NCBI RefSeq assembly: GCF_000744735.1 | Contig: NZ_JQMM01000001.1 | Location: forward strand, 1,674,001-1,738,000 | Origin: Porticoccus hydrocarbonoclasticus MCTG13d | GTDB lineage: Bacteria > Pseudomonadota > Gammaproteobacteria > Pseudomonadales > Porticoccaceae | DNA: 64,000 nucleotides | Direction of reading: 5' to 3' | Part shown: positions 1 through 64,000 of the stretch, piece by piece | How positions within the stretch are numbered: the first letter of the stretch is position 1 | Layout of the letters: every line of letters starts with the position of its first letter | Notes under the pieces: generated by a model | What the model saw: the letters and a program-made list of their open reading frames with translations, nothing else | What the model was told of the DNA's origin: nothing | Databases searched by the model: none | Made by a program: the position numbers and the translations under genes

Positions 1-2405
<2,405 letters not shown>

Positions 2406-2445
2406 TCGCGCCCGGTGTGTTTAATCTCCGTGTGGAACAGGTTGA

Positions 2446-3765
<1,320 letters not shown>

Positions 3766-3783
3766 CTCGGTCGACAGTGAGCG

Positions 3784-3815
3784 AAAAGGGGTAGCCTTGT
3801 GGCTATCCCTTTTTT
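3784..3815 (+). terminator. Rho-independent terminator after eno
   Basis: GGGGTAGCC and GGCTATCCC pair with one G-U, separated by the loop TTGT and flanked by AAAA and a run of six T. It starts 19 nt after the eno stop, so it should end the pyrG-kdsA-eno transcript. The following 225 nt up to ftsB show no convincing gene and presumably hold the ftsB promoter. Confidence 0.85.
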
Positions 3816-4040
3816 ATATCTTCAATCCGCGATCTGAGCTTGTCAGTGCACCCCCTGCATGCTCAGCATTATGCCATTTGTCCCACGAAAATAAGACCGG
3901 ACCGTCAGTAATAGACGGGTTGCACTCTGATGATGTCGATATTTCCTTGCAACTGATTGAGTGGATTGGTTGGCCAGTCGTCATTGGAGAGCGAGCAGCT
4001 TTCCGCTGACGCCGTTTATTTTGTTCTGTAGAATCCCGTC

Positions 4041-4322
4041 ATGCGCTGGCTCCTAATTGTTCTCACAGGTCTTCTTGCCGTTCTCCAATATCAATTGTGG
4101 TTGGGTGAGGGCGGTTTCTCTAAAAAGTTGATGCTGCAGCGTCAAGTTGAACAACAGCGTCAGGAAAATCAGGGACTGCAACTGAGAAACAGTATTCTGG
4201 AAAATGAGGTTGCCAACCTGAAAGACGGTTTTGACAGTATTGAAGAGCGAGCCAGAAAAGATCTTGGCATGATTAAAGAAGGTGAGACGTTTTATATGGT
4301 CGTTGAAAAGGAAGATCAGTGA
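4041..4322 (+). CDS. ftsB: Cell division protein FtsB
   Basis: FtsB is a small bitopic divisome protein that pairs with FtsL and FtsQ through a periplasmic coiled coil. The 93 residues comprise one N-terminal membrane helix (about residues 3-20, WLLIVLTGLLAVLQYQLW), then a Gln/Glu/Leu-rich coiled coil (about 28-65) and the conserved ERARKDLGMIKEGETFY segment. The position between eno and ispD is the classical one (eno-ftsB-ispD-ispF). ispD starts 66 nt later. Confidence 0.95.
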   Translation: MRWLLIVLTGLLAVLQYQLWLGEGGFSKKLMLQRQVEQQRQENQGLQLRNSILENEVANLKDGFDSIEERARKDLGMIKEGETFYMVVEKEDQ

Positions 4323-4388
4323 TTCATCACCTTTTTTCTTCCCAATGGTTTTGTTGCCAGCCTATGTTCCTGCTGTCGGGGCAGTAAA

Positions 4389-5114
4389 ATGGCCACTAAT
4401 TGGATTGTGGTGCCAGCGGCAGGGCAGGGTAGACGCTTTGGCGAGATACTCCCAAAACAATACCAGATGCTGGCGGGTCGAACGGTGATCGAACATACCC
4501 TTGAACGCCTACTGCAGATTGATCAATCGATTGTCGTTGTAGCAATTCATCCAGCCGATAGTCAGTGGAGGCGATTGCCCGTCTTTTCGCACCCCCGTAT
4601 CCGCACTGTGCATGGTGGAAAAGAGCGCTCGGATTCCGTCAGGCTGGCACTGGACTGCCTTCAGCGCGAGGCACACGTGGATGACTGGGTGCTGGTGCAT
4701 GATGTGGCAAGGCCATGTGTCCGTGTCACGGATATCAACAAGTTGATGGCCGCCCTGAAAACGCACACTGTTGGTGGCATATTGGCGGTGCCCGTCAGTG
4801 ATACGGTAAAACAGGTTGATCAGCAGGCGGGGATAAGTGCGACTGTCAGCCGCGCTGATCTGTGGCTCGCTCAGACGCCGCAAATGTTTCGTTATGGTTT
4901 GCTCAGCTGGAGTTTAAACTCGGCCTATCGACAGCAATGGCAGCCGACTGATGAGGCATCTGCAGTTGAGAAACTCGGCCATTGTCCTCTCGCCGTCGAG
5001 GGTAGTAGCGACAATATCAAGATTACCCGGCGCGAAGATCTGGCCATAGCTGAGGCCATTATTAAATTTCAGAACGAGTCCTCGAGACAGTCCGGGGGAT
5101 TGGAGTTGCCATGA
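4389..5114 (+). CDS. ispD: 2-C-methyl-D-erythritol 4-phosphate cytidylyltransferase
   Basis: IspD transfers CMP from CTP to methylerythritol phosphate, the third step of the MEP isoprenoid pathway. The 241 residues begin with the nucleotide-binding loop [19 protein letters not shown] and include [11 protein letters not shown] and the later TPQMFRY segment, all typical. The pathway enzymes IspF (1 nt downstream) and IspG (19.8 kb) are also in this window. The one-base gap to ispF implies translational coupling. Confidence 0.97.
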
Positions 5115-5115
5115 T

Positions 5116-5610
5116 ATGAGAATAGGTCAGGGTTACGATGTTCACGCCTTTGGCGTGGGCGATCATATTATTATAGGTGGCGTGACCATCCCCTTTGGTC
5201 ATGGACTGATTGCGCATTCAGATGGTGATGTGCTGATTCACGCATTGTGTGATGCCCTTCTGGGTGCCTCGGCGCTCGGTGATATCGGGCAGCACTTCCC
5301 CGACTCTGACTCCCGCTATTGCAATGCGGATAGTCGGGGGTTACTGCGACTGGTTAAATCACTGGTGGCAAAAAAAGGCTATCGTATGATTAACGCCGAT
5401 ATCACCCTTGTTGCCCAGGCCCCAAAAATGTCTCCGCATCTTGAGGCGATGCTTGCCAATCTCGCCCAGGATCTTGATTGTGATCGCAGTCAGTTAAATA
5501 TCAAAGCCACTACCACGGAAAAACTCGGTTTTGAGGGGCGTGGCGAGGGGATTGGCTGCCAGGCAGTGGTCCTGCTTGACCACATCGTCAGGCCAACCGC
5601 TCTAACCTAA
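5116..5610 (+). CDS. ispF: 2-C-methyl-D-erythritol 2,4-cyclodiphosphate synthase
   Basis: IspF cyclises the CDP-methylerythritol phosphate product with loss of CMP (MEP pathway step 5). The 164 residues are full length. Zinc-ligand motifs are visible: GYDVHAF near the N-terminus and [18 protein letters not shown] at about residues 35-52, plus DIGQHFPD and the C-terminal [16 protein letters not shown]. The ATG at 5116 follows the ispD stop by one base. A 248-bp gap with no recognisable gene separates it from truD. Confidence 0.97.
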
Positions 5611-5858
5611 AGCGGTGGTCAGACAGCATCTACCCGATGACCTGTATTTAGACGTCGTCCAACCATCATTCATCACCTGTTGCTTCAGCATTTCCGCGAA
5701 CTGCCAACAATATTGATGCGGGTAAAGCGATTTCCCTATCGGTGCGAATCAGTTTATGCACGCTCTCTCCAGGCACGTGTGAACAGCAGCCATTTATCTT
5801 TGTGTTGCCCGGAGTGGGCTGTAAACTTGCCGCCACCCAAACCGTGCCCCGAGATAAT

Positions 5859-6878
5859 ATGAACAGCCGACAGTTTTCCCTCGAATTCCCTTATGCTATT
5901 GCTCCGCCCTCGGCCAGCGCGCTGTTTCGCAGTGTCCCCGAAGACTTTCAAGTGACGGAGCAACTAGGTTTTGAGTTGTCGGGCGAGGGTGAGCATCTCT
6001 GCCTCTATGTAGAAAAACGGGGTCAAAACACACGCTGGGTAGCCGGATTGCTGGCGGAGCATTTTGGTGTTGATGACATGGCTGTGGGTCACTGTGGTAT
6101 GAAAGACCGGCGCGCTGTGACCCGGCAGTGGTTCAGTGTACATCTACCCGGCAAATTACCGGAAAGTCTCGAGCAACTACCTATACTGGAAGGTTGTCAG
6201 GTGCTTGCAAAGTGTCGGCACCCTAAAAAGTTGCGGCGGGGGCAACATGCGGGCAATCGGTTTGTTATCCGGTTGCGGCAAGTTGAAGGGGACATTTCTG
6301 CACTGGAGCATTCCCTGCAGCAGGTCGTGAATGGTGTCCCGAATTATTTTGGAGAACAGCGTTTTGGTTGGGCCGCTGGCAATCTTGTCGAAGCCAACCG
6401 ATTGTTGTCGGTGTGGGGTGATACCCCTTCCAACAAAAAGCAGCACAGTGGCCGCAGAAGGCAGCGATCCTCCATTGACGGGATCTATCTGTCGGCGGCC
6501 CGTGCCTACCTGTTTAATCTGGTGTTGGCTGAAAGGGTGAGGTTGGAGCACTGGAAGTCGACAATGGCTGGAGAAACTGTCCCCGAAGGCCCGCTTTGGG
6601 GGCGCGGACGGAGTGCAGCGCCTCAATCAGTTCAGTTGCTCGAAGGTCAGGTTCTTTCCTCGTGGGGTGATTGGACGAATTCACTGGAATACAGCGGACT
6701 GCAGCAGGAGAGGAGATCCTTGCTACTAACACCTTCCAATATGCAGTTCCGATGGTTGAACCGTGGCGACCACGTTGACCTCGAGTTGTCATTTGAGCTG
6801 CCCTCGGGTTGTTTTGCCACTTCGGTATTGCGAGAGCTGGTGACACTTCGACCGATTTGCGGCGATGGCGCCATTTGA
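5859..6878 (+). CDS. truD: tRNA pseudouridine(13) synthase
   Basis: TruD makes pseudouridine 13 in tRNA-Glu. The catalytic aspartate is D83 in GMKDRRAV. Other conserved stretches are GVPNYFGEQRFGW, YLSAARAYLFN and the C-terminal SGCFATSVLRELV. I placed the start at 5859 (339 residues) because the 39 residues encoded upstream in frame have no family similarity; a GAG lies 5 nt upstream. The loop before YLSAARAY is longer and more basic (SGRRRQR) than in E. coli. surE, which normally follows truD, is absent; pcm starts 44 nt downstream. Confidence 0.94.
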   Translation: MNSRQFSLEFPYAIAPPSASALFRSVPEDFQVTEQLGFELSGEGEHLCLYVEKRGQNTRWVAGLLAEHFGVDDMAVGHCGMKDRRAVTRQWFSVHLPGKLPESLEQLPILEGCQVLAKCRHPKKLRRGQHAGNRFVIRLRQVEGDISALEHSLQQVVNGVPNYFGEQRFGWAAGNLVEANRLLSVWGDTPSNKKQHSGRRRQRSSIDGIYLSAARAYLFNLVLAERVRLEHWKSTMAGETVPEGPLWGRGRSAAPQSVQLLEGQVLSSWGDWTNSLEYSGLQQERRSLLLTPSNMQFRWLNRGDHVDLELSFELPSGCFATSVLRELVTLRPICGDGAI

Positions 6879-6922
6879 GCGCTGTGGTATAGTTCGATTT
6901 TATTTTTATCAGGGGTGGAAGG

Positions 6923-7594
6923 GTGAATTCGATTGAGCTAGGTGGTATTGGTATGACCTCTCAGCGGACTCGCGAACGCCTTATCCAGCGACTCAAGGAG
7001 CAGGGTATATCGAATCAGAAAGTCCTGGATGTGATGCGTGTAACCCCCCGTCATTTATTTCTCGACGAAGCACTGTCTCATCGCGCCTACGAAGATACGG
7101 CGCTCCCGATAGGTTATGGGCAAACCCTTTCCCAGCCCTACATCGTTGCGCTGATGACAGAATTGCTCTTATCTCTGGGGCCGCGTCGTAAGGTGCTTGA
7201 GATTGGCACTGGCTCCGGCTACCAGACAGCGATTCTTGCCCAGCTGGTCGACCAGGTTTACGGTGTTGAGCGAATTAAACCGCTGATTGATAAAGCGCGG
7301 GCTCGGTTGCGCCTGCTTGGGCTTAGAAATGTGCGACTATCTCACAGTGACGGTGGTTTTGGCTGGCCCGAAAATGCACCTTACGATGGCATTCTCAGTG
7401 CGGCGGCCCCGAACGAAGTGCCCGATGAACTGCTACATCAATTAGCTCCCGATGGTATTCTCGTTATTCCTGTTGGCTCAGGAGAGGTTCAGGAATTACG
7501 GGTTATTACTCGGCAAGGGGATAGCATAAATTTTGAAGAGCGAGTAGTTGAGCAGGTGCGGTTTGTGCCCTTGCTCAGTGGCCTCAGCCGTTAA
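6923..7594 (+). CDS. pcm: Protein-L-isoaspartate O-methyltransferase
   Basis: Pcm repairs isoaspartyl damage in aged proteins using S-adenosylmethionine. The SAM-binding motif [14 protein letters not shown] lies near residues 90-103, preceded by the conserved [16 protein letters not shown]. Two starts are plausible: GTG at 6923 with AGGGG 7 nt upstream (223 residues), or ATG at 6953 with AGGTGG 6 nt upstream (213 residues, [10 protein letters not shown], the usual family beginning). The stationary-phase repair role fits its linkage to nlpD-rpoS. The customary upstream partner surE is missing. Confidence 0.95.
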
Positions 7595-7611
7595 TCTTTC
7601 CGGGCTTTTCG

Positions 7612-8550
7612 ATGGTTTTATTTAAACGCTGGCTGTTGCTTTTCCTGAAAGGTATGGCGATGGGAGCCGCAGATGTCGTGCCCGGGGTTTCCGGCGGAAC
7701 GATTGCCTTCATTAGCGGTATTTATGAAGACTTACTGAACTCAATCCGCTCGATTAATCTCCACTCACTGAAGTTGCTGAAAAACGAGGGCCCCACCGCG
7801 TTCTGGCGGGCCATTAATGGCAATTTCCTGCTGGCACTATTCAGTGGCATTCTACTGAGCATTGCGTCTTTTGCCTCACTGGTTAGCCATCTTCTGGAGA
7901 GTCAGCCAATCCTGGTCTGGTCTTTTTTCTTTGGTCTGATTGTCGCGTCCATTGTTTATATATTTCGTCAGTTGCCCCGTCTACGATGGCCGGAATGGAT
8001 TTTTTTATGGATGGGAACCTTAATGGCCCTCGGTATTTCGTTGGCTCCCCCGATCCAGGGATCCACCGACTGGCTGATGGTTTTTATGGCGGGAACCATT
8101 GCCATTTGTGCGATGATTCTGCCGGGTGTTTCCGGTAGTTTTATCCTGCTGCTGTTGGGTATGTATCCCGTCATGATTGACGCGATCAGCGGTTTTCAAT
8201 GGCAGATTTTATTGATTTTCATGCTGGGGTGCGTGACAGGCCTGATGGCTTTTTCTCGCTTCCTGTCATGGCTTTTGCGCCATTATCATTCGTGCACCAT
8301 TGCCCTGTTGACCGGATTCCTTCTTGGCTCGCTGTATATCGTCTGGCCCTGGCGGGAGACACTGGAGGTGATCATTGATAGCCGTGGCCGTGAAACCATC
8401 TTATCGTCCCGATTGTTGCTGCCGGCAGAATTTGCCCGTGTGACAGGTTTGGACCCCAAGACGTTGATGGCAACACTCTGGATGGTCGCGGGCTTGCTTT
8501 TGGTTCTTGGCCTGGAATATCTTGGTGGCCAGCAGCGCAAAAAACTCTGA
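7612..8550 (+). CDS. DUF368 membrane protein, likely undecaprenyl phosphate translocase
   Basis: This is a 312-residue polytopic inner-membrane protein of the DUF368 family. Two related motifs, ADVVPGVSGGTIAF near residue 20 and ILPGVSGSFILLLLG near 170, show the internal duplication typical of the family, with about eight further hydrophobic helices. DUF368 members (PopT) have been implicated in recycling undecaprenyl phosphate carrier lipid across the membrane; the assignment here is by family, not demonstrated. It starts 17 nt after pcm and precedes nlpD, so it probably belongs to the same transcript, an unusual location for this gene. Confidence 0.88.
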   Translation: MVLFKRWLLLFLKGMAMGAADVVPGVSGGTIAFISGIYEDLLNSIRSINLHSLKLLKNEGPTAFWRAINGNFLLALFSGILLSIASFASLVSHLLESQPILVWSFFFGLIVASIVYIFRQLPRLRWPEWIFLWMGTLMALGISLAPPIQGSTDWLMVFMAGTIAICAMILPGVSGSFILLLLGMYPVMIDAISGFQWQILLIFMLGCVTGLMAFSRFLSWLLRHYHSCTIALLTGFLLGSLYIVWPWRETLEVIIDSRGRETILSSRLLLPAEFARVTGLDPKTLMATLWMVAGLLLVLGLEYLGGQQRKKL

Positions 8551-8586
8551 ATCGAGAGGTGTGACATTAGAAGGGGGAGTGAGCGT

Positions 8587-9381
8587 TTGATCTATCCGTC
8601 TTGCCGAGGTATTAGACTGCGTTTTTTTCTCCTCAGTGTTGGATTTTTCCTGGTATCCTCATGCCATGCCCCGCCACCGGCACCAGTGGACCAGCGTCCG
8701 CCACCGCCCAGCCAGAAAATCAACTTTCATGTGGTGTCCAGTGACGAGACGCTATTTGCTATTGCCTGGCGATATGAAAAGGATCTTGAAAAACTTGCTC
8801 GCGCCAATGGGCTGTCGCCACCCTATACCATTTACCGTGGTCAGCGTCTAATGTTGGACACCAATCGCCTCCCACCGATTGTCAGAGCCGCTCCTCCGGT
8901 AAAAAAACAACCAAAAAAAGCGACTGTTTCTGCCTCGGCAGAAAAAAAAGGTTCTCCGTCGCCAGTTAAAGTGACTAAACCAGCCCCTAAGCTCCCTGAA
9001 TCGTTACCTTCAGTCTGGCGCTGGCAGTGGCCTACGCAAGGACGGGTGATCCGATACTTCAATAGTACAGAGTTGTTCAAGGGAGTTGATATAGAGAGTC
9101 ATTCCGGCCAGGCAGTCGTGGCTGCAGCACCCGGTGTGGTCGTTTATTCAGGCAGTGGTCTGCGTGGTTATGGGGAGCTCATTATCGTCAAGCACAGTGA
9201 GGAATTTCTCAGTGCTTATGCACATTCCCGGCAAATTTTTGTTAAAGAGGGGCAAATGGTTAAAGGGGGAGAAAAGATTGCAGAAGTGGGTGGAGATCCC
9301 GCGAATAGTAAAAGACTTTATTTTGAGATTCGCCAAAAAGGTAAACCGGTCAATCCGCTAAACTTTCTTCCACGGAAGTGA
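8587..9381 (+). CDS. nlpD: Lipoprotein NlpD, LysM and degenerate LytM domains
   Basis: NlpD is an outer-membrane lipoprotein that activates the septal amidase AmiC. The 264 residues show a lipoprotein signal with lipobox VSSC, a LysM peptidoglycan-binding domain (about residues 46-90), a Pro/Lys-rich linker and a C-terminal M23/LytM fold (about 150-262) that lacks the zinc histidines (KGVDIES and LYFEIR in place of HxxxD and HxH), as expected for an activator rather than an enzyme. The start is TTG at 8587 behind an AGGGGGAG ribosome site. The rpoS promoter of gammaproteobacteria commonly lies inside nlpD. Confidence 0.93.
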   Translation: MIYPSCRGIRLRFFLLSVGFFLVSSCHAPPPAPVDQRPPPPSQKINFHVVSSDETLFAIAWRYEKDLEKLARANGLSPPYTIYRGQRLMLDTNRLPPIVRAAPPVKKQPKKATVSASAEKKGSPSPVKVTKPAPKLPESLPSVWRWQWPTQGRVIRYFNSTELFKGVDIESHSGQAVVAAAPGVVVYSGSGLRGYGELIIVKHSEEFLSAYAHSRQIFVKEGQMVKGGEKIAEVGGDPANSKRLYFEIRQKGKPVNPLNFLPRK

Positions 9382-9570
9382 TGCTTTAACAAGCACTGAT
9401 GTACGCTGAATATTTATTGGGGCGCTGTTCAGGGATAAGATGACGTGGCCTAATGAGAGACAACGCGTTAATCTAGCTGTGTTGTTTCTACTTGAATTAG
9501 TCCAAGCGGAAACGTAGGTTGCTGCGCTTATTGGATGCCAAGAATTTTCGTTGTATAAGGACGCCGGATT

Positions 9571-10500
9571 GTGTCAGACGATGATGATTTTCTAGACCCC
9601 GAAGAAACCGACCAAGACGCGATTGAGGCTGAAGCAATTCCTGTTCACAGTCAGAACAAAGAAGTGTTGGATGCGGCGAGTCTTTATTTAAAAGAAATTG
9701 GCTACGCGCCCCTTCTTTCGGCTGAGGAGGAGGTTTTTTATTCTCGGGCACTCAGGAATGGTGACGACGCTGCCCGTAAAAAAATGATTGAAAGCAATCT
9801 GCGTCTGGTGGTGAAGATTGCCCGCCGTTACATCAACCGGGGTTTATCATTACTGGACTTGATCGAAGAGGGCAATCTCGGGCTAATGCGGGCTGTTGAA
9901 AAATTTGATCCCGAGCTGGGTTTTCGTTTCTCTACCTATGCCACATGGTGGATTCGTCAGGCCATTGAGCGCGGGTTGATGAATCAGACCCGTACGATTC
10001 GTTTGCCAATACATGTGGTAAAAGAGCTCAATGTGTACCTCAAGGCCTCCCGTAAACTTGCACAGGAGCTGGATCATGATCCAACAGCAGAGGAGGTCGC
10101 TCGCTCGCTGGATAAAGGTGTCGATGTGGTATCGCGTATACTCAGGCTCAATGAAAAGACCAGCTCTACTGATGTGCCGATGGGTGGTGACGATGGCAGG
10201 ATGCTGATCGACACACTGAAAGATGAACACCCCAATGATCCCGAAGAGTTAGCTGAAGATGACGATATACATCATGCCCTGACCCTGTGGCTGTCCCAGC
10301 TTACCGACAAACAACAGGAGGTGATCGCACGCCGCTTTGGCCTTTTTGGTTACGATTCTGCAACTCTTGAAGAAGTGGGTATTGAGGTAGGGTTAACCCG
10401 GGAAAGGGTTCGTCAGATTCAGGTCGAGGCTTTGCGCAGGTTGCGGGAAATCCTCAAAAAACAGGGTATCGATAGTGCTATGTTGTTCGAGGAAAAGTGA
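9571..10500 (+). CDS. rpoS: RNA polymerase sigma factor RpoS
   Basis: RpoS (sigma-38) directs stationary-phase and general stress transcription. The 309 residues contain region 1.2 ([19 protein letters not shown]), region 2 ([45 protein letters not shown]), region 3 and region 4 with the helix-turn-helix [19 protein letters not shown]. The start is GTG at 9571, with AAGGA 9 nt upstream. The acidic N-terminus is about 20 residues shorter than in E. coli. The 189-nt leader after nlpD has no gene. The usual nlpD-rpoS order supports RpoS rather than another sigma-70 paralogue. Confidence 0.96.
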
Positions 10501-10547
10501 CGTTGCTCGATGTGTTTCACCGCCTGTGTCCGGATTGCAGTCTGTTG

Positions 10548-11366
10548 TCAGGCGGTTGTTGTTTTCTCCAGAAATCCAAGATGTTTCTGTACCAGTTGCA
10601 GGGTTGGCTTAAACAGTTTCGGTGATGCACAGACAATATTTCCACTCTCCATAAATCCGTCGCCCCCTCTGAAATCGCTGACCAGGCCGCCCGCTTCTTT
10701 TACTAGCAATACCCCGGCCGCAATATCCCAAGGCTTCAGGTTCATTTCCCAGAAAGCATCGAAACGGCCAGCAGCCAGATAGGCCAGGTCGAGTGAGGCA
10801 ACCCCGAGGCGTCTGATACCCGACGACTCTTTAGCCAGATCGGACAAGCAGGCCAGATAGGGTTCCATAAATGCTATTGATGGCCGGTTGAAGGGTATAC
10901 CAGTAGCAATCACTGCGCCGGCCAGTCCAACCCGACCCGACACCCGAAGACGCTTGCCGTTCAGAAATGCGCCATGGCCACGACTGGCAGTAAACTCCTC
11001 AAGGCGCATTGGATCGAAAACGACACCGTGTTCAAGGCGACCTTTGTGTCGGCAGCCAATGGATACCGCAAAATGTGGAATACCGTGAATGAAATTGGTC
11101 GTGCCATCAAGTGGATCAATAATCCACTGGTAGTCACTGTCGTTGCCTTCAAGTAGTCCCGACTCTTCTCCTAGGATAGTGTGGTCCGGGAATGCCTTGC
11201 GAAGATGGTAGATGATTTCCTTTTCTGCAGCATGGTCAATTTCGGTGACGAAATCGTTGCGGCCCTTTTCGTCGATCCTGATCAGATCTACTCGTTCCGT
11301 GGCGCGGGCGATCATTTCCCCGGCCTTACGTGCAGCGCGGAGGGCGATATTGACCATGGGTTCCAT
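10548..11366 (-). CDS. suhB: Inositol-1-monophosphatase SuhB
   Basis: SuhB is an inositol monophosphatase-fold protein. In E. coli it also acts in rRNA antitermination complexes. The 272 residues carry the metal-binding signature WIIDPLDGTTNFIHG (about residues 81-95), GEESG upstream of it, and the C-terminal WDIAAGVLLVKEAGG. It faces rpoS convergently; its stop overlaps an ACCGCCTG/CAGGCGGT inverted repeat (10519-10556) that could terminate rpoS weakly. It is divergent from trmJ, the usual suhB/trmJ arrangement. Confidence 0.96.
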   Translation of the reverse strand: MEPMVNIALRAARKAGEMIARATERVDLIRIDEKGRNDFVTEIDHAAEKEIIYHLRKAFPDHTILGEESGLLEGNDSDYQWIIDPLDGTTNFIHGIPHFAVSIGCRHKGRLEHGVVFDPMRLEEFTASRGHGAFLNGKRLRVSGRVGLAGAVIATGIPFNRPSIAFMEPYLACLSDLAKESSGIRRLGVASLDLAYLAAGRFDAFWEMNLKPWDIAAGVLLVKEAGGLVSDFRGGDGFMESGNIVCASPKLFKPTLQLVQKHLGFLEKTTTA

Positions 11367-11460
11367 CGTAAAAGATTCCAGTCTGGGTAAAGCGCGGCAT
11401 TGTACCAGAGAGGGATAGGGGGCGGGGAGAGTAAAAGCGGTGAATTCATCTCTTCATTTC

Positions 11461-11469
11461 TGCTAGAAT
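11461..11469 (+). promoter_or_regulatory. Putative extended -10 promoter of trmJ
   Basis: TGCTAGAAT is an extended -10 element (TGn followed by TAGAAT) in the suhB-trmJ gap, 88 nt before the trmJ start. No good -35 box is visible, which extended -10 promoters tolerate. The same 11-mer TGCTAGAATTC recurs upstream of rluC. Confidence 0.5.
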
Positions 11470-11556
11470 TCGCGCTTCCGGCAAACAGTTGTCGGGTAAT
11501 ACATTAGTTCGTGAACGACTCGGAAAGTTTTTCGATCTCGCCTGCTGGAACCCCCT

Positions 11557-12324
11557 ATGAGTTATTTTGATAGCGTGCGAATTGTGCTGGTTAATAGCAC
11601 TCATCCCGGAAATATCGGCGGGGCGGCTCGCGCCATAAAAAATATGGGATTGTCTAGGCTGTATCTGGTTGCGCCCAGAGACTTCCCTGCTGACCGGGCA
11701 GTCTGGCGGGCGGCGAATGCTGTCGATGTGCTGGATAACGCGATTGTCGTCGAAAATCTTGATGAGGCTATAGCCGGTTGTGGTCTGGTGGTGGGCACCA
11801 GTGCCCGAGGGCGCCGTATTCCCTGGCCGTTATTGAACCCCCGTGAGTGCGGCGAACGCGTCTGGTTGGAGGCGGCACACCACGATGTGGCAATCGTTTT
11901 TGGCAGGGAAGACCGAGGGCTCACCAATGAGGAGCTGCAAAAGTGTAACTATCATGTGCACATTCCCTCCAACCCGGAATACAGTTCTTTGAATCTGGCT
12001 GCGGCTGTTCAGGTGCTGTGCTACGAAGTGCGTATGGCGTCATTGTCTGCAGCCCAGAGTGAATCGCCCCCATTACCCGACTGGGATTTGCCCCCTGCCA
12101 GGGCAGAAGATCTCGAGTTGTATTTTCAGCATTTGGAGCAGGCGTTGGTTGATCTCGGTTTCCATGACCGTGAAAATCCCCGCCAAACCATGACCCGCTT
12201 GCGACGCCTGTACGGCCGAATCCGAATGGATGAAATGGAATTGTCGATTCTCCGGGGTGTACTTACGTCAATTCAGAATGCGGTACATCGCATGCAAAGA
12301 GTCTTGCAGAAAAAAACCGATTGA
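11557..12324 (+). CDS. trmJ: tRNA (cytidine/uridine-2'-O-)-methyltransferase TrmJ
   Basis: TrmJ methylates the ribose of position 32 in several tRNAs. The 255-residue protein has the SPOUT knot: N-terminal VRIVLVNSTHPGNIGGAARAIKNMG, the SAM-binding FGREDRGLTNEEL (about residues 114-126) and SSLNLAAAVQVLCYEV, followed by the TrmJ-specific C-terminal helical extension. It sits just upstream of iscR, its usual neighbour. Confidence 0.96.
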   Translation: MSYFDSVRIVLVNSTHPGNIGGAARAIKNMGLSRLYLVAPRDFPADRAVWRAANAVDVLDNAIVVENLDEAIAGCGLVVGTSARGRRIPWPLLNPRECGERVWLEAAHHDVAIVFGREDRGLTNEELQKCNYHVHIPSNPEYSSLNLAAAVQVLCYEVRMASLSAAQSESPPLPDWDLPPARAEDLELYFQHLEQALVDLGFHDRENPRQTMTRLRRLYGRIRMDEMELSILRGVLTSIQNAVHRMQRVLQKKTD

Positions 12325-12375
12325 TAATGTTTCAGTCCGTGATGAAATAACCCACTAAATGAGTATGTTATTTAA

Positions 12376-12404
12376 TTGACTGAAATACTTGGTTTTTACA
12401 TAAT
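12376..12404 (+). promoter_or_regulatory. Sigma-70 promoter of iscR-iscS, possible IscR operator
   Basis: TTGACT (12376-12381), a 17-nt spacer and CATAAT (12399-12404) form a strong sigma-70 promoter, 43 nt before the iscR start. TTGACTGAAATACTTGG overlapping the -35 box is a partial match to a type 1 IscR operator half-site pair, as in E. coli where IscR represses its own operon; that reading is inference. Nested inverted repeats (TTTCAGTC 12330 with GACTGAAA 12378; AAATAAC 12345 with GTTATTT 12367) reach into the promoter. Confidence 0.7.
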
Positions 12405-12446
12405 AGCCGCACCTGGATTTTTAATTCGTCATTGCGGGAAAATATT

Positions 12447-12914
12447 ATGCGGCTGACAACTCGTGGTCGATACGCGGTCACAGCCATGCTGGATTTGGCG
12501 TTAAATAACGAATGCGGGCCAATTAGTCTGGCGGACATTTCCCATCGGCAGGAAATTTCGCTTTCCTATTTGGAGCAATTGTTTGCCAAATTGCGTCAGA
12601 ACAATCTGGTGAGTAGTGTTCGTGGCCCCGGTGGCGGCTATTGTCTGGCTCGAAGCAGTGATGCCATCAGTGTTGCCGAAATTATTGATGCTGTGAATGA
12701 ATCTATTGATGCGACCAGTTGTAGTGGCAAGGGTAATTGCCACAACGGTGATATATGTTTGACCCATCATCTCTGGGACGATCTGAGCCGTCAAATTCAT
12801 CGTTTCCTCAGTGGTATTTCTCTGGACAGCCTGGTGCATCAACAGGAAGTGCAAATTGTCATGTTGCGCCAAAACGATCAGGACGATGTCAATTCAGGCT
12901 GCGCAAAAGTTTAG
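12447..12914 (+). CDS. iscR: Fe-S cluster regulator IscR
   Basis: IscR is an Rrf2-family repressor/activator that senses Fe-S status through its own [2Fe-2S] cluster. From the ATG at 12447 it has 155 residues: a winged helix ([39 protein letters not shown]) and all four cluster ligands, Cys92, Cys98, Cys104 and His107. An upstream in-frame start at 12432 adds only five unconserved residues. The regulator is intact although most of the operon it normally controls is gone, so it may now chiefly regulate genes elsewhere, such as suf (inference). Confidence 0.96.
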
Positions 12915-12924
12915 GAGTCTTTGC

Positions 12925-14139
12925 ATGAAATTGCCTATATATCTCGATTATTCTGCTACCACGCCAGTTGATCCACGGGTGGCTGCCAAGATGTCAGGGT
13001 GTCTTACTAATGACGGCATATTTGGCAACCCGGCCTCGCGTTCGCACTCTTTTGGCTGGCAGGCAGAGGCGGCAGTTGAAGAGGCCAGGACTCAAGTGGC
13101 GGAGCTTGTTAATGCTGACCCACGGGAAATCATCTGGACATCTGGTGCCACTGAGGCGGATAACCTGGCGATTAAGGGTTGTGCCCACTTCAACCAGAAG
13201 AAGGGCAAGCATATTATTACTTCAAAAATCGAGCACAAGGCCGTTTTGGACACTTGTCGACAGTTGGAGCGTGAGGGCTTCGAGGTGACTTATCTCGACC
13301 CTGATCCCGACGGTATTATTCAGCCTCAGGTCGTCGCCGACGCCATTCGTGAAGATACAATCTTGGTTTCGCTAATGCATGTCAACAATGAGATTGGCAC
13401 GATTAACGATATTGCCGCTATCGGTGAGATCTGTCGTGACCGGAGAGTATTTTTTCATGTGGATGCAGCCCAGAGTACCGGCAAACTGCCGATTGATCTG
13501 CAGGCAATGAAAGTGGATTTAATGGCATTTTCCGCCCATAAAACCTACGGTCCAAAGGGGATCGGTGCCCTTTATGTCCGGCGTAAACCGCGTGTGCGCA
13601 TTGAGGCGCAAACCCACGGCGGTGGCCATGAGCGGGGCATGCGCTCCGGTACGCTGCCTACCCACCAGATTGTCGGTATGGGCGAAGCTTTTCGGATAGC
13701 CAGGGAAGAAATGGCCGACGAAAACAAACGGGTACTAGCGCTGCGCAATCGTCTTTGGGATGGCATTCGTGACCTGGACGAGGTGCATCTCAACGGGTCC
13801 ATGCAGCAGCGTATCGCTGGCAATTTAAATGTTAGTTTTGCCTTTGTCGAAGGGGAGTCGTTGATCATGGCGTTGAAGGACCTGGCCGTTTCTTCCGGGT
13901 CTGCCTGTTCCTCAGCGAGCCTTGAACCCTCATATGTATTGCGGGCGCTGGGGCTTGACGATGAGCTGGCACACAGCTCTATCCGTTTTTCCATTGGCCG
14001 CTTTACCACCGTTGAAGAAATTGATTATGCGATTGCCAAAGTGCGTGAGGCAGTTACCAAGTTGCGTGAGTTATCCCCGCGTTGGGATATGTTTAAAGAC
14101 GGTGTCGATCTCAGTCAGGTCGAATGGGCTGCACGTTAG
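12925..14139 (+). CDS. iscS: Cysteine desulfurase IscS
   Basis: IscS is a pyridoxal-phosphate enzyme that takes sulfur from cysteine for Fe-S clusters and tRNA thiolation. From the ATG at 12925 (AGGAG at 12913-12917) it has 404 residues, the same as E. coli. The PLP lysine lies in [15 protein letters not shown] and the persulfide cysteine in [14 protein letters not shown]. Nothing suggests decay. Its scaffold partner iscU, 17 nt downstream, is a pseudogene, so retention is better explained by tRNA sulfur transfer or supply to another assembly system (inference). Confidence 0.97.
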
Positions 14140-14156
14140 CGATAAGAAGCTGAATC

Positions 14157-14509
14157 ATGGCATACAGTGAAAAAGTTCTGGACTATTACGAAAATCCCCG
14201 CAACGTTGGCTAGTTAGACGACAAAGCCAGTAATGTCGGGGCCGGCATGGTCGGTGCCCCGGCTGGTGGTGATGTGATGTGCTTGCAGATCCAGGTGAAT
14301 GATCTCGGCATCATCGAAGATGCCAAATTTAAGACCTACGAATGTGATTCAGCTATGGCCTCTTTGAATACCTCAGTGCTGCCTTGGCGTAGGATGGCAA
14401 AGCCCTGATGCGTGACAGGTAGTACCGTTGCCTTGATGATGATCCGGCCCATTGTGGTGAAAAAATCCTTGAAGCCATCCAGATGGCATGGATTGAAGAA
14501 CTCGATTAG
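14157..14509 (+). pseudogene. iscU: Fe-S scaffold iscU, pseudogene
   Basis: The ATG at 14157 starts MAYSEKVLDYYENPRNVG, nearly identical to IscU, then hits TAG at codon 19 (14211-14213). The same frame continues with NVGAGMVGAPAGGDVM, where the first cluster cysteine (GAPACGD) is Gly, then VNDLGIIEDAKFKTYECDSA, and another stop at TGA about 14407. The tail resumes in a second frame as AHCGEKILEAIQ, corresponding to the His-Cys ligand region, and ends at TAG 14507-14509. The 353-bp span is close to a whole iscU (about 387 bp). Stop, frameshift and a ligand loss together argue against a single sequencing error. Confidence 0.88.
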
Positions 14510-14547
14510 AATGAACCACAGCTTCAATATGCTACCAAGGGGTGTTA

Positions 14548-16383
14548 ATGAGCTCAAAAGAAGAGCTTTATAAAGTACTGGTTGAATCAGTTCCTTACGG
14601 CACCCTTTTCTTTGCTTACGGCGTCTGTATCGATGCCAACAAACATGCACTTGCCCTGTTGGGCTGCGACCTCAAGCAGCTGGTGGGCGCTTCAGTGGAC
14701 AGTATTACCGGTGACGAATCCACGGCGCTTGTCGATCTCAAGTTGCAACTGAAAAAAGCCTTGCGGAACCGTACTGAAAATCTGGACTGGTCATGTCCCG
14801 GTCGTACCGAAACTATCGCTGTCAGTATTGTTTATGTGGGTGACGACAATAGAGAACTGGTAGTTATGCTGCACACTCAGGAATTGTCCTGCGATGTTGC
14901 TTCACCTTCTGTCAGTGAGCCGGGATTGTCCGTCGCCGGTGCTGAATCACTCGAAAATATCGAAGTTGGCTCCCCTGATGTGATATTGCCCGCCAGCGAT
15001 ATTTATGACGGTGCCGATGTTGTCGTCGATGATGAAGATGTCAGCAATCCAGGCGTCAAGCCCTGGGAGGAGTCTGCCAAGGATCACTATTATGACAGTC
15101 TTACGGGTTTGCCCAATCGACAATTGCTGATTCAGTCCATCAGCCGGTATCTGGCCCTCCATGACAATCAACCGATATGTGGTGCCCTGATGATTGTCGA
15201 CCTTGATCACTTCAAGGATATTAATGATTCCTGGGGCAATGCTGTGGGAGATCAGGTGATCAAGAAGATTGGTCAGACGTTGTCTCGCCTTGCTACTGGG
15301 GGTAATGTGCTCGCCCGTATGAGTGGCGATGAGTTTGTGCTTTTTATTCCCCATCTGTCTGATGACTTGTCAAAAGCCGCCTGGAGTGCGCAGTCGTTGG
15401 CCGAAAAGTTGGGTGAAATGGTTGCAAGCCCCCTGTTTCTCGATGGCCATGAAGTCATACTGACTGCAAGTGTCGGTATTGCACTTATTTCAGACAGCGA
15501 CATCAGTGCCGAGCGCGTACTCCAGTTTGCAGATACAGCCATGTACGAGGCGAAGCGCAAGGGCCGCAACAGCATCGCTTTTTTTGATCCCTGTATCTCG
15601 GAGAAAGCGCAGCGGCAGATTGGCATGAATACCCGATTGCGCAAGGCAATGGATAACCACGAGTTTGTGCTCTATATCCAGCCGCAAATTTCTGTTGAGA
15701 CAGGACAGTTGCTGGGTGGTGAGGCGCTATTGCGCTGGATGAATTCGGATAAAATAACCAACATGCCTTCGGAGTTTATTCCGGTACTTGAATCTTCCGG
15801 TCTGATCGTAGACGTAGGCCGGTGGGTTATTCGCACCTCTTGTGAGTACATCCGGAATTTTATTGATCAGGGTATCTGGCAAGACCACATGCGGCTCGGC
15901 ATCAATATCAGCCCACGCCAGTTTCGCGATCCCCAATTGCTGGATATCGTCCAGCACAGCATGAGCAGTTACAACATAGACCCAAGCTTCCTCAATTTCG
16001 AAGTCACGGAAAATCTGGTCATTGAAGATGTGGATGAGGCCATTCGCAAGATGGAGGCAATCAAATCGCTGGGTTCCATGTTTTCAATTGATGATTTCGG
16101 TATTGGCTACTCTTCCATGATTTACCTGAAGCGTCTGCCGTTTGACCAGCTGAAGATTGATCGTGAGTTTATCCGAAATATTCATCGCGACCCCGAGAGC
16201 CGGGGTATTGTGGAAGCTATCATGGCTGTGTCAAAGCAGTATGGTTTGAAAGTTACCGCGGAGGGGGTCGAGACACCGGAAGCCCTTGAGATACTTCGGG
16301 AGCTGGGTTGCCATTCCTATCAGGGTGCCCACTTCAGTATGCCTATTTCCTGTGATCGTTTTACCAAACTGCTGGCTGCCTGA
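14548..16383 (+). CDS. GGDEF-EAL cyclic-di-GMP signalling protein with N-terminal PAS-like domain
   Basis: The protein is predicted to make and/or degrade cyclic di-GMP. From the ATG at 14548 (AAGGGG upstream) it has 611 residues with no membrane segment: an N-terminal PAS-like sensor (about 1-120), an acidic Ser/Asp-rich linker, a GGDEF domain (about 185-345) whose active-site motif reads SGDEF, and an EAL domain (about 360-610) with EALLRW, NISPRQF, DDFGIGYSS and the catalytic-site stretch KIDREFI. The EAL residues look complete; the cyclase site is one residue off consensus. It occupies the place where iscA-hscBA-fdx-iscX normally lie. Confidence 0.93.
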   Translation: MSSKEELYKVLVESVPYGTLFFAYGVCIDANKHALALLGCDLKQLVGASVDSITGDESTALVDLKLQLKKALRNRTENLDWSCPGRTETIAVSIVYVGDDNRELVVMLHTQELSCDVASPSVSEPGLSVAGAESLENIEVGSPDVILPASDIYDGADVVVDDEDVSNPGVKPWEESAKDHYYDSLTGLPNRQLLIQSISRYLALHDNQPICGALMIVDLDHFKDINDSWGNAVGDQVIKKIGQTLSRLATGGNVLARMSGDEFVLFIPHLSDDLSKAAWSAQSLAEKLGEMVASPLFLDGHEVILTASVGIALISDSDISAERVLQFADTAMYEAKRKGRNSIAFFDPCISEKAQRQIGMNTRLRKAMDNHEFVLYIQPQISVETGQLLGGEALLRWMNSDKITNMPSEFIPVLESSGLIVDVGRWVIRTSCEYIRNFIDQGIWQDHMRLGINISPRQFRDPQLLDIVQHSMSSYNIDPSFLNFEVTENLVIEDVDEAIRKMEAIKSLGSMFSIDDFGIGYSSMIYLKRLPFDQLKIDREFIRNIHRDPESRGIVEAIMAVSKQYGLKVTAEGVETPEALEILRELGCHSYQGAHFSMPISCDRFTKLLAA

Positions 16384-16419
16384 CTTTCCAGAAGAATCGG
16401 AATTTACTTTTGCTCTTTC

Positions 16420-16448
16420 TTGTAACCCTTTGTACCAAAGCGTAAAAT
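16420..16448 (+). promoter_or_regulatory. Putative sigma-70 promoter of ndk
   Basis: TTGTAA (16420-16425), a 17-nt spacer and TAAAAT (16443-16448) lie 86 nt before the ndk start, in the 150-nt gap after the GGDEF-EAL gene. It matches consensus at 4/6 and 5/6 positions. Confidence 0.6.
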
Positions 16449-16533
16449 GGCGCCTTTTTAAGCAGACATGTACGGTCGTATTTTGCGACTTTCTTTCGCT
16501 TCTTTACCTGCCGCCATCTTTTGGAGACCCTAA

Positions 16534-16959
16534 ATGGCTATAGAACGCACCCTTTCCATCATCAAGCCAGATGCAGTGAGCAAAAATGTTATTGGTCAGA
16601 TCTATTCACGGTTTGAAAAGGCCGGCCTGAAAGTCGTTGCAGCAAAAATGATGCACCTTTCCGAAGAAAAAGCCGGTGGCTTTTATGCGGAGCACAAAGA
16701 ACGCCCGTTTTATACCGATTTGGTGGGCTTTATGACCTCTGGCCCTGTCATGATCCAGGTGCTTGAGGGCGAAAATGCTGTGATCGTTAACCGCGATCTT
16801 ATGGGGGCAACGAATCCAAAAGAAGCGGCAGCTGGCACTATTCGTGCCGACTTTGCCGAATCGATTGACGCCAATGCTGTGCACGGGTCAGATTCACCCG
16901 CTTCAGCCGCCCGTGAAATTTCCTATTTCTTTGATGATGGTGAAATTTGCCCACGCTAG
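16534..16959 (+). CDS. ndk: Nucleoside diphosphate kinase
   Basis: Ndk equilibrates nucleoside di- and triphosphates through a phosphohistidine. The 141 residues are full length: [15 protein letters not shown] at the start, the nucleotide-binding [19 protein letters not shown] and the active-site histidine in [12 protein letters not shown]. ndk followed by rlmN is the standard continuation of the gammaproteobacterial isc operon, which anchors the missing genes to the interval just upstream. Confidence 0.98.
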
Positions 16960-16996
16960 TTTCTGTGATTTCCGGTATCACCGTGCAGAATAAGCC

Positions 16997-18163
16997 ATGA
17001 GTCTGATTCTTGCCGATGTCAATACCGCCGTTGAGCCCCAGGGGTTGAAAACCAACCTGCTGGGGCTTTCTGCTGAAAAATTGTCAGACTTTTTTGTTAA
17101 TACGCTGGCAGAAAAACCCTTTCGTGCTTCGCAAATATTGAAGTGGATACACCAGCTGGGTGTGGATGACTTTGATCAGATGACCAATCTGTCAAAGCCC
17201 CTGCGTCAGAGGCTCAAGCAGGTTGCTGAGATTCGCGCTCCGGAGGTGGTTTCCCAGCAGGATTCTACAGACGGCACTCGAAAATGGCTGATTCGCGTTG
17301 CTGGTGGCAGCTGCATTGAAACAGTGTTCATTCCGGAAAAGGATCGAGGTACGCTCTGTGTCTCATCTCAGGTGGGCTGTTCGCTGGACTGTAGTTTTTG
17401 TGCAACCGGGAAACAGGGATTTAACCGAGATCTGACGGCCGCAGAAATTATTGGACAGGTCTGGATAGCTGCCAAATCATTTGATTCCCTGGGTGCCGGA
17501 AAAGACCGGGTAGTGAGTAATGTCGTCATGATGGGTATGGGTGAGCCGCTACTCAACTTTGAGAACGTTGTCGATGCCATGGGGCTGATGCTTCATGACA
17601 ATGCTTATGGACTGTCAAAGCGCCGGGTGACCTTGAGCACATCCGGTGTCGTTCCGGCACTGGATCGACTCGGCGATGTTTCGGATGTCTCGCTGGCTAT
17701 TTCTCTTCACGCACCCAACGATGCGTTGCGCGATCAGTTGGTGCCGATCAATAAAAAATATCCGATTGCTATGTTGCTTGATTCCGCCCGTCGTTACCTT
17801 GACAAGATGCCTGACGTGCGCCGCAAGATTACTATCGAATATACGATGATGGACCGGATAAATGATCGCGATGAGCATGCGCGGGAGTTGGCCATATTGC
17901 TGAAAGACATTCCCTGTAAAATCAACCTGATTCCGTTTAATCCGTTTACCGGTTCATCCTACAGGCGAGTTACCAACACTGCGCTGAATCGTTTCAGGGA
18001 TATCCTGCATCAGGAGGGATATACCGTGACTGTCCGAACGACTCGTGGAGACGATATTGCAGCGGCCTGTGGCCAGCTCGCCGGTACGGTGAATGACAGG
18101 ACCCGCCGCAGTCAACGCTATCAACAAGAACAGCAAGTAGCGCCCGTGAGGTTTGTGGGTTGA
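16997..18163 (+). CDS. rlmN: Dual-specificity 23S rRNA A2503 / tRNA A37 methyltransferase RlmN
   Basis: RlmN is a radical-SAM enzyme that methylates C2 of adenosine 2503 in 23S rRNA and A37 in some tRNAs. The 388 residues show the cluster motif CSLDCSFC (about residues 127-134), the [15 protein letters not shown]-binding motif and C-terminal [17 protein letters not shown] with the catalytic cysteine. It carries a 4Fe-4S cluster, so this organism must still assemble such clusters despite the broken isc operon. Confidence 0.97.
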
Positions 18164-18191
18164 TTATAAGGTTGAGTGGGTCACAGGCGGC

Positions 18192-18980
18192 ATGCGTATG
18201 AAGCTGAAATTGTCCTCGGTATTTTTTGTTTTCGGGCTGCTGACTGCGTTGCTTTCCGTTGGTTGTGCGACGACAAAAAGTGGTACCGGTGTTGATAAGC
18301 AGAGGGTACTGGAAAATCGTCTTGATCTCGCGATGGGGTATTTGACGAGGGGAGATCATGAACGCACCCGTTTCCATCTCAACAAAGCGATGGAAGTAGA
18401 CAATAGTTCACCCGCTGTGCATGACGCCTGGGCATTGTTATATCAAAAGGAAAAAGAGTTTGAAGAAGCAGAAAGTCATTTTCGTAAGGCACTGAACTAC
18501 GACCCGGAATTTACCCGGGGACGCAATAACTACGGTATGTTCCTGTTGAACATGGATCGCTTCGAAGATGCCTATGATCAGTTTCTGAAAGGCTCCGAGG
18601 ACCTCGGTTACCCTAGGCGAGCTGAACTTTTTCTCAAGGTTGGTGTGACGGCGCTACAGCTCAATAAACTGTCAGAGGCTGAATCTGCTTTTGAGAAAGC
18701 GCTGGATCTGGATTCGCGAATGTCTCTGGCGCATATCGAGTTGGCGGATCTGGCTTTCAGACGGGGTGACTATCAACTGGCACAGCAACGGTTAAATCAA
18801 TACAACACTACCAGAAATAGCCCTACTCCCCGGGGTCTTTGGCTGGGAGTCAGGCTTGCGGATAAACTGGGTAATAGTGATGCAGAGGCTAGTCAGGGGC
18901 TGGCGTTGAGGAACCTTTATCCTGATTCGCGGGAGAATCAGGAATACAAAAACTGGTTGAATAATGAGCAAAAACCCTAG
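18192..18980 (+). CDS. pilW: Type IV pilus biogenesis lipoprotein PilW/PilF
   Basis: This outer-membrane pilotin needed for PilQ secretin assembly is a TPR lipoprotein. The start at 18192 gives 262 residues with a lipoprotein signal ending in the lipobox LSVGC, followed by about five tetratricopeptide repeats (for example SPAVHDAWALLYQKEKEFEEAESHFRKAL). An in-frame start at 18153 would overlap rlmN and precede the signal sequence, and ATG at 18198 is also possible. It overlaps rodZ by 17 nt. No other pilus genes occur here except pilZ at 55.6 kb. Confidence 0.9.
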   Translation: MRMKLKLSSVFFVFGLLTALLSVGCATTKSGTGVDKQRVLENRLDLAMGYLTRGDHERTRFHLNKAMEVDNSSPAVHDAWALLYQKEKEFEEAESHFRKALNYDPEFTRGRNNYGMFLLNMDRFEDAYDQFLKGSEDLGYPRRAELFLKVGVTALQLNKLSEAESAFEKALDLDSRMSLAHIELADLAFRRGDYQLAQQRLNQYNTTRNSPTPRGLWLGVRLADKLGNSDAEASQGLALRNLYPDSRENQEYKNWLNNEQKP

Positions 18981-19791
18981 CGAGGAACCATTGCAGCAAC
19001 CTGTGCCGGAAAAAACTTCGCCCGGGGAAATCCTGCGTCGGACCAGAAGGGAGCGTGGGCTAAGTATCGAGGATGTCACCGGGGGAATGGGTATAACGAA
19101 GGCGACTCTGAATGCGTTGGAAAATGATGATTTTGACCGTTTGCCATCGCCTCTTTTCGTCAAAGGTTACGTCAAAACCTACTGCGCCTTACTGGGTCTC
19201 CCCGATCAGGATTTGCTTGTAAACCTCGAACAGTCGATGAGTGATTTGGGTATTCATCAGCGAGAGCCCGCCATAAAATTCCCGCCTGCACCAAATAGAA
19301 TCGGCCGTTTCTTAAAAAATGTCCTTCCCATGGCGGCGGTGACTATTTTGATTGTGATTGCATTACTGCTGGTCATTCAGGTGGCTGATAGAGTTAAATT
19401 ACCTTTTTTTGACAGTGGCAAACCGTTGCTGGGTTCAGCCAGATCCACTGTTCTGAGTATGAAACCGGCCATGGCCTCAATGATGGATCAGGAAGTCAAG
19501 GAGTCAGGCGATACATTAGATAAGCAGGATAATCCGCAGACGATGACGCTAAATGTCACCCAGCAGAGCTGGGTAGAGGTGTTCGATGCCTCTGGTGATC
19601 TTTTGCTTGCTGACCTCCAGCCACCGGGAACACGGCTAGAGGTAACCGGTGATGCACCTTTTAAAGTGAACTTGGGTTATGCGCAGGGCGTGGAAATTCA
19701 TTACGGCGGTAAAGTGGTGCCGGTATCCAATATCGCTGCAGATAACACGGCTTTTGTTAGCGTCGGTCTTGACTCTGATTTGGAAAATTGA
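18964..19791 (+). CDS. rodZ: RodZ-like cytoskeletal protein (HTH, membrane helix, DUF4115)
   Basis: RodZ links MreB to the cell envelope and helps keep rod shape. The 275 residues have an N-terminal Xre-type helix-turn-helix (about 20-90, GEILRRTRRERGLSIEDVTGGMGITKATLNALENDD), a single membrane helix (about 122-140, VLPMAAVTILIVIALLLVI) and a periplasmic C-terminal DUF4115 beta domain (about 185-275, SWVEVFDASGDLLL). It overlaps pilW and is followed 6 nt later by ispG, the standard order. Confidence 0.93.
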   Translation: MSKNPSEEPLQQPVPEKTSPGEILRRTRRERGLSIEDVTGGMGITKATLNALENDDFDRLPSPLFVKGYVKTYCALLGLPDQDLLVNLEQSMSDLGIHQREPAIKFPPAPNRIGRFLKNVLPMAAVTILIVIALLLVIQVADRVKLPFFDSGKPLLGSARSTVLSMKPAMASMMDQEVKESGDTLDKQDNPQTMTLNVTQQSWVEVFDASGDLLLADLQPPGTRLEVTGDAPFKVNLGYAQGVEIHYGGKVVPVSNIAADNTAFVSVGLDSDLEN

Positions 19792-19797
19792 AAGGTT

Positions 19798-20910
19798 ATG
19801 CAATCCCTGTCACCCATTGTAAGAAGAAAATCACGTCAGATTATGGTGGGCAATGTGCCAGTGGGTGGTGATGCGCCTATAACCATTCAAAGCATGACCA
19901 ATACAGAAACTACTGACGTGGCGGCCACGGTCTCACAGATCAATCGGCTGATTGCCGCAGGTGCTGACATTGTTAGGGTATCCGTGCCCTCTATGGAAGC
20001 AGCAGAGGCGTTTGGCGCTATCCGCAAACAGGTTGCGGTCCCTTTGGTGGCCGATATTCACTTCGATTATCGTATTGCCCTCAGAGTGGCAGATCTCGGG
20101 GTGGACTGCCTACGCATAAATCCGGGCAACATAGGACGTGAAAAACGTGTTCAGGCTGTGGTCGATAAAGCACGTGACCTGAATATTCCGATCCGGATTG
20201 GTGTCAATGCTGGCTCGCTGGAAAAAGATCTACAAAAAAAATATGGTGAGCCGACACCGGACGCACTGGTTGAGTCCGCGATGAGGCATGTTGAGATTCT
20301 AGACAAGCTCAACTTTCATAACTTCAAGCTGAGCCTGAAAGCCTCAGATATTTTCATGGCCGTGGCTGCGTATCGAAAAATTGCCACTATGATCGATAAC
20401 CCCTTGCATCTGGGGATCACTGAAGCAGGTGGCTTGCGTGGTGGAACAGTCAAGTCCTCTATTGGTCTCGGTTTGCTTTTGATGGATGGCATCGGTGATA
20501 CCATTCGCGTATCGCTTGCCGCCGATCCCGTAGAGGAGGTTAAGGTTGGCTGGGACATGCTGAAAAGTCTGAGATTGCGTAGCAAAGGGGTTAACTTTAT
20601 AGCCTGCCCCAGTTGTTCCCGACAAAATTTTGACGTCATAAAAACCATGAATGAATTGGAGTTACGTCTTGAAGATATTACGACTCCGATAGATGTGGCC
20701 GTTATCGGCTGTATTGTCAATGGCCCGGGTGAAGCAAAGGAAGTCGACCTCGGCCTGACTGGAGGTACGCCCAATAACCTAGTTTATATTGATGGCAAGC
20801 CAAGCCAGAAGCTTTCCCAGAACAATTTGGTGGATGAGCTCGAAAACTTAATTCGCAACAAAGCTGCCCTCAAAGCGGCACAACAAGAAAATCTCATAGC
20901 GAAATCCTGA
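19798..20910 (+). CDS. ispG: 4-hydroxy-3-methylbut-2-enyl diphosphate synthase
   Basis: IspG performs the penultimate MEP-pathway step using a [4Fe-4S] cluster. The 370 residues carry the cluster cysteines in ACPSCSRQ (about residue 270) and [16 protein letters not shown], and the TIM-barrel stretch [11 protein letters not shown]. It overlaps hisS by one base. Like RlmN it needs an Fe-S supply from outside this locus. Confidence 0.97.
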
Positions 20911-22196
20911 TGAAAAAAATGCAATCCATTCGGGGTATGAATGATCTGCTCCCCGATGAGTCACCTGTTTGGCAATACCTCGAACGCTCTGTAGCGGATT
21001 TACTGGCACGATATGGTTACCGGGAAATTCGTTTTCCGGTCATTGAATCGACTGATCTGTTCAAACGTTCGATAGGGGAGGTGACTGACATTGTCGAAAA
21101 GGAAATGTATACCTTTAATGATCGCAATGGTGAGAGCCTTACCCTACGTCCTGAAGGTACAGCGGGTTGTGTTCGTGCCTGTGAACAGCACGGCCTGCTT
21201 TATAATCAGACTCAACGGCTTTGGTATCAGGGGCCAATGTTTCGTTATGAGCGTCCTCAAAAAGGTCGCCTTCGACAGTTTCACCAGATAGGTGTCGAAG
21301 TGTTTGGCCTCAATGGTCCCGATATTGATGCCGAATTGCTGGCAATGACATGGCGACTCTGGCAACAGCTCGGCATTGATCAGCAGGTTATCCTTCAGAT
21401 CAACTCTCTCGGCACAATGGCATCTAGGGCGCTCTATCGGGATGCGCTGGTCGAATATCTGACGCGACACAAAGACAGTCTGGATGAAGACAGTCAGCGG
21501 CGGCTACACAGCAACCCGATGCGTATCCTCGACAGTAAAAATCCGGCAGTTCAAGCCGTTCTAGATGGGGCGCCCGTTCTGGACGATTTCCTGGATGAGG
21601 AATCCTTGTCCCATTTCCGGCAATTGCAGGCATTGCTCAATCAGGCCGGTGTGCCCTATCAGATAAATAATCGCCTTGTCAGAGGGCTTGATTATTACGG
21701 CAAGACTGTCTTTGAATGGGTTACCGATGCGTTGGGGGCCCAGGGAGCTGTCTGTGCCGGAGGACGTTATGATGGCCTGGTTGAACAGTTAGGAGGCAAA
21801 CACACCCCTGCCGTTGGTTTTGCCATGGGGCTGGAGCGGTTGGTATTGTTGCTTGACGCGGCTGGTGTGGTGCCGGATAGTATCGCCCGGCAACTGGACG
21901 TCTATCTGGTTGCAGTGGGTGACGTACAGGGTAAAGCCATTCAATTGGGTGAAGAGTTGCGGAGCCAGTTTCCACAATTGCGCCTACTTAACCACTGTGG
22001 CGGCGGCGGTTTCAAGACACAAATGAAGAGAGCTGACAAGAGTAGTGCTCTGGTGGCCCTGATCCTTGGTGAGGATGAGGTGGCCAACGATTGCGTTACT
22101 GTTAAATTTCTGCGCGAAGACAGACCGCAGGAAAGCATTGCCATTGATAGTGCAGTGGTGTTTTTAAAGCGTATTTTTTTGGTTAACGGGAGCTAG
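20910..22196 (+). CDS. hisS: Histidyl-tRNA synthetase
   Basis: HisRS charges tRNA-His. The 428 residues contain class II motif 1 region, motif 2 [17 protein letters not shown], the histidine-specific [15 protein letters not shown] and motif 3 [15 protein letters not shown], then the C-terminal anticodon domain. The ATG overlaps the ispG stop (ATGA), indicating coupled translation. Confidence 0.98.
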
Positions 22197-22198
22197 TT

Positions 22199-22903
22199 GT
22201 GGCGGAACATCTCAGTGATGAGGAACAGCTTGAAAGTTTTAAACGCTGGTTTAAAGAAAATGGTCTCTCCACGATTGTCGTTGTCGTATTGGCTGCCGGT
22301 GGTTATTTCGGGTGGGAATTCTGGAAAGGCTATAGTGAGAAAACGGCGCAGGCCGCATCCGTTATCTATCAGCAAATGATGGACACAGCGCTGGTTGACC
22401 CTGGCAAGCGCCTCAATGATAGTCAAAAGGACGAAATCGGTGATCTGGCTGTTCAGTTAAAAAAAGATTATTCAGGAACACAATATGCCCGTTATGCCGC
22501 TATGTTATTGGCCAGGCTTGCTGTCGAGGATGGTGAATTTGAAACAGCTGCTGAGCAGCTACACTGGGCAGACAAAGGAGCTGACGAGGGGCTGTCACTT
22601 GTAATAGGGTTGAGATTGGCACGTATTGAAGCTGCCCGGGGAAATATAGATGCTGCCATAGAGATGCTGGATATCGAGGATGCAAAAACGATGACCAGTG
22701 CCTATTCCGAAGCGCGGGGTGATTTTTATTTGATGAAAGATGATCGGGATTCGGCTCACAGTGCTTACCTGCAGGCTTTGCAGTCTGTTGCGCAAAATGA
22801 CAACCAGAGCCGCTCCATTATCGAACTCAAGCTGAAGCATGTGGCTCCGATTTCAGAAAACGGGTCTGATTCGATGGGTGCTTCCTCGGAGAACAATGAA
22901 TGA
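22199..22903 (+). CDS. yfgM: YfgM-family ancillary SecYEG translocon subunit
   Basis: YfgM is a tail-type inner-membrane protein that contacts SecYEG and the chaperone PpiD in E. coli. The 234 residues show a short cytoplasmic N-terminus (MAEHLSDEEQLESFKRWFKENG), one membrane helix (about 24-42) and a periplasmic TPR-like region with repeated EAARGNIDAAIEMLD-type helices. The start is GTG at 22199, 2 nt after hisS. It overlaps bamB by 4 nt. Confidence 0.93.
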   Translation: MAEHLSDEEQLESFKRWFKENGLSTIVVVVLAAGGYFGWEFWKGYSEKTAQAASVIYQQMMDTALVDPGKRLNDSQKDEIGDLAVQLKKDYSGTQYARYAAMLLARLAVEDGEFETAAEQLHWADKGADEGLSLVIGLRLARIEAARGNIDAAIEMLDIEDAKTMTSAYSEARGDFYLMKDDRDSAHSAYLQALQSVAQNDNQSRSIIELKLKHVAPISENGSDSMGASSENNE

Positions 22904-24060
22904 GAAACCTGTTATGCCTTTTTCTTGCCTCATTACTGGTTTCAGGTTGTGGCCCTTTAAAAAATCTCGGCAGTGGCGGTAATGCGTCAGAAAAAACCGG
23001 CCCGGCGGCACTCGTTGCTTTTGAGCAAGAAGTAAACATAAACAAGCTGTGGTCGACCAACACCTTGGGTGAATATGCGTCAATCAACGGCGGGATTCGC
23101 CCGGCATTAGCTGCTGGCGTTATCTATGCTGCAGATAGTGGTGGTAATGTTGTTGCAGTTGATGCGGGCACCGGTGAGCAGATTTGGAAAAAAAGCCTCG
23201 ATTCACCGCTGGCTGGTGGCGTTGGCCTCGGCGGTAACCTGCTGGTTGTGGCGGGCACAGATGGTGATGTCTTTGCGTTGGAAGCCGAAACCGGTGAACA
23301 ACGATGGAGTGTCCGGGTTACCAGTGAAGTTTTGGCCGCTCCGGCAGTGAATGACGCTGTTGTCGTGGTGCAAAGCCATGATGGAAAGCTGGTGGGCTTG
23401 CACGCTTCCAATGGTGAAAGGCGATGGCAGTATGAAATTGACTCCCCTATTTTAACCTTACGAGGCACCAGTCCCCCGATTCTGTCAGACGGTATGCTGA
23501 TAGCCGGGTTCGCAAATGGCAAACTTGTGGCGTTGGCAGCTGAGTCCGGTTCTCTCCTTTGGGAGAATCGGCTGGCCATTCCTCAGGGCCGAACCGAGCT
23601 TGAGCGACTGATCGATATTGATGGACGTGCTGTGCTGGTGGATGAGGTGATCTATGCCTCTTCTTATCAGGGGCGAATTGGTGCCATTGCAAAGGCCACA
23701 GGACGCGGTATCTGGTACCAGAATTCTTCTTCAGTTCATGACCTAGCCTATGGTCTTGGGCAGGTGTATTCAGTGCAGAAAGACGATGAAGTACGTGCAA
23801 TCAGAGGTAATAGCGGACAGACACTCTGGAGTAATGATCAGTTGAGTTTACGCAAGTTAAACAGCCCGGTCACCATTGAAGCCTATCTGGCAGTGGCAGA
23901 TGCAGAAGGTTACCTTCATCTGCTATCACAAACTGATGGTCGATTTGTTGCACGGGTTAAAGTCGATGGTGATGGTGTTACTGCTCCCATGATTGCTGAT
24001 GGACAAAAACTTTATGTGCAAGATAACGGTGGCGGGTTGACCGCTTATCAGTTTGACTGA
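22900..24060 (+). CDS. bamB: Outer-membrane assembly lipoprotein BamB
   Basis: BamB is an eight-bladed beta-propeller lipoprotein of the BAM complex that inserts outer-membrane proteins. The 386 residues begin with a signal peptide and lipobox VSGC; PQQ-like blade motifs recur (VVAVDAGTGEQIWKKSLDSP, VFALEAETGEQRWSVRV, LVGLHASNGERRWQYEID, LVALAAESGSLLWENRL). The ATG overlaps the yfgM stop. Confidence 0.96.
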   Translation: MRNLLCLFLASLLVSGCGPLKNLGSGGNASEKTGPAALVAFEQEVNINKLWSTNTLGEYASINGGIRPALAAGVIYAADSGGNVVAVDAGTGEQIWKKSLDSPLAGGVGLGGNLLVVAGTDGDVFALEAETGEQRWSVRVTSEVLAAPAVNDAVVVVQSHDGKLVGLHASNGERRWQYEIDSPILTLRGTSPPILSDGMLIAGFANGKLVALAAESGSLLWENRLAIPQGRTELERLIDIDGRAVLVDEVIYASSYQGRIGAIAKATGRGIWYQNSSSVHDLAYGLGQVYSVQKDDEVRAIRGNSGQTLWSNDQLSLRKLNSPVTIEAYLAVADAEGYLHLLSQTDGRFVARVKVDGDGVTAPMIADGQKLYVQDNGGGLTAYQFD

Positions 24061-24191
24061 AACCGCCATTGAACAGCTGATCTGTTTGATACTTTGATAT
24101 CTCTGCATAGGCAGTCCTTGCCTGCCAGTTGTATGCTGGTGTTGCCAATAGCCATTCACCGAGCTAAGAAACCATCAATGGGTATAAATAC

Positions 24192-25583
24192 ATGATTCCG
24201 GTAATTGCTCTGGTTGGACGGCCCAATGTAGGAAAATCTACGCTTTTTAACCGTCTGACGAAAACCCGCGATGCCCTTGTTGCCAATTACCCGGGATTAA
24301 CCCGAGACCGTAAATATGGTGAAGGGGAAATGTTCGGCCGCAGATATATGTTAATTGATACTGGCGGCATAACAGGAGAAGAAGAGGGTATTGACACGGC
24401 GATGGCGGCACAGTCGATGTTGGCTGTTGATGAAGCAGATGCGGTGTTACTTATTGTGGACAGCCGTGATGGTCTGACTCCCGTTGACCGGCGTTTAGCC
24501 ACCTATCTTCGTGAAAAAGGTCGCCTGGTCTATCTGGTGGCGAACAAGATTGACGGGGTGAATGCCGACGTCGCCATCGCTGAATTTTACGAACTGGGTT
24601 TTTCGGACGTTTTTCCCACCACAGCTACTCATGGGCGCGGTGTCAGGCATCTCATGGAAACAGTGCTGGAGCCTTTTCCCGAGTTAGAGGAGCCGATCCA
24701 GGCCGATATAGAGCGGCGCATCAAGATTGCCGTTGTCGGTCGTCCCAATGTGGGTAAATCCACCCTGGTAAACCGCTTGCTCGGTGAGGATCGCGTTATT
24801 GTCTTTGATTTGCCTGGCACCACCCGCGACAGCATTTATATCGACTATGAGCGGGATGGAAAATCCTATACGCTGATTGATACTGCGGGTATCCGACGCC
24901 GTAAAAATGTTTCCCAGACGGTGGAGAAATTCTCCATCGTAAAGACCCTGCAAGCGATTGAAGATGCCAATGTAGTGGTGTTGCTGATTGATGCCCATGA
25001 GGGGCTTGTCGATCAGGACATGCATCTTATGGGCACTGCGATTGAGTCAGGCAGAGCATTAGTGGTGGCGGTAAACAAATGGGATGGTTTGGACGCTGAT
25101 GCCAAGGCCAGAATCAAAACAGAATTACAACGCCGCCTGAGGTTTGTCGAATTTGCGGATATTCATTTTATATCAGCTTTTCACGGGACTGGTGTCGGGC
25201 ATCTCTACAAATCCATCGAGAAGGCGTACGCTTCGGCAACTGATAAGTTGGGTACTAACCGCCTAACCCGGATTTTGCAGGATGCTGTGACTGAGCATCA
25301 GCCTCCCTTGGTGAGAGGGCGTCGTATCAAACTCCGATATGCACATGCTGGTGGACAGAATCCTCCGTTGATCGTCATACATGGTAACCAGACAGCGGAT
25401 GTGCCCAGTCACTATGCTCGATACTTGGAAAAAGCGTTTCGCAAGGCCCTCGACCTACAAGGGACACCGATTAAGATTGAGTTTCGTTCGGGAGAAAATC
25501 CGTTTGCGGGGAAAAAGAACCAACTAACGACTCGGCAGTTAGCGAAAAAGAGACGGTTAATGAAACACGTCAAGAAGAAATAA
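24192..25583 (+). CDS. der: GTPase Der
   Basis: Der (EngA) is an essential 50S ribosome-assembly GTPase with two tandem G domains. Both P-loops are visible, [15 protein letters not shown] near residue 8 and [15 protein letters not shown] near 183, with DTGG/DTAG and NKID/NKWD motifs for each, then the KH-like C-terminal domain ending in a Lys-rich tail. The 463 residues are typical. The 131-nt gap after bamB shows no gene. It is convergent with the next gene. Confidence 0.98.
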
Positions 25584-25615
25584 TCGTATTCCCATCCGTG
25601 ACCATTGCTTATCAA

Positions 25616-26101
25616 TTAGGCTGCAGCCTGCGGCCTATCTTCAACCAACAATGCATAACTAGTCACGAAATCATCAGGGGAACCTGGATATTTCGGGTGG
25701 AAGTGACGTAACCAGTATACTCCCAGCGCTTTGATGTCATGGGCCTCAGGTAGTGCCTGCTCCGAGCGACGATAAATCATCCAGGCAATGGCAGTGGCGT
25801 ACTTGAGATTTGTAATCAATTCTGCATGGGGATCCTTCAGGAAACTATGCTGGCCCGCCAGTCCACGGATTTCACTGGCCAGGTGCGGGTGACGGATCAA
25901 ATATTTATCCCAAACTGCCTGATGCCTTGCTGGCGTAATGCGATAGAGACCAACGCGTTTTCCCTGGTGCCATCCACCGAGACCGGATTCCTGTGCGGCG
26001 GTACCAACCAGAAGATTTTCTTTGGCGGCGCTCCATTCGTTAAGATAACGGAGTGTTTCTCTGATGACCAAGTAACGTAGGTCTTCTGTCGTAAAAATCA
26101 T
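25616..26101 (-). CDS. Lysozyme/transglycosylase-like protein, function unproven
   Basis: From the ATG at 26101 (GGGAGC ribosome site just upstream) the protein has 161 residues with no signal peptide. The segment LLVGTAAQESGLGGWHQGKRVGLYRITPARHQAVW resembles the catalytic glutamate region of lysozyme-fold transglycosylases, where E in AQES would be catalytic. I recall similar proteins encoded by phages of marine gammaproteobacteria, usually without assigned function. An upstream in-frame start at 26164 lacks a good ribosome site. It stands alone between der and fumC with a divergent AT-rich upstream region. Confidence 0.7.
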   Translation of the reverse strand: MIFTTEDLRYLVIRETLRYLNEWSAAKENLLVGTAAQESGLGGWHQGKRVGLYRITPARHQAVWDKYLIRHPHLASEIRGLAGQHSFLKDPHAELITNLKYATAIAWMIYRRSEQALPEAHDIKALGVYWLRHFHPKYPGSPDDFVTSYALLVEDRPQAAA

Positions 26102-26425
26102 GGTAGCTCCCATTAGAACTATTCGCCTGATTGATATATTAAAAATTATTAGTATTTCTAGCATGTTAAGAGTGAAAACTCAATTTAAAATAACAATATG
26201 TGTTTAACTCTTATCGTTTAAAAAGCATGGTGTACAATAATTGATCAGTTTTTGGTGGGCTGGTCAACTCCATGCATACCCTGGTTACGTTCTGATTCCT
26301 GTTGGGGATCATCGATATCAGTATTATTACTCTGAGTTACTGCTTGGATTATCAATGCTTAATTTGAAAATATCGCAGTACTTTCGTAATTGGTCCATGC
26401 TAGTAAGTGAAAGGGGGGAATTGAC
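26102..26425. other. AT-rich intergenic region between lysozyme-like gene and fumC
   Basis: These 324 bp separate divergent genes and must hold both promoters. The composition is markedly more AT-rich than the neighbours at 26125-26240. TAAGAGT (26167-26173) and ACTCTTA (26207-26213) form an inverted repeat. TACAAT at 26233 could be a -10 box for fumC but lacks a good -35. A 62-codon open frame (26241-26429) overlapping the fumC start has no recognisable features. Confidence 0.5.
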
Positions 26426-27811
26426 ATGACATTCAGAACCGAGCGTGATTCTCTGGGAGAGATTCAAATCCCTGAATACGCACTTTGGGGCGCGCAAACG
26501 CAACGGGCAATAGTACACTTTCCCAACCTGGGCTACTCAATGCCTCATGGTGTTATTCAGGCACTTGCCCTGATAAAAAAGGCTGCTGCTCTGGCCAATC
26601 TGGAACTTGGTGAACTGCAGTCCAAGCAGTCTTCTCTGATTATTGCGGCCTGTGACGAAGTGTTGAGTCACAGGCATGATGAGCAGTTCCCGTTGTCCAT
26701 CTGGCAAAGCGGCAGTGGCACTCAGAGCAATATGAATATGAATGAGGTGGTTGCCAACCGTGCCAATGAGCTGGCTGGTCACATGCGTGGCGAGAAAACG
26801 CCGGTTCATCCAAATGACCATGTGAACCGATCCCAGTCCTCGAATGATGTCTTTCCAACTGCCATGCATTTGGCTGTCCTCTCCGTCTTGGAAGGAAAGT
26901 TGTTGCCACATTTGACAAACCTCCGGCATGCACTGGCCAAAAAACAACACGAATTCTCAGCGCAGTGGAAAGTAGGGCGAACCCATCTGATGGATGCAGC
27001 ACCGATGACATTGGGCCAGGAGTTCAGTGGTTATGTTGCACAGCTGGATTTCAGCCTGAAGCAGCTACAGCAGGCAAAACAGGATTTGCTGCCACTGGCT
27101 ATTGGCGGTACAGCTGTGGGTACCGGGTTGAATACGCCTGGTGGTTGGCAGGAGGCTGTGATAATGCAGTTGAGGGATTTGACGGGTATGCCTGTCGTGA
27201 CGGCACCTAATAAGTTTGCTGCCCTGTCGACGCATAATGCCATGTTGCGTGTCAGCAGCGCGTTGCGCCAGATTGCTGCTGATTTTATGGTGATCGGTAA
27301 CAATTTGCGGATGCTGGCCAGCGGCCCCAGAGCTGGGCTTTCTGAAATACAACTGCCGGCAAATGAACCTGGCAGCTCGATTATGCCCGGCAAGGTAAAT
27401 CCAACCCAGATTGAGTCGCTGACCATGATTGCGGCTCAGGTGATCGGTAATGATGCGGCCGTTGCCATGGCCTGCTCCCAGGGGCATTTGCAGTTAAATG
27501 TATTCAAACCCTTGATTGTCCATAACGTGTTGAGCTCAGTTGAGCTGTTGGGCAGTGGTGCGGATTACTTTAGCCGCTATTGCCTAGCAGGGATGGACTG
27601 TAACACCGCTCAGTTGGCAAACAATGTAGAGCGATCTCTGATGATCGTGACAGCATTGGCCCCTGAATTGGGGTACGACAAGGCGGCCGAGATCGCCAAA
27701 CGTGCCCAGCAACAGGACCAGACTATCCGTGAAGTCCTGATAGAGCAGGACATTCTCAGCGGTGAGGCTTTCGATGCATTAATCAGAGAGCATGTATTGG
27801 TCGATCGCTAG
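26426..27811 (+). CDS. fumC: Fumarate hydratase class II
   Basis: FumC hydrates fumarate to malate in the TCA cycle without an Fe-S cluster. The 461 residues contain SGTQSNMNMNEV, the conserved VHPNDHVNRSQSSND, GRTHLMDA and the superfamily signature GSSIMPGKVNPTQ. Having the cluster-free class is consistent with, but not proof of, economised Fe-S use. The stop codon abuts the left end of the palindromic element at 27811. Confidence 0.97.
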   Translation: MTFRTERDSLGEIQIPEYALWGAQTQRAIVHFPNLGYSMPHGVIQALALIKKAAALANLELGELQSKQSSLIIAACDEVLSHRHDEQFPLSIWQSGSGTQSNMNMNEVVANRANELAGHMRGEKTPVHPNDHVNRSQSSNDVFPTAMHLAVLSVLEGKLLPHLTNLRHALAKKQHEFSAQWKVGRTHLMDAAPMTLGQEFSGYVAQLDFSLKQLQQAKQDLLPLAIGGTAVGTGLNTPGGWQEAVIMQLRDLTGMPVVTAPNKFAALSTHNAMLRVSSALRQIAADFMVIGNNLRMLASGPRAGLSEIQLPANEPGSSIMPGKVNPTQIESLTMIAAQVIGNDAAVAMACSQGHLQLNVFKPLIVHNVLSSVELLGSGADYFSRYCLAGMDCNTAQLANNVERSLMIVTALAPELGYDKAAEIAKRAQQQDQTIREVLIEQDILSGEAFDALIREHVLVDR

Positions 27812-28114
27812 GGCCTGTTAATACGCATTAAATCATTGCTGCTGGAGGTCAGCCTTGTCCTCAACAAGGCAGAAGGAGAGAGAATTTAGTGGTTCTATTT
27901 GAGCGAGTGAGAGCCTGCCCCATGAACGCAGTGAGTGCTTTCGGCATAACGCAGATGAGGACAAAATTGGCCCCGGCTCTACGGGTTGTTACCCAACAAT
28001 GTCCACTTGGCGTTGCGCCTCGCTCATTTAGAGCCACCAAATCACGTTCACCGCGCCTAAATTCGGCATTGTTGGGTAAACAACCGCGGCTATTCAATGC
28101 GTATTAACAGGCCC
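27811..28114. mobile_element. MITE-like palindromic element with 23-bp terminal inverted repeats
   Basis: The left end 27811-27833 begins GGGCCTGTTAATACGCATT and the right end 28092-28114 is its reverse complement with one mismatch in 23. Two further inverted pairs are nested inside: about 27882-27906 with about 28018-28042 (roughly 20 of 25 matching), and about 27979-27999 with 28064-28084 (one indel, one mismatch). No transposase is encoded; the open frames inside are chance frames over repeats. No clear target-site duplication is seen. The left end supplies the final G of the fumC stop codon. Best reading: a non-autonomous miniature transposon. Confidence 0.75.
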
Positions 28115-28159
28115 CAACTTGGTCATCAGGTACTTTCTGGCAGGTTTGTTGAGCTGCGT

Positions 28160-28519
28160 TCAATCGAACCAGTGTGCAAGACGTTGTCGCGCGCGATCTT
28201 TCACTTGTTGATCAATATAACCGGCAAGGGTGGCAACCGCGCTAGCGATAACCGCAAGGTCATCCACATAGCCTCCGGGGATAAAATCCGGAATGGTGTC
28301 TGTAGGTAGAATGAAGTAGGCCAAGGCACTGTATACCGTGGCCTTGGCCCAGGCCGGGGTATCCGGCCGTCTGGCGGCGTAATGGAGCCACAAACACTTC
28401 TCAATTAATTCACGGCCAGCTGTCTTTGCTGCATGCCTGACTTTGATCCAGAAGTCAGTGCCGGAATAGCGGAGCTTTTTTTCCACCTTGATAGGTGCTG
28501 TGCCTGTTTCTGTCACCAT
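28160..28519 (-). CDS. YkvA/DUF1232 family membrane protein
   Basis: The 119-residue protein has the DUF1232 core at about residues 57-95: WAKATVYSALAYFILPTDTIPDFIPGGYVDDLAV, a short hydrophobic segment with the conserved P-D-IPD-IP signature. The biochemical function of the family is unknown. It is transcribed in the same direction as argS with an 86-nt gap, so cotranscription is possible. Confidence 0.85.
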   Translation of the reverse strand: MVTETGTAPIKVEKKLRYSGTDFWIKVRHAAKTAGRELIEKCLWLHYAARRPDTPAWAKATVYSALAYFILPTDTIPDFIPGGYVDDLAVIASAVATLAGYIDQQVKDRARQRLAHWFD

Positions 28520-28605
28520 AAATAAAGGCTAGTCGGATTCTGATCGAAGTCAAAAACAGTTTGGAGAACAAAAAGCGATATCCAGTCAATGATTTTCGAA
28601 AAGCC

Positions 28606-30342
28606 TTACATTTGCTCCATTACCTCAATCCCGAGCAGGTTCAGGCCCTTGGCCATCACTCTGGCGGTGAGTTGGGAAATGGCCAGTCGGCTGGATCGGG
28701 TGTCTTCTACCACATCTTGCCTGAGGATCGGACAGTGCTCATAGAATGTCATGAAACTGCTGGCTAGTTCGTAAAGATAATTACAAAGAATATGGGGATA
28801 GCCATCAAGGGCCAGTTGTTCAAGAGTCGTCCCGAACTGTAGAAGTTTCAGAGCCAGATCTTTTTCCTGTTGTGTCGTGAGAATAATGTTTCCTGTCGAA
28901 CAATCGAAGTTGATATCAGCTCGGCGGAAAATACTGCGGATCCGGGTATAGGCATATTGTAGATAGGGCGCGGTGTTGCCCTCGAAGCTGAGCATGCTGT
29001 CCCAATCAAAAATGTAGTCGTTGGTGCGTGTCTTACTCAAATCTGCGTACTTGATGGCACCAATGCCTACTTTTCGTCCAATGGCGGCAACCTCATCAAT
29101 GCCGAGTTCGGGGTTCTTTTCTCTCACTAGTGTACAGGCGCGCTCAATACCTTCCTGGAGTAGTTCCGTGAGTTTGACGGTCCCGCCAGTACGGGTTTTG
29201 AACGGTTTGCCGTCCTTACCCATCATGGTGCCGAAGGGGAGGTGTTCGAGTGCTATCTCTGTATTCACAAACCCGGCCTTTTTTGCCAGTGTAAATACTT
29301 GTTTCATATGAAGTGATTGCCTGGCATCGATAAAGTATAGAATGCGATCCGCCTGTAATGTCATGCTGCGGTGACGCAGTGCAGCAAGATCAGTTGTTGC
29401 GTAGAGAAAACCCCCGTCAGATTTCTGCACAATGACGGGGCTGGGCTTTCCTTCTTTATCTGCCAGCTCTTCGAGAAAGACGACCTTGGCGCCCTGGTCT
29501 TCAACGAGCAGTCGCTGTTGTTCTAGCGACTCAATAATCCCTGCCAGTTCCTCGTTGTAGGCGCTTTCTGCCTTGATATCACTGTGTTTCAGCGTGACGT
29601 TGAGGTTGAGGTAGATGGCCTCACTGTGTGTGATTGAAGTGTCGATAAAACGCTGCCAAAGCTGGCGGCAATGGTGGTCACCTGATTGCAGTTTGACTAC
29701 GTATTGGCGTGCCTTCTGCGCAAATTTTTCATCTTGGTCAAAGTGTTGTTTGGCCTGTTGATAAAAAATCTCCAGATCCCCCAGAGCCAGTTCAGGTCGC
29801 TCCCCTTCACCCAAATGCTCCTCAAGCTCAGCAATCAGCATGCCAAATTGGGTGCCCCAATCCCCCATGTGGTTCTGACGGACCACGTCGTGGCCCAGGA
29901 ACTCAAGGGTGCGAACTACTGCGTCACCGATAATCGTACTGCGCAGATGCCCTACATGCATCTCCTTGGCCAAATTGGGTCCGGAATAATCAACGACAAC
30001 TCTCTGTTGATTCGGCACTGGTACACCAAGTTTTTCATCCCCGATCAGTTTTTGTAACTGAGTTGCAATAAATTGGTTTGACAGGTGAATATTGATGAAT
30101 CCCGGGCCAGCAATCTCGACATGATCAGCAATATCAGTCAAATCGAGATGCTTGATAATCTCGGCGGCCAAATCCCGCGGACGGCTTTTTAGCCGCTTGG
30201 CAGCTGCCATGGCACCATTGGCTTGAAAATTGCCAAACTCTGGTCTGGTACTGAGGGCGATATTGGCCGGGCAGTCATCAGGAATGTTTGCTGCTGACAT
30301 GGCAGCCCGTACACGTTGTTCGATCAGGTTTTTAATACTCAT
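28606..30342 (-). CDS. argS: Arginyl-tRNA synthetase
   Basis: ArgRS charges tRNA-Arg. The 578 residues show the N-terminal Add1 domain ([16 protein letters not shown]), the class I HIGH-type motif [10 protein letters not shown] (about residue 123), [11 protein letters not shown], and the degenerate KMSKS region ([14 protein letters not shown]) expected for ArgRS, followed by the DALR anticodon domain ending in [12 protein letters not shown]. It is divergent from bolA across 276 bp with no evident gene. Confidence 0.98.
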
Positions 30343-30618
30343 AAGCGGGCAGGATGTGTCTTGTTAAGAGAAAACGGGATTGTAGTACCCCAACTCCAAA
30401 AAGCCAGTAGTGGCGGTTGATGGATAAAGGGGCTGCCAGTATAGTCGAAGATCATGTCTATGCCTGACAGTAATCCGGCATTACCTTGGTTTTACGTTGA
30501 TCAGTGGGTGATTTGAGATCGCTTTTTCGGTAATGGCCTTCTTCGCATGAATATTTTCGAAACAGGCAAGTAGTTGGGACGTTCATTATTAAATGGTTTA
30601 GATTTTTTCGAGGTGACA

Positions 30619-30927
30619 TTGCAAGTTCAAAAGATCATTGAAAACAAACTGACAGCGGCATTTACACCGGATTTTCTCCAAGTGCTGAACGAGAGCCACA
30701 TGCATGCGGTTCCCGTGGATTCAGAAACGCATTTTAAGCTGGTTATCGTCTCTGGTTCATTTGAGGGGATGCGGGCCGTTAAGCGTCACCAGCGAGTGTA
30801 CCAGCTGCTATCTGATGAGCTGGCTGGTGGCGTTCATGCCCTGGCACTGCATATCTTCACGCCTGACGAATGGCGAGAGCAAAAGTGTGCACCTTCGTCA
30901 CCAGACTGTATGGGGAAAAACGGCTAG
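30619..30927 (+). CDS. bolA: BolA family protein
   Basis: BolA proteins act with monothiol glutaredoxins in Fe-S trafficking and, in E. coli, influence morphology under stress. The family core is clear: LQVLNESHMHAVPVDSETHFKLVIVSGSFEGM, RHQRVYQLLSDEL and GGVHALALHIFTPDEW. I chose TTG at 30619 (GAGG 5 nt upstream, 102 residues); GTG at 30613 or TTG at 30574 are possible and would lengthen the N-terminus beyond the family. The C-terminal SSPDC tail resembles the E. coli protein. Confidence 0.88.
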   Translation: MQVQKIIENKLTAAFTPDFLQVLNESHMHAVPVDSETHFKLVIVSGSFEGMRAVKRHQRVYQLLSDELAGGVHALALHIFTPDEWREQKCAPSSPDCMGKNG

Positions 30928-31004
30928 TTCCGGAAGATCTCGCCACCGTTGAGCGGAGTTTGGGACCACTGACAATTATTCACGGATAACAATAGGGGTA
31001 TTAC

Positions 31005-31424
31005 ATGAAAAAAATGCAAGCTTTACTGGTGATGCTGATGATTCTATCCCCGACAATTTATGCTGGTGGAACGACTGATACTGGTTCTGCCAGTGCCTAT
31101 ATTATTTCTCCCAAAGATGGTGAAACCGTGAGCAGTCCGGTGACTGTGCGATTCGGTCTGAATGGTATTGGTGTTGCGCCGGCAGGTGTTGAGCGGGAAC
31201 ATACAGGACATCATCATTTACTGATTAATGTTCAGCAATTGCCTGATAAGGACAAACCCATTCCGGCTGATGATCAACACCGTCACTTTGGTGGTGGCCA
31301 GACTGAGGTGAGTCTTGAACTGCCTCCTGGTGAACACAAGCTGCAATTACTCCTCGGAGACCATTTTCATATTCCGCACAACCCTCCAGTACTTTCTGAG
31401 CCAATAATCATTAAGGTGTATTGA
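31005..31424 (+). CDS. Exported DUF4399 protein, histidine-rich
   Basis: The 139-residue protein has a signal peptide (about 1-20, cleavage after IYA) and a single DUF4399 domain: YIISPKDGETVSSPVTVRFGLNGIGVAPAG, then EHTGHHHLLIN and LLGDHFHIPHNPPV. The clustered histidines could bind metal, but this is inference and no role is established. Predicted periplasmic. It precedes ompW by 108 nt on the same strand; the Anr-type box between them suggests ompW has its own promoter. Confidence 0.85.
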   Translation: MKKMQALLVMLMILSPTIYAGGTTDTGSASAYIISPKDGETVSSPVTVRFGLNGIGVAPAGVEREHTGHHHLLINVQQLPDKDKPIPADDQHRHFGGGQTEVSLELPPGEHKLQLLLGDHFHIPHNPPVLSEPIIIKVY

Positions 31425-31452
31425 TCTAGCGCAAGTCGATGATTCTGTTTAC

Positions 31453-31494
31453 TTAATCCAGATCAAATGGTGGTAGTGAAGCGCTTGGTTTAAT
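31453..31494 (+). promoter_or_regulatory. Anr/FNR-type class II promoter of ompW
   Basis: TTAATCCAGATCAA (31453-31466) matches the FNR/Anr consensus TTGATnnnnATCAA at 9 of 10 fixed positions. TTTAAT at 31489-31494 matches TATAAT at 5/6 and lies exactly where a -10 box belongs if the box centre (31459.5) is at -41.5, the class II activator position. Transcription would start near 31501, giving a 32-nt leader. The probable regulator is encoded less than 1 kb away. Confidence 0.75.
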
Positions 31495-31532
31495 GGCCTT
31501 GTCTTTTAGTGCTACCTTTCTGGAGAAAGTAA

Positions 31533-32228
31533 ATGTTCAAGCAAAAAGCATTGTCGCTGGCAATTCATATGACCCTGGCCGGGAGTCTTTTGGCCGGAAC
31601 CACAGGTGTTATGGCCTACGAGGCGGGAGATGTTATTGTCCGCGCAGGTGCCGCAACAGTTGAACCTAACGATGACAGCAGCCGTCTTACACTTAATGGT
31701 GGCGGGTTGCCGAACAGCAAGGCCTATGTCGATTCCGACACTCAGCTCGGTCTTACCCTGACCTATATGTTGACGGATCACCTGGGTTTAGGCCTGTTGG
31801 CAGCCACGCCCTTTAAACACGATATTAAAGCCAAAAATTTGCTGGTTCCCGGAAAGATTGATGCGGGTTCGACCAAACATTTACCACCTACCCTGACGCT
31901 GCAATATTTTCCGATGAAAGCTGAGTCCCGGTTCCAGCCCTATGCCGGGGTCGGTATTAACTACACAAAATTTTTCGAAGAGGATGTTGCCAGTGAACTT
32001 GAGGGGATTGTCGGTGCAGGCGGCAAGTTAAAACTTGATGACTCCTGGGGTGTGGCGTTTGAACTGGGTATGGATTACGCATTGTCCGATCGTTGGGTAG
32101 TCAATGCCGCAGTGTGGTATATCGATATCGATACCGATGCGAAATTCAATTTCCCGGGTGCTGAGGTGAAGACCAAGGTGGATATTGATCCACTGGTCTA
32201 TATGGTGGGTATAGGCTACAAGTTTTAA
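31533..32228 (+). CDS. ompW: Outer membrane protein OmpW
   Basis: OmpW is an eight-stranded outer-membrane beta-barrel proposed to carry small hydrophobic molecules. The 231 residues begin with a signal peptide (cleavage near VMA-YEAGD) followed by GDVIVRAGAATVEPND, LGLTLTYMLTDHLGLGLLAATPFKHDI, PTLTLQYF and the C-terminal aromatic residue (GYKF) used for BAM recognition. A CTGGAGAAAG ribosome site precedes the ATG. ompW is FNR-regulated in E. coli, which agrees with the box upstream here. Confidence 0.95.
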   Translation: MFKQKALSLAIHMTLAGSLLAGTTGVMAYEAGDVIVRAGAATVEPNDDSSRLTLNGGGLPNSKAYVDSDTQLGLTLTYMLTDHLGLGLLAATPFKHDIKAKNLLVPGKIDAGSTKHLPPTLTLQYFPMKAESRFQPYAGVGINYTKFFEEDVASELEGIVGAGGKLKLDDSWGVAFELGMDYALSDRWVVNAAVWYIDIDTDAKFNFPGAEVKTKVDIDPLVYMVGIGYKF

Positions 32229-32254
32229 CTAAGAACTTGGTTAGCTAATTGCAC

Positions 32255-32283
32255 AAAAGCCGGTTTCATAAACCGGCTTTTTT
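32255..32283 (+). terminator. Rho-independent terminator after ompW
   Basis: AAAAGCCGGTTT and AAACCGGCTTTT form a perfect 12-bp stem with a 3-nt loop, followed by T residues. It can work in both directions and lies between the convergent ompW and anr genes. Confidence 0.9.
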
Positions 32284-32330
32284 GTTTCTGTATCAATCAA
32301 AAATCAAAACAAGGGATTAATTGAAAAATC

Positions 32331-33050
32331 CTAGTTGGCCAACTCGCGTAGTTTGTCCAGATTGAGCAGCTCTACTTCCTTTTTGTCGACCTTCAGCAAT
32401 GCCTGTTTTTGAAAGCGGCTTAATACCCGGCTGACAGTCTCAACAGTAAGGCCCAGATAATTGCCGATATCTGCACGTGACATCGGTAACCTGAATCGTG
32501 TGGCAGAGAGTTTAAGTCGGAAATTGCGGTTTGAAATACTCATCAACAGTGTTGCCACCCGCTCTTCGGCTGTATTTTTGCTGAGTAGGCTAAGAAGTTG
32601 TTGATCCCCAGTGATTTCCAGGCTCATCAACTGGAAAAAATGGCGTTGCAGTGTAGGGATTGCAATGCTCAGTTCCTGAAGACGGTTGAAGGGAATTTCA
32701 CAGACGGAAGAGGTCTCCATGGCAACTGCAGAGTTGGTGTAACGATTCTGGCCTATACCATCCATACCGAATATCTCCCCCGGGAGGTGAAATCCAGTCA
32801 CCTGTTCCTGGCCACTATTGCTAATTGTATAGCTTTTGATCGAGCCACTGCGAACCGCAAAGACAGAATCGAATTCTTCTCCAGCATGGTAGATATGGTG
32901 ATCCTTTTGAAGAGGTTTGCCTCGCTGAATGATTTCATCCAGGCGTTCTACTTCCTTGGTTTGCAGTGCAAGCGGGAGACAGAGTGCATTCATACGGCAG
33001 TCACCGCAGTGGAATGTATTATTGTGGGGGCAGACCGAATCCATCGACAT
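32331..33050 (-). CDS. anr: Anr/FNR-family oxygen-sensing transcription regulator
   Basis: Anr/FNR activates anaerobic genes when its oxygen-labile [4Fe-4S] cluster is intact. From ATG 33050 the protein has about 239 residues. N-terminal cluster cysteines are in HCGDCRMNALC and the fourth in VCEIPF; the cyclic-nucleotide-type fold follows (GSIKSYTISNSGQEQVTGFHLPGEIFG) and the C-terminal helix-turn-helix reads SRADIGNYLGLTVETVSRVLSRF, with the E..SR residues that read TTGAT half-sites. ATG 33044 is an alternative with AGAGAG 6 nt upstream; longer forms up to 33101 are unlikely. It lies downstream of the HemN-like gene on the same strand. Confidence 0.94.
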   Translation of the reverse strand: MSMDSVCPHNNTFHCGDCRMNALCLPLALQTKEVERLDEIIQRGKPLQKDHHIYHAGEEFDSVFAVRSGSIKSYTISNSGQEQVTGFHLPGEIFGMDGIGQNRYTNSAVAMETSSVCEIPFNRLQELSIAIPTLQRHFFQLMSLEITGDQQLLSLLSKNTAEERVATLLMSISNRNFRLKLSATRFRLPMSRADIGNYLGLTVETVSRVLSRFQKQALLKVDKKEVELLNLDKLRELAN

Positions 33051-33087
33051 CTCTCTGAACCTCTTATGTCTCATTATAGCGGCGATC

Positions 33088-33113
33088 ATGATAACGGTCA
33101 TTAACGACCGTTA
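33088..33113. promoter_or_regulatory. Inverted repeat spanning HemN-like stop and anr leader
   Basis: TAACGGTC (33092-33099) and GACCGTTA (33106-33113) are perfect 8-bp complements with a 6-nt loop, covering the stop codon of the upstream gene. Overlapping it, ATGATAACGGTCAT (33088-33101) is a 7-of-10 match to an FNR/Anr box on the minus strand. It could be a processing or attenuation hairpin or an autoregulatory site; the sequence does not decide. Confidence 0.4.
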
Positions 33114-34273
33114 CATCGACACGCCTGGAGACTATCGCAGAAATAGCGGAGATGGTCGAGACCCTGAATGGACAGCACCAGATAATCAGATTCTCTGGTG
33201 AGCCAGCCCAGAGACAGGGCATGTTGGAAAAGTTTGGCGAGTTCCGGGCATAACTTGATTGTCAGATCACAACTGGTTAGATGCACCCGATGAAAGCAGA
33301 GCAACTGATTGACCAGTTGCCAGGGTGGGAGATTCTGCGGTTGATGATCTGGAAATAGCCCCGTGCAATGCACAGGGAGGTGCTTTTCATCAAGGGCCTG
33401 TCGGTAGTCGTGAATGGAGTCGGTATTCTGATAGTAGCCATCACCCAATTTACCCAGTGCACCAAGGCCAATACCAACCCAGTCTATCAGGCTGTCTCTA
33501 GCCATTCCCCAGGGGGTATATTGAAGGGTCTTGCTCTGGCGAAGTTGCAGAAGTTTATGCCCTTGAATGACAAAAAAACGGTCCGCCATAAGTTGATAGT
33601 GCTGACTGCTCATTCTCCGCGAGAGTTGGCTCAGGGTTGCTGCACCCTCCATTGTCTGCAGCCCCTGTAACTCAATAATTGCCGGTTGATAGCGGATTAA
33701 CTCAGTAAGCCAGTGGTCCAATGTGTCCGGGTCGGCCTGATTGACCTGTAGGCAGCAGTACCACTCTCCAAAGTGAAAGTCACTGGCAGTTGTCAGGATC
33801 GATGTAAATTGTTGTTTGTGGGGCGGTATTGCGGCATTAATGGTTAGTCGGAAGCAATCAAAATGAAGTCCCTTCATTAAGGCCAGTTTTTCGGTGGTTA
33901 TATCTGTAAGCGTGCATTCAAAACCGTATTCACACGCTTTCTTGTTTCGGGGGTTGAAATAACTGTTGGATAAAAAAACCAGTTCTGTTAGTTCACCCCT
34001 GTTCATGCCTTTTAAAGGCCTGTTTCTGAGCCAGAATTTCACCAAAGGCTGGTATCTGAAGACTGGCTGAATAAGCTCGATCTCCCTGCTGACGAGTCCG
34101 GGATAAGTGCTATTGGCATTGCTCGGAATATAAATATTCAGCGCAATCGGCGAGATTGACGTGCGCCGCTTCCTCAGTTGTTCCTTGGGACAACTGACCA
34201 GGGATTTGAAAAATTCTGCCTCAATATCAGAGTGAGGGCAGAACAGATTGTTGGTTGTTGTCGCAACTTGCAT
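33101..34273 (-). CDS. HemN-like protein lacking the radical-SAM motif
   Basis: The 390 residues align by eye with oxygen-independent coproporphyrinogen oxidase HemN over most of the length. The C-terminal half has WVGIGLGALGKLGDGYYQN (267-283), corresponding to the HemN segment GMGVSAISMIGDCYAQN, and FFVIQGHKLLQ-type and terminal LRYFCDSLQ segments. Where HemN has YxHIPFCxxxCxxC the protein reads NIYIPSNANS (46-55), with no cluster cysteines. The GGGTP SAM motif is replaced by RNRPLKG (83-89). It cannot be a radical-SAM enzyme in the known way. The frame is intact and next to anr, where hemN is often found, so a non-catalytic role or recent decay are both open. Confidence 0.75.
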   Translation of the reverse strand: MQVATTTNNLFCPHSDIEAEFFKSLVSCPKEQLRKRRTSISPIALNIYIPSNANSTYPGLVSREIELIQPVFRYQPLVKFWLRNRPLKGMNRGELTELVFLSNSYFNPRNKKACEYGFECTLTDITTEKLALMKGLHFDCFRLTINAAIPPHKQQFTSILTTASDFHFGEWYCCLQVNQADPDTLDHWLTELIRYQPAIIELQGLQTMEGAATLSQLSRRMSSQHYQLMADRFFVIQGHKLLQLRQSKTLQYTPWGMARDSLIDWVGIGLGALGKLGDGYYQNTDSIHDYRQALDEKHLPVHCTGLFPDHQPQNLPPWQLVNQLLCFHRVHLTSCDLTIKLCPELAKLFQHALSLGWLTRESDYLVLSIQGLDHLRYFCDSLQACRCNGR

Positions 34274-34341
34274 TTGCCGGCTGACTCACAGGTGACAATT
34301 GGAATAGCTGCTGAGGTTAAGCGGAATTAATGAATCTCCCC

Positions 34342-34355
34342 ATGATATGGGTCAA
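34342..34355 (-). promoter_or_regulatory. Anr/FNR-like box upstream of HemN-like gene
   Basis: On the minus strand TTGACCCATATCAT matches TTGATnnnnATCAA at 8 of 10 fixed positions. Its centre is about 75 nt before the HemN-like start, room enough for a class II promoter, although the predicted -10 (TAACCT) is weak. Confidence 0.5.
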
Positions 34356-34471
34356 ATTTATGATGTTAGGATGTATGATCCCAATCATGAAATAGATGGA
34401 AAAAAGGCATGATTGCCGTCATCAGATCCGGTTAACGACCTTTACTACCTACTCAGGATGCCGGGCTCAAT

Positions 34472-34551
34472 GTTCTCAGGTTCTCAGGTTCTCAGGTTCT
34501 CAGGTTCTCAGGTTCTCAGGTTCTCAGGTTCTCAGGTTCTCAGGTTCTCAG
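34472..34551. repeat. Tandem octanucleotide repeat, 10 copies
   Basis: The 8-mer GTTCTCAG is repeated ten times without interruption over 80 bp. It lies between the convergent-side end of msrA and the upstream region of the HemN-like gene. The last copy contains TCA at 34548-34550, the complement of the msrA TGA stop codon, so the repeat begins inside msrA. The rest of the 274-bp gap contains the Anr-like box and no gene. Confidence 0.95.
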
Positions 34552-35144
34552 AAGGGAAGCTCCACGTTATTCCAGAGACGCTTTAGTCGCGTATCGCGGC
34601 CACATCCATTTCGGTAATAACGATAACGTGCAGGATTTTTCAGATAGTAGTTCTGGTGATACTCCTCGGCGGGGTAAAATTTACTGGCCGGTAGAATTCG
34701 GGTGGCAATCGGATCGTTCAGAATGTTGCTGTCGATTAATGCGCTTATACTGTTCCGGGCGGCGGCCCTTTGTTCGTCATTCAGGTAGAAGATAGCACTG
34801 AGATACTGGCTTCCCCGGTCACAAAACTGACCCTTACCATTCTCCGGGTCAATATTTGTCCAGAAGATTTTCAGCAACGTCTCATAGCTGACCGTTTTTG
34901 GGTCGTAGGTGACTTCAACCACCTCGAAATGACCGGTTTTCCCACTTGTGACCTCCTCGTAGGTGGGGTTCTCGGTTTCCCCCCCCGCATAACCCGAGAC
35001 GGTGCTGATCACACCATCCAGTTTGTCGAAGGGTGGCTCCATGCACCAGAAGCAGCCACCCGCAAAGAGGGCCTTTTCCGTATCGGCGTAGGTTGCGGGG
35101 AGCACTCCAGCCAATAAAACCAGAAGAATAATTTTTTGTATCAT
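34548..35144 (-). CDS. msrA: Exported peptide-methionine (S)-S-oxide reductase
   Basis: MsrA reduces methionine S-sulfoxide in proteins. The 198 residues begin with a signal peptide (about 1-20, LPATYA), so it is probably periplasmic, unlike cytoplasmic E. coli MsrA. The active site is AGGCFWCMEPPFDKL with the catalytic Cys, followed by SGYAGGETENPTYEEVTSGKTGHFEVVEV and FCDRGSQYLSAIFY. No MsrB domain is fused. The C-terminal tail (RLKRLWNNVELPF) runs into the octamer repeat, which supplies the stop codon. Confidence 0.96.
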   Translation of the reverse strand: MIQKIILLVLLAGVLPATYADTEKALFAGGCFWCMEPPFDKLDGVISTVSGYAGGETENPTYEEVTSGKTGHFEVVEVTYDPKTVSYETLLKIFWTNIDPENGKGQFCDRGSQYLSAIFYLNDEQRAAARNSISALIDSNILNDPIATRILPASKFYPAEEYHQNYYLKNPARYRYYRNGCGRDTRLKRLWNNVELPF

Positions 35145-35304
35145 GGGGTTTGCCCGTTGATTTGTTTGGCTAAGCTGGTTTGACCCGTGAGGGTGGTCAG
35201 GGTTCAGAAGAAACTGGACGATGTTTATTTTAGCTAAAAGGGGCCGAGTGACTTACCCATAATATGGATTGAGGCTATGATCGAGATCCGTTCCAGGTAC
35301 TATT

Positions 35305-36393
35305 ATGCCGTTTCAATCCACCCTCCAATACTTTTCGCTGCAAAGCTTCCCCGATCATTACCGTCAGGGGTGCGAGCTGTGGGAGAGGGCGCTTTTATCC
35401 CAGACGCTGCCGTTCACACGGCTCGATTTCACACTCTCTCCACAGGATAACCTACTGTGTCAAACCGGGTGGATTGGTGATCTGGATGCCAAAGCTGTGT
35501 TGGTTGTCATCGGTGGTACACACGGTATCGAAGGTTTTACCGGGACTGCAGTACAGGTTGACTGGATGCAAATGGTTGCCAATGGCCTCATAGCGCTTCC
35601 GGATCATACGGCGATGTTGATGATAAATGCGCTTAACCCGTGGGGGTATGCCAATAATCGTCGTTGTGACGATCAGGGCATTGATGTGAATCGGAATTTT
35701 ATTGATTTCAGTCAGCCGCTTCCGATAAATACGGGGTATGAGGAGCTACAGCCTCTGTTTGGTATTCGCGATAGAGACGCCAGAGTCGAGGCCCTACAGG
35801 ACTATTGTCTGCGGGTGGGCCAGCGCCCCTACGAAATTGCGCTCAGTGGTGGCCAGTTTAATGACCCTGCCGGGCCATTTTACGGCGGACAACGTCCCGG
35901 ATTTAGTCGGGGGGTGATTGAATCCCTGATTCGACGTTATTTGCTTGCCAACCGTCGTTTGGCCGTTGTCGATGTGCATACTGGTCTGGGCCCCTATGGT
36001 TACGGTGAGGTTATCTGTGACCACCCACTGGGCACTGATGGCTTAATGACAGCGATTGAATGGTTTGGCCCCGGTTGTGGCCTGCCCGAGATAGGCAAGT
36101 CCAGCTCCGTGCCAAAACTGGGTCTGCTCGATTATGCCTGGCATCAGGTTATGGGGTCGAAGAGCTGCTTTGTGACGTTGGAGTTTGGCACACTGGGCAC
36201 TGCTGCACTCTTTGATACACTCATTGACGAAGCCAGTATCTGGTCCAGCTCTGAATGTGTCTCCTGCCACTCAAAGGAGATAGTGGCTACGCATATGAAA
36301 GCACATTTTTATCCCCTGGATGCCTACTGGCGTGAGGCCGTAATTTTTCGGGCGAGGCAGGTGCTTCATCAAGCGCTTGTGGGAGTTTCATGA
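35305..36393 (+). CDS. DUF2817, M14 carboxypeptidase-like protein
   Basis: The 362 residues belong to DUF2817, a branch of the M14 zinc carboxypeptidase fold. The zinc signature is visible: GGTHGIEGFTG (His and Glu, about residue 73), VVDVHTGLGPYG (second His, about 223) and a candidate catalytic Glu in FVTLEFGTLGTAAL (about 295), with the substrate motif DVNRNFIDF. No signal peptide. The substrate is unknown. Its stop overlaps the next start by 4 nt (ATGA), so the two proteins are made together and may act on the same substrate. Confidence 0.85.
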   Translation: MPFQSTLQYFSLQSFPDHYRQGCELWERALLSQTLPFTRLDFTLSPQDNLLCQTGWIGDLDAKAVLVVIGGTHGIEGFTGTAVQVDWMQMVANGLIALPDHTAMLMINALNPWGYANNRRCDDQGIDVNRNFIDFSQPLPINTGYEELQPLFGIRDRDARVEALQDYCLRVGQRPYEIALSGGQFNDPAGPFYGGQRPGFSRGVIESLIRRYLLANRRLAVVDVHTGLGPYGYGEVICDHPLGTDGLMTAIEWFGPGCGLPEIGKSSSVPKLGLLDYAWHQVMGSKSCFVTLEFGTLGTAALFDTLIDEASIWSSSECVSCHSKEIVATHMKAHFYPLDAYWREAVIFRARQVLHQALVGVS

Positions 36394-37523
36394 ATCAGTT
36401 GCCACTGTCAATACGCACTGTCTCCCAGGAGGATCTCGGTGCCTTGCTGCGTCTGGAAAATAAATGCTTCACTACTGACCAGTTAAGCCGCCGGAGCTTC
36501 CGGCATTGGATACAGGCAGAAAACTGCGCATTTATCGTTGCGGAATACGGCGATGTTATTGTCGGTTACAGCCTGATTATTTTCTTTAAAGGCACAACGC
36601 TGGCACGACTCTATTCAATTGCTACTGATCCTGAATATCGCGGGAAAGGTATTGCCAGGACATTGATGGAGGCCGGTGAACAGATTAGCAAGGATGCCGG
36701 GAGGGTATTCTTGCGCCTGGAAGTGAGCGTGGATAATACAGCCGGAATCGCCCTCTACGAGTCCATGGGGTACCAACCCTTTGGTATTTATCGTCATTAC
36801 TACGAAAATAGCAATGATGCATTGCGTATGCAAAAGTGTATTCGCACAGTGCCGCCGGTTGCCGAAAACCGTGCCATTCCCTGGATACAACAAACAACGA
36901 CGTTTACCTGTGGGCCGGCGGCATTGATGATGGCCATGAGAGGGCTGTCAAAAAAATATCAACCTACCCAGCATGAAGAACTGCAAATCTGGCGCGAAGC
37001 TACCACAATTTTCATGACATCTGGTCATGGTGGTTGTCATCCGATCGGTCTGGCTTTGGCCGCTACTCACCGGAATTATCCAGTGGAGGTCTGGATTAAT
37101 AAGGAAACTACTTTGTTTGTTGATGGGGTGAGAGGAGAAAATAAAAAACGGGTATTGGAGCTTGTCCACCAGGATTTTGTTCTGCAGGCAAAAAAGGAAA
37201 AAATAAAAGTCCGCTATAGAGACTTCCATCACTCTCATCTGATCAGTGAATTCAAGAAAGGCAACATACCGATTATTCTGATCAGCACCTATCGCCTCGA
37301 CGGTAGAAAGGCCCCTCATTGGGTGACCATGAGTGGGTATGATGAGGATTGTTTATATGTGCATGATTCCGATCCGGATCCCGATGAACAGAGTGCCAGT
37401 GGCCTAGACAGTCAACACCTGCCTATTGCCCATGAAGATTTCCTGAAAATGTCCCGGTTTGGCAGAAACCCGATTCGCACAGCGGTCATTGTCAGGAAGC
37501 GCACGAGTAAACGGCTTTGGTAG
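36390..37523 (+). CDS. GNAT acetyltransferase fused to C39-like peptidase domain
   Basis: The 377 residues have two domains. About 1-150 is a GNAT N-acetyltransferase (LYSIATDPEYRGKGIARTLMEAGE, the acetyl-CoA motif, and LEVSVDNTAGIALYESMGYQPFG). About 165-375 is a papain-like C39 domain (QQTTTFTCGPAALMMAM with the nucleophile Cys; APHWVTMSGYDEDCLYVHDSDPD with the His/Asp region). This fusion is known in gene sets with RimK-type ATP-grasp ligases thought to make modified peptides. No ATP-grasp gene is present here; the partner is the DUF2817 peptidase it overlaps. Confidence 0.87.
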   Translation: MNQLPLSIRTVSQEDLGALLRLENKCFTTDQLSRRSFRHWIQAENCAFIVAEYGDVIVGYSLIIFFKGTTLARLYSIATDPEYRGKGIARTLMEAGEQISKDAGRVFLRLEVSVDNTAGIALYESMGYQPFGIYRHYYENSNDALRMQKCIRTVPPVAENRAIPWIQQTTTFTCGPAALMMAMRGLSKKYQPTQHEELQIWREATTIFMTSGHGGCHPIGLALAATHRNYPVEVWINKETTLFVDGVRGENKKRVLELVHQDFVLQAKKEKIKVRYRDFHHSHLISEFKKGNIPIILISTYRLDGRKAPHWVTMSGYDEDCLYVHDSDPDPDEQSASGLDSQHLPIAHEDFLKMSRFGRNPIRTAVIVRKRTSKRLW

Positions 37524-37554
37524 AAATCAGTAGCCACATCTCCTTGATAACCAT

Positions 37555-40500
37555 TTATTTTAAAGTGGATGTGAGCAACGCGGGAATAAATTCTGCTGCT
37601 ACGGGTTTACTGAAAAAGTAGCCCTGATATTCATCGCAACCGTGATCCTTCAGAAATTTCCACTGTTCTTTTGTCTCCACTCCCTCGGCCACGGTTTTAA
37701 AGCCCAATCCTTTTGCGATGCCGATAATGGCTACCACAATGGCCTGATCCTCTGCGTTATTGCCCAGTCCGTCAACAAACGATTTATCAATTTTGAGTTT
37801 TTTTACCGGATAGCTTTTCAGATAACTGAGTGATGAATAACCCGTGCCGAAGTCATCAATGGAAAGCGTGATGCCCAGAGCCTGTAACTGATGCAGAGTG
37901 ATCAAGGTCCTGCTTGAGTGCTCCATTGCGATGCGCTCCGTTAACTCGAGCTCCAACATTGCGTGAGGCAGTTGATATTTCTCAAGTATGCTATCTACCG
38001 TTTGAGAGAAGTCATCCTTGTAGATTTGTATTGCTGAAAGGTTGACCGCAATCGACGTGAGCGGTAACCCTTCAGATAACCAGGCCGCCTGTTGCCTGAC
38101 GGCGGTTTCTAATACCCAGTTACCGATATCAACAATCAGACCACTTTCCTCTGCTATAGGGATAAAGCGACCGGGATAGATCATGCCCATCTCAGGGTGC
38201 TCCCATCTGACCAGGGCTTCGACGCCAAAGATTTTGCCGGATTGCATATCAACCTGAGGTTGATAGTGGAGAGCCAGTTGTTGTTTGCCAATGGCTTCCC
38301 GTAACTCATTTTCAATCAATAGTGTTTCGTCGGCGTCACTACGCATGACTTCGTTGAATATCTGATAGTTATTGCAGCCTTTTTGTTTAGCCTGGGCAAG
38401 TGCGGCATCAGCGGATTGGATTAGTCGTTCAATATTACTGCCGTGATCAGGAAAAAAAGCAATACCTATACTGGCGGTAAGGGTAAGACGACGTTCTTTG
38501 ATATCCACTGGGTAGGTAATGATATCCAGTAACTCTTGAGCAATTCTCTTGACCTGACTGGTATCGACACCCGGCAATAGCAAACAGAACTCATCGCCTC
38601 CTGCTCTACTGAGAGTCGCACTCAGATTCAACTCTGCGGTAAGTCGCTGGGAAAGTTGCTTCAGAACCTCATCGCCAACACTGTGGCCAAGGGAATCATT
38701 GATGATACTGAAACGATCGAGATCAATAAAAAGCAGCGATACCTGCGTGCCGGACGCTTTTGCCGCTGCCAGAGCCACACGAGCTTTCTCATTCAGCAGT
38801 GTGCGGTTTGGCAGGCCAGTCAATGCGTCGTAATTACTTAGATAGCGTATTTTCTCCTCTTTTATACGGTGTTCGGTAACATCTGTTGATATGCCACACA
38901 GGGCATAGATCTGGCCGTTGATATCCCGCAAGGGGAGCTTGATTGACCAGAATATTCGGGTCACACCACTGGTTTTAACGGTATCGGTCTCTTCGCATTG
39001 TATGATTTCCCCGTGCTCAAAGACCCTTCTATCATTTGCCTGTATACGCTTTACTGTGTGTGGGTCAAAAAATTTATCATCTCCAAATCCGATGACTTCT
39101 GATTTCTCAACTCTCCACAACTCAAGTATCTGTTGATTCACGAAGGTATAGTGCCCCTTGGTATCCTTGAGATAGATGCAGGCGCCAATATTTTCCATTA
39201 TGGTTTTCATGGTAGCCTCGTTTTTAGCGAGGGCTGTCTCCATGGCCGTTCTTTGAGTTTCCCGGTCAAAATTATCCAATGCAAAACTGATATCACTGCT
39301 CATTTCCATGAGTAGGTTGATGGCATCTTCATCAAAGGCTGCAGGTTTGCCGTGATAGACGTTAAGCACAGCAAAGGGCTTGCCCTGTCGTTGTATGGGG
39401 AAAGCGGCCGCTGATTTCCAGCCAAACTGTCTGGCCCGTTCATGCCAGGACCTGGTACCTGGATCAGTTAGATAGTGATTAATGACAACAGGGTGGTTTT
39501 CGCGCATGGCCGTGCCAGTGGGGCCTTGTCCCTCCGGTACATCCTTGCAAATCGAGGCGCGAAGGGTATCAATGTAATCGGCCTCGCTACCGTAGCTGGT
39601 GAGGGGGATGATATCCGCGGTGTTTTCATCCAACAGGCCGATCCAGGCCATTTTCATCCCACCAAACTTGACTGCCATCTGGCACACAAGGGGAAATAGT
39701 TTATCCTCAGAATCCATTCTGACAATGGCCTGATTGACCTGGCTCAGTGCGTGATAGAGATGGCCAAGACGTAAAGCTCGACGTTGATTCTGATTTCGGC
39801 TTTGGCTGAGTATCAGTACCAACAGTGCCAATAGGAGGCTGAGTGTGCCACCGGTTGTGCTAATCACCCATGGACGATTGGAAAATATGGCCTTTTCTCG
39901 AAATGCTGGTGTACTGCTCAGTAACAATGTCCATTTTCTGTGGCCGATATTAATTTCCTGCTGATACTGCCATTCGCCCAATACTGTTCGCTGCTGATGG
40001 GGAATGGCATCACCATGAAAGAGGAGGGTGTGGCTATTGCGGGCCGAGAAGTCGTGGATTTCAATGTCGATATCCGGATTCATCTGATGTTCAAGGCCCG
40101 TTAGCAGATCTTGTACCCGAAATGGCACATCTACCCAACCCAGTAGGGCTGCCCGACGTTCCTCAGGAGTTGCCAGTTTATGATCATGCTTGTACACCGG
40201 CAGGTACATAACGAAGCCTGGACCATCCTGCTTTGACTGATCCTGAGCCAGTGTCAACGGACTGGTGATAACGATAGTACCCGTGTCTCTGGCCATTTCG
40301 GCTGCTTCACGAGCTAATGGATTGCTTAGAATATCAAACCCCAAGGCGGCAAGGTTATCACCCTCCAATGGTTCAATATAGATAATGGGGGCCAATTCAT
40401 CTCGATTTCCGGCAGGAGGCGTTATTTGGTAATTTATTGGAAGCTCTCCGCGTACGGTTGCGAGGTGTGTCACCAGGTTCTTCCGTGTCACTAGGGCAGC

Positions 40501-40830
40501 AAAGCCTATGCCATGAACCCCCCTCAAATCCCTGGTGATATCCAGCGAATCAATGTAGCGTGAAAATTCAGGGTAGGTGATTTGTTCAGAACCCTGGAAA
40601 AATCCCTGTACACCGCGCATTACCACCTGATAGCTGTTGAGTTGTTGCGAAATAGTGGCTGCCAGCCGCTCAGACTCTGCCTGGAAATTCAGATTGACAG
40701 CTTGGTGTTGTTGTTTTTCAAAGTGGTGCCAGTAAGCCAAAGTGGCAGTGCCGCCAATCAGAAGAGTGAGTCCCGACAGCAGCCATGGCAAACATTGGTT
40801 GTAAAATTTGCGCGGTGGGTTGATGTTCAT
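37555..40830 (-). CDS. CHASE-GAF-PAS-GGDEF-EAL cyclic-di-GMP protein
   Basis: This is a large membrane-bound sensor for cyclic di-GMP turnover, 1091 residues from the ATG at 40830 (GTG at 40890 is an alternative without a ribosome site). Order: membrane helix (about 13-32), periplasmic CHASE domain (GVQGFFQGSEQITYPEFSRYID, GIGFAALV), second membrane helix (about 315-340), GAF, PAS (NIGACIYLKDTKGHYTFVN), GGDEF with intact GGDEF (RAGGDEFCLL) and an I-site-like region, and EAL with EALVRW, NLSAIQ, DDFGTGYSS and KIDKSF. Both catalytic sites look complete, so direction of activity cannot be told. Convergent with the GNAT/C39 gene. Confidence 0.93.
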   Translation of the reverse strand: MNINPPRKFYNQCLPWLLSGLTLLIGGTATLAYWHHFEKQQHQAVNLNFQAESERLAATISQQLNSYQVVMRGVQGFFQGSEQITYPEFSRYIDSLDITRDLRGVHGIGFAALVTRKNLVTHLATVRGELPINYQITPPAGNRDELAPIIYIEPLEGDNLAALGFDILSNPLAREAAEMARDTGTIVITSPLTLAQDQSKQDGPGFVMYLPVYKHDHKLATPEERRAALLGWVDVPFRVQDLLTGLEHQMNPDIDIEIHDFSARNSHTLLFHGDAIPHQQRTVLGEWQYQQEINIGHRKWTLLLSSTPAFREKAIFSNRPWVISTTGGTLSLLLALLVLILSQSRNQNQRRALRLGHLYHALSQVNQAIVRMDSEDKLFPLVCQMAVKFGGMKMAWIGLLDENTADIIPLTSYGSEADYIDTLRASICKDVPEGQGPTGTAMRENHPVVINHYLTDPGTRSWHERARQFGWKSAAAFPIQRQGKPFAVLNVYHGKPAAFDEDAINLLMEMSSDISFALDNFDRETQRTAMETALAKNEATMKTIMENIGACIYLKDTKGHYTFVNQQILELWRVEKSEVIGFGDDKFFDPHTVKRIQANDRRVFEHGEIIQCEETDTVKTSGVTRIFWSIKLPLRDINGQIYALCGISTDVTEHRIKEEKIRYLSNYDALTGLPNRTLLNEKARVALAAAKASGTQVSLLFIDLDRFSIINDSLGHSVGDEVLKQLSQRLTAELNLSATLSRAGGDEFCLLLPGVDTSQVKRIAQELLDIITYPVDIKERRLTLTASIGIAFFPDHGSNIERLIQSADAALAQAKQKGCNNYQIFNEVMRSDADETLLIENELREAIGKQQLALHYQPQVDMQSGKIFGVEALVRWEHPEMGMIYPGRFIPIAEESGLIVDIGNWVLETAVRQQAAWLSEGLPLTSIAVNLSAIQIYKDDFSQTVDSILEKYQLPHAMLELELTERIAMEHSSRTLITLHQLQALGITLSIDDFGTGYSSLSYLKSYPVKKLKIDKSFVDGLGNNAEDQAIVVAIIGIAKGLGFKTVAEGVETKEQWKFLKDHGCDEYQGYFFSKPVAAEFIPALLTSTLK

Positions 40831-40968
40831 GGCTGGAGACTGTATTCCTTTTACATGACCCAGAAAGTCGATCAGTCTCCATATAACCACCGTTTGGAAA
40901 ACATGACAATCATGATGGCGCAGGCCTTAATAAGCCAAATTACGCCAGTCGGCTTTTAGAGCCTGGGC

Positions 40969-41334
40969 TTACAATCTGTCGATAACATATTGGCAGACTT
41001 GCTCGTGACCACGATTAACGACACTTTTGACAGTGGTATCCGCTGCAGTTGTTACCTGAAAAATACAGGTTGCCTGTACAGACCGTTTGTAATTGGAGTA
41101 GGAAGCAGTTTCAACTGTTTCTGCTCGGGTCCAACGATAGATTTCCCCGCCTCCCGATAGCTCTGTTACAGAGTCCGGTGTTGGCAGTTTTTCTGCCAAA
41201 TCACCGATAAAAAGGCCATGCCACTCTCCCGGTTGTGTTGAGCTGACGCTGGTGTCAGTGGATGAAGTTGTGCAGCTGGCGACAAATATACAGGCAGTGA
41301 AAATTACCAGGTGCAAGTAGGTGGTAGAGTTCAT
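40969..41334 (-). CDS. Small lipoprotein, function unknown
   Basis: I do not recognise this family. From the ATG at 41334 it has 121 residues with a lipoprotein signal and lipobox VASC, a Ser/Thr-rich linker, then a compact domain (GLFIGDLAEKLPTPDSVTELSGGGEIYRWTRAETVE) ending with two cysteines (ATCIFQV, EQVCQYV) that could pair in the periplasm. An in-frame start at 41355 would precede the signal. A hairpin lies upstream at 41416-41449. Confidence 0.75.
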   Translation of the reverse strand: MNSTTYLHLVIFTACIFVASCTTSSTDTSVSSTQPGEWHGLFIGDLAEKLPTPDSVTELSGGGEIYRWTRAETVETASYSNYKRSVQATCIFQVTTAADTTVKSVVNRGHEQVCQYVIDRL

Positions 41335-41415
41335 TTTTCTGGCAGCCAGTATCATTTCTGTGTATCACAGATTACTAAAAGTGGTCGGATCTTGTTAGAC
41401 GATAGCAGAAGTTGA

Positions 41416-41449
41416 CCCGGAAACAGAGATCCATGATCTCTGACTCGGG
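41416..41449. other. Perfect short hairpin upstream of lipoprotein gene
   Basis: CAGAGATC (41424-41431), loop CAT, GATCTCTG (41435-41442), extended beyond a small internal loop by CCCG (41416-41419) and CGGG (41446-41449). There is no T run, so it is not a terminator. It lies about 90 nt upstream of the lipoprotein start on the minus strand; function unknown. Confidence 0.5.
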
Positions 41450-41567
41450 GATTGCAGGGGAGGTGGAGGAATACGAACAATGGGCGGAGAGAAGGGCGAT
41501 GAACTGGATTGACCGGTCACGAGGAGTTTTCAGTGGAAACTAAGCTCAAAAGAAGCGATTCTCTATC

Positions 41568-41780
41568 TTACACAACCTGCCAGTATGTCTCAGCCCAAAT
41601 TGCGCTGGCTTTCATAGTCTTGAAACTGCCTTGGTGGTAGCCAACAAAGAGCGAACCGTCTTCACGGACTTTATAGACGAGCGCTTCAACACCTTCTGTT
41701 TCTTCAGATAGTTTGAGAATAATCCAGTCGCCGCGATTGATATCGGGTCTTTCCATCACCATAACCTTTTGTTTATTCAT
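41568..41780 (-). CDS. Small conserved-looking hypothetical protein
   Basis: The frame encodes 70 residues with no signal or membrane helix: ERPDINRGDWIILKLSEETEGVEALVYKVREDGSLFVGYHQGSFKTMKASAIWAE. It is rich in short beta-like stretches and ends in aromatic residues; I cannot assign a family. The ATG at 41756 has AAAGG 8 nt upstream and may be the true start (62 residues). It lies just downstream of tRNA-Ser on the same strand, 41 nt away. Confidence 0.6.
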   Translation of the reverse strand: MNKQKVMVMERPDINRGDWIILKLSEETEGVEALVYKVREDGSLFVGYHQGSFKTMKASAIWAETYWQVV

Positions 41781-41821
41781 GTTTCAAAAAAAAGCCCCTG
41801 CAGACAAGGGCATTATAAAAT

Positions 41822-41912
41822 TGGCGGAGGGACAGGGATTCGAACCCTGGGTAGGCTATTAACCTACGCCGGTTTTCAAGACCGGTGCTTTCAACCGCTC
41901 AGCCATCCCTCC
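41822..41912 (-). tRNA. tRNA-Ser (anticodon UGA)
   Basis: Read on the minus strand, 91 nt begin GGAGGGATGGCTGAGCGGTT and end GTCCCTCCGCCA. The acceptor stem GGAGGGA/TCCCTCC pairs fully, the anticodon loop is CTTGAAA (anticodon TGA), the long class II variable arm (GTAGGTTAATAGCCTAC) is typical of serine tRNA, the T loop is GGTTCGAATCC, and the 3' CCA is encoded. It lies between rne and the small hypothetical gene. Confidence 0.97.
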
Positions 41913-41923
41913 TGTGATTGTTC

Positions 41924-41974
41924 TTGTGGCTTGGTGCCCGGGAAGCAACAAAGTCAACTTGACCCAAGCCACAA
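41924..41974. other. Long inverted repeat between rne and tRNA-Ser
   Basis: TTGTGGCTTGG (41924-41934) and CCAAGCCACAA (41964-41974) are perfect 11-bp complements with a 29-nt loop that contains a second palindrome, GTCAAnTTGAC. There is no T tract after it in the minus direction. It lies 12 nt upstream of the tRNA 5' end, so it could mark the end of the rne mRNA or a processing site. Confidence 0.5.
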
Positions 41975-42050
41975 AATAGCGGCAGATTATACAGCGGATT
42001 CAACCGCAGACAAGGCCAAACTGCACTCGTCGACAGCTATTCCACCACTT

Positions 42051-45002
42051 TTAAACGGTTTCAGTTTTCGATGCCCCCACTGCTTTTTCAATGGCTGTCG
42101 TTTCTGAGGATCCGGTTTCCTTGTCCCTGTTTTGTGATCGGGGATCATTGATTGCCCGTGGAATATTAACCGGGCTAACAGTAACGGGAGAAGGTTGTGA
42201 TGTGTCCAGTGGCTGTGGAAGTGGCTTGTTACGTGAGTCAGTAGCTATGTCTATTTTTACTACGGGTCGAGGTGCAACTCTCGGGTCATTGCTGGCCCGA
42301 GCAGGTTGCTTCTGAGCATTGTCAATGAGCTCAGGTGCAGATTCATCCGTAAGTTCAGGTGCAGATTCCTCCGTGGTTTCAGAAACAGCCTCATCTACGG
42401 TGTCAGGAATAACAGCATCGTGCAAGGGGGTGAGGGGTTCTTCACTGGTGGCGGCTCCCATGTCGGCAGCAGAGGAGGATGGCTCTGCTTTTGCAAGGGG
42501 CTCGTTGACATCGGGGGCTTCGGTATTTTTTCTGGACTGTTCTGCCTCCCCGTCTTTCTCTTCCTCTGTGTTTGTCTCAGCAGGCTGACCAGGTTTGTCG
42601 ATTGCTCCAATGTCCGTTGTCTCATCTGCCTGTTCGTCGACCTCAGTGGTGACTTCTGACGTGGGCATTTCAGCATTTTCGTGATTTGCAGTGTTGTCAG
42701 AATCCACTGATAGATTTAATGGCCCCTGGTTGTTAGCTTCTGCCTGATCCGACACCATTGTTGTGTCATTAGCAACCGTTGGCTCGGCCAAATCTTTATC
42801 TGACTGCCTAGATGGTTTGTCAGTATCGCTGGACAAAGGGCTTTTTTCCGTGTGAGTCGCGGTTTTTGTCAGGTCGGTTAATGGTTCCGCCTGCAGTGTT
42901 TCACCGACCGGAGCCTCAACAGCTGCGAGTAGTTCCGCTGGAACTTCCTGGCGTTGACGACGTTGGCGAGGAGCGCGTCGTTTGTCGCCCTCCCGGCGGG
43001 GTGGTCGGGTGCTGTTTGTGTTTGTGGTCTCCTCTTCCCGATCAGTCTTTACGGTATCCACCTCAGGTTGTTTTTCCTGCTGAGGTTTGCGGTTCTGCCG
43101 GGGCTGACGGGTTTTCCTTTCACCGTTCTCGGGCGTATTGGCGCTATCGCGCTGATCGGTCTTTTGGCCGCCTGGTTTGTTGCGATTGCGGTTGTTGCGG
43201 CGAGCATCAGGGCGACGGTTGCGTCCTTGAGAGCGGCCATCGTTTTTGTCGCGTTCTTTTGAACCTGGCTGTTTGTCGTGTTCAACTGGCTTTTCAGTTT
43301 TACCGAAGAGGAGGGTGGCCAGACGGCGCAAGAGTCCGGGCTTGCCAGTTTTTTCGACAATTTTTGTGATTTTTTCTAGAGGTACAGGCGCCGGTTGAGA
43401 GGGCGTTGGCGTTTTGACCGCCGGTTGTAAAGCCGGGGGGACGGGTTGGACATGGTCATTCTCCGGAGCGGCAAAATCCTCGGATAATGTATTGGTAAGA
43501 CGATAGCTATACTCGCTGGCAAGACCGTCTTGTTCCCGAATACGTTGCACTTCGAAGTGTGGTGTTTCAAGGTTCTCGTTGGGAAGGATAATGATTTTCG
43601 AGCCGTGACGTTTCTCGATCTCAAAAATTTCTTTACGCTTTTCATTCAGCAGAAAGGTCGCCACTGAAACTGGGGTTATTGCCCGGATTTCTGCACTGAA
43701 CTCTTTTTGAGCCTCTTCTTCAACAAGGCGAAGAATAGACAGGGCAAGTGAGCGGGTACCCCGGATTGTTCCCTGGCCAAGGCAGCGTGGGCAGACTTTC
43801 GAGGTGGTCTCTTCCAATGATGGCCGCAACCGCTGACGGGACATTTCAAGCAAGCCAAAACGAGAAATTTTACCCACTTGTACCCGTGCACGGTCCAGTT
43901 CAAGGGCGTCGCGCATACGATTTTCCACATCGCGCTGGTTTTTGGTGGACCCCATGTCGATAAAGTCAATAACCACCAGGCCGCCAATATCGCGAAGTCG
44001 CAGTTGACGAGTAATCTCATCGGCGGCTTCAAGGTTGGTGCGGAGCGCGGTTTCTTCGATATCACTGCCGCGCGTTGCCCTGGAGGAGTTGATATCAATA
44101 GATACCAGCGCTTCGGTGATATCAATCACAATAGAGCCGCCGGAGGGTAGCTTTACTTCTCGCTCAAAGGCAGTTTCTATCTGATTTTCAATTTGGTAAC
44201 GATTGAATAGGGGTAGTGGATCTTCGTAGTATTTCACCCGGCTCTGAAAGTTGGGCATAACCTGTTTGATAAATGCCGAAGCCAGCTCGTAGGCTTCCCG
44301 GTTATCCACGATGACTTCGCCGATATCCTGTCGCAAATAGTCGCGAACTGCACGAATAATGACGTTGCTTTCCTGAAATAGAAAGTGAGGGGCCTTGCAA
44401 TTGCTGGCCTCGACCTGAATGGTTTCCCAAAGTTGCAGCAGATAGTCAAGATCCCATTGCAGCTCCTCGGCTGAACGCCCGATTCCAGCTGTGCGGACAA
44501 TAACGCCTACCCCGCTTGGAATTTGCAAGTCTCGCATCGCGGATTTCAGTTCTGAGCGTTCTTCCCCTTCTATGCGTCGCGAAATCCCACCAGCTCTGGG
44601 GTTGTTCGGCATAAGGACCATATATCGACCTGCGAGGCTGATAAACGTGGTTAATGCCGCCCCTTTATTGCCGCGTTCTTCCTTTTCAACCTGGATGACG
44701 ACTTCAGTACCTTCCTTGATAACATCCTGAATCTTGATGCGACCATCGGCGTCTGATGATTTTCTGGAAAAGTATTCACGTGAGATTTCTTTCAGAGGAA
44801 GAAAGCCGTGGCGTTCTGCGCCATAATCCACGAAGGCGGCCTCAAGGCTGGGTTCAACCCGGGTTATTCTGCCTTTGTAGATATTTGCTTTACGTTGTTC
44901 TCTGGTACGGTTTTCCAGGTCGAGGTCATAGAGACGTTGTCCATCGACCAGTGCTACCCGAAGCTCTTCTGGCTGGGAAGCGTTGATAAGCATGCGTTTC
45001 AT
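42051..45002 (-). CDS. rne: Ribonuclease E
   Basis: RNase E is the endonuclease that starts most mRNA decay and processes tRNA and rRNA. The 983 residues comprise the catalytic half (about 1-520): S1 domain ([22 protein letters not shown]), DNase I-like domain with catalytic Asp in [12 protein letters not shown] and [18 protein letters not shown], and the zinc link CPRCLGQG (about residue 404). The C-terminal half is disordered: an Arg-rich RNA-binding stretch ([23 protein letters not shown]), a long acidic region with repeated SAPEL, then two NDPR short motifs near the end ([17 protein letters not shown]). Divergent from rluC. Confidence 0.97.
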
Positions 45003-45677
45003 TGAAGAATCCTACTGTCTTGCGCCGTCAAGAGCAGCAGAAGCACCACTATAAAATGAGCAATATAACTGGATAAATAGCAAAGCAGTGTATACCACCT
45101 ACACTTAGGAAGGCGATAGAAATAAGGTCATAACCCTTTGTTTTTAAACACTTTAGTTTTATCAATCACTGATTCTGTCCGGTTTTCCCATCGAGTGTTC
45201 AACTTGATTGCTATGGTGCCACTTATTCGTTCGAAGAGGCAAAAGCCGAGCGGTAAAGTTTGCTAATGTAACCGGCAACTGGCAGGCGAAAATAGCACAT
45301 GTCTGGCTGGCAATGCCTGGTGAACGATATATCGATCAAAAAATCCTGTGGTAACCTCTGCGCATTCAGCGCGGTTTTCTGTGGCAGCTGTCCTCGCTGG
45401 TTTGCGGAACAACTGGCGTAATAAATCAAAAGGGCTTTCGCCGCGTTGAGTGGGGCTACCCTGCCAATATCGACTTGGTGAGGGCGGTCGTCTTTGCCGA
45501 ACTAATTTCGGGCCCGATTCAACGCGGAGTTAATATATCAGTAATTGTCTTTCTCTTCAATTTGCAGTCCTGTGAAAATTGGGTTAATTGCATGATTATC
45601 AGTGATTTTTTCTTCTTCATGGATGCTCCTGCCAGGGCTAACTGCTAGAATTCATCTCCTTTTCCTGGGCTCACCCT
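45003..45677. other. Long divergent rne-rluC intergenic region
   Basis: These 675 bp hold the rne leader on the minus strand and the rluC promoter on the plus strand. RNase E genes usually have a long structured leader used for autoregulation; that is expected but not shown here. CCGCGTTGA (45441-45449) and TCAACGCGG (45519-45527) form a distant inverted repeat. A 68-codon frame at 45223-45429 has no coding features. I see no RNA gene I can name. Confidence 0.55.
45643..45651 (+). promoter_or_regulatory. Putative extended -10 promoter of rluC
   Basis: TGCTAGAAT, an extended -10 element, lies 27 nt before the rluC start with no clear -35. The element continues as TGCTAGAATTC, the same 11-mer seen upstream of trmJ. 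The implied leader is about 20 nt. Confidence 0.5.
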
Positions 45678-46625
45678 ATGACTGAAATACAAAATGGCTC
45701 TTTAGGGGTCCACTTCGTTAAAATTGACGAGAACCATGACGGTCAGCGAATAGATAATTTTCTGTTGGGCAGATTGAAAGGTGTGCCGAAATCGCGAGTC
45801 TACAGAATCCTTCGCAAAGGTGAAGTGCGCGTGAACGGTTCCCGGGTCAAGGCAGAGTATCGTCTGCAGGTCGGTGATGCGGTGCGAATTCCACCTGTTC
45901 GGGTAGCGGAGCGCGATGTGCCAGCAGGTCCCAGCCCAAAGTTGCAGCAGTTACTTGAGCAGAATATTGTCTACGAAGATACCGCGTTCCTGGTGGTCAA
46001 TAAACCAGCTGGGTTGGCGGTTCATGGTGGCAGTGGTGTCAGTCTGGGCCTGATTGAATCGTTGAGAGCTACTCGGCCTTCTGCGCCGTTTCTGGAGCTG
46101 GTTCATCGTCTGGATCGGGAGACATCCGGTTGCCTGATGATCGCGAAGAAGCGATCCATGTTGCGTCACCTTCAGGATGAAATGCGTGCCGGCCGTGTAG
46201 TTAAGGTCTATCAGGCGTTGTGCTGTGGCAGTTGGCCGAAAGGGATGAAACGGATCAGCGCGCCATTGCGTAAGAATGAGCTGAAGTCGGGCGAGCGGGT
46301 TGTCAAGGTGGACCCGGACGGTAAGGCGTCAGTTACGCATTTTCAGGTTTTACATCGCTATCGAGGCGCGACTTTGCTCGAAGTGGCTCTGGAAACAGGG
46401 CGTACCCATCAAATTCGTGTCCATTGCCAGTTCGCAGGTTGCCCGCTGGCGGGGGACGAAAAGTATGCTGATGTTGAGTGTAATCGCCAAATGCGGGAGA
46501 AAGGCCTGAGGCGTATGTTTCTGCATGCGGGGCAGTTGGAAGTCAGTTTGCCCGATGGTCAGCTTGTTGACATTCGATCGCCGTTACCCGGTGATCTGGC
46601 CGCCTTATTAACTAACCTGGAGTAA
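45678..46625 (+). CDS. rluC: 23S rRNA pseudouridine(955/2504/2580) synthase RluC
   Basis: RluC makes three pseudouridines in 23S rRNA. The 315 residues have an N-terminal S4 RNA-binding domain (RIDNFLLGRLKGVPKSRVYRILRKGEVRVNG, about 21-85) and the RluA-type catalytic domain with the aspartate in HRLDRETSGCLMIAK (about residue 143), plus GRTHQIRVHCQFAGCPLAGDEKY. Location divergent from rne is the standard one. Confidence 0.97.
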   Translation: MTEIQNGSLGVHFVKIDENHDGQRIDNFLLGRLKGVPKSRVYRILRKGEVRVNGSRVKAEYRLQVGDAVRIPPVRVAERDVPAGPSPKLQQLLEQNIVYEDTAFLVVNKPAGLAVHGGSGVSLGLIESLRATRPSAPFLELVHRLDRETSGCLMIAKKRSMLRHLQDEMRAGRVVKVYQALCCGSWPKGMKRISAPLRKNELKSGERVVKVDPDGKASVTHFQVLHRYRGATLLEVALETGRTHQIRVHCQFAGCPLAGDEKYADVECNRQMREKGLRRMFLHAGQLEVSLPDGQLVDIRSPLPGDLAALLTNLE

Positions 46626-46631
46626 CTGTCG

Positions 46632-47294
46632 GTGCCCAAGCTTTTGATCTTCGACTGGGACGGCACACTCTGTGATTCGTTATCCCGTATTGTTTATTGT
46701 CTTCGTTGTGCCGCGGAGTCGGTCGGTTTGCCTCCCCCTTCCGAGCTGGATGCCCGCAATATAGTGGGGCTGGGGATGGTAGATGCATTGACCACCTTGT
46801 TTCCCGGCATGGCGCGTGAGCAGATTGACGCCATGCGGGACAGCTATTCCCGCCATTTTGTCGAAGCAGATCGTGAGCCATCACCTTTTTTTAGTGGGGT
46901 TTCTGAAACCCTGTGTCGTCTCAAGGACCAGGGCTACCTGCTCACTGTTGCAACCGGTAAAAGTCGTCGTGGTCTAGACAGGGTATTGCAGGCCCGCCAG
47001 CTGGACCGGTTTTTTGACGGCACCCGTTGCGCCGATGAAACGGCAGGCAAGCCCCATCCTTTGATGCTGATTGAGTTGATGAAAGAGTTTGAGTGTTCTC
47101 CCGAGGAGTCAATCATGATCGGCGACACAGAATATGACTTGGCGATGGCTGTCAATGCCGGAATGTCAAGTATAGGAGTAAGCTACGGCGCCCATGATTC
47201 GAGACGATTGAGTCAGTATCGGCCGCTGGCGTGTCTGGATAAATTTTCAGATGTTGAGCTGATTGTAAAAAATATAAAAAACAATAAGTTGTAA
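46632..47294 (+). CDS. HAD-superfamily hydrolase (Gph-like)
   Basis: The 220 residues form a HAD phosphatase: motif I FDWDGTLCDS at the start (both Asp residues), a helical cap, motif II TVATGKSRRG, motif III lysine in GKPHPLML and motif IV GDTEYDLAMAVNAG. It resembles phosphoglycolate phosphatase-like enzymes; the substrate is unknown. The start is GTG at 46632, 6 nt after rluC. In Pseudomonas this gene is followed by sppA; here that gene is absent and yceF follows convergently. Confidence 0.9.
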   Translation: MPKLLIFDWDGTLCDSLSRIVYCLRCAAESVGLPPPSELDARNIVGLGMVDALTTLFPGMAREQIDAMRDSYSRHFVEADREPSPFFSGVSETLCRLKDQGYLLTVATGKSRRGLDRVLQARQLDRFFDGTRCADETAGKPHPLMLIELMKEFECSPEESIMIGDTEYDLAMAVNAGMSSIGVSYGAHDSRRLSQYRPLACLDKFSDVELIVKNIKNNKL

Positions 47295-47309
47295 TTATTT
47301 ATTTAAGTA

Positions 47310-47879
47310 TTACATTAATTTTCTCATCAGCATTTTATTCAGGCTGATCAGAGGTAATCCAATCAAGGCGGTGGGGTCGCTACTGTAGACAGCATCAAAC
47401 AGCGTGATACCCAGTCCTTCACTGCGGAAGCTGCCAGCACAGTTATACGGGGTATCATTTACAAGGTATTCAGTGATCTCCGTGTCACTTAACTGGCGAA
47501 AGATAACCTCTGTTATCACCATGTCTACCTGACTTTGTTGGGTAGCGCTATCCAGCAATGCCAAGCCGGTCAGGAAATGAACCTTTTTGCCGGACTCTGA
47601 GCGAAGCTGCTTAAAGGCGTTGTCAAAATTGCCCGGTTTTGTCAGCAGTTTTCCTTCGTTAACTGCGATCTGATCTGAGCCAATAATCAGGTGGTTATCA
47701 AAACGGTGGGCGATAGCCATGGCCTTTTCCAGCGAGAGGCGTTTGACCAGCGCTTCAGGTGGTTCTGCCGGTTGAGGCTGCTCGTCAATGTCGGGCGAAA
47801 TAATTTCAAATGGTATACGCAAGCGCTGCAGCAGCTCTCGCCGATAGGGTGATGAAGATGCCAGCACAAGGTTTTTCAT
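47310..47879 (-). CDS. yceF: Maf-family nucleotide pyrophosphatase (YceF type)
   Basis: Maf proteins hydrolyse non-canonical or modified nucleoside triphosphates; the YceF branch prefers 7-methyl-GTP (family knowledge). The 189 residues start LVLASSSPYRRELLQRL (phosphate-binding loop) and contain IIGSDQIAVNEGKLLTKPG, TEYLVNDTPYNCAGSFRSEGLG and the C-terminal DPTALIGLPL. It is divergent from yceD-rpmF, the usual arrangement. Confidence 0.94.
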   Translation of the reverse strand: MKNLVLASSSPYRRELLQRLRIPFEIISPDIDEQPQPAEPPEALVKRLSLEKAMAIAHRFDNHLIIGSDQIAVNEGKLLTKPGNFDNAFKQLRSESGKKVHFLTGLALLDSATQQSQVDMVITEVIFRQLSDTEITEYLVNDTPYNCAGSFRSEGLGITLFDAVYSSDPTALIGLPLISLNKMLMRKLM

Positions 47880-47960
47880 GATAAAACTCCAAATGATCTT
47901 TTAATGTTCCAGGGGGTATAATCAGGACTATAAACTGGTGATATTGGACCCAGTTTTTCT

Positions 47961-47989
47961 TTGACAGATCAAGGTCATATCACTATTAT
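47961..47989 (+). promoter_or_regulatory. Strong sigma-70 promoter of yceD-rpmF
   Basis: TTGACA (47961-47966), a 17-nt spacer and TATTAT (47984-47989): a perfect -35 and a 5/6 -10. The predicted transcription start, near 47996, is only a few bases before the first possible yceD start codon. Confidence 0.85.
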
Positions 47990-47998
47990 GGCGCGCCT

Positions 47999-48538
47999 AT
48001 GTCAATGCCCCCCATGAGAAGCTTCCTGCCGCGGATGTTAGAGTCCCGCCGTCTTGCACATCAGGGTGTGGCGATTTCCGGGGAGCTGGATCAGGCTTTC
48101 TGTGACAGGTTGGCAGAGGCAGTAATTGATATTGTCGAACCCATTGACGTCGAATTGAGGTTTGATACAGCCGAACAGGGTCGCAGGGTAATGACAGGAA
48201 CAGTTTCAACCTCTGTATTGATTCCTTGCCAGCGATGCCTGGAGGCGATGCCGGTAGCGCTGTCTGCAGAGTTCAGATTGGGTATAGTCTGGTCAGAAGA
48301 AGAGGCCGCCGCGTTACCTAAAGACCTGGATCCATGGCTTGTCGACAATGAAGCCGCAGATGTGGCTGAAGTGCTTGAGGATGAATTACTTTTAACATTG
48401 CCGTTTGTATCCTATCACCCCAAGGATCAATGCAATGATGTGGCCGGTTACTCTACGGGAGAGCATCCTGCTGAAGAATCCGCTAAAAACCCTTTTGGTA
48501 TTTTGAAGCAACTGAAGAACAGTGGCTCCGATAATTAA
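47999..48538 (+). CDS. yceD: YceD/DUF177 family protein
   Basis: DUF177 proteins are linked to rpmF throughout bacteria and have been tied to 23S rRNA maturation. The 179 residues contain the conserved paired cysteines in [12 protein letters not shown] (about residue 75) and a C-terminal [10 protein letters not shown]. Starts at 47999, 48005 and 48014 are all in frame. The promoter places transcription within a few bases of 47999, so either the mRNA is leaderless or translation begins at 48014, which also agrees better with family length. rpmF follows 26 nt later. Confidence 0.9.
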
Positions 48539-48564
48539 CAAGTAGTATTTTCAGGAGAAAGAAA

Positions 48565-48744
48565 ATGGCCGTTCAAAAAAGTCGTAAAACCCGATCCAAG
48601 CGTGGTATGCGTCGTGCTCACGATGCCCTGACGGGCCCCACCCTTTCTACAGATCCCGTTAGTGGTGAAAAGCACCTTCGGCATCAGGTTACTGCTGACG
48701 GCTTCTACCGCGGAAAGAAAGTGGTTTCTTCTGCTGAAGACTGA
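48565..48744 (+). CDS. rpmF: 50S ribosomal protein L32
   Basis: The 59-residue basic protein begins [20 protein letters not shown] and continues [33 protein letters not shown], a typical gammaproteobacterial L32 without the zinc cysteines of other lineages. AGGAGA (48553-48558) precedes the ATG. It lies between yceD and plsX, the near-universal order. Confidence 0.97.
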
Positions 48745-48759
48745 TCCACTGGGTTAGAT

Positions 48760-49806
48760 TTGTTATTTTTGGCTGGCTCATACTGTCTTGCCATTGACGC
48801 CATGGGCGGGGACTTCGGTCCTCGCGTAACTGTCCCTGCGACCCTCGATATTCTTCGCCAGCAGCCCAATCTACGGGTTGTTCTTTTCGGTGATGCAGAA
48901 CAAATCCAGCAACAACTCCGCCTTGCTGCTGATCATTTTCCTGAACGTCTTCAAGTCCGTCATTGCTCTCAGTTTGTCTCTATGGATGACAAGCCGTCAT
49001 TTGCCCTCCGCAATAAAAGGGATTCCTCCATGTGGCTTGCTGTAGAGCAAGTTGCAAATAAACAGGCGGCGGCTTGCGTCAGTGCGGGCAATACCGGTGC
49101 GCTCATGGCCATGTCATTGTTTCAGTTGGGGTCCTTGCCCGGTATTAGTCGCCCAGCGATCGGGGCCCGGATTCCAACTGCTCGTGGATTTACCTATTTG
49201 CTGGATATGGGTGCCAATTTAGAGTGCACCGCAGAGCAGCTGTACCAGTTTGGACTGATCGCATCTTTGGTCGCTGCGGAGGTAGATGGCAATGCCAGCC
49301 CTTCAGTGGGGTTGCTGAATATCGGGGTGGAATCACTTAAAGGGAAACAGGAAATCCTCGATGCCGCAGCTTTGTTTAATACTAACCCCGATATTCATTA
49401 CATCGGATTTGTTGAGGCCGACTCACTCTTTAACGGAGAAGCCGATATCGTGGTTTGTGATGGTTTCAGCGGCAATATTGCTCTGAAAGCTGGCGAGGGT
49501 GTGGCAAAACTACTTCAGAGGCAGATCAGGGATGCCTTGGGAGAAACTGTATTGGCCCGGTTTGGTGCATTGTTTCTGAAACCAGCACTCGGACGGTTAC
49601 TTAAACGTGTTGACCCGGCACGGTATAATGGCGCCAGTTTTCTTGGCTTGCAGGGTGTCGTTATTAAAAGTCACGGTAGTGCTGATCAATGGGGTTTCGC
49701 CAGAGCAATTGAGGTGGCCCTCAATGAAGCAGAGCGGGACCTTCCAACATTGATTGAAAAGCGACTGTCCGAGAATAATCAATCAGCTGTTGTAATACAG
49801 AGGTAA
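48760..49806 (+). CDS. plsX: Phosphate acyltransferase PlsX
   Basis: PlsX makes acyl phosphate from acyl-ACP, the first step of phospholipid synthesis with PlsY. The 348 residues start with TTG at 48760 and show CLAIDAMGGDFGP, VSAGNTGALMAMSLF, LLDMGANLECTAEQLYQFG and DGFSGNIALKAGEG. fabH does not follow (fabD does), as in Pseudomonas. Confidence 0.96.
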   Translation: MLFLAGSYCLAIDAMGGDFGPRVTVPATLDILRQQPNLRVVLFGDAEQIQQQLRLAADHFPERLQVRHCSQFVSMDDKPSFALRNKRDSSMWLAVEQVANKQAAACVSAGNTGALMAMSLFQLGSLPGISRPAIGARIPTARGFTYLLDMGANLECTAEQLYQFGLIASLVAAEVDGNASPSVGLLNIGVESLKGKQEILDAAALFNTNPDIHYIGFVEADSLFNGEADIVVCDGFSGNIALKAGEGVAKLLQRQIRDALGETVLARFGALFLKPALGRLLKRVDPARYNGASFLGLQGVVIKSHGSADQWGFARAIEVALNEAERDLPTLIEKRLSENNQSAVVIQR

Positions 49807-49809
49807 TCA

Positions 49810-50745
49810 ATGAAAAATAATCTGGCATTTGTCTTTCCGGGCCAGGGATCCCAGAAAATTGGCATGCTCTCTGAGTTGTCTGGGAAGTACGCAATGGTGC
49901 AGGATACTTTTGCCGAGGCTTCGGATGTGCTCCATTATGATCTGTGGGACATGGTGCAAAAGGGTAGTCAGGAAGATATTACACTGACAGAGCGCACCCA
50001 ACCCTTGCTCTTGACCGCCAGTGTTGCAGTCTGGCGAATATGGCAGCAGGAAGGGGGTGCCCGTCCGGCCCTGATGGCGGGCCACAGCCTGGGCGAATGG
50101 TCTGCCCTGGTCTGTTCTGGCGTAGTGGCCTTTGAAGATGCCGTGCGCCTGGTCCGTAATCGTGGGGCCTACATGCAGGAGGCTGTACCCAGGGGCGAAG
50201 GCGCTATGGCTGCCATACTCGGTCTGGACGACGATTTGATTAAAGAAATCTGTGCGAAGGCCTGTGAGGGACAAGAGGTGTCTGCGGTCAACTTCAACTC
50301 CCCCGGCCAAGTGGTTATAGCGGGGAATTCAGCGGCCGTTGAGCGCGCGATTGAAGGTTGCAGGGCGGCCGGCGCCAAACGTGCCATGCCCCTGCCCGTA
50401 AGTGCGCCATTCCATACTGGTTTGATGAAGCCCGCTGCGGATCGTCTGGCCACCGAAATTCTGGCCACCCAGTTTTCCGCACCGGAAGTATTAATAGTTC
50501 ACAACGTCAATGCAAAAACCGAGTCTGATCCGGATCGTATCAAGCACTTGATGATTGAGCAGATTTTTAAGCCGGTACAGTGGGTGGAATGCGTCAATAC
50601 TCTCGTTTCTGCAGGTGTTGATACCGTGGTTGAGTGTGGTGCCGGCAAGGTGTTGGGAGGCTTATGCAAGCGTATCGCTCCCTCATTGATGACATATGCC
50701 ACAGAAGACAGTGATAATTTGACCAAATCACTGGCAGGGTTGTAA
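49810..50745 (+). CDS. fabD: Malonyl-CoA-ACP transacylase
   Basis: FabD loads malonyl groups onto acyl carrier protein. The 311 residues show the N-terminal FVFPGQGSQKIGML, the nucleophile elbow AGHSLGEWSAL (Ser about residue 93), VSAPFHTGLM with the catalytic His, and the C-terminal VVECGAGKVLGGL. It starts 3 nt after plsX. Confidence 0.97.
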   Translation: MKNNLAFVFPGQGSQKIGMLSELSGKYAMVQDTFAEASDVLHYDLWDMVQKGSQEDITLTERTQPLLLTASVAVWRIWQQEGGARPALMAGHSLGEWSALVCSGVVAFEDAVRLVRNRGAYMQEAVPRGEGAMAAILGLDDDLIKEICAKACEGQEVSAVNFNSPGQVVIAGNSAAVERAIEGCRAAGAKRAMPLPVSAPFHTGLMKPAADRLATEILATQFSAPEVLIVHNVNAKTESDPDRIKHLMIEQIFKPVQWVECVNTLVSAGVDTVVECGAGKVLGGLCKRIAPSLMTYATEDSDNLTKSLAGL

Positions 50746-50772
50746 CTGCCTGCCAGTAGTAAAGGAGTAGTG

Positions 50773-51516
50773 ATGAGTGTTATAGATAAAGTGGCTCTGG
50801 TTACCGGTGCTACCCGGGGGATTGGTGCCGCGATTGCCGATGGCCTGGGTGCTCAAGGTGCAATTGTTGTAGGTACGGCAACTTCCACATCCGGAGCAGA
50901 GCAGATTTCTGCCAGATTTCGCGAAAAAAACATCAGGGGAGTTGGCATGGTGCTTGATGTCGCCAGTCAAGAGTCGGTTGACGGAGTGCTGACAGCTATA
51001 ATCGAATCCTATGGTGCGCCGTTGATTTTGGTTAACAATGCGGGTATCACCAAAGACAACCTCCTGATGCGGATGAAGGATGAGGAGTGGTTTGATGTGA
51101 TTGACACGAATCTCAACTCACTCTATCGCTTATCCAAGGCCTGTCTCCGTGGCATGAGCAAGGCCCGTTGGGGCAGGATCGTCAATATCAGTTCTGTGGT
51201 CGGTTCCATGGGTAATGCCGGACAAACTAACTACTGTGCTACCAAAGCGGGTGTCGGTGGTTTTACCCGCTCTTTAGCTAAAGAGCTTGGGCCACGCAAT
51301 ATTACGGTAAATGCCGTCTCCCCGGGTTTTATTGATACTGACATGACAAAGGAGTTGCCCGAAGCCAGCAAGCAGGCAATATTGTCACAGGTACCACTGA
51401 ATCGTCTGGGTTCAGCTGAAGAGATTGCCGCAGTCGTGAATTTCTTGGTTGGTGATGGCGGCAACTACATTACCGGCGAGAATATACACGTAAACGGTGG
51501 CATGTACATGTCTTAA
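50773..51516 (+). CDS. fabG: 3-oxoacyl-ACP reductase
   Basis: FabG performs the NADPH reduction of the fatty-acid cycle. From the ATG at 50773 (AAAGGAG upstream) it has 247 residues: TGATRGIGAAIADGLG nucleotide loop, NNAG, the catalytic Ser in NISSVVG and YCATK, and the C-terminal NGGMYM. An in-frame GTG at 50770 adds one residue. The 174-nt gap to acpP probably carries a separate acpP promoter (TAAAAT at 51583). Confidence 0.97.
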   Translation: MSVIDKVALVTGATRGIGAAIADGLGAQGAIVVGTATSTSGAEQISARFREKNIRGVGMVLDVASQESVDGVLTAIIESYGAPLILVNNAGITKDNLLMRMKDEEWFDVIDTNLNSLYRLSKACLRGMSKARWGRIVNISSVVGSMGNAGQTNYCATKAGVGGFTRSLAKELGPRNITVNAVSPGFIDTDMTKELPEASKQAILSQVPLNRLGSAEEIAAVVNFLVGDGGNYITGENIHVNGGMYMS

Positions 51517-51690
51517 CTTTTTGAAATATAAAATAAAAACAGGATTTTCCTGAAACCGGTTACACACCGGGGTTTTTACAGGTAAAATGCGCGCCAGATG
51601 TGCCGTTAATTACAGATTTCTTGTTGTTGGTTAAATCTACACGCCAAGCAACAGACTAGCCTATAAGATTTAAAGGAGAGAATAAATATC

Positions 51691-51927
51691 ATGAGCAGCA
51701 TCGAAGAACGTGTCGCGAAAATGGTCGCAGAGCAATTGGGCGTCAAAGAAGCAGATGTAAAACCTGAGTCTTCCTTTGTTGAAGATCTGGGTGCTGACTC
51801 CCTGGATACCGTTGAGCTGATCATGGCTCTCGAAGAAGAGTTTGATACTGAAATTCCCGATGAAGAAGCTGAAAAAATTGCTACAGTTCAGAATGCGATT
51901 GATTACATCAACGCGAATCTCGGGTAA
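51691..51927 (+). CDS. acpP: Acyl carrier protein
   Basis: The 78-residue acidic carrier has the phosphopantetheine site [20 protein letters not shown] (Ser about residue 38) and begins [22 protein letters not shown], nearly invariant in this class. AAAGGAG precedes the ATG. fabF, which normally follows, is missing; instead a strong terminator lies 23 nt after the stop. Confidence 0.98.
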
Positions 51928-51950
51928 CAAAATTTACTAATATTGATTGC

Positions 51951-51981
51951 AAAAAAACCGCTCTCACTGAGCGGTTTTTTT
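51951..51981 (+). terminator. Rho-independent terminator after acpP
   Basis: ACCGCTC (51957-51963), loop TCACT, GAGCGGT (51969-51975), with A run before and seven T after. It separates acpP from pabC in the place of fabF, so pabC-mltG-tmk-holB needs its own promoter or readthrough. Confidence 0.92.
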
Positions 51982-52022
51982 ATACCTGTCTTTTGCACGT
52001 TTATCTGTTTTAATTTCCACCC

Positions 52023-52852
52023 ATGAATAATCACTCTCCCATCACCCAGATAAATGGTGAAGACACCAACTGCGTCAATGCGTTTGATCGTGGTCTTTAC
52101 TACGGACACGGTCTGTTTGAAACAACAAGGCTGTCCGGTGGCGCTATTCCTCTTTGGCCATTACATTGTAAGCGGTTGGCTGCAGGCGCCAGCCGCTTGG
52201 GGATACCCTGTGACGAGAGAAAGCTGGTGGAATATCGGGATACCCTGTTAGCACAGTGCCCGGATAACGGTATTGTTAAAATTGTCCTGACGGCAGGGGT
52301 CGGTGGTTCAGGTTATCGGCCACCGGAGTCCGTTTCTCCCAGCTATCTGTTCCAGTGGTTTCCGTTTCCCAAGTACAGCTGTGACTGGTTCTCCACCGGA
52401 ATACCCCTTTTTTTATGCAAGCACAAACTGGCGATTTCATCTTCGCTGGCCGGAATGAAACACCTCAACCGACTCGAACAGGTGTTGGCCAGAGCCGAGT
52501 GGGGAGATGAGTACCCCGAGGGATTGTTGCTTGATCAGCAGGGGCTTGTGATTGAAGGGGTGAGCAGTAATCTTTTTTGTTTTCGTGAAAATCAATGGTT
52601 TACTCCGATCCTTGCGGACTGCGGTGTTGCCGGGGTGATGCGTGAATACCTGATGTCGGTGCTTCTACCGGCACTGTCTGTTCCAGTGACAGAATCACGA
52701 ATAACACTGGAAAAGCTGGTCTCTTCCGAAGAGGTATTCCTGTGCAACTCCGTCGTAGGTATATGGCCCGTGGTTTCACTCGCTGACAGGTATCATTGGC
52801 CATTGGGTGAGCATGTCAAATCCATTCAACATCGACTCCAGGACGTTTTACC

Positions 52853-52865
<13 letters not shown>
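52023..52865 (+). CDS. pabC: Aminodeoxychorismate lyase
   Basis: PabC is a fold-type IV PLP enzyme that makes p-aminobenzoate for folate. The 280 residues show FDRGLYYGHGLFETTRL, the PLP lysine in LAGMKHLNRLEQVLA (about residue 145) and GVSSNLFCFRENQW. It overlaps mltG by 13 nt. Only 41 nt separate it from the acpP terminator. Confidence 0.95.
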
Positions 52866-54545
<1,680 letters not shown>

Positions 54546-54546
<1 letters not shown>

Positions 54547-55496
54547 TGTTGCCCATAACCGAGCCATATCCCTGGCAACAAAATCAGTGGATGCAGCTCA
54601 ACAGGCTGATTAGCCAGGAAAAGTTGCCGCATGCTCTGGTTCTTTGTGGACCTCGACATCTCGGTAAAGAACAATTTGGCTACGCCCTGGCGCAAAGGCT
54701 TCTTTGTGACAATCAACAAGGGCAGGTGGCATGTGGTGTCTGTAAACAATGTTCGTTGTTTACTTCGCAAAATCATCCGGATGTTTTGCGGATAGTACCG
54801 GAGGAAGAGGGTAAGGCCATCCGGATTGACCGCATTCGTCAGTTGAGTGAATTCACTGAAAAGACAGCACAGCAGAGCGGTTGGAAGATTGTGATTATTT
54901 CCCCCGCAGATGCGATGAACATTAACGCGGCTAATGCCCTGTTGAAAACACTTGAGGAGCCAGCCAGAAAAACACTGTTGATACTGGTCTGTCATCGGCT
55001 CTCAAGGTTATCGGCGACCGTGCGGAGCCGTTGCCAGAAAGTTGTTTTTCCCGTTCCGGCACCGGCTGAAGTTCATGCTTGGTTGTCATCGAAGATAGCG
55101 GATTCCGATAGCAGTGAAGCTGAGCTATTGCAGTATGCCGAAGGTCGACCCCTGTTGGCGCTGGAGTTTCTTCAGACTGACCTGCTGGAGATACGCCGTA
55201 CCTTCGATAAAATGCTCGATGAGCTGGCTTCTGGACAGTTGAGTGCTATTGTCTCAGCCCAGAAATGTCAGTCTATAGACACAATGATGGCGATCGACTG
55301 GTTATACAGTCGGCTGGCCCTGGAATTGAAGACGAAAGAAATGCACCCTGGTGCCTACCGCTATCTGGATCGACTTATACAGATAAAAAGACGGCTTCAG
55401 GCGGGGGGGAACCCCAATAAATCATTATTGTGGGAGGAGCTGATGCTGGATTGGCAACATCTAGTATCACTGGCTCCCTCCAGACGCGCAGGGTAA
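54546..55496 (+). CDS. holB: DNA polymerase III delta' subunit
   Basis: HolB is part of the clamp loader. The 316 residues contain a degenerate P-loop (CGPRHLGKEQF), zinc-binding cysteines (CGVCKQCSLF), and ADAMNINAANALLKTLEEP with the sensor region. The ATG at 54546 overlaps the tmk stop; GTG at 54543 adds one residue. Ends in the pilZ direction with a short CAGCCAA/TTGGCTG repeat in the gap. Confidence 0.95.
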
Positions 55497-55592
55497 GCTT
55501 GAAGCGAAAAGTATTCTTGTTTAAAGAGGCAGCCAAGTTGGCTGTCCCCAACGTTTGTATAGTAGACTTCTGTTAAATTTTTCGGGTTGATT

Positions 55593-55952
55593 ATGGATAT
55601 GGAAGCGTTTAGTGGTAGCGTTCGAAATGGTATTTTGAACCTTTCGATCAAAGATGAGCAGGCGTTATATGCTGCTTACATGCCGTTTGTTATCAATGGC
55701 GGTTTATTTATTGCTACACGAAAAAACTACAATCTTGGTGATGAGGTATTCATTTTGCTGGATCTCATGGAAGAACCGGACCGTTTGCCTCTGACCGGAA
55801 AAGTTATCTGGATTACCCCGAAAGGCATGGGCGGCAACCGTCGCGAGGGTGTCGGCATCCAGTTGAATGAAAAACACGGTGACATTCAGGGTAAATTTGA
55901 AACTTATCTGGCAGGTTTGATGGAAGCGGGCAAGCCCACCAATACCATGTAA
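55593..55952 (+). CDS. pilZ: Type IV pilus protein PilZ
   Basis: PilZ of the Pseudomonas type is needed for pilus biogenesis and, despite its name, the family member at this locus does not bind cyclic di-GMP. The 119 residues match it (GILNLSIKDEQALYAAYMPFVINGGLFIATRKNYNLGDEVF, VIWITPKGMGGNRREGVGIQ, FETYLAGL) and lack the RxxxR motif of c-di-GMP binders at the N-terminus. ATG at 55593 or 55599; TTG 55587 is less likely. With pilW it suggests the organism has type IV pili. Confidence 0.94.
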   Translation: MDMEAFSGSVRNGILNLSIKDEQALYAAYMPFVINGGLFIATRKNYNLGDEVFILLDLMEEPDRLPLTGKVIWITPKGMGGNRREGVGIQLNEKHGDIQGKFETYLAGLMEAGKPTNTM

Positions 55953-55977
55953 TTTCACAATCAACAGGCTTTAGACG

Positions 55978-56793
55978 GTGCTGGTGGATTCACACTGTCA
56001 TCTGGATCATCTCAATCTGGACGACAATCACAGTTCTCTTTCCTCAATACTTGACGATGCTCGTCAGCGGGGTGTTGGTGCTTTTCTGGGCGTCGGTGTA
56101 GACTTGGACAGTTCGGCAAGACTGATCGAGCTGGCGGAATCCAACCGGGATGTTCTGGTTTCTGTGGGCGTTCATCCGCTCCAGGAAACATTGCCTGCAT
56201 TACCTGAACCCGATGACTTGATCCAAATTGCCAGCCATCCGGCCGTCGTGGCAGTGGGAGAAACAGGCCTTGATAACTATTACAGCCCGGACTCAGCGGC
56301 TTGGCAGGAAGAAAGTTTCATCCGCCATTTAAAGGTGGCAGATAAACTGAACAAACCCGTGGTCGTTCATACACGACAGGCCCAGCAGCAAACGCTGGCC
56401 ATTCTGCGAGCGCATGTAAATCAGGACGTCGGCGGGGTTTTGCACTGCTTTACCGAGACCTGGGCGATGGCTGAAGCCGCCATAGCGATGAATTTTTATA
56501 TTTCCTTTTCCGGAATTATTACCTTTCGCAATGCCGCAGCCTTAAGAGAAGTGGTCAAAAAAGTACCGCTCGATAAGTTGTTGGTGGAAACGGATGCGCC
56601 CTGGTTGGCGCCGGTACCCTATCGTGGCAAACAAAACCTGCCCGGCCATGTGGTAGAAGTTGCGCAGATGGTCGCCGATATAAAAGGTATTTCTTATCAG
56701 CAGGTTGCCGAAACGACGACTGCTAACTTCGCCGCGCTTTTTCTTGGTGGGCAATCGTTTTCCGCTCGTAGTAGTCCAGTAGTTCCCCTATAG
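55978..56793 (+). CDS. tatD: TatD-family metal-dependent deoxyribonuclease
   Basis: TatD-type hydrolases are TIM-barrel nucleases with a two-metal site. The 271 residues start with GTG at 55978 and show the metal motif DSHCHLDHL, GVHPLQE, VGETGLDNYY, VVHTRQA, GVLHCFTE and VETDAPWLAP. The locus (holB-pilZ-tatD) is the Pseudomonas-type order; the exact substrate is not known from sequence. Confidence 0.95.
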   Translation: MLVDSHCHLDHLNLDDNHSSLSSILDDARQRGVGAFLGVGVDLDSSARLIELAESNRDVLVSVGVHPLQETLPALPEPDDLIQIASHPAVVAVGETGLDNYYSPDSAAWQEESFIRHLKVADKLNKPVVVHTRQAQQQTLAILRAHVNQDVGGVLHCFTETWAMAEAAIAMNFYISFSGIITFRNAAALREVVKKVPLDKLLVETDAPWLAPVPYRGKQNLPGHVVEVAQMVADIKGISYQQVAETTTANFAALFLGGQSFSARSSPVVPL

Positions 56794-56919
56794 CAAAACT
56801 GCCTGACTGGTTGGTTTGCTGTGGTAATCACCTTAATGCACAGCTGACCCACCTTCCTCCCCGAGCATCCATGCTTGGGAGTCTGGCAGGGGGAGTAGGG
56901 CTATTCTCGGGATTGCCCG

Positions 56920-57879
56920 TCATCCTTCTTTGTCTTCAACCTTTTGTTCTTCCTGTGAATTAACCATTAACTGGCTGGATTGGACGATCTCTTCGTAGTC
57001 ACTTTTTGAAAAAGTAAACAAGATGTCTTTATCACTGCGCTGCACGAAGTGTTGTCCATTATTTTCGTGGAATGTATAGCGCCAGCTGTTATCACCAGAT
57101 GTGACATCCAGTTTTATATCATGGCCCTCGGCAAGATCAGGCTTGTCCTTTACCAAACCGGTCACACGGAGTTTGTTCAGGCTGCTGAGCAGATTCTCGA
57201 TTTCCTGTTGATTTTTGGCCACTGGATTATCCTGATTGATCAGAATAGCTGGACCTTTACGGGATAACTGCCAGTTATCGCCGGTTTTCACCAAGACAAA
57301 GTTAGCTCCCTCAATACGGTCAAGGTTTTTAGCCGCCAACAGAGACCTGTCCAACCAGTCAGTGGTTTTGGGGGGAATATCGGCCAGTTCCAGTTCTACT
57401 GCATAAACCTGGTCATTCCCGCCCTTTCTTATGTGTAGTTGTTTGAGTCCCGGCGATGAGCCGATCAGAATTTCACCGAGCAGGTTTTCTCCGCTGTAGA
57501 TAGCTATTCGACGTTGAGCATTTTTTTGATCCACCTCGAAACGGGAGTGGCTGGTCTGGTTTGTGGCAATCGGCCACTTCACCTGAAGTTGTTCAAGCTT
57601 CTCCAGTAAAGCATTCACTTTGTCGCTCTGGGCGAGCAGCCCATCTCCCAGTAATTGCCACTCGCCATCGTCCTTGCTCTTGCTCTTGCTCTTGCTCTGG
57701 CCCAGGGAAACTGTGCCGGTCTCAGAGGTAATCGTGACCTTGTCGACATTCTCCCAGTGGATATCCAGCAGAGCCTGGGGCAGGTCGCTGTTTGATTGAT
57801 GCTGGGCATACCACCACAGACCTGCGATTATGATCAGCTGGATGGCCAAAAGGCCGCTCAACGCGGTTTTTGTATTCAT
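56920..57879 (-). CDS. DUF4340 protein of the Gld-like ABC set
   Basis: The 319 residues have one N-terminal membrane helix (about 7-24) and a DUF4340 domain repeated over the rest (WENVDKVTITSETGTVSL; DGEWQLLGDGLLAQSDKVNALLEKLEQLQV; SSLNKLRVTGLV). DUF4340 proteins typically accompany GldG-like auxiliary subunits. Residues about 61-68 are four Ser-Lys pairs encoded by four perfect AGCAAG repeats (57673-57696). The gene starts 14 nt after the permease stop, last of a three-gene operon. Role unknown, predicted in the periplasm on a membrane anchor. Confidence 0.85.
   Translation of the reverse strand: MNTKTALSGLLAIQLIIIAGLWWYAQHQSNSDLPQALLDIHWENVDKVTITSETGTVSLGQSKSKSKSKDDGEWQLLGDGLLAQSDKVNALLEKLEQLQVKWPIATNQTSHSRFEVDQKNAQRRIAIYSGENLLGEILIGSSPGLKQLHIRKGGNDQVYAVELELADIPPKTTDWLDRSLLAAKNLDRIEGANFVLVKTGDNWQLSRKGPAILINQDNPVAKNQQEIENLLSSLNKLRVTGLVKDKPDLAEGHDIKLDVTSGDNSWRYTFHENNGQHFVQRSDKDILFTFSKSDYEEIVQSSQLMVNSQEEQKVEDKEG
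57673..57696 (-). repeat. In-frame hexanucleotide repeat, 4 copies
   Basis: AGCAAG on the minus strand is repeated four times and encodes Ser-Lys four times in the DUF4340 protein. Because the unit is 6 bp, copy-number change would alter the protein by two residues without shifting frame. Confidence 0.95.
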
Positions 57880-57893
57880 CTTCTGAAGCTCCT

Positions 57894-60776
57894 TTATTTG
57901 GCTAACACATTGAGATAATGCTGTTGACGGGAGCGCTGCTGTTTCCGCTGAAACAATGCAATAATCGCCAACGCCAAAATGGCCAGCGCATAGTTCAAAT
58001 ACTCCCAGAAAATCTGGGTGTCATGATCCATCGGTGGCAGTGTCCTGTTGAACTGCCCTCTTGCACGAATACTGAGCATGCTGGCATCTTCCAGCGCCCA
58101 GTCCACGGTATTTGCCATCAACTGCATCGGATTCAGATATTCGCTGCCCGCTGCAGAATTTGCCATGGTCATAGTCTGATCGCGCAGAAAATCATTTGAG
58201 CTGTATAGAATGATTCTTGCCGAGGATGGTGAGTGTTCGGTTACACTGGAAAAGCCCGCAAGGGATGTCCCGGTTTCTGTGTCGCTTGCCACATCATCCT
58301 TTGACATTAGCGGTGATTCTTTTCCCGCAAAGTAAGAGGTGAAGCGACCTTCACTGATCACACCGAGTAAATAGGATTTCTCCTCCTTAGGTAGGGGGAA
58401 CGCTGCGAAACCGTTTTCGTCAATTTCGGGCATGATATCCATGTTGTCGGATATCCAGGAGCGCTCCGAGCTGCGAATCAATTCCGTTATATCCCGATCG
58501 GCCTGCTTTTCAGCGTCGATAGTGATCGGTGAGGCCCAGGCTACCGTGACCTGTGGGATGTTGGCTGAAATTGGATTTTCCTCGTTTAGTCCTTCCCCTC
58601 GAGCGTCGATAAAATAGGGGTAGTCAATGACCCGGATTTCCTGAACCCTGTGGCCGCGCACATTACGGATCATGGGCATGGGGAAGGAAGCATTTTGAGC
58701 ATCCAGAACCAGCTTGTTTTCAATGCCGAAACCGTGATGGGTCAGCCAGTCCTGAAATGCACCCTGAAGCTTTGCCACGCCAAGTCCCTGTTGTGTCAGG
58801 GTCGTAGTAAACGGCGAGGCTGAAGCGACGACGGTGCCACCTTTCATCAGAAACTGATCGATGGCAAAGAGTTCTTTGTCTTTCAAATTGTTTGGTGCTG
58901 CGATCACCAGAATATCTGCATCTGCAGATACGCTGCCGTCGCTCAGGTCTTCCTGGGTGACATTGAGTTCGGCGCCGAGGGTTTCCTCCAACTGGACAAA
59001 GCGGGGAGTAGATATCCCGTATTGTTCCGTTTTTTCATCCACCTTTGGTGTTACCAGAGCTACATTTTTAGTAATGCCTGAGGCGAAGCGCTTTATGCTG
59101 GCTTTCAGGTTGCGCTCGAAACTTGCCTTGGTTGGCTCATCAAAAGGAATTTGCCTTATCTGGTCGCCCTGTTCCAGAGTCAGATAAAAATAAAAACGCT
59201 CATCACTGAAAAGGCTTCTGGACATCGGTTTGAAGCCATATTTTCTGGCCAGTGCCTGTACCTCCTGAGTATTCTCTGCATTGGGGGCCACATGGTTGAC
59301 GACCATTTGATCGCCAGCCTGCTGCTGTAGCGTATCGATGACATCAGTGACGGCTTTTTTATACTCGACAAGCTCCCCCGGCAGTTGTTGGTCTTCTGAA
59401 ATATAAGTGTTCAGCACGAGTGTGCCATCCACCATATCGAACAGATTGCCGCCGCTGCGATAACTGTTGAGTACTTTCTTCAAGCTGCGGGTGAGGTCAT
59501 ATTCAGGATTGCGAAGCTGCACCTCTAGGCTGTTATCCCCCTGTGATTTCACTTCAATCAAATCCTGAAAACCCAGTACTTCAAATTCGTCGCCGTACTG
59601 CACCAGAATATTAAAATAGGAGTTTACGATGGCAGACTGATAACGGTCGGCCACCTGCAATGGTGTCGCTCGAATGCTGTATTTGGTGTTTGCTTCTTCC
59701 TCCAGTTCCGGATTGGTAACCGGATCGAGGAACTCCACTCGGACCTTGCCTTTGCCAGCGATTTCGTATTCCCGAATCAGGTCTTTCATGCGGGGTACCA
59801 GAGGTGCCAGTAACGGGTGGGTTTTACTGCTGAAATACCCGCGAATTAACAGCGGTTCCTCAACTTGATTCAGGTACTGCCGGGTGGCATCAGAGATGGA
59901 ATAAATATCACCCTCGGTAGTATCAATGCGCAGCAGGTTTACTTGCCCAAGCCAGAGGTTGGCAAGTACCGCATTGGCCAACAGTAATCCGGTGATAGCC
60001 CGCCAGCTCTGATGTCGTGGTGTGCGTTTGAGGTTTGCCCAGCGCTCTTTTTCGAGAAAAAATGTGTTTAATGTCAGAAATACAATGATGATGCTGAAGT
60101 AGTAGTAGAGGTCCCTGATATCGATGACCCCTCGAGTAATCGAGTCAAATCGAGAGCCTGTCCCGAGCATTCTCAGCCACTCGCCAGTCGTATTGCCAAA
60201 TAAATCCGTAATGGTGGCCGTGCCTACCAGATAAAACGAACCACAGACCCCGACAGAACAGATCAGACTGATAATCTGGTTGTCACTTCGGGCTGATACA
60301 AACAAACCAATGGACAGGTAGGCTGCGCCCAGTAACAGGGCGGCGATATAGCCTGCCCAGACTGGCCCCCAGTCAAGCTCGCCCAGCTGTGCAACGGTGA
60401 AAGGAAGTGGAAGTGTCATCAGCAGTGCTATGGCCAATAACAGCATGCAACCGAGGAATTTACCCAGTACAAAATGCCACAGGGGGAGTGGTTGGGTCAG
60501 CACATGTTCCAGCGTGCCTGTGCGCCGCTCCTCACTCCATAGTCTCATTGTCAGGGTGCTTGTCAGAAAGATCAGTAAAACGGGCATCCATTCAAAAAGT
60601 GGACGGACATCCGTAATATTTCTGGAGAAGAACGATTCGCCCCAGAAAAAAATAAACAGACTGATACCCGCGAAAGCGGCTAGGAACAGGTATGCAGTTG
60701 GTGAGGCAAAGAAAATGGCTATTTCTTTGGCGGCAATGCGGCGAATCAGGGGCAGATGTCTTTTTTCAGGCTGCAT
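57894..60776 (-). CDS. Fused GldF/GldG-like ABC transporter permease and auxiliary protein
   Basis: The 960 residues join two parts. About 1-250 is an ABC-2 type permease with six membrane helices (EIAIFFASPTAYLF, SEERRTGTLEHVLTQPLPLWHFVLGKFLG). About 260-930 is a GldG-like auxiliary domain (NLLRIDTTEGDIYSISDATRQYLNQVEEPLLIRGYFS, then a large extracytoplasmic region) closing with one more membrane helix near the C-terminus. Gld names come from gliding bacteria, but such sets occur widely in non-gliders. It overlaps the ATPase gene by 11 nt and so forms one transporter with it. Confidence 0.9.
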   Translation of the reverse strand: MQPEKRHLPLIRRIAAKEIAIFFASPTAYLFLAAFAGISLFIFFWGESFFSRNITDVRPLFEWMPVLLIFLTSTLTMRLWSEERRTGTLEHVLTQPLPLWHFVLGKFLGCMLLLAIALLMTLPLPFTVAQLGELDWGPVWAGYIAALLLGAAYLSIGLFVSARSDNQIISLICSVGVCGSFYLVGTATITDLFGNTTGEWLRMLGTGSRFDSITRGVIDIRDLYYYFSIIIVFLTLNTFFLEKERWANLKRTPRHQSWRAITGLLLANAVLANLWLGQVNLLRIDTTEGDIYSISDATRQYLNQVEEPLLIRGYFSSKTHPLLAPLVPRMKDLIREYEIAGKGKVRVEFLDPVTNPELEEEANTKYSIRATPLQVADRYQSAIVNSYFNILVQYGDEFEVLGFQDLIEVKSQGDNSLEVQLRNPEYDLTRSLKKVLNSYRSGGNLFDMVDGTLVLNTYISEDQQLPGELVEYKKAVTDVIDTLQQQAGDQMVVNHVAPNAENTQEVQALARKYGFKPMSRSLFSDERFYFYLTLEQGDQIRQIPFDEPTKASFERNLKASIKRFASGITKNVALVTPKVDEKTEQYGISTPRFVQLEETLGAELNVTQEDLSDGSVSADADILVIAAPNNLKDKELFAIDQFLMKGGTVVASASPFTTTLTQQGLGVAKLQGAFQDWLTHHGFGIENKLVLDAQNASFPMPMIRNVRGHRVQEIRVIDYPYFIDARGEGLNEENPISANIPQVTVAWASPITIDAEKQADRDITELIRSSERSWISDNMDIMPEIDENGFAAFPLPKEEKSYLLGVISEGRFTSYFAGKESPLMSKDDVASDTETGTSLAGFSSVTEHSPSSARIILYSSNDFLRDQTMTMANSAAGSEYLNPMQLMANTVDWALEDASMLSIRARGQFNRTLPPMDHDTQIFWEYLNYALAILALAIIALFQRKQQRSRQQHYLNVLAK

Positions 60777-61746
60777 CTTTTGTCTCCTCTGCTGGTGTCT
60801 TCACCGGGACGGTATTGACCTCCCTGAAAAGGGTTTCAAGATCGCGTTTTTCCTGGCTGATGCCATAGATATCGATGTCCGCTTGCACCAGCAGCCGGGT
60901 TATTTCAGGGATCAGTTTTTGTGGGTTGGTGTCTCCCTCAACACGCAGGCGGTAGTTGAAAGGCGATTGGTTGGCTTGAGCCGTATGGTCGGGCAGTGGC
61001 TCAATAGCAAGCTCATCTTCTAATGAAGACAATGCTGAATTCACGGCTGTTATGCCGGAGGATGCTACCAGGAGCAATGTGTTGCTCCTGCGCAATTCCT
61101 CTAGCCCTGCATCGACGGCCAGTCGGCCATGTCGAATAATCAATGCCCGATCACAAATGGCGTCCACTTCCTGCATTATGTGCGTAGAGAGAATGACGGT
61201 TGCTTTGCTGGCAAGTGTTTTAATGAGTATTCTCATCTGCTCGGTCTGAGTTGGATCAAGCCCGTTCGTCGGCTCGTCCAGAATCAGTATTCTTGGCTTG
61301 CCGAGGATTGCCTGCGCGACGCCAACGCGCTGCTTATAACCCCTTGAGAGCGTGGCTATGGGGGAAAGCAGCTTATCTACCAGTGCGGTTTCCCGAATAA
61401 CGCGTCTTATTTCCTGAACTTTATCTTCCTCTGCAAGGCCTTTCATATCACCCACATAATCCAGGTAATCGGCCACGGTCATTTCGGGATAGATGGGGAG
61501 GTTTTCCGGAAGGTAACCGATCTCAAGCTGTGCTTTTTTGGGATCGACCTGCAAATTAATATTATCTATCGTGATGCTACCGTTATTGGGTTCCAGATAA
61601 CCACTGAGCATTTTCATGATGGTGGTTTTTCCGGCACCGTTGTGGCCGAGCAGGCCGACGATTTCGCCGTGATCGATTTTGAAATTCACCTCATCCACAG
61701 CTTTAAAATCGCCATAGAAGCGGGTTAACCGGGTAACTTCCAGCAT
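60766..61746 (-). CDS. ABC transporter ATP-binding protein (GldA-like)
   Basis: The 326 residues show Walker A GHNGAGKTTIMKML (about 34-47), Q-loop, the signature LSRGYKQRVGVAQA and Walker B RILILDEPTNGLDP, then a C-terminal extension of about 100 residues typical of this branch. AGGAGG sits just upstream of the ATG at 61746. First gene of the ATPase, permease-GldG, DUF4340 operon. The 288-bp region upstream has no gene and must carry the promoter. Substrate unknown. Confidence 0.94.
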   Translation of the reverse strand: MLEVTRLTRFYGDFKAVDEVNFKIDHGEIVGLLGHNGAGKTTIMKMLSGYLEPNNGSITIDNINLQVDPKKAQLEIGYLPENLPIYPEMTVADYLDYVGDMKGLAEEDKVQEIRRVIRETALVDKLLSPIATLSRGYKQRVGVAQAILGKPRILILDEPTNGLDPTQTEQMRILIKTLASKATVILSTHIMQEVDAICDRALIIRHGRLAVDAGLEELRRSNTLLLVASSGITAVNSALSSLEDELAIEPLPDHTAQANQSPFNYRLRVEGDTNPQKLIPEITRLLVQADIDIYGISQEKRDLETLFREVNTVPVKTPAEETKDAA

Positions 61747-62034
61747 GTGTCCTCCTACGCTGACGTAATTTTATTGTTTTATAACGGGGGCGATCAGGTG
61801 GTTTTCCTCAGGGGAGGGGGGCGAGCCAATATTGAGTGGTGGGATGGTGTTTCATCGCAGAATATAAACATCACTTCCGGATTTCCTGTTCTTTCGGTTG
61901 GGCTCTTTTGGCTCCAGTTGGACTGTTCAGGCTTTCAGCTGCTCATGATTGGGGCTTGGATAAAAAATTCAAGCACTCGAAATTTACAGATGGGATAAAG
62001 CAGAAAAAGTTCCCGGAAACGATGGTGAAATTGC

Positions 62035-63012
62035 TCAATCCGGTGTCACATTTTTCAATAATTCGAGACAGCCAATCTGATTCAGCTGTGTGAGTTGCTG
62101 GTCATCTTTGACCAGGATGGTGCCGGCAAACCCCAGCGCATTTATCGCCAGGTTGTTAAAGCTGCTTTGGCTTCGTGGAACAACCCAGATGTGTTCTCTG
62201 GTCATCAGCAGATTGTGTGCCGGTGCCAGGCTGTCAGCCAGATTGTGCGGCTCAAACTCACTGAGAATCCTATGATAATTGTGGCAGTTGAGCTCGGCGC
62301 AGCGTCTGATTTCATCGGACTCGTTGCCAACGGGATATGCTGTTCTTGCAACTCTGTGGGGAAATGGCAGTGTTGACTGCTTGCTGTCTTCTGCAGCCAA
62401 GGGCAGGTGTTTGAACAACGGCTCGAAGGGGTAGTTGTTGTCGGTCTCATTTTTGATCTTGGTAAAGGGAATCATCTGCAGGTGTTTGTGGGTAATGCTT
62501 GAACCGGCCTCGGGGCCGCCATTAAAAAAAACCAATCCCTGTTGGGCCTGCAGGCAAATCAACGCTGCATGAAAGTCTTCGCTATTGAGTGGTTCACGCT
62601 GATGGGCGAATTCCGTTGTTACCATCAGTATGTGATGGTCCATCACGTTAAACTTATTTAACAGGCAGCGGTAATGCTCTGTCAGTTCACCCACATAAAG
62701 CGCCGGTTCGTAGGGTAAAAAAGGGTCAAAGTCCTCGGGTTTTTTAATCTGGGAGGCCGCATCTTTGGTCGCCTTCGACTTGCGGGCAAGATTGGCCACA
62801 ACTCTGATTTGCAGGTGGAGCGTGTGTTGGTCAAGCATGACCTGTTGCTCGATACAGCGGGTGGGAATCGATTTAAGTGCACCGGATGATAGGGCCGACT
62901 TTGTAACCGTCTGTACCTGTTGCCAGAGTGCTGTCCCGGAAAGATTGGTCAATGGGTACTCCTGAATTAAACCGTTGTTGATAAATGGCCGTGTGGAAAT
63001 TATTTTGCGCAT
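62035..63012 (-). CDS. Ap4A phosphorylase-like ATP adenylyltransferase (HIT superfamily)
   Basis: The 325 residues resemble the APA1/2 family that phosphorolyses diadenosine tetraphosphate. The catalytic histidine triad is in GGPEAGSSITHKHLQMIPF (about residues 165-183), preceded by FDPFLPYEPALYVGEL and HHILMVTTEFAHQREPL, and followed by APAHNLLMTREHIWVVPRS. Ap4A degradation is linked to stress responses; the exact substrate is by family only. Divergent from trmH across 75 bp. Confidence 0.87.
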   Translation of the reverse strand: MRKIISTRPFINNGLIQEYPLTNLSGTALWQQVQTVTKSALSSGALKSIPTRCIEQQVMLDQHTLHLQIRVVANLARKSKATKDAASQIKKPEDFDPFLPYEPALYVGELTEHYRCLLNKFNVMDHHILMVTTEFAHQREPLNSEDFHAALICLQAQQGLVFFNGGPEAGSSITHKHLQMIPFTKIKNETDNNYPFEPLFKHLPLAAEDSKQSTLPFPHRVARTAYPVGNESDEIRRCAELNCHNYHRILSEFEPHNLADSLAPAHNLLMTREHIWVVPRSQSSFNNLAINALGFAGTILVKDDQQLTQLNQIGCLELLKNVTPD

Positions 63013-63087
63013 GACTCAACCTGCCTGCAAGCATCAGGTTACAATTTGTTGGATTATCAATCCGTCCCCAACCAGGCATGCTAAATA

Positions 63088-63768
63088 ATGACGCCGCAAC
63101 GCTTTGAGAAAATTCAGCACGTGCTGAACCGTCGCCAACCGGATCTGACGGTTATTACTGATCAGGTTCACAAGGGACAAAACCTTTCTGCCATCCTTCG
63201 TACCTGTGATGCCGTTGGTATCCTCCGGGTGCACGCTGTTTATGATACCGGCTATTTTCGTCCACACACGGGGACTGCAATGGGTTCTCAGAAATGGGTT
63301 AAAACCGAGGTTCACCGTAAAATTACCGAGCCCATCGAGCGGCTCCAACAGCAGGATTTTCAAGTCCTTGCTGCCCATTGCGATGGGGATGCCATGGATT
63401 ATCGTGACGTCGATTACACCAGGCCAACCGCGTTGGTTTTAGGCGCAGAAAAGCGCGGTGTCAGTGGGCCGGCACTGGATAAAGTGGACGGTTGTGTGGT
63501 GGTACCGATGATGGGCATGTCTGAATCATATAATGTCTCGGTGGCCTGTGCGATCATCCTTGCTGAGGCGCAGCGCCAGAGGGCTATTGCCGGACTTTAC
63601 CGTCAGTGTCGTCTGCCCGATGAAGAATACCACCGATTATTGTTTGAGTGGTGTCAGCCGGTGATTGCCAGGTTTTGCCAGGCGCGGGATCTTGCCTATC
63701 CTGAACTGGACGACACGGGATACCTGGTGAATCCTCAACAATTTTCAGATTTGGCAAGCCGCTCTTAG
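63088..63768 (+). CDS. trmH: tRNA (guanosine(18)-2'-O)-methyltransferase
   Basis: TrmH methylates the ribose of G18 in tRNA. The 226 residues match the proteobacterial enzyme: MTPQRFEKIQHVLNRRQPDL, the SPOUT catalytic Arg/Asn region (NLSAILRTCDAVGI), LVLGAEKRGVSGPAL and MMGMSESYNVSVACAIILAEAQRQR, with a C-terminal extension. Confidence 0.96.
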   Translation: MTPQRFEKIQHVLNRRQPDLTVITDQVHKGQNLSAILRTCDAVGILRVHAVYDTGYFRPHTGTAMGSQKWVKTEVHRKITEPIERLQQQDFQVLAAHCDGDAMDYRDVDYTRPTALVLGAEKRGVSGPALDKVDGCVVVPMMGMSESYNVSVACAIILAEAQRQRAIAGLYRQCRLPDEEYHRLLFEWCQPVIARFCQARDLAYPELDDTGYLVNPQQFSDLASRS

Positions 63769-63902
63769 TGTAATGTATGTTCGCTCTCCGGTTTTTTTAC
63801 AGTACTAATAAGTCACAAACTTGCCATGGAATATCATTAAAAAGCGATAGAATCGGTCCACTGTATTTATTTTTCGGAAGCATTTTTTAAAAGGTTCAGA
63901 CC

Positions 63903-64000
63903 ATGACAATTTACAGAGCACCCACAGCCGACATGACCTTTTTGCTCAATCACGTTTTGGCGATGGATGAGATCGCGGCATTGCCGGGTTTTGAAGATGC
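63903..64000 (+). CDS. Acyl-CoA dehydrogenase, N-terminal fragment (runs off window)
   Basis: Only the first 32 codons are visible: MTIYRAPTADMTFLLNHVL, then AMDEIAALPGFEDA. This is the characteristic N-terminal extension of a large bacterial acyl-CoA dehydrogenase group (about 600 residues). AAAAGG (63889-63894) precedes the ATG. The family assignment rests on this short segment only. Confidence 0.75.
   Translation, partial: MTIYRAPTADMTFLLNHVLAMDEIAALPGFED

What the first reader, a model, noticed from the sequence alone, without database searches (positions are those of the whole stretch)
14157..14548. iscU is a pseudogene and the isc operon is truncated after iscS
Seen: intact iscR (all four cluster ligands) and iscS, then an iscU whose start is near-identical to the family but which has TAG at codon 19, a Cys-to-Gly change in GAPACGD, a second stop and a frame change before the His-Cys region. 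Known: the usual order is iscRSUA-hscBA-fdx(-iscX)-ndk-rlmN. Here iscA, hscB, hscA, fdx and iscX are absent although ndk-rlmN follow in place. Inference: Fe-S assembly has moved to another system (SUF most likely), IscS is kept for tRNA sulfur transfer, and IscR now serves other promoters. This catches the loss part-way.
Basis: partly seen in the sequence, partly recalled or inferred. Interest (0 to 1): 0.8.

Follow-up and report, generated by a model that had tools for sequence, protein, structure and literature searches.

The report
Iron-sulfur operon dismantled after SUF arrival
In an oil-degrading marine bacterium the usual iron-sulfur cluster assembly operon has been deleted down to its regulator and its sulfur-supplying enzyme, apparently because a second machinery (SUF) took over, and close relatives show earlier steps of the same takeover.

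Summary
Real, with corrections. The genome's only iscU is dead (TAG at codon 19, Cys37 to Gly). The interval 14157-14548 is not one frameshifted iscU but three remnants joined by two large deletions: iscU 5' end (14157-14362), an hscA piece (14360-14436) and the IscX C-terminus (14435-14509). No iscA, hscB or isc-type fdx remains at the locus. An intact suf operon lies 77 kb beyond the window's end. Genome length equals that of Porticoccus hydrocarbonoclasticus MCTG13d (PacBio, 291x), so assembly error is very unlikely. Of 17 genomes of the genus, six form one clade with suf at one site: G010 still has an intact isc operon, five have it broken, in three deletion patterns that arose in at least two independent lines. 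iscR and iscS stay under purifying selection. Across 58 genomes, 18 of 19 without intact IscU have SUF, against 4 of 39 with it. In 12 older SUF-only relatives IscS has lost or altered its C-terminal IscU-docking helix; the window's IscS shows first substitutions there, though one of these did not stop IscU binding in E. coli. ISC/SUF exclusion and lone iscS are known elsewhere; the staged series within one genus seems new. IscS serving tRNA thiolation remains inference.

The parts
10548..11366 (-). suhB, conserved left neighbour of the isc locus
   Evidence: ORF; same neighbour in the genus
11557..12324 (+). trmJ, conserved left neighbour
   Evidence: 55% to E. coli TrmJ
12347..12404 (+). iscR promoter block with two IscR type 1-like sites (12347-12371 and around 12377-12393) and CATAAT at 12399
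   Evidence: aligned in 16 genus genomes and E. coli; read
12447..12914 (+). iscR, intact, Fe-S ligands present
   Evidence: Rrf2; ligands
12925..14139 (+). iscS, intact, 404 aa; Leu386 to Arg and final His to Arg in the IscU-docking tail
   Evidence: TIGR02006 737.9 bits, over cut-off; residues
14157..14362 (+). iscU 5' remnant, codons 1-69, TAG at 14211, Cys37 to Gly at 14265
   Evidence: 89% to G010
14360..14436 (+). hscA remnant, 77 bp
   Evidence: 84% to G010 hscA, E 2.7e-20
14435..14509 (+). iscX C-terminal remnant (residues 43-66) with its stop
   Evidence: 98% to G010; 54% to E. coli IscX, E 2.8e-9
14548..16383 (+). PAS-GGDEF-EAL protein, ancestral neighbour after iscX
   Evidence: Pfam; 13 of 14 readable genus genomes
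16534..16959 (+). ndk, conserved right neighbour
16997..18163 (+). rlmN, conserved right neighbour

Best explanation
An ancestor of a six-member Porticoccus clade carried, besides its isc operon, a complete suf operon (iscR2-sufBCDSA-sufT-sufE) at another site, most simply gained by transfer. With two machineries present, the ISC scaffold, chaperone and ferredoxin genes became dispensable and were removed by deletions, in three patterns and at least two independent lines. iscR and iscS were kept: IscS as sulfur donor for partners other than IscU (tRNA thiolation most likely), IscR as regulator of its own operon and perhaps of suf. In the window genome ISC is finished, and the IscU-docking tail of IscS shows first substitutions. 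Shown: the deletions, the clade, the co-occurrence with suf, purifying selection on iscR and iscS, the tail differences. Inferred: that suf caused the decay, the present role of IscS, control of suf by IscR, and loss of constraint on the tail.
For: Remnants and junctions; only iscU in the genome is broken; suf intact; suf in 6 of 17 genus genomes, which form one clade; 5 of 5 genomes with broken iscU have suf, 1 of 12 others does; 18 of 19 genomes without intact IscU have SUF against 4 of 39 with it; dN/dS of iscR 0.00-0.06 and iscS 0.036-0.142 over seven pairs; loss of third-position bias in the iscU remnant for G000-G005 (P 0.018); tail differences. Published: E. coli SUF can stand in for ISC in P. 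aeruginosa under normal, not stress, conditions (PMC11559095, passages).
Against: The suf+ genomes are one clade, so the genus counts are not independent. Four of the five broken isc loci besides none in the window are from draft genomes; small lesions in G012 could be errors (its large deletions hardly). The IscS change L386R left IscU binding intact in E. coli pull-downs. dN/dS and codon-position counts are small samples; G010-G000 differences in iscU are still 7/3/14 by codon position, as expected if much of that divergence predates the loss. The IscR consensus is not met in the window's suf promoter.
Confidence: 0.85

Rival explanations
1. Suf is older than this clade: the family or genus ancestor had both systems, ISC-only species lost suf, and this clade lost isc. 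Same decay, no recent transfer.
For: The clade's suf is sister to that of same-family genomes G018, G022, G033 (support 73, 79).
Against: Suf is absent from 11 of 17 genus genomes and would need many losses; it sits at another site than in G018/G022/G033, next to a protein found only in the six suf+ genomes.
Confidence: 0.2
2. The loss was favoured, not merely tolerated: SUF alone is better for a strictly aerobic, iron-limited marine hydrocarbon degrader, so ISC was selected against.
For: Deletions in at least two independent lines and three patterns on short branches; exclusion of the two systems across relatives.
Against: G010 keeps both; redundancy plus deletion bias predicts the same pattern; no fitness data.
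Confidence: 0.3
3. The stop, deletions and fusions are assembly errors.
For: Some relatives are drafts; G015 iscS has a run of N and G001 iscU is split at contig ends.
Against: Published PacBio assembly at 291x, one contig (if the window is that strain); the same two junctions occur in G005 and G015.
Confidence: 0.02
4. ISC still works in this genome with another scaffold or carrier in place of IscU.
For: Three A-type-carrier matches remain.
Against: No second NifU_N match; HscB, isc-type HscA and isc-type ferredoxin are missing too.
Confidence: 0.03

Closest known systems
SUF with a lone iscS in Mycobacterium tuberculosis (PMC10848736, passages)
   Same: Complete SUF; ISC reduced to its cysteine desulfurase, which is kept and has a role.
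   Different: There neither IscU nor chaperones surround iscS; here iscR is kept, iscU/hscA/iscX remnants are still readable, and relatives show intermediates.
isc-suf operon of Rhodobacter (iscRS plus suf; PMC6956336, passages)
   Same: iscR and iscS beside a SUF system with SufS as second desulfurase. Relatives such as G022 have this layout at the isc locus.
   Different: In the window genome suf is elsewhere, with its own IscR-like regulator.
ISC/SUF mutual exclusion in Gammaproteobacteria and SUF-only Pseudomonadales (PMC10631705 and PMC11559095, passages)
   Same: Same outcome at the level of presence and absence.
   Different: Those passages describe end states; here the decay is visible within one genus.
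ISC replaced by transferred SUF in Monocercomonoides (PMC5348982, passages)
   Same: Acquired SUF, ISC lost.
   Different: A eukaryote; old event; ISC was mitochondrial.

Membership tests
ISC system (iscRSUA-hscBA-fdx-iscX) | Intact scaffold IscU | tested here: not met
   Only NifU_N match in the genome is the broken remnant
ISC system (iscRSUA-hscBA-fdx-iscX) | HscA, HscB and isc ferredoxin | tested here: not met
ISC system (iscRSUA-hscBA-fdx-iscX) | IscS with active site | tested here: met
SUF system (SufBCDSE type) | SufB, SufC, SufD, SufS, SufE open with functional residues | tested here: met
   (residue numbers recalled)
SUF system (SufBCDSE type) | It builds the cell's Fe-S clusters | not testable with these tools
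   needs depletion in MCTG13d
Pseudogene | Loss of coding constraint | tested here: met
   stop, loss of Cys37, deletion of codons after 69; codon-position counts 0/4/4 against 5/5/60 in iscS, few changes
Lone IscS serving tRNA thiolation | TusA-facing residues of IscS kept | tested here: met
   In the window genome R39, W45, R55, R220, R237 kept; Glu at 52 and Ala at 49 as in most IscU-bearing relatives
Lone IscS serving tRNA thiolation | TusA, MnmA, ThiI present in the genome | not tested

The most novel reading that the evidence does not exclude
Once IscU is gone, the hub enzyme IscS sheds its docking tail step by step, and iscR-iscS acts as a chassis into which either scaffold module can be fitted. 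Stages seen within one order: both machineries intact (G010); isc partly deleted (G012); remnants with IscS tail unchanged (G002); first tail substitutions (window, G005, G015); scrambled tail (G029); tail gone and suf sitting in the place of iscUA-hscBA-fdx-iscX (G018, G022, G042, G045; G053 with a partial tail).
Probability: 0.4. Interest if true: 0.68.

Novelty: new member of a known kind. Interest (0 to 1): 0.52.

Why it matters
How a cell exchanges one essential machinery for an unrelated one is usually inferred from end points. Here closely related genomes (92.4-97.5% DNA identity over six flanking genes) hold the intermediates, including one with both systems intact, so the order of loss, its repeatability, and the fate of a hub enzyme that lost its main partner can be tested directly. 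MCTG13d is a cultured isolate.

Tried and rejected
Rejected: iscS broken in G015; the gap is a run of N. Rejected: iscU broken in G001; it is split over two contig ends. Rejected: the GGDEF-EAL gene as the insert that destroyed the operon. My first count of three independent losses was cut to at least two: G002's deletion covers both deletions of its sister G012 and could lie on top of them. The G002 'sufB' used was a match to SufD (its contig ends inside the operon); that value was dropped and G002 left out of the suf tree. A recalled IscR type 1 consensus gave no match in the window genome's suf region at 3 mismatches, though G010 and E. coli did. G029 shows no isc remnant beside iscA that I could trust (best E 0.018). 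The class-wide IscS search listed no tails for low-scoring genomes, so the tail test rests on the 58-genome set. The IscS tree groups tail-less IscS of different families (support 76) against the housekeeping tree: these may have travelled with suf or attract each other as long branches, so the 12 cases are not 12 independent tail losses. Structure prediction, Rfam and viral collections were not used.

Full report
What is there. The window lies in a one-contig genome of 2,474,654 bases, exactly the length published for Porticoccus hydrocarbonoclasticus MCTG13d, assembled from PacBio reads at 291x into one contig (PMC4472908, whole text). That the window is this strain is inferred from the length; a 98% protein match to a record titled uncultured Porticoccus sp. 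agrees. iscR and iscS are intact with their ligands and catalytic residues. iscU starts at 14157, has TAG at codon 19 and Gly for Cys37.

Correction of the anatomy. Compared with the intact operon of sister genome G010, the stretch called iscU is iscU codons 1-69 (14157-14362), 77 bp of hscA (14360-14436) and the last 24 codons of iscX with its stop (14435-14509). The iscX piece is recognised directly with E. coli IscX (54%, E 2.8e-9); the hscA piece is not and rests on the match to G010 (84%, E 2.7e-20). Deletions of about 2.8 and 0.66 kb relative to G010 explain what lies between. The local alignments overlap at the junctions by 3 and 2 bp here, 9 and 2 bp in G005 and G015, 2 bp in G002, 7 and 4 bp in G012. 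This fits deletion at short matches, but overlaps of 2-4 bp can be chance.

The rest of the genome. NifU_N: one match, the remnant. HSCB_C: none. HscA model: three matches, all below cut-off. fdx_isc: two matches, both below cut-off. A-type carriers: three matches, which by recall and position I read as ErpA-like, SufA and NfuA-like. IscX and CyaY were not searched for genome-wide. SUF: iscR2-sufB-C-D-S-A-sufT-sufE at contig 1815326-1822132, 77 kb beyond the window's end; the genes are open, and the 19 recalled functional positions tested in SufA, B, C, D, S and E equal those of E. coli.

The genus. All 17 held genomes were searched. Suf occurs in 6 of 17: G000 (the window's), G002, G005, G010, G012, G015, with the same right-hand neighbour (G002 only 25 residues of it, its contig ends). 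That neighbour occurs in exactly these six of 17. G015 has about 7 kb to the left of suf that does not match the others. iscU: 11 of 17 intact, G001 split over contig ends, 5 broken. All five broken ones have suf; of the 12 others only G010 does (Fisher p 0.001, not corrected for relatedness). G010: iscU, iscA, hscB, hscA, fdx and iscX are all open. G012: iscA and iscX open; iscU with one-base lesions; hscB with two stops near its end; hscA with two deletions, the second running into fdx. G002: one deletion joins iscU codon 45 to the start of iscX, which has a stop of its own. G005 and G015: the same two junctions as the window.

How many losses. The six form a clade (support 100). Housekeeping proteins put G010 outside the other five (97), with G000+G005+G015 (92) and G002+G012 (91); the DNA tree leaves G010's place open (53). 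The window group keeps an hscA piece that G002 and G012 have deleted, and has deleted parts that each of them keeps, so the window group and the G002/G012 line were deleted independently. G002's single deletion covers both of G012's, so these two may be nested. Hence three patterns, at least two independent lines; whether one earlier inactivating event was common to all five is open.

Selection. Over seven pairs of the six genomes dN/dS is 0.00-0.06 for iscR and 0.036-0.142 for iscS (G015 cut to 360 codons), like the five neighbours (0.012-0.239). In the iscU remnant G000 and G005 differ at codon positions 0/4/4, against 5/5/60 in iscS (P of at least four non-third changes in eight is 0.018 at the iscS rate). 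Other pairs: G000-G015 1/4/4, G005-G015 2/0/2, G010-G000 7/3/14, G010-G005 7/5/13; the last two still carry divergence from before the loss. In G010 fdx, iscX, hscB, hscA and iscA are further from three outgroups than in G007 and G003, but so are iscR, iscS, ndk and rlmN to a lesser degree, and iscU is not: at most a weak hint of relaxation.

Wider set. In 58 genomes (own plus 57 relatives) 39 have an intact IscU, counting G001, and 19 do not; SUF is present in 4 of 39 and in 18 of 19 (Fisher p 3e-10, not corrected for relatedness). The exception, G030, has a contig that ends inside iscS. In five SUF-only relatives (G018, G022, G042, G045, G053) suf lies between the trmJ/iscR/iscS side and ndk, in place of iscUA-hscBA-fdx-iscX (in G045 iscS precedes iscR; in G042 ndk is 4.5 kb further). 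G033 and G057 show the left side only; G041 has iscRS-suf without these neighbours in the stretch read. In G039, G044, G055 and G050 iscS is followed by ndk (G050 with a sufA-like gene between) and the suf operon is elsewhere. G029 keeps iscR-iscS-iscA at the locus, with a SufU-type suf elsewhere. The clade's suf is nearest that of G018/G022/G033 of the same family (support 73).

The IscS tail. In E. coli, IscU contacts helix 379-391 of IscS, and IscS lacking 376-404 did not bind IscU (PMC2854127, passages; its table gives 'Low' for the deletion 374-404). In 37 of 37 IscU-bearing relatives with a readable IscS, residue 386 is Leu and the last residue His (G025 and G051 had no locus, E. coli not counted). 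Of 12 older SUF-only genomes none has Leu386 and 11 lack 387-391; G053 has a partial, altered tail. G029 has Gln386 and a scrambled tail. The window, G005 and G015 have Arg386 (G015 read), and the window's protein ends in Arg; G002 and G012 keep Leu and His. TusA-facing W45, R55, R220 and R237 are kept in 12 of 12 and R39 in 11 of 12 of the older SUF-only genomes. Against over-reading: L386R in E. coli IscS still pulled down IscU, ThiI and IscX, and the authors place the mutated residues outside the IscU interface (PMC2854127 section 9, first part). In a class-wide sample, 168 of 370 genomes have IscS over the cut-off, and 3 of these lack a NifU_N match at 1e-30: the window's, G217 and G409; the latter two are drafts and were not checked. 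In the other direction 11 genomes have such a NifU_N match with IscS below the cut-off.

Regulation. The block upstream of iscR is conserved in 16 genus genomes (G004's contig starts inside iscS) and resembles that of E. coli. Five suf promoters (G002 not readable) share TTGACTAAATTACT.GG, G012 with one change. In G010 this matches a recalled type 1 consensus with 3 mismatches (0 of 200 shuffles reach that), as one of E. coli's own sites does; in the window genome it does not reach that limit. IscR2 is an Rrf2 protein with the same Cys-Cys-Cys-His pattern by eye. My reading, inferred: SUF now matures IscR, which keeps its own operon (and perhaps suf) in step with cluster supply.

Relation to print. 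ISC/SUF exclusion, SUF-only Pseudomonadales, lone iscS beside SUF and iscRS-suf operons are published (passages of PMC10631705, PMC11559095, PMC10848736, PMC6956336). My searches listed no paper on Fe-S assembly in Porticoccus or on staged isc loss within a genus; they cover open-licence papers only, show a capped list, and could hide papers holding just two of its terms. So the kind is known; this is a new member with unusually complete intermediates.

Noticed in passing
L061-L066 (suf loci): Synonymous divergence of suf genes is higher than of most isc-locus neighbours in the closest pairs: G005-G015 suf 0.13-0.46 against 0.04-0.07 in five of seven other genes (pilW 0.15, ndk 0.25); G002-G012 sufD, S, A, E 0.29-0.52 against 0.03-0.23. 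Allelic exchange at suf or mixed drafts are possible.
   Followed up: no
L063 182-7122: In G015 about 7 kb left of suf does not match the left-hand genes found in G000, G005, G012 and G010.
   Followed up: no
L061 14232-16497: Two proteins right of suf without Pfam match; the first occurs only in the six suf-bearing genomes of 17.
   Followed up: partly
L164 6617-10798 (G029): A separate ISC dismantling in the same family: iscR-iscS-iscA kept, other isc genes gone, SufU-type suf elsewhere, IscS tail scrambled.
   Followed up: partly
L148, L149, L155, L157, L160: Suf cassette sits exactly in the isc position between iscS/iscR and ndk in five SUF-only relatives.
   Followed up: partly
L069 / G002 C17 6195-6300: In-frame joining of 45 IscU codons to IscX, with CTG in place of the iscU start codon and a stop inside iscX.
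   Followed up: yes
window 14548-16383: PAS-GGDEF-EAL gene between iscX and ndk is kept in most of the genus and in some family members; why a c-di-GMP protein sits there is unknown.
   Followed up: no
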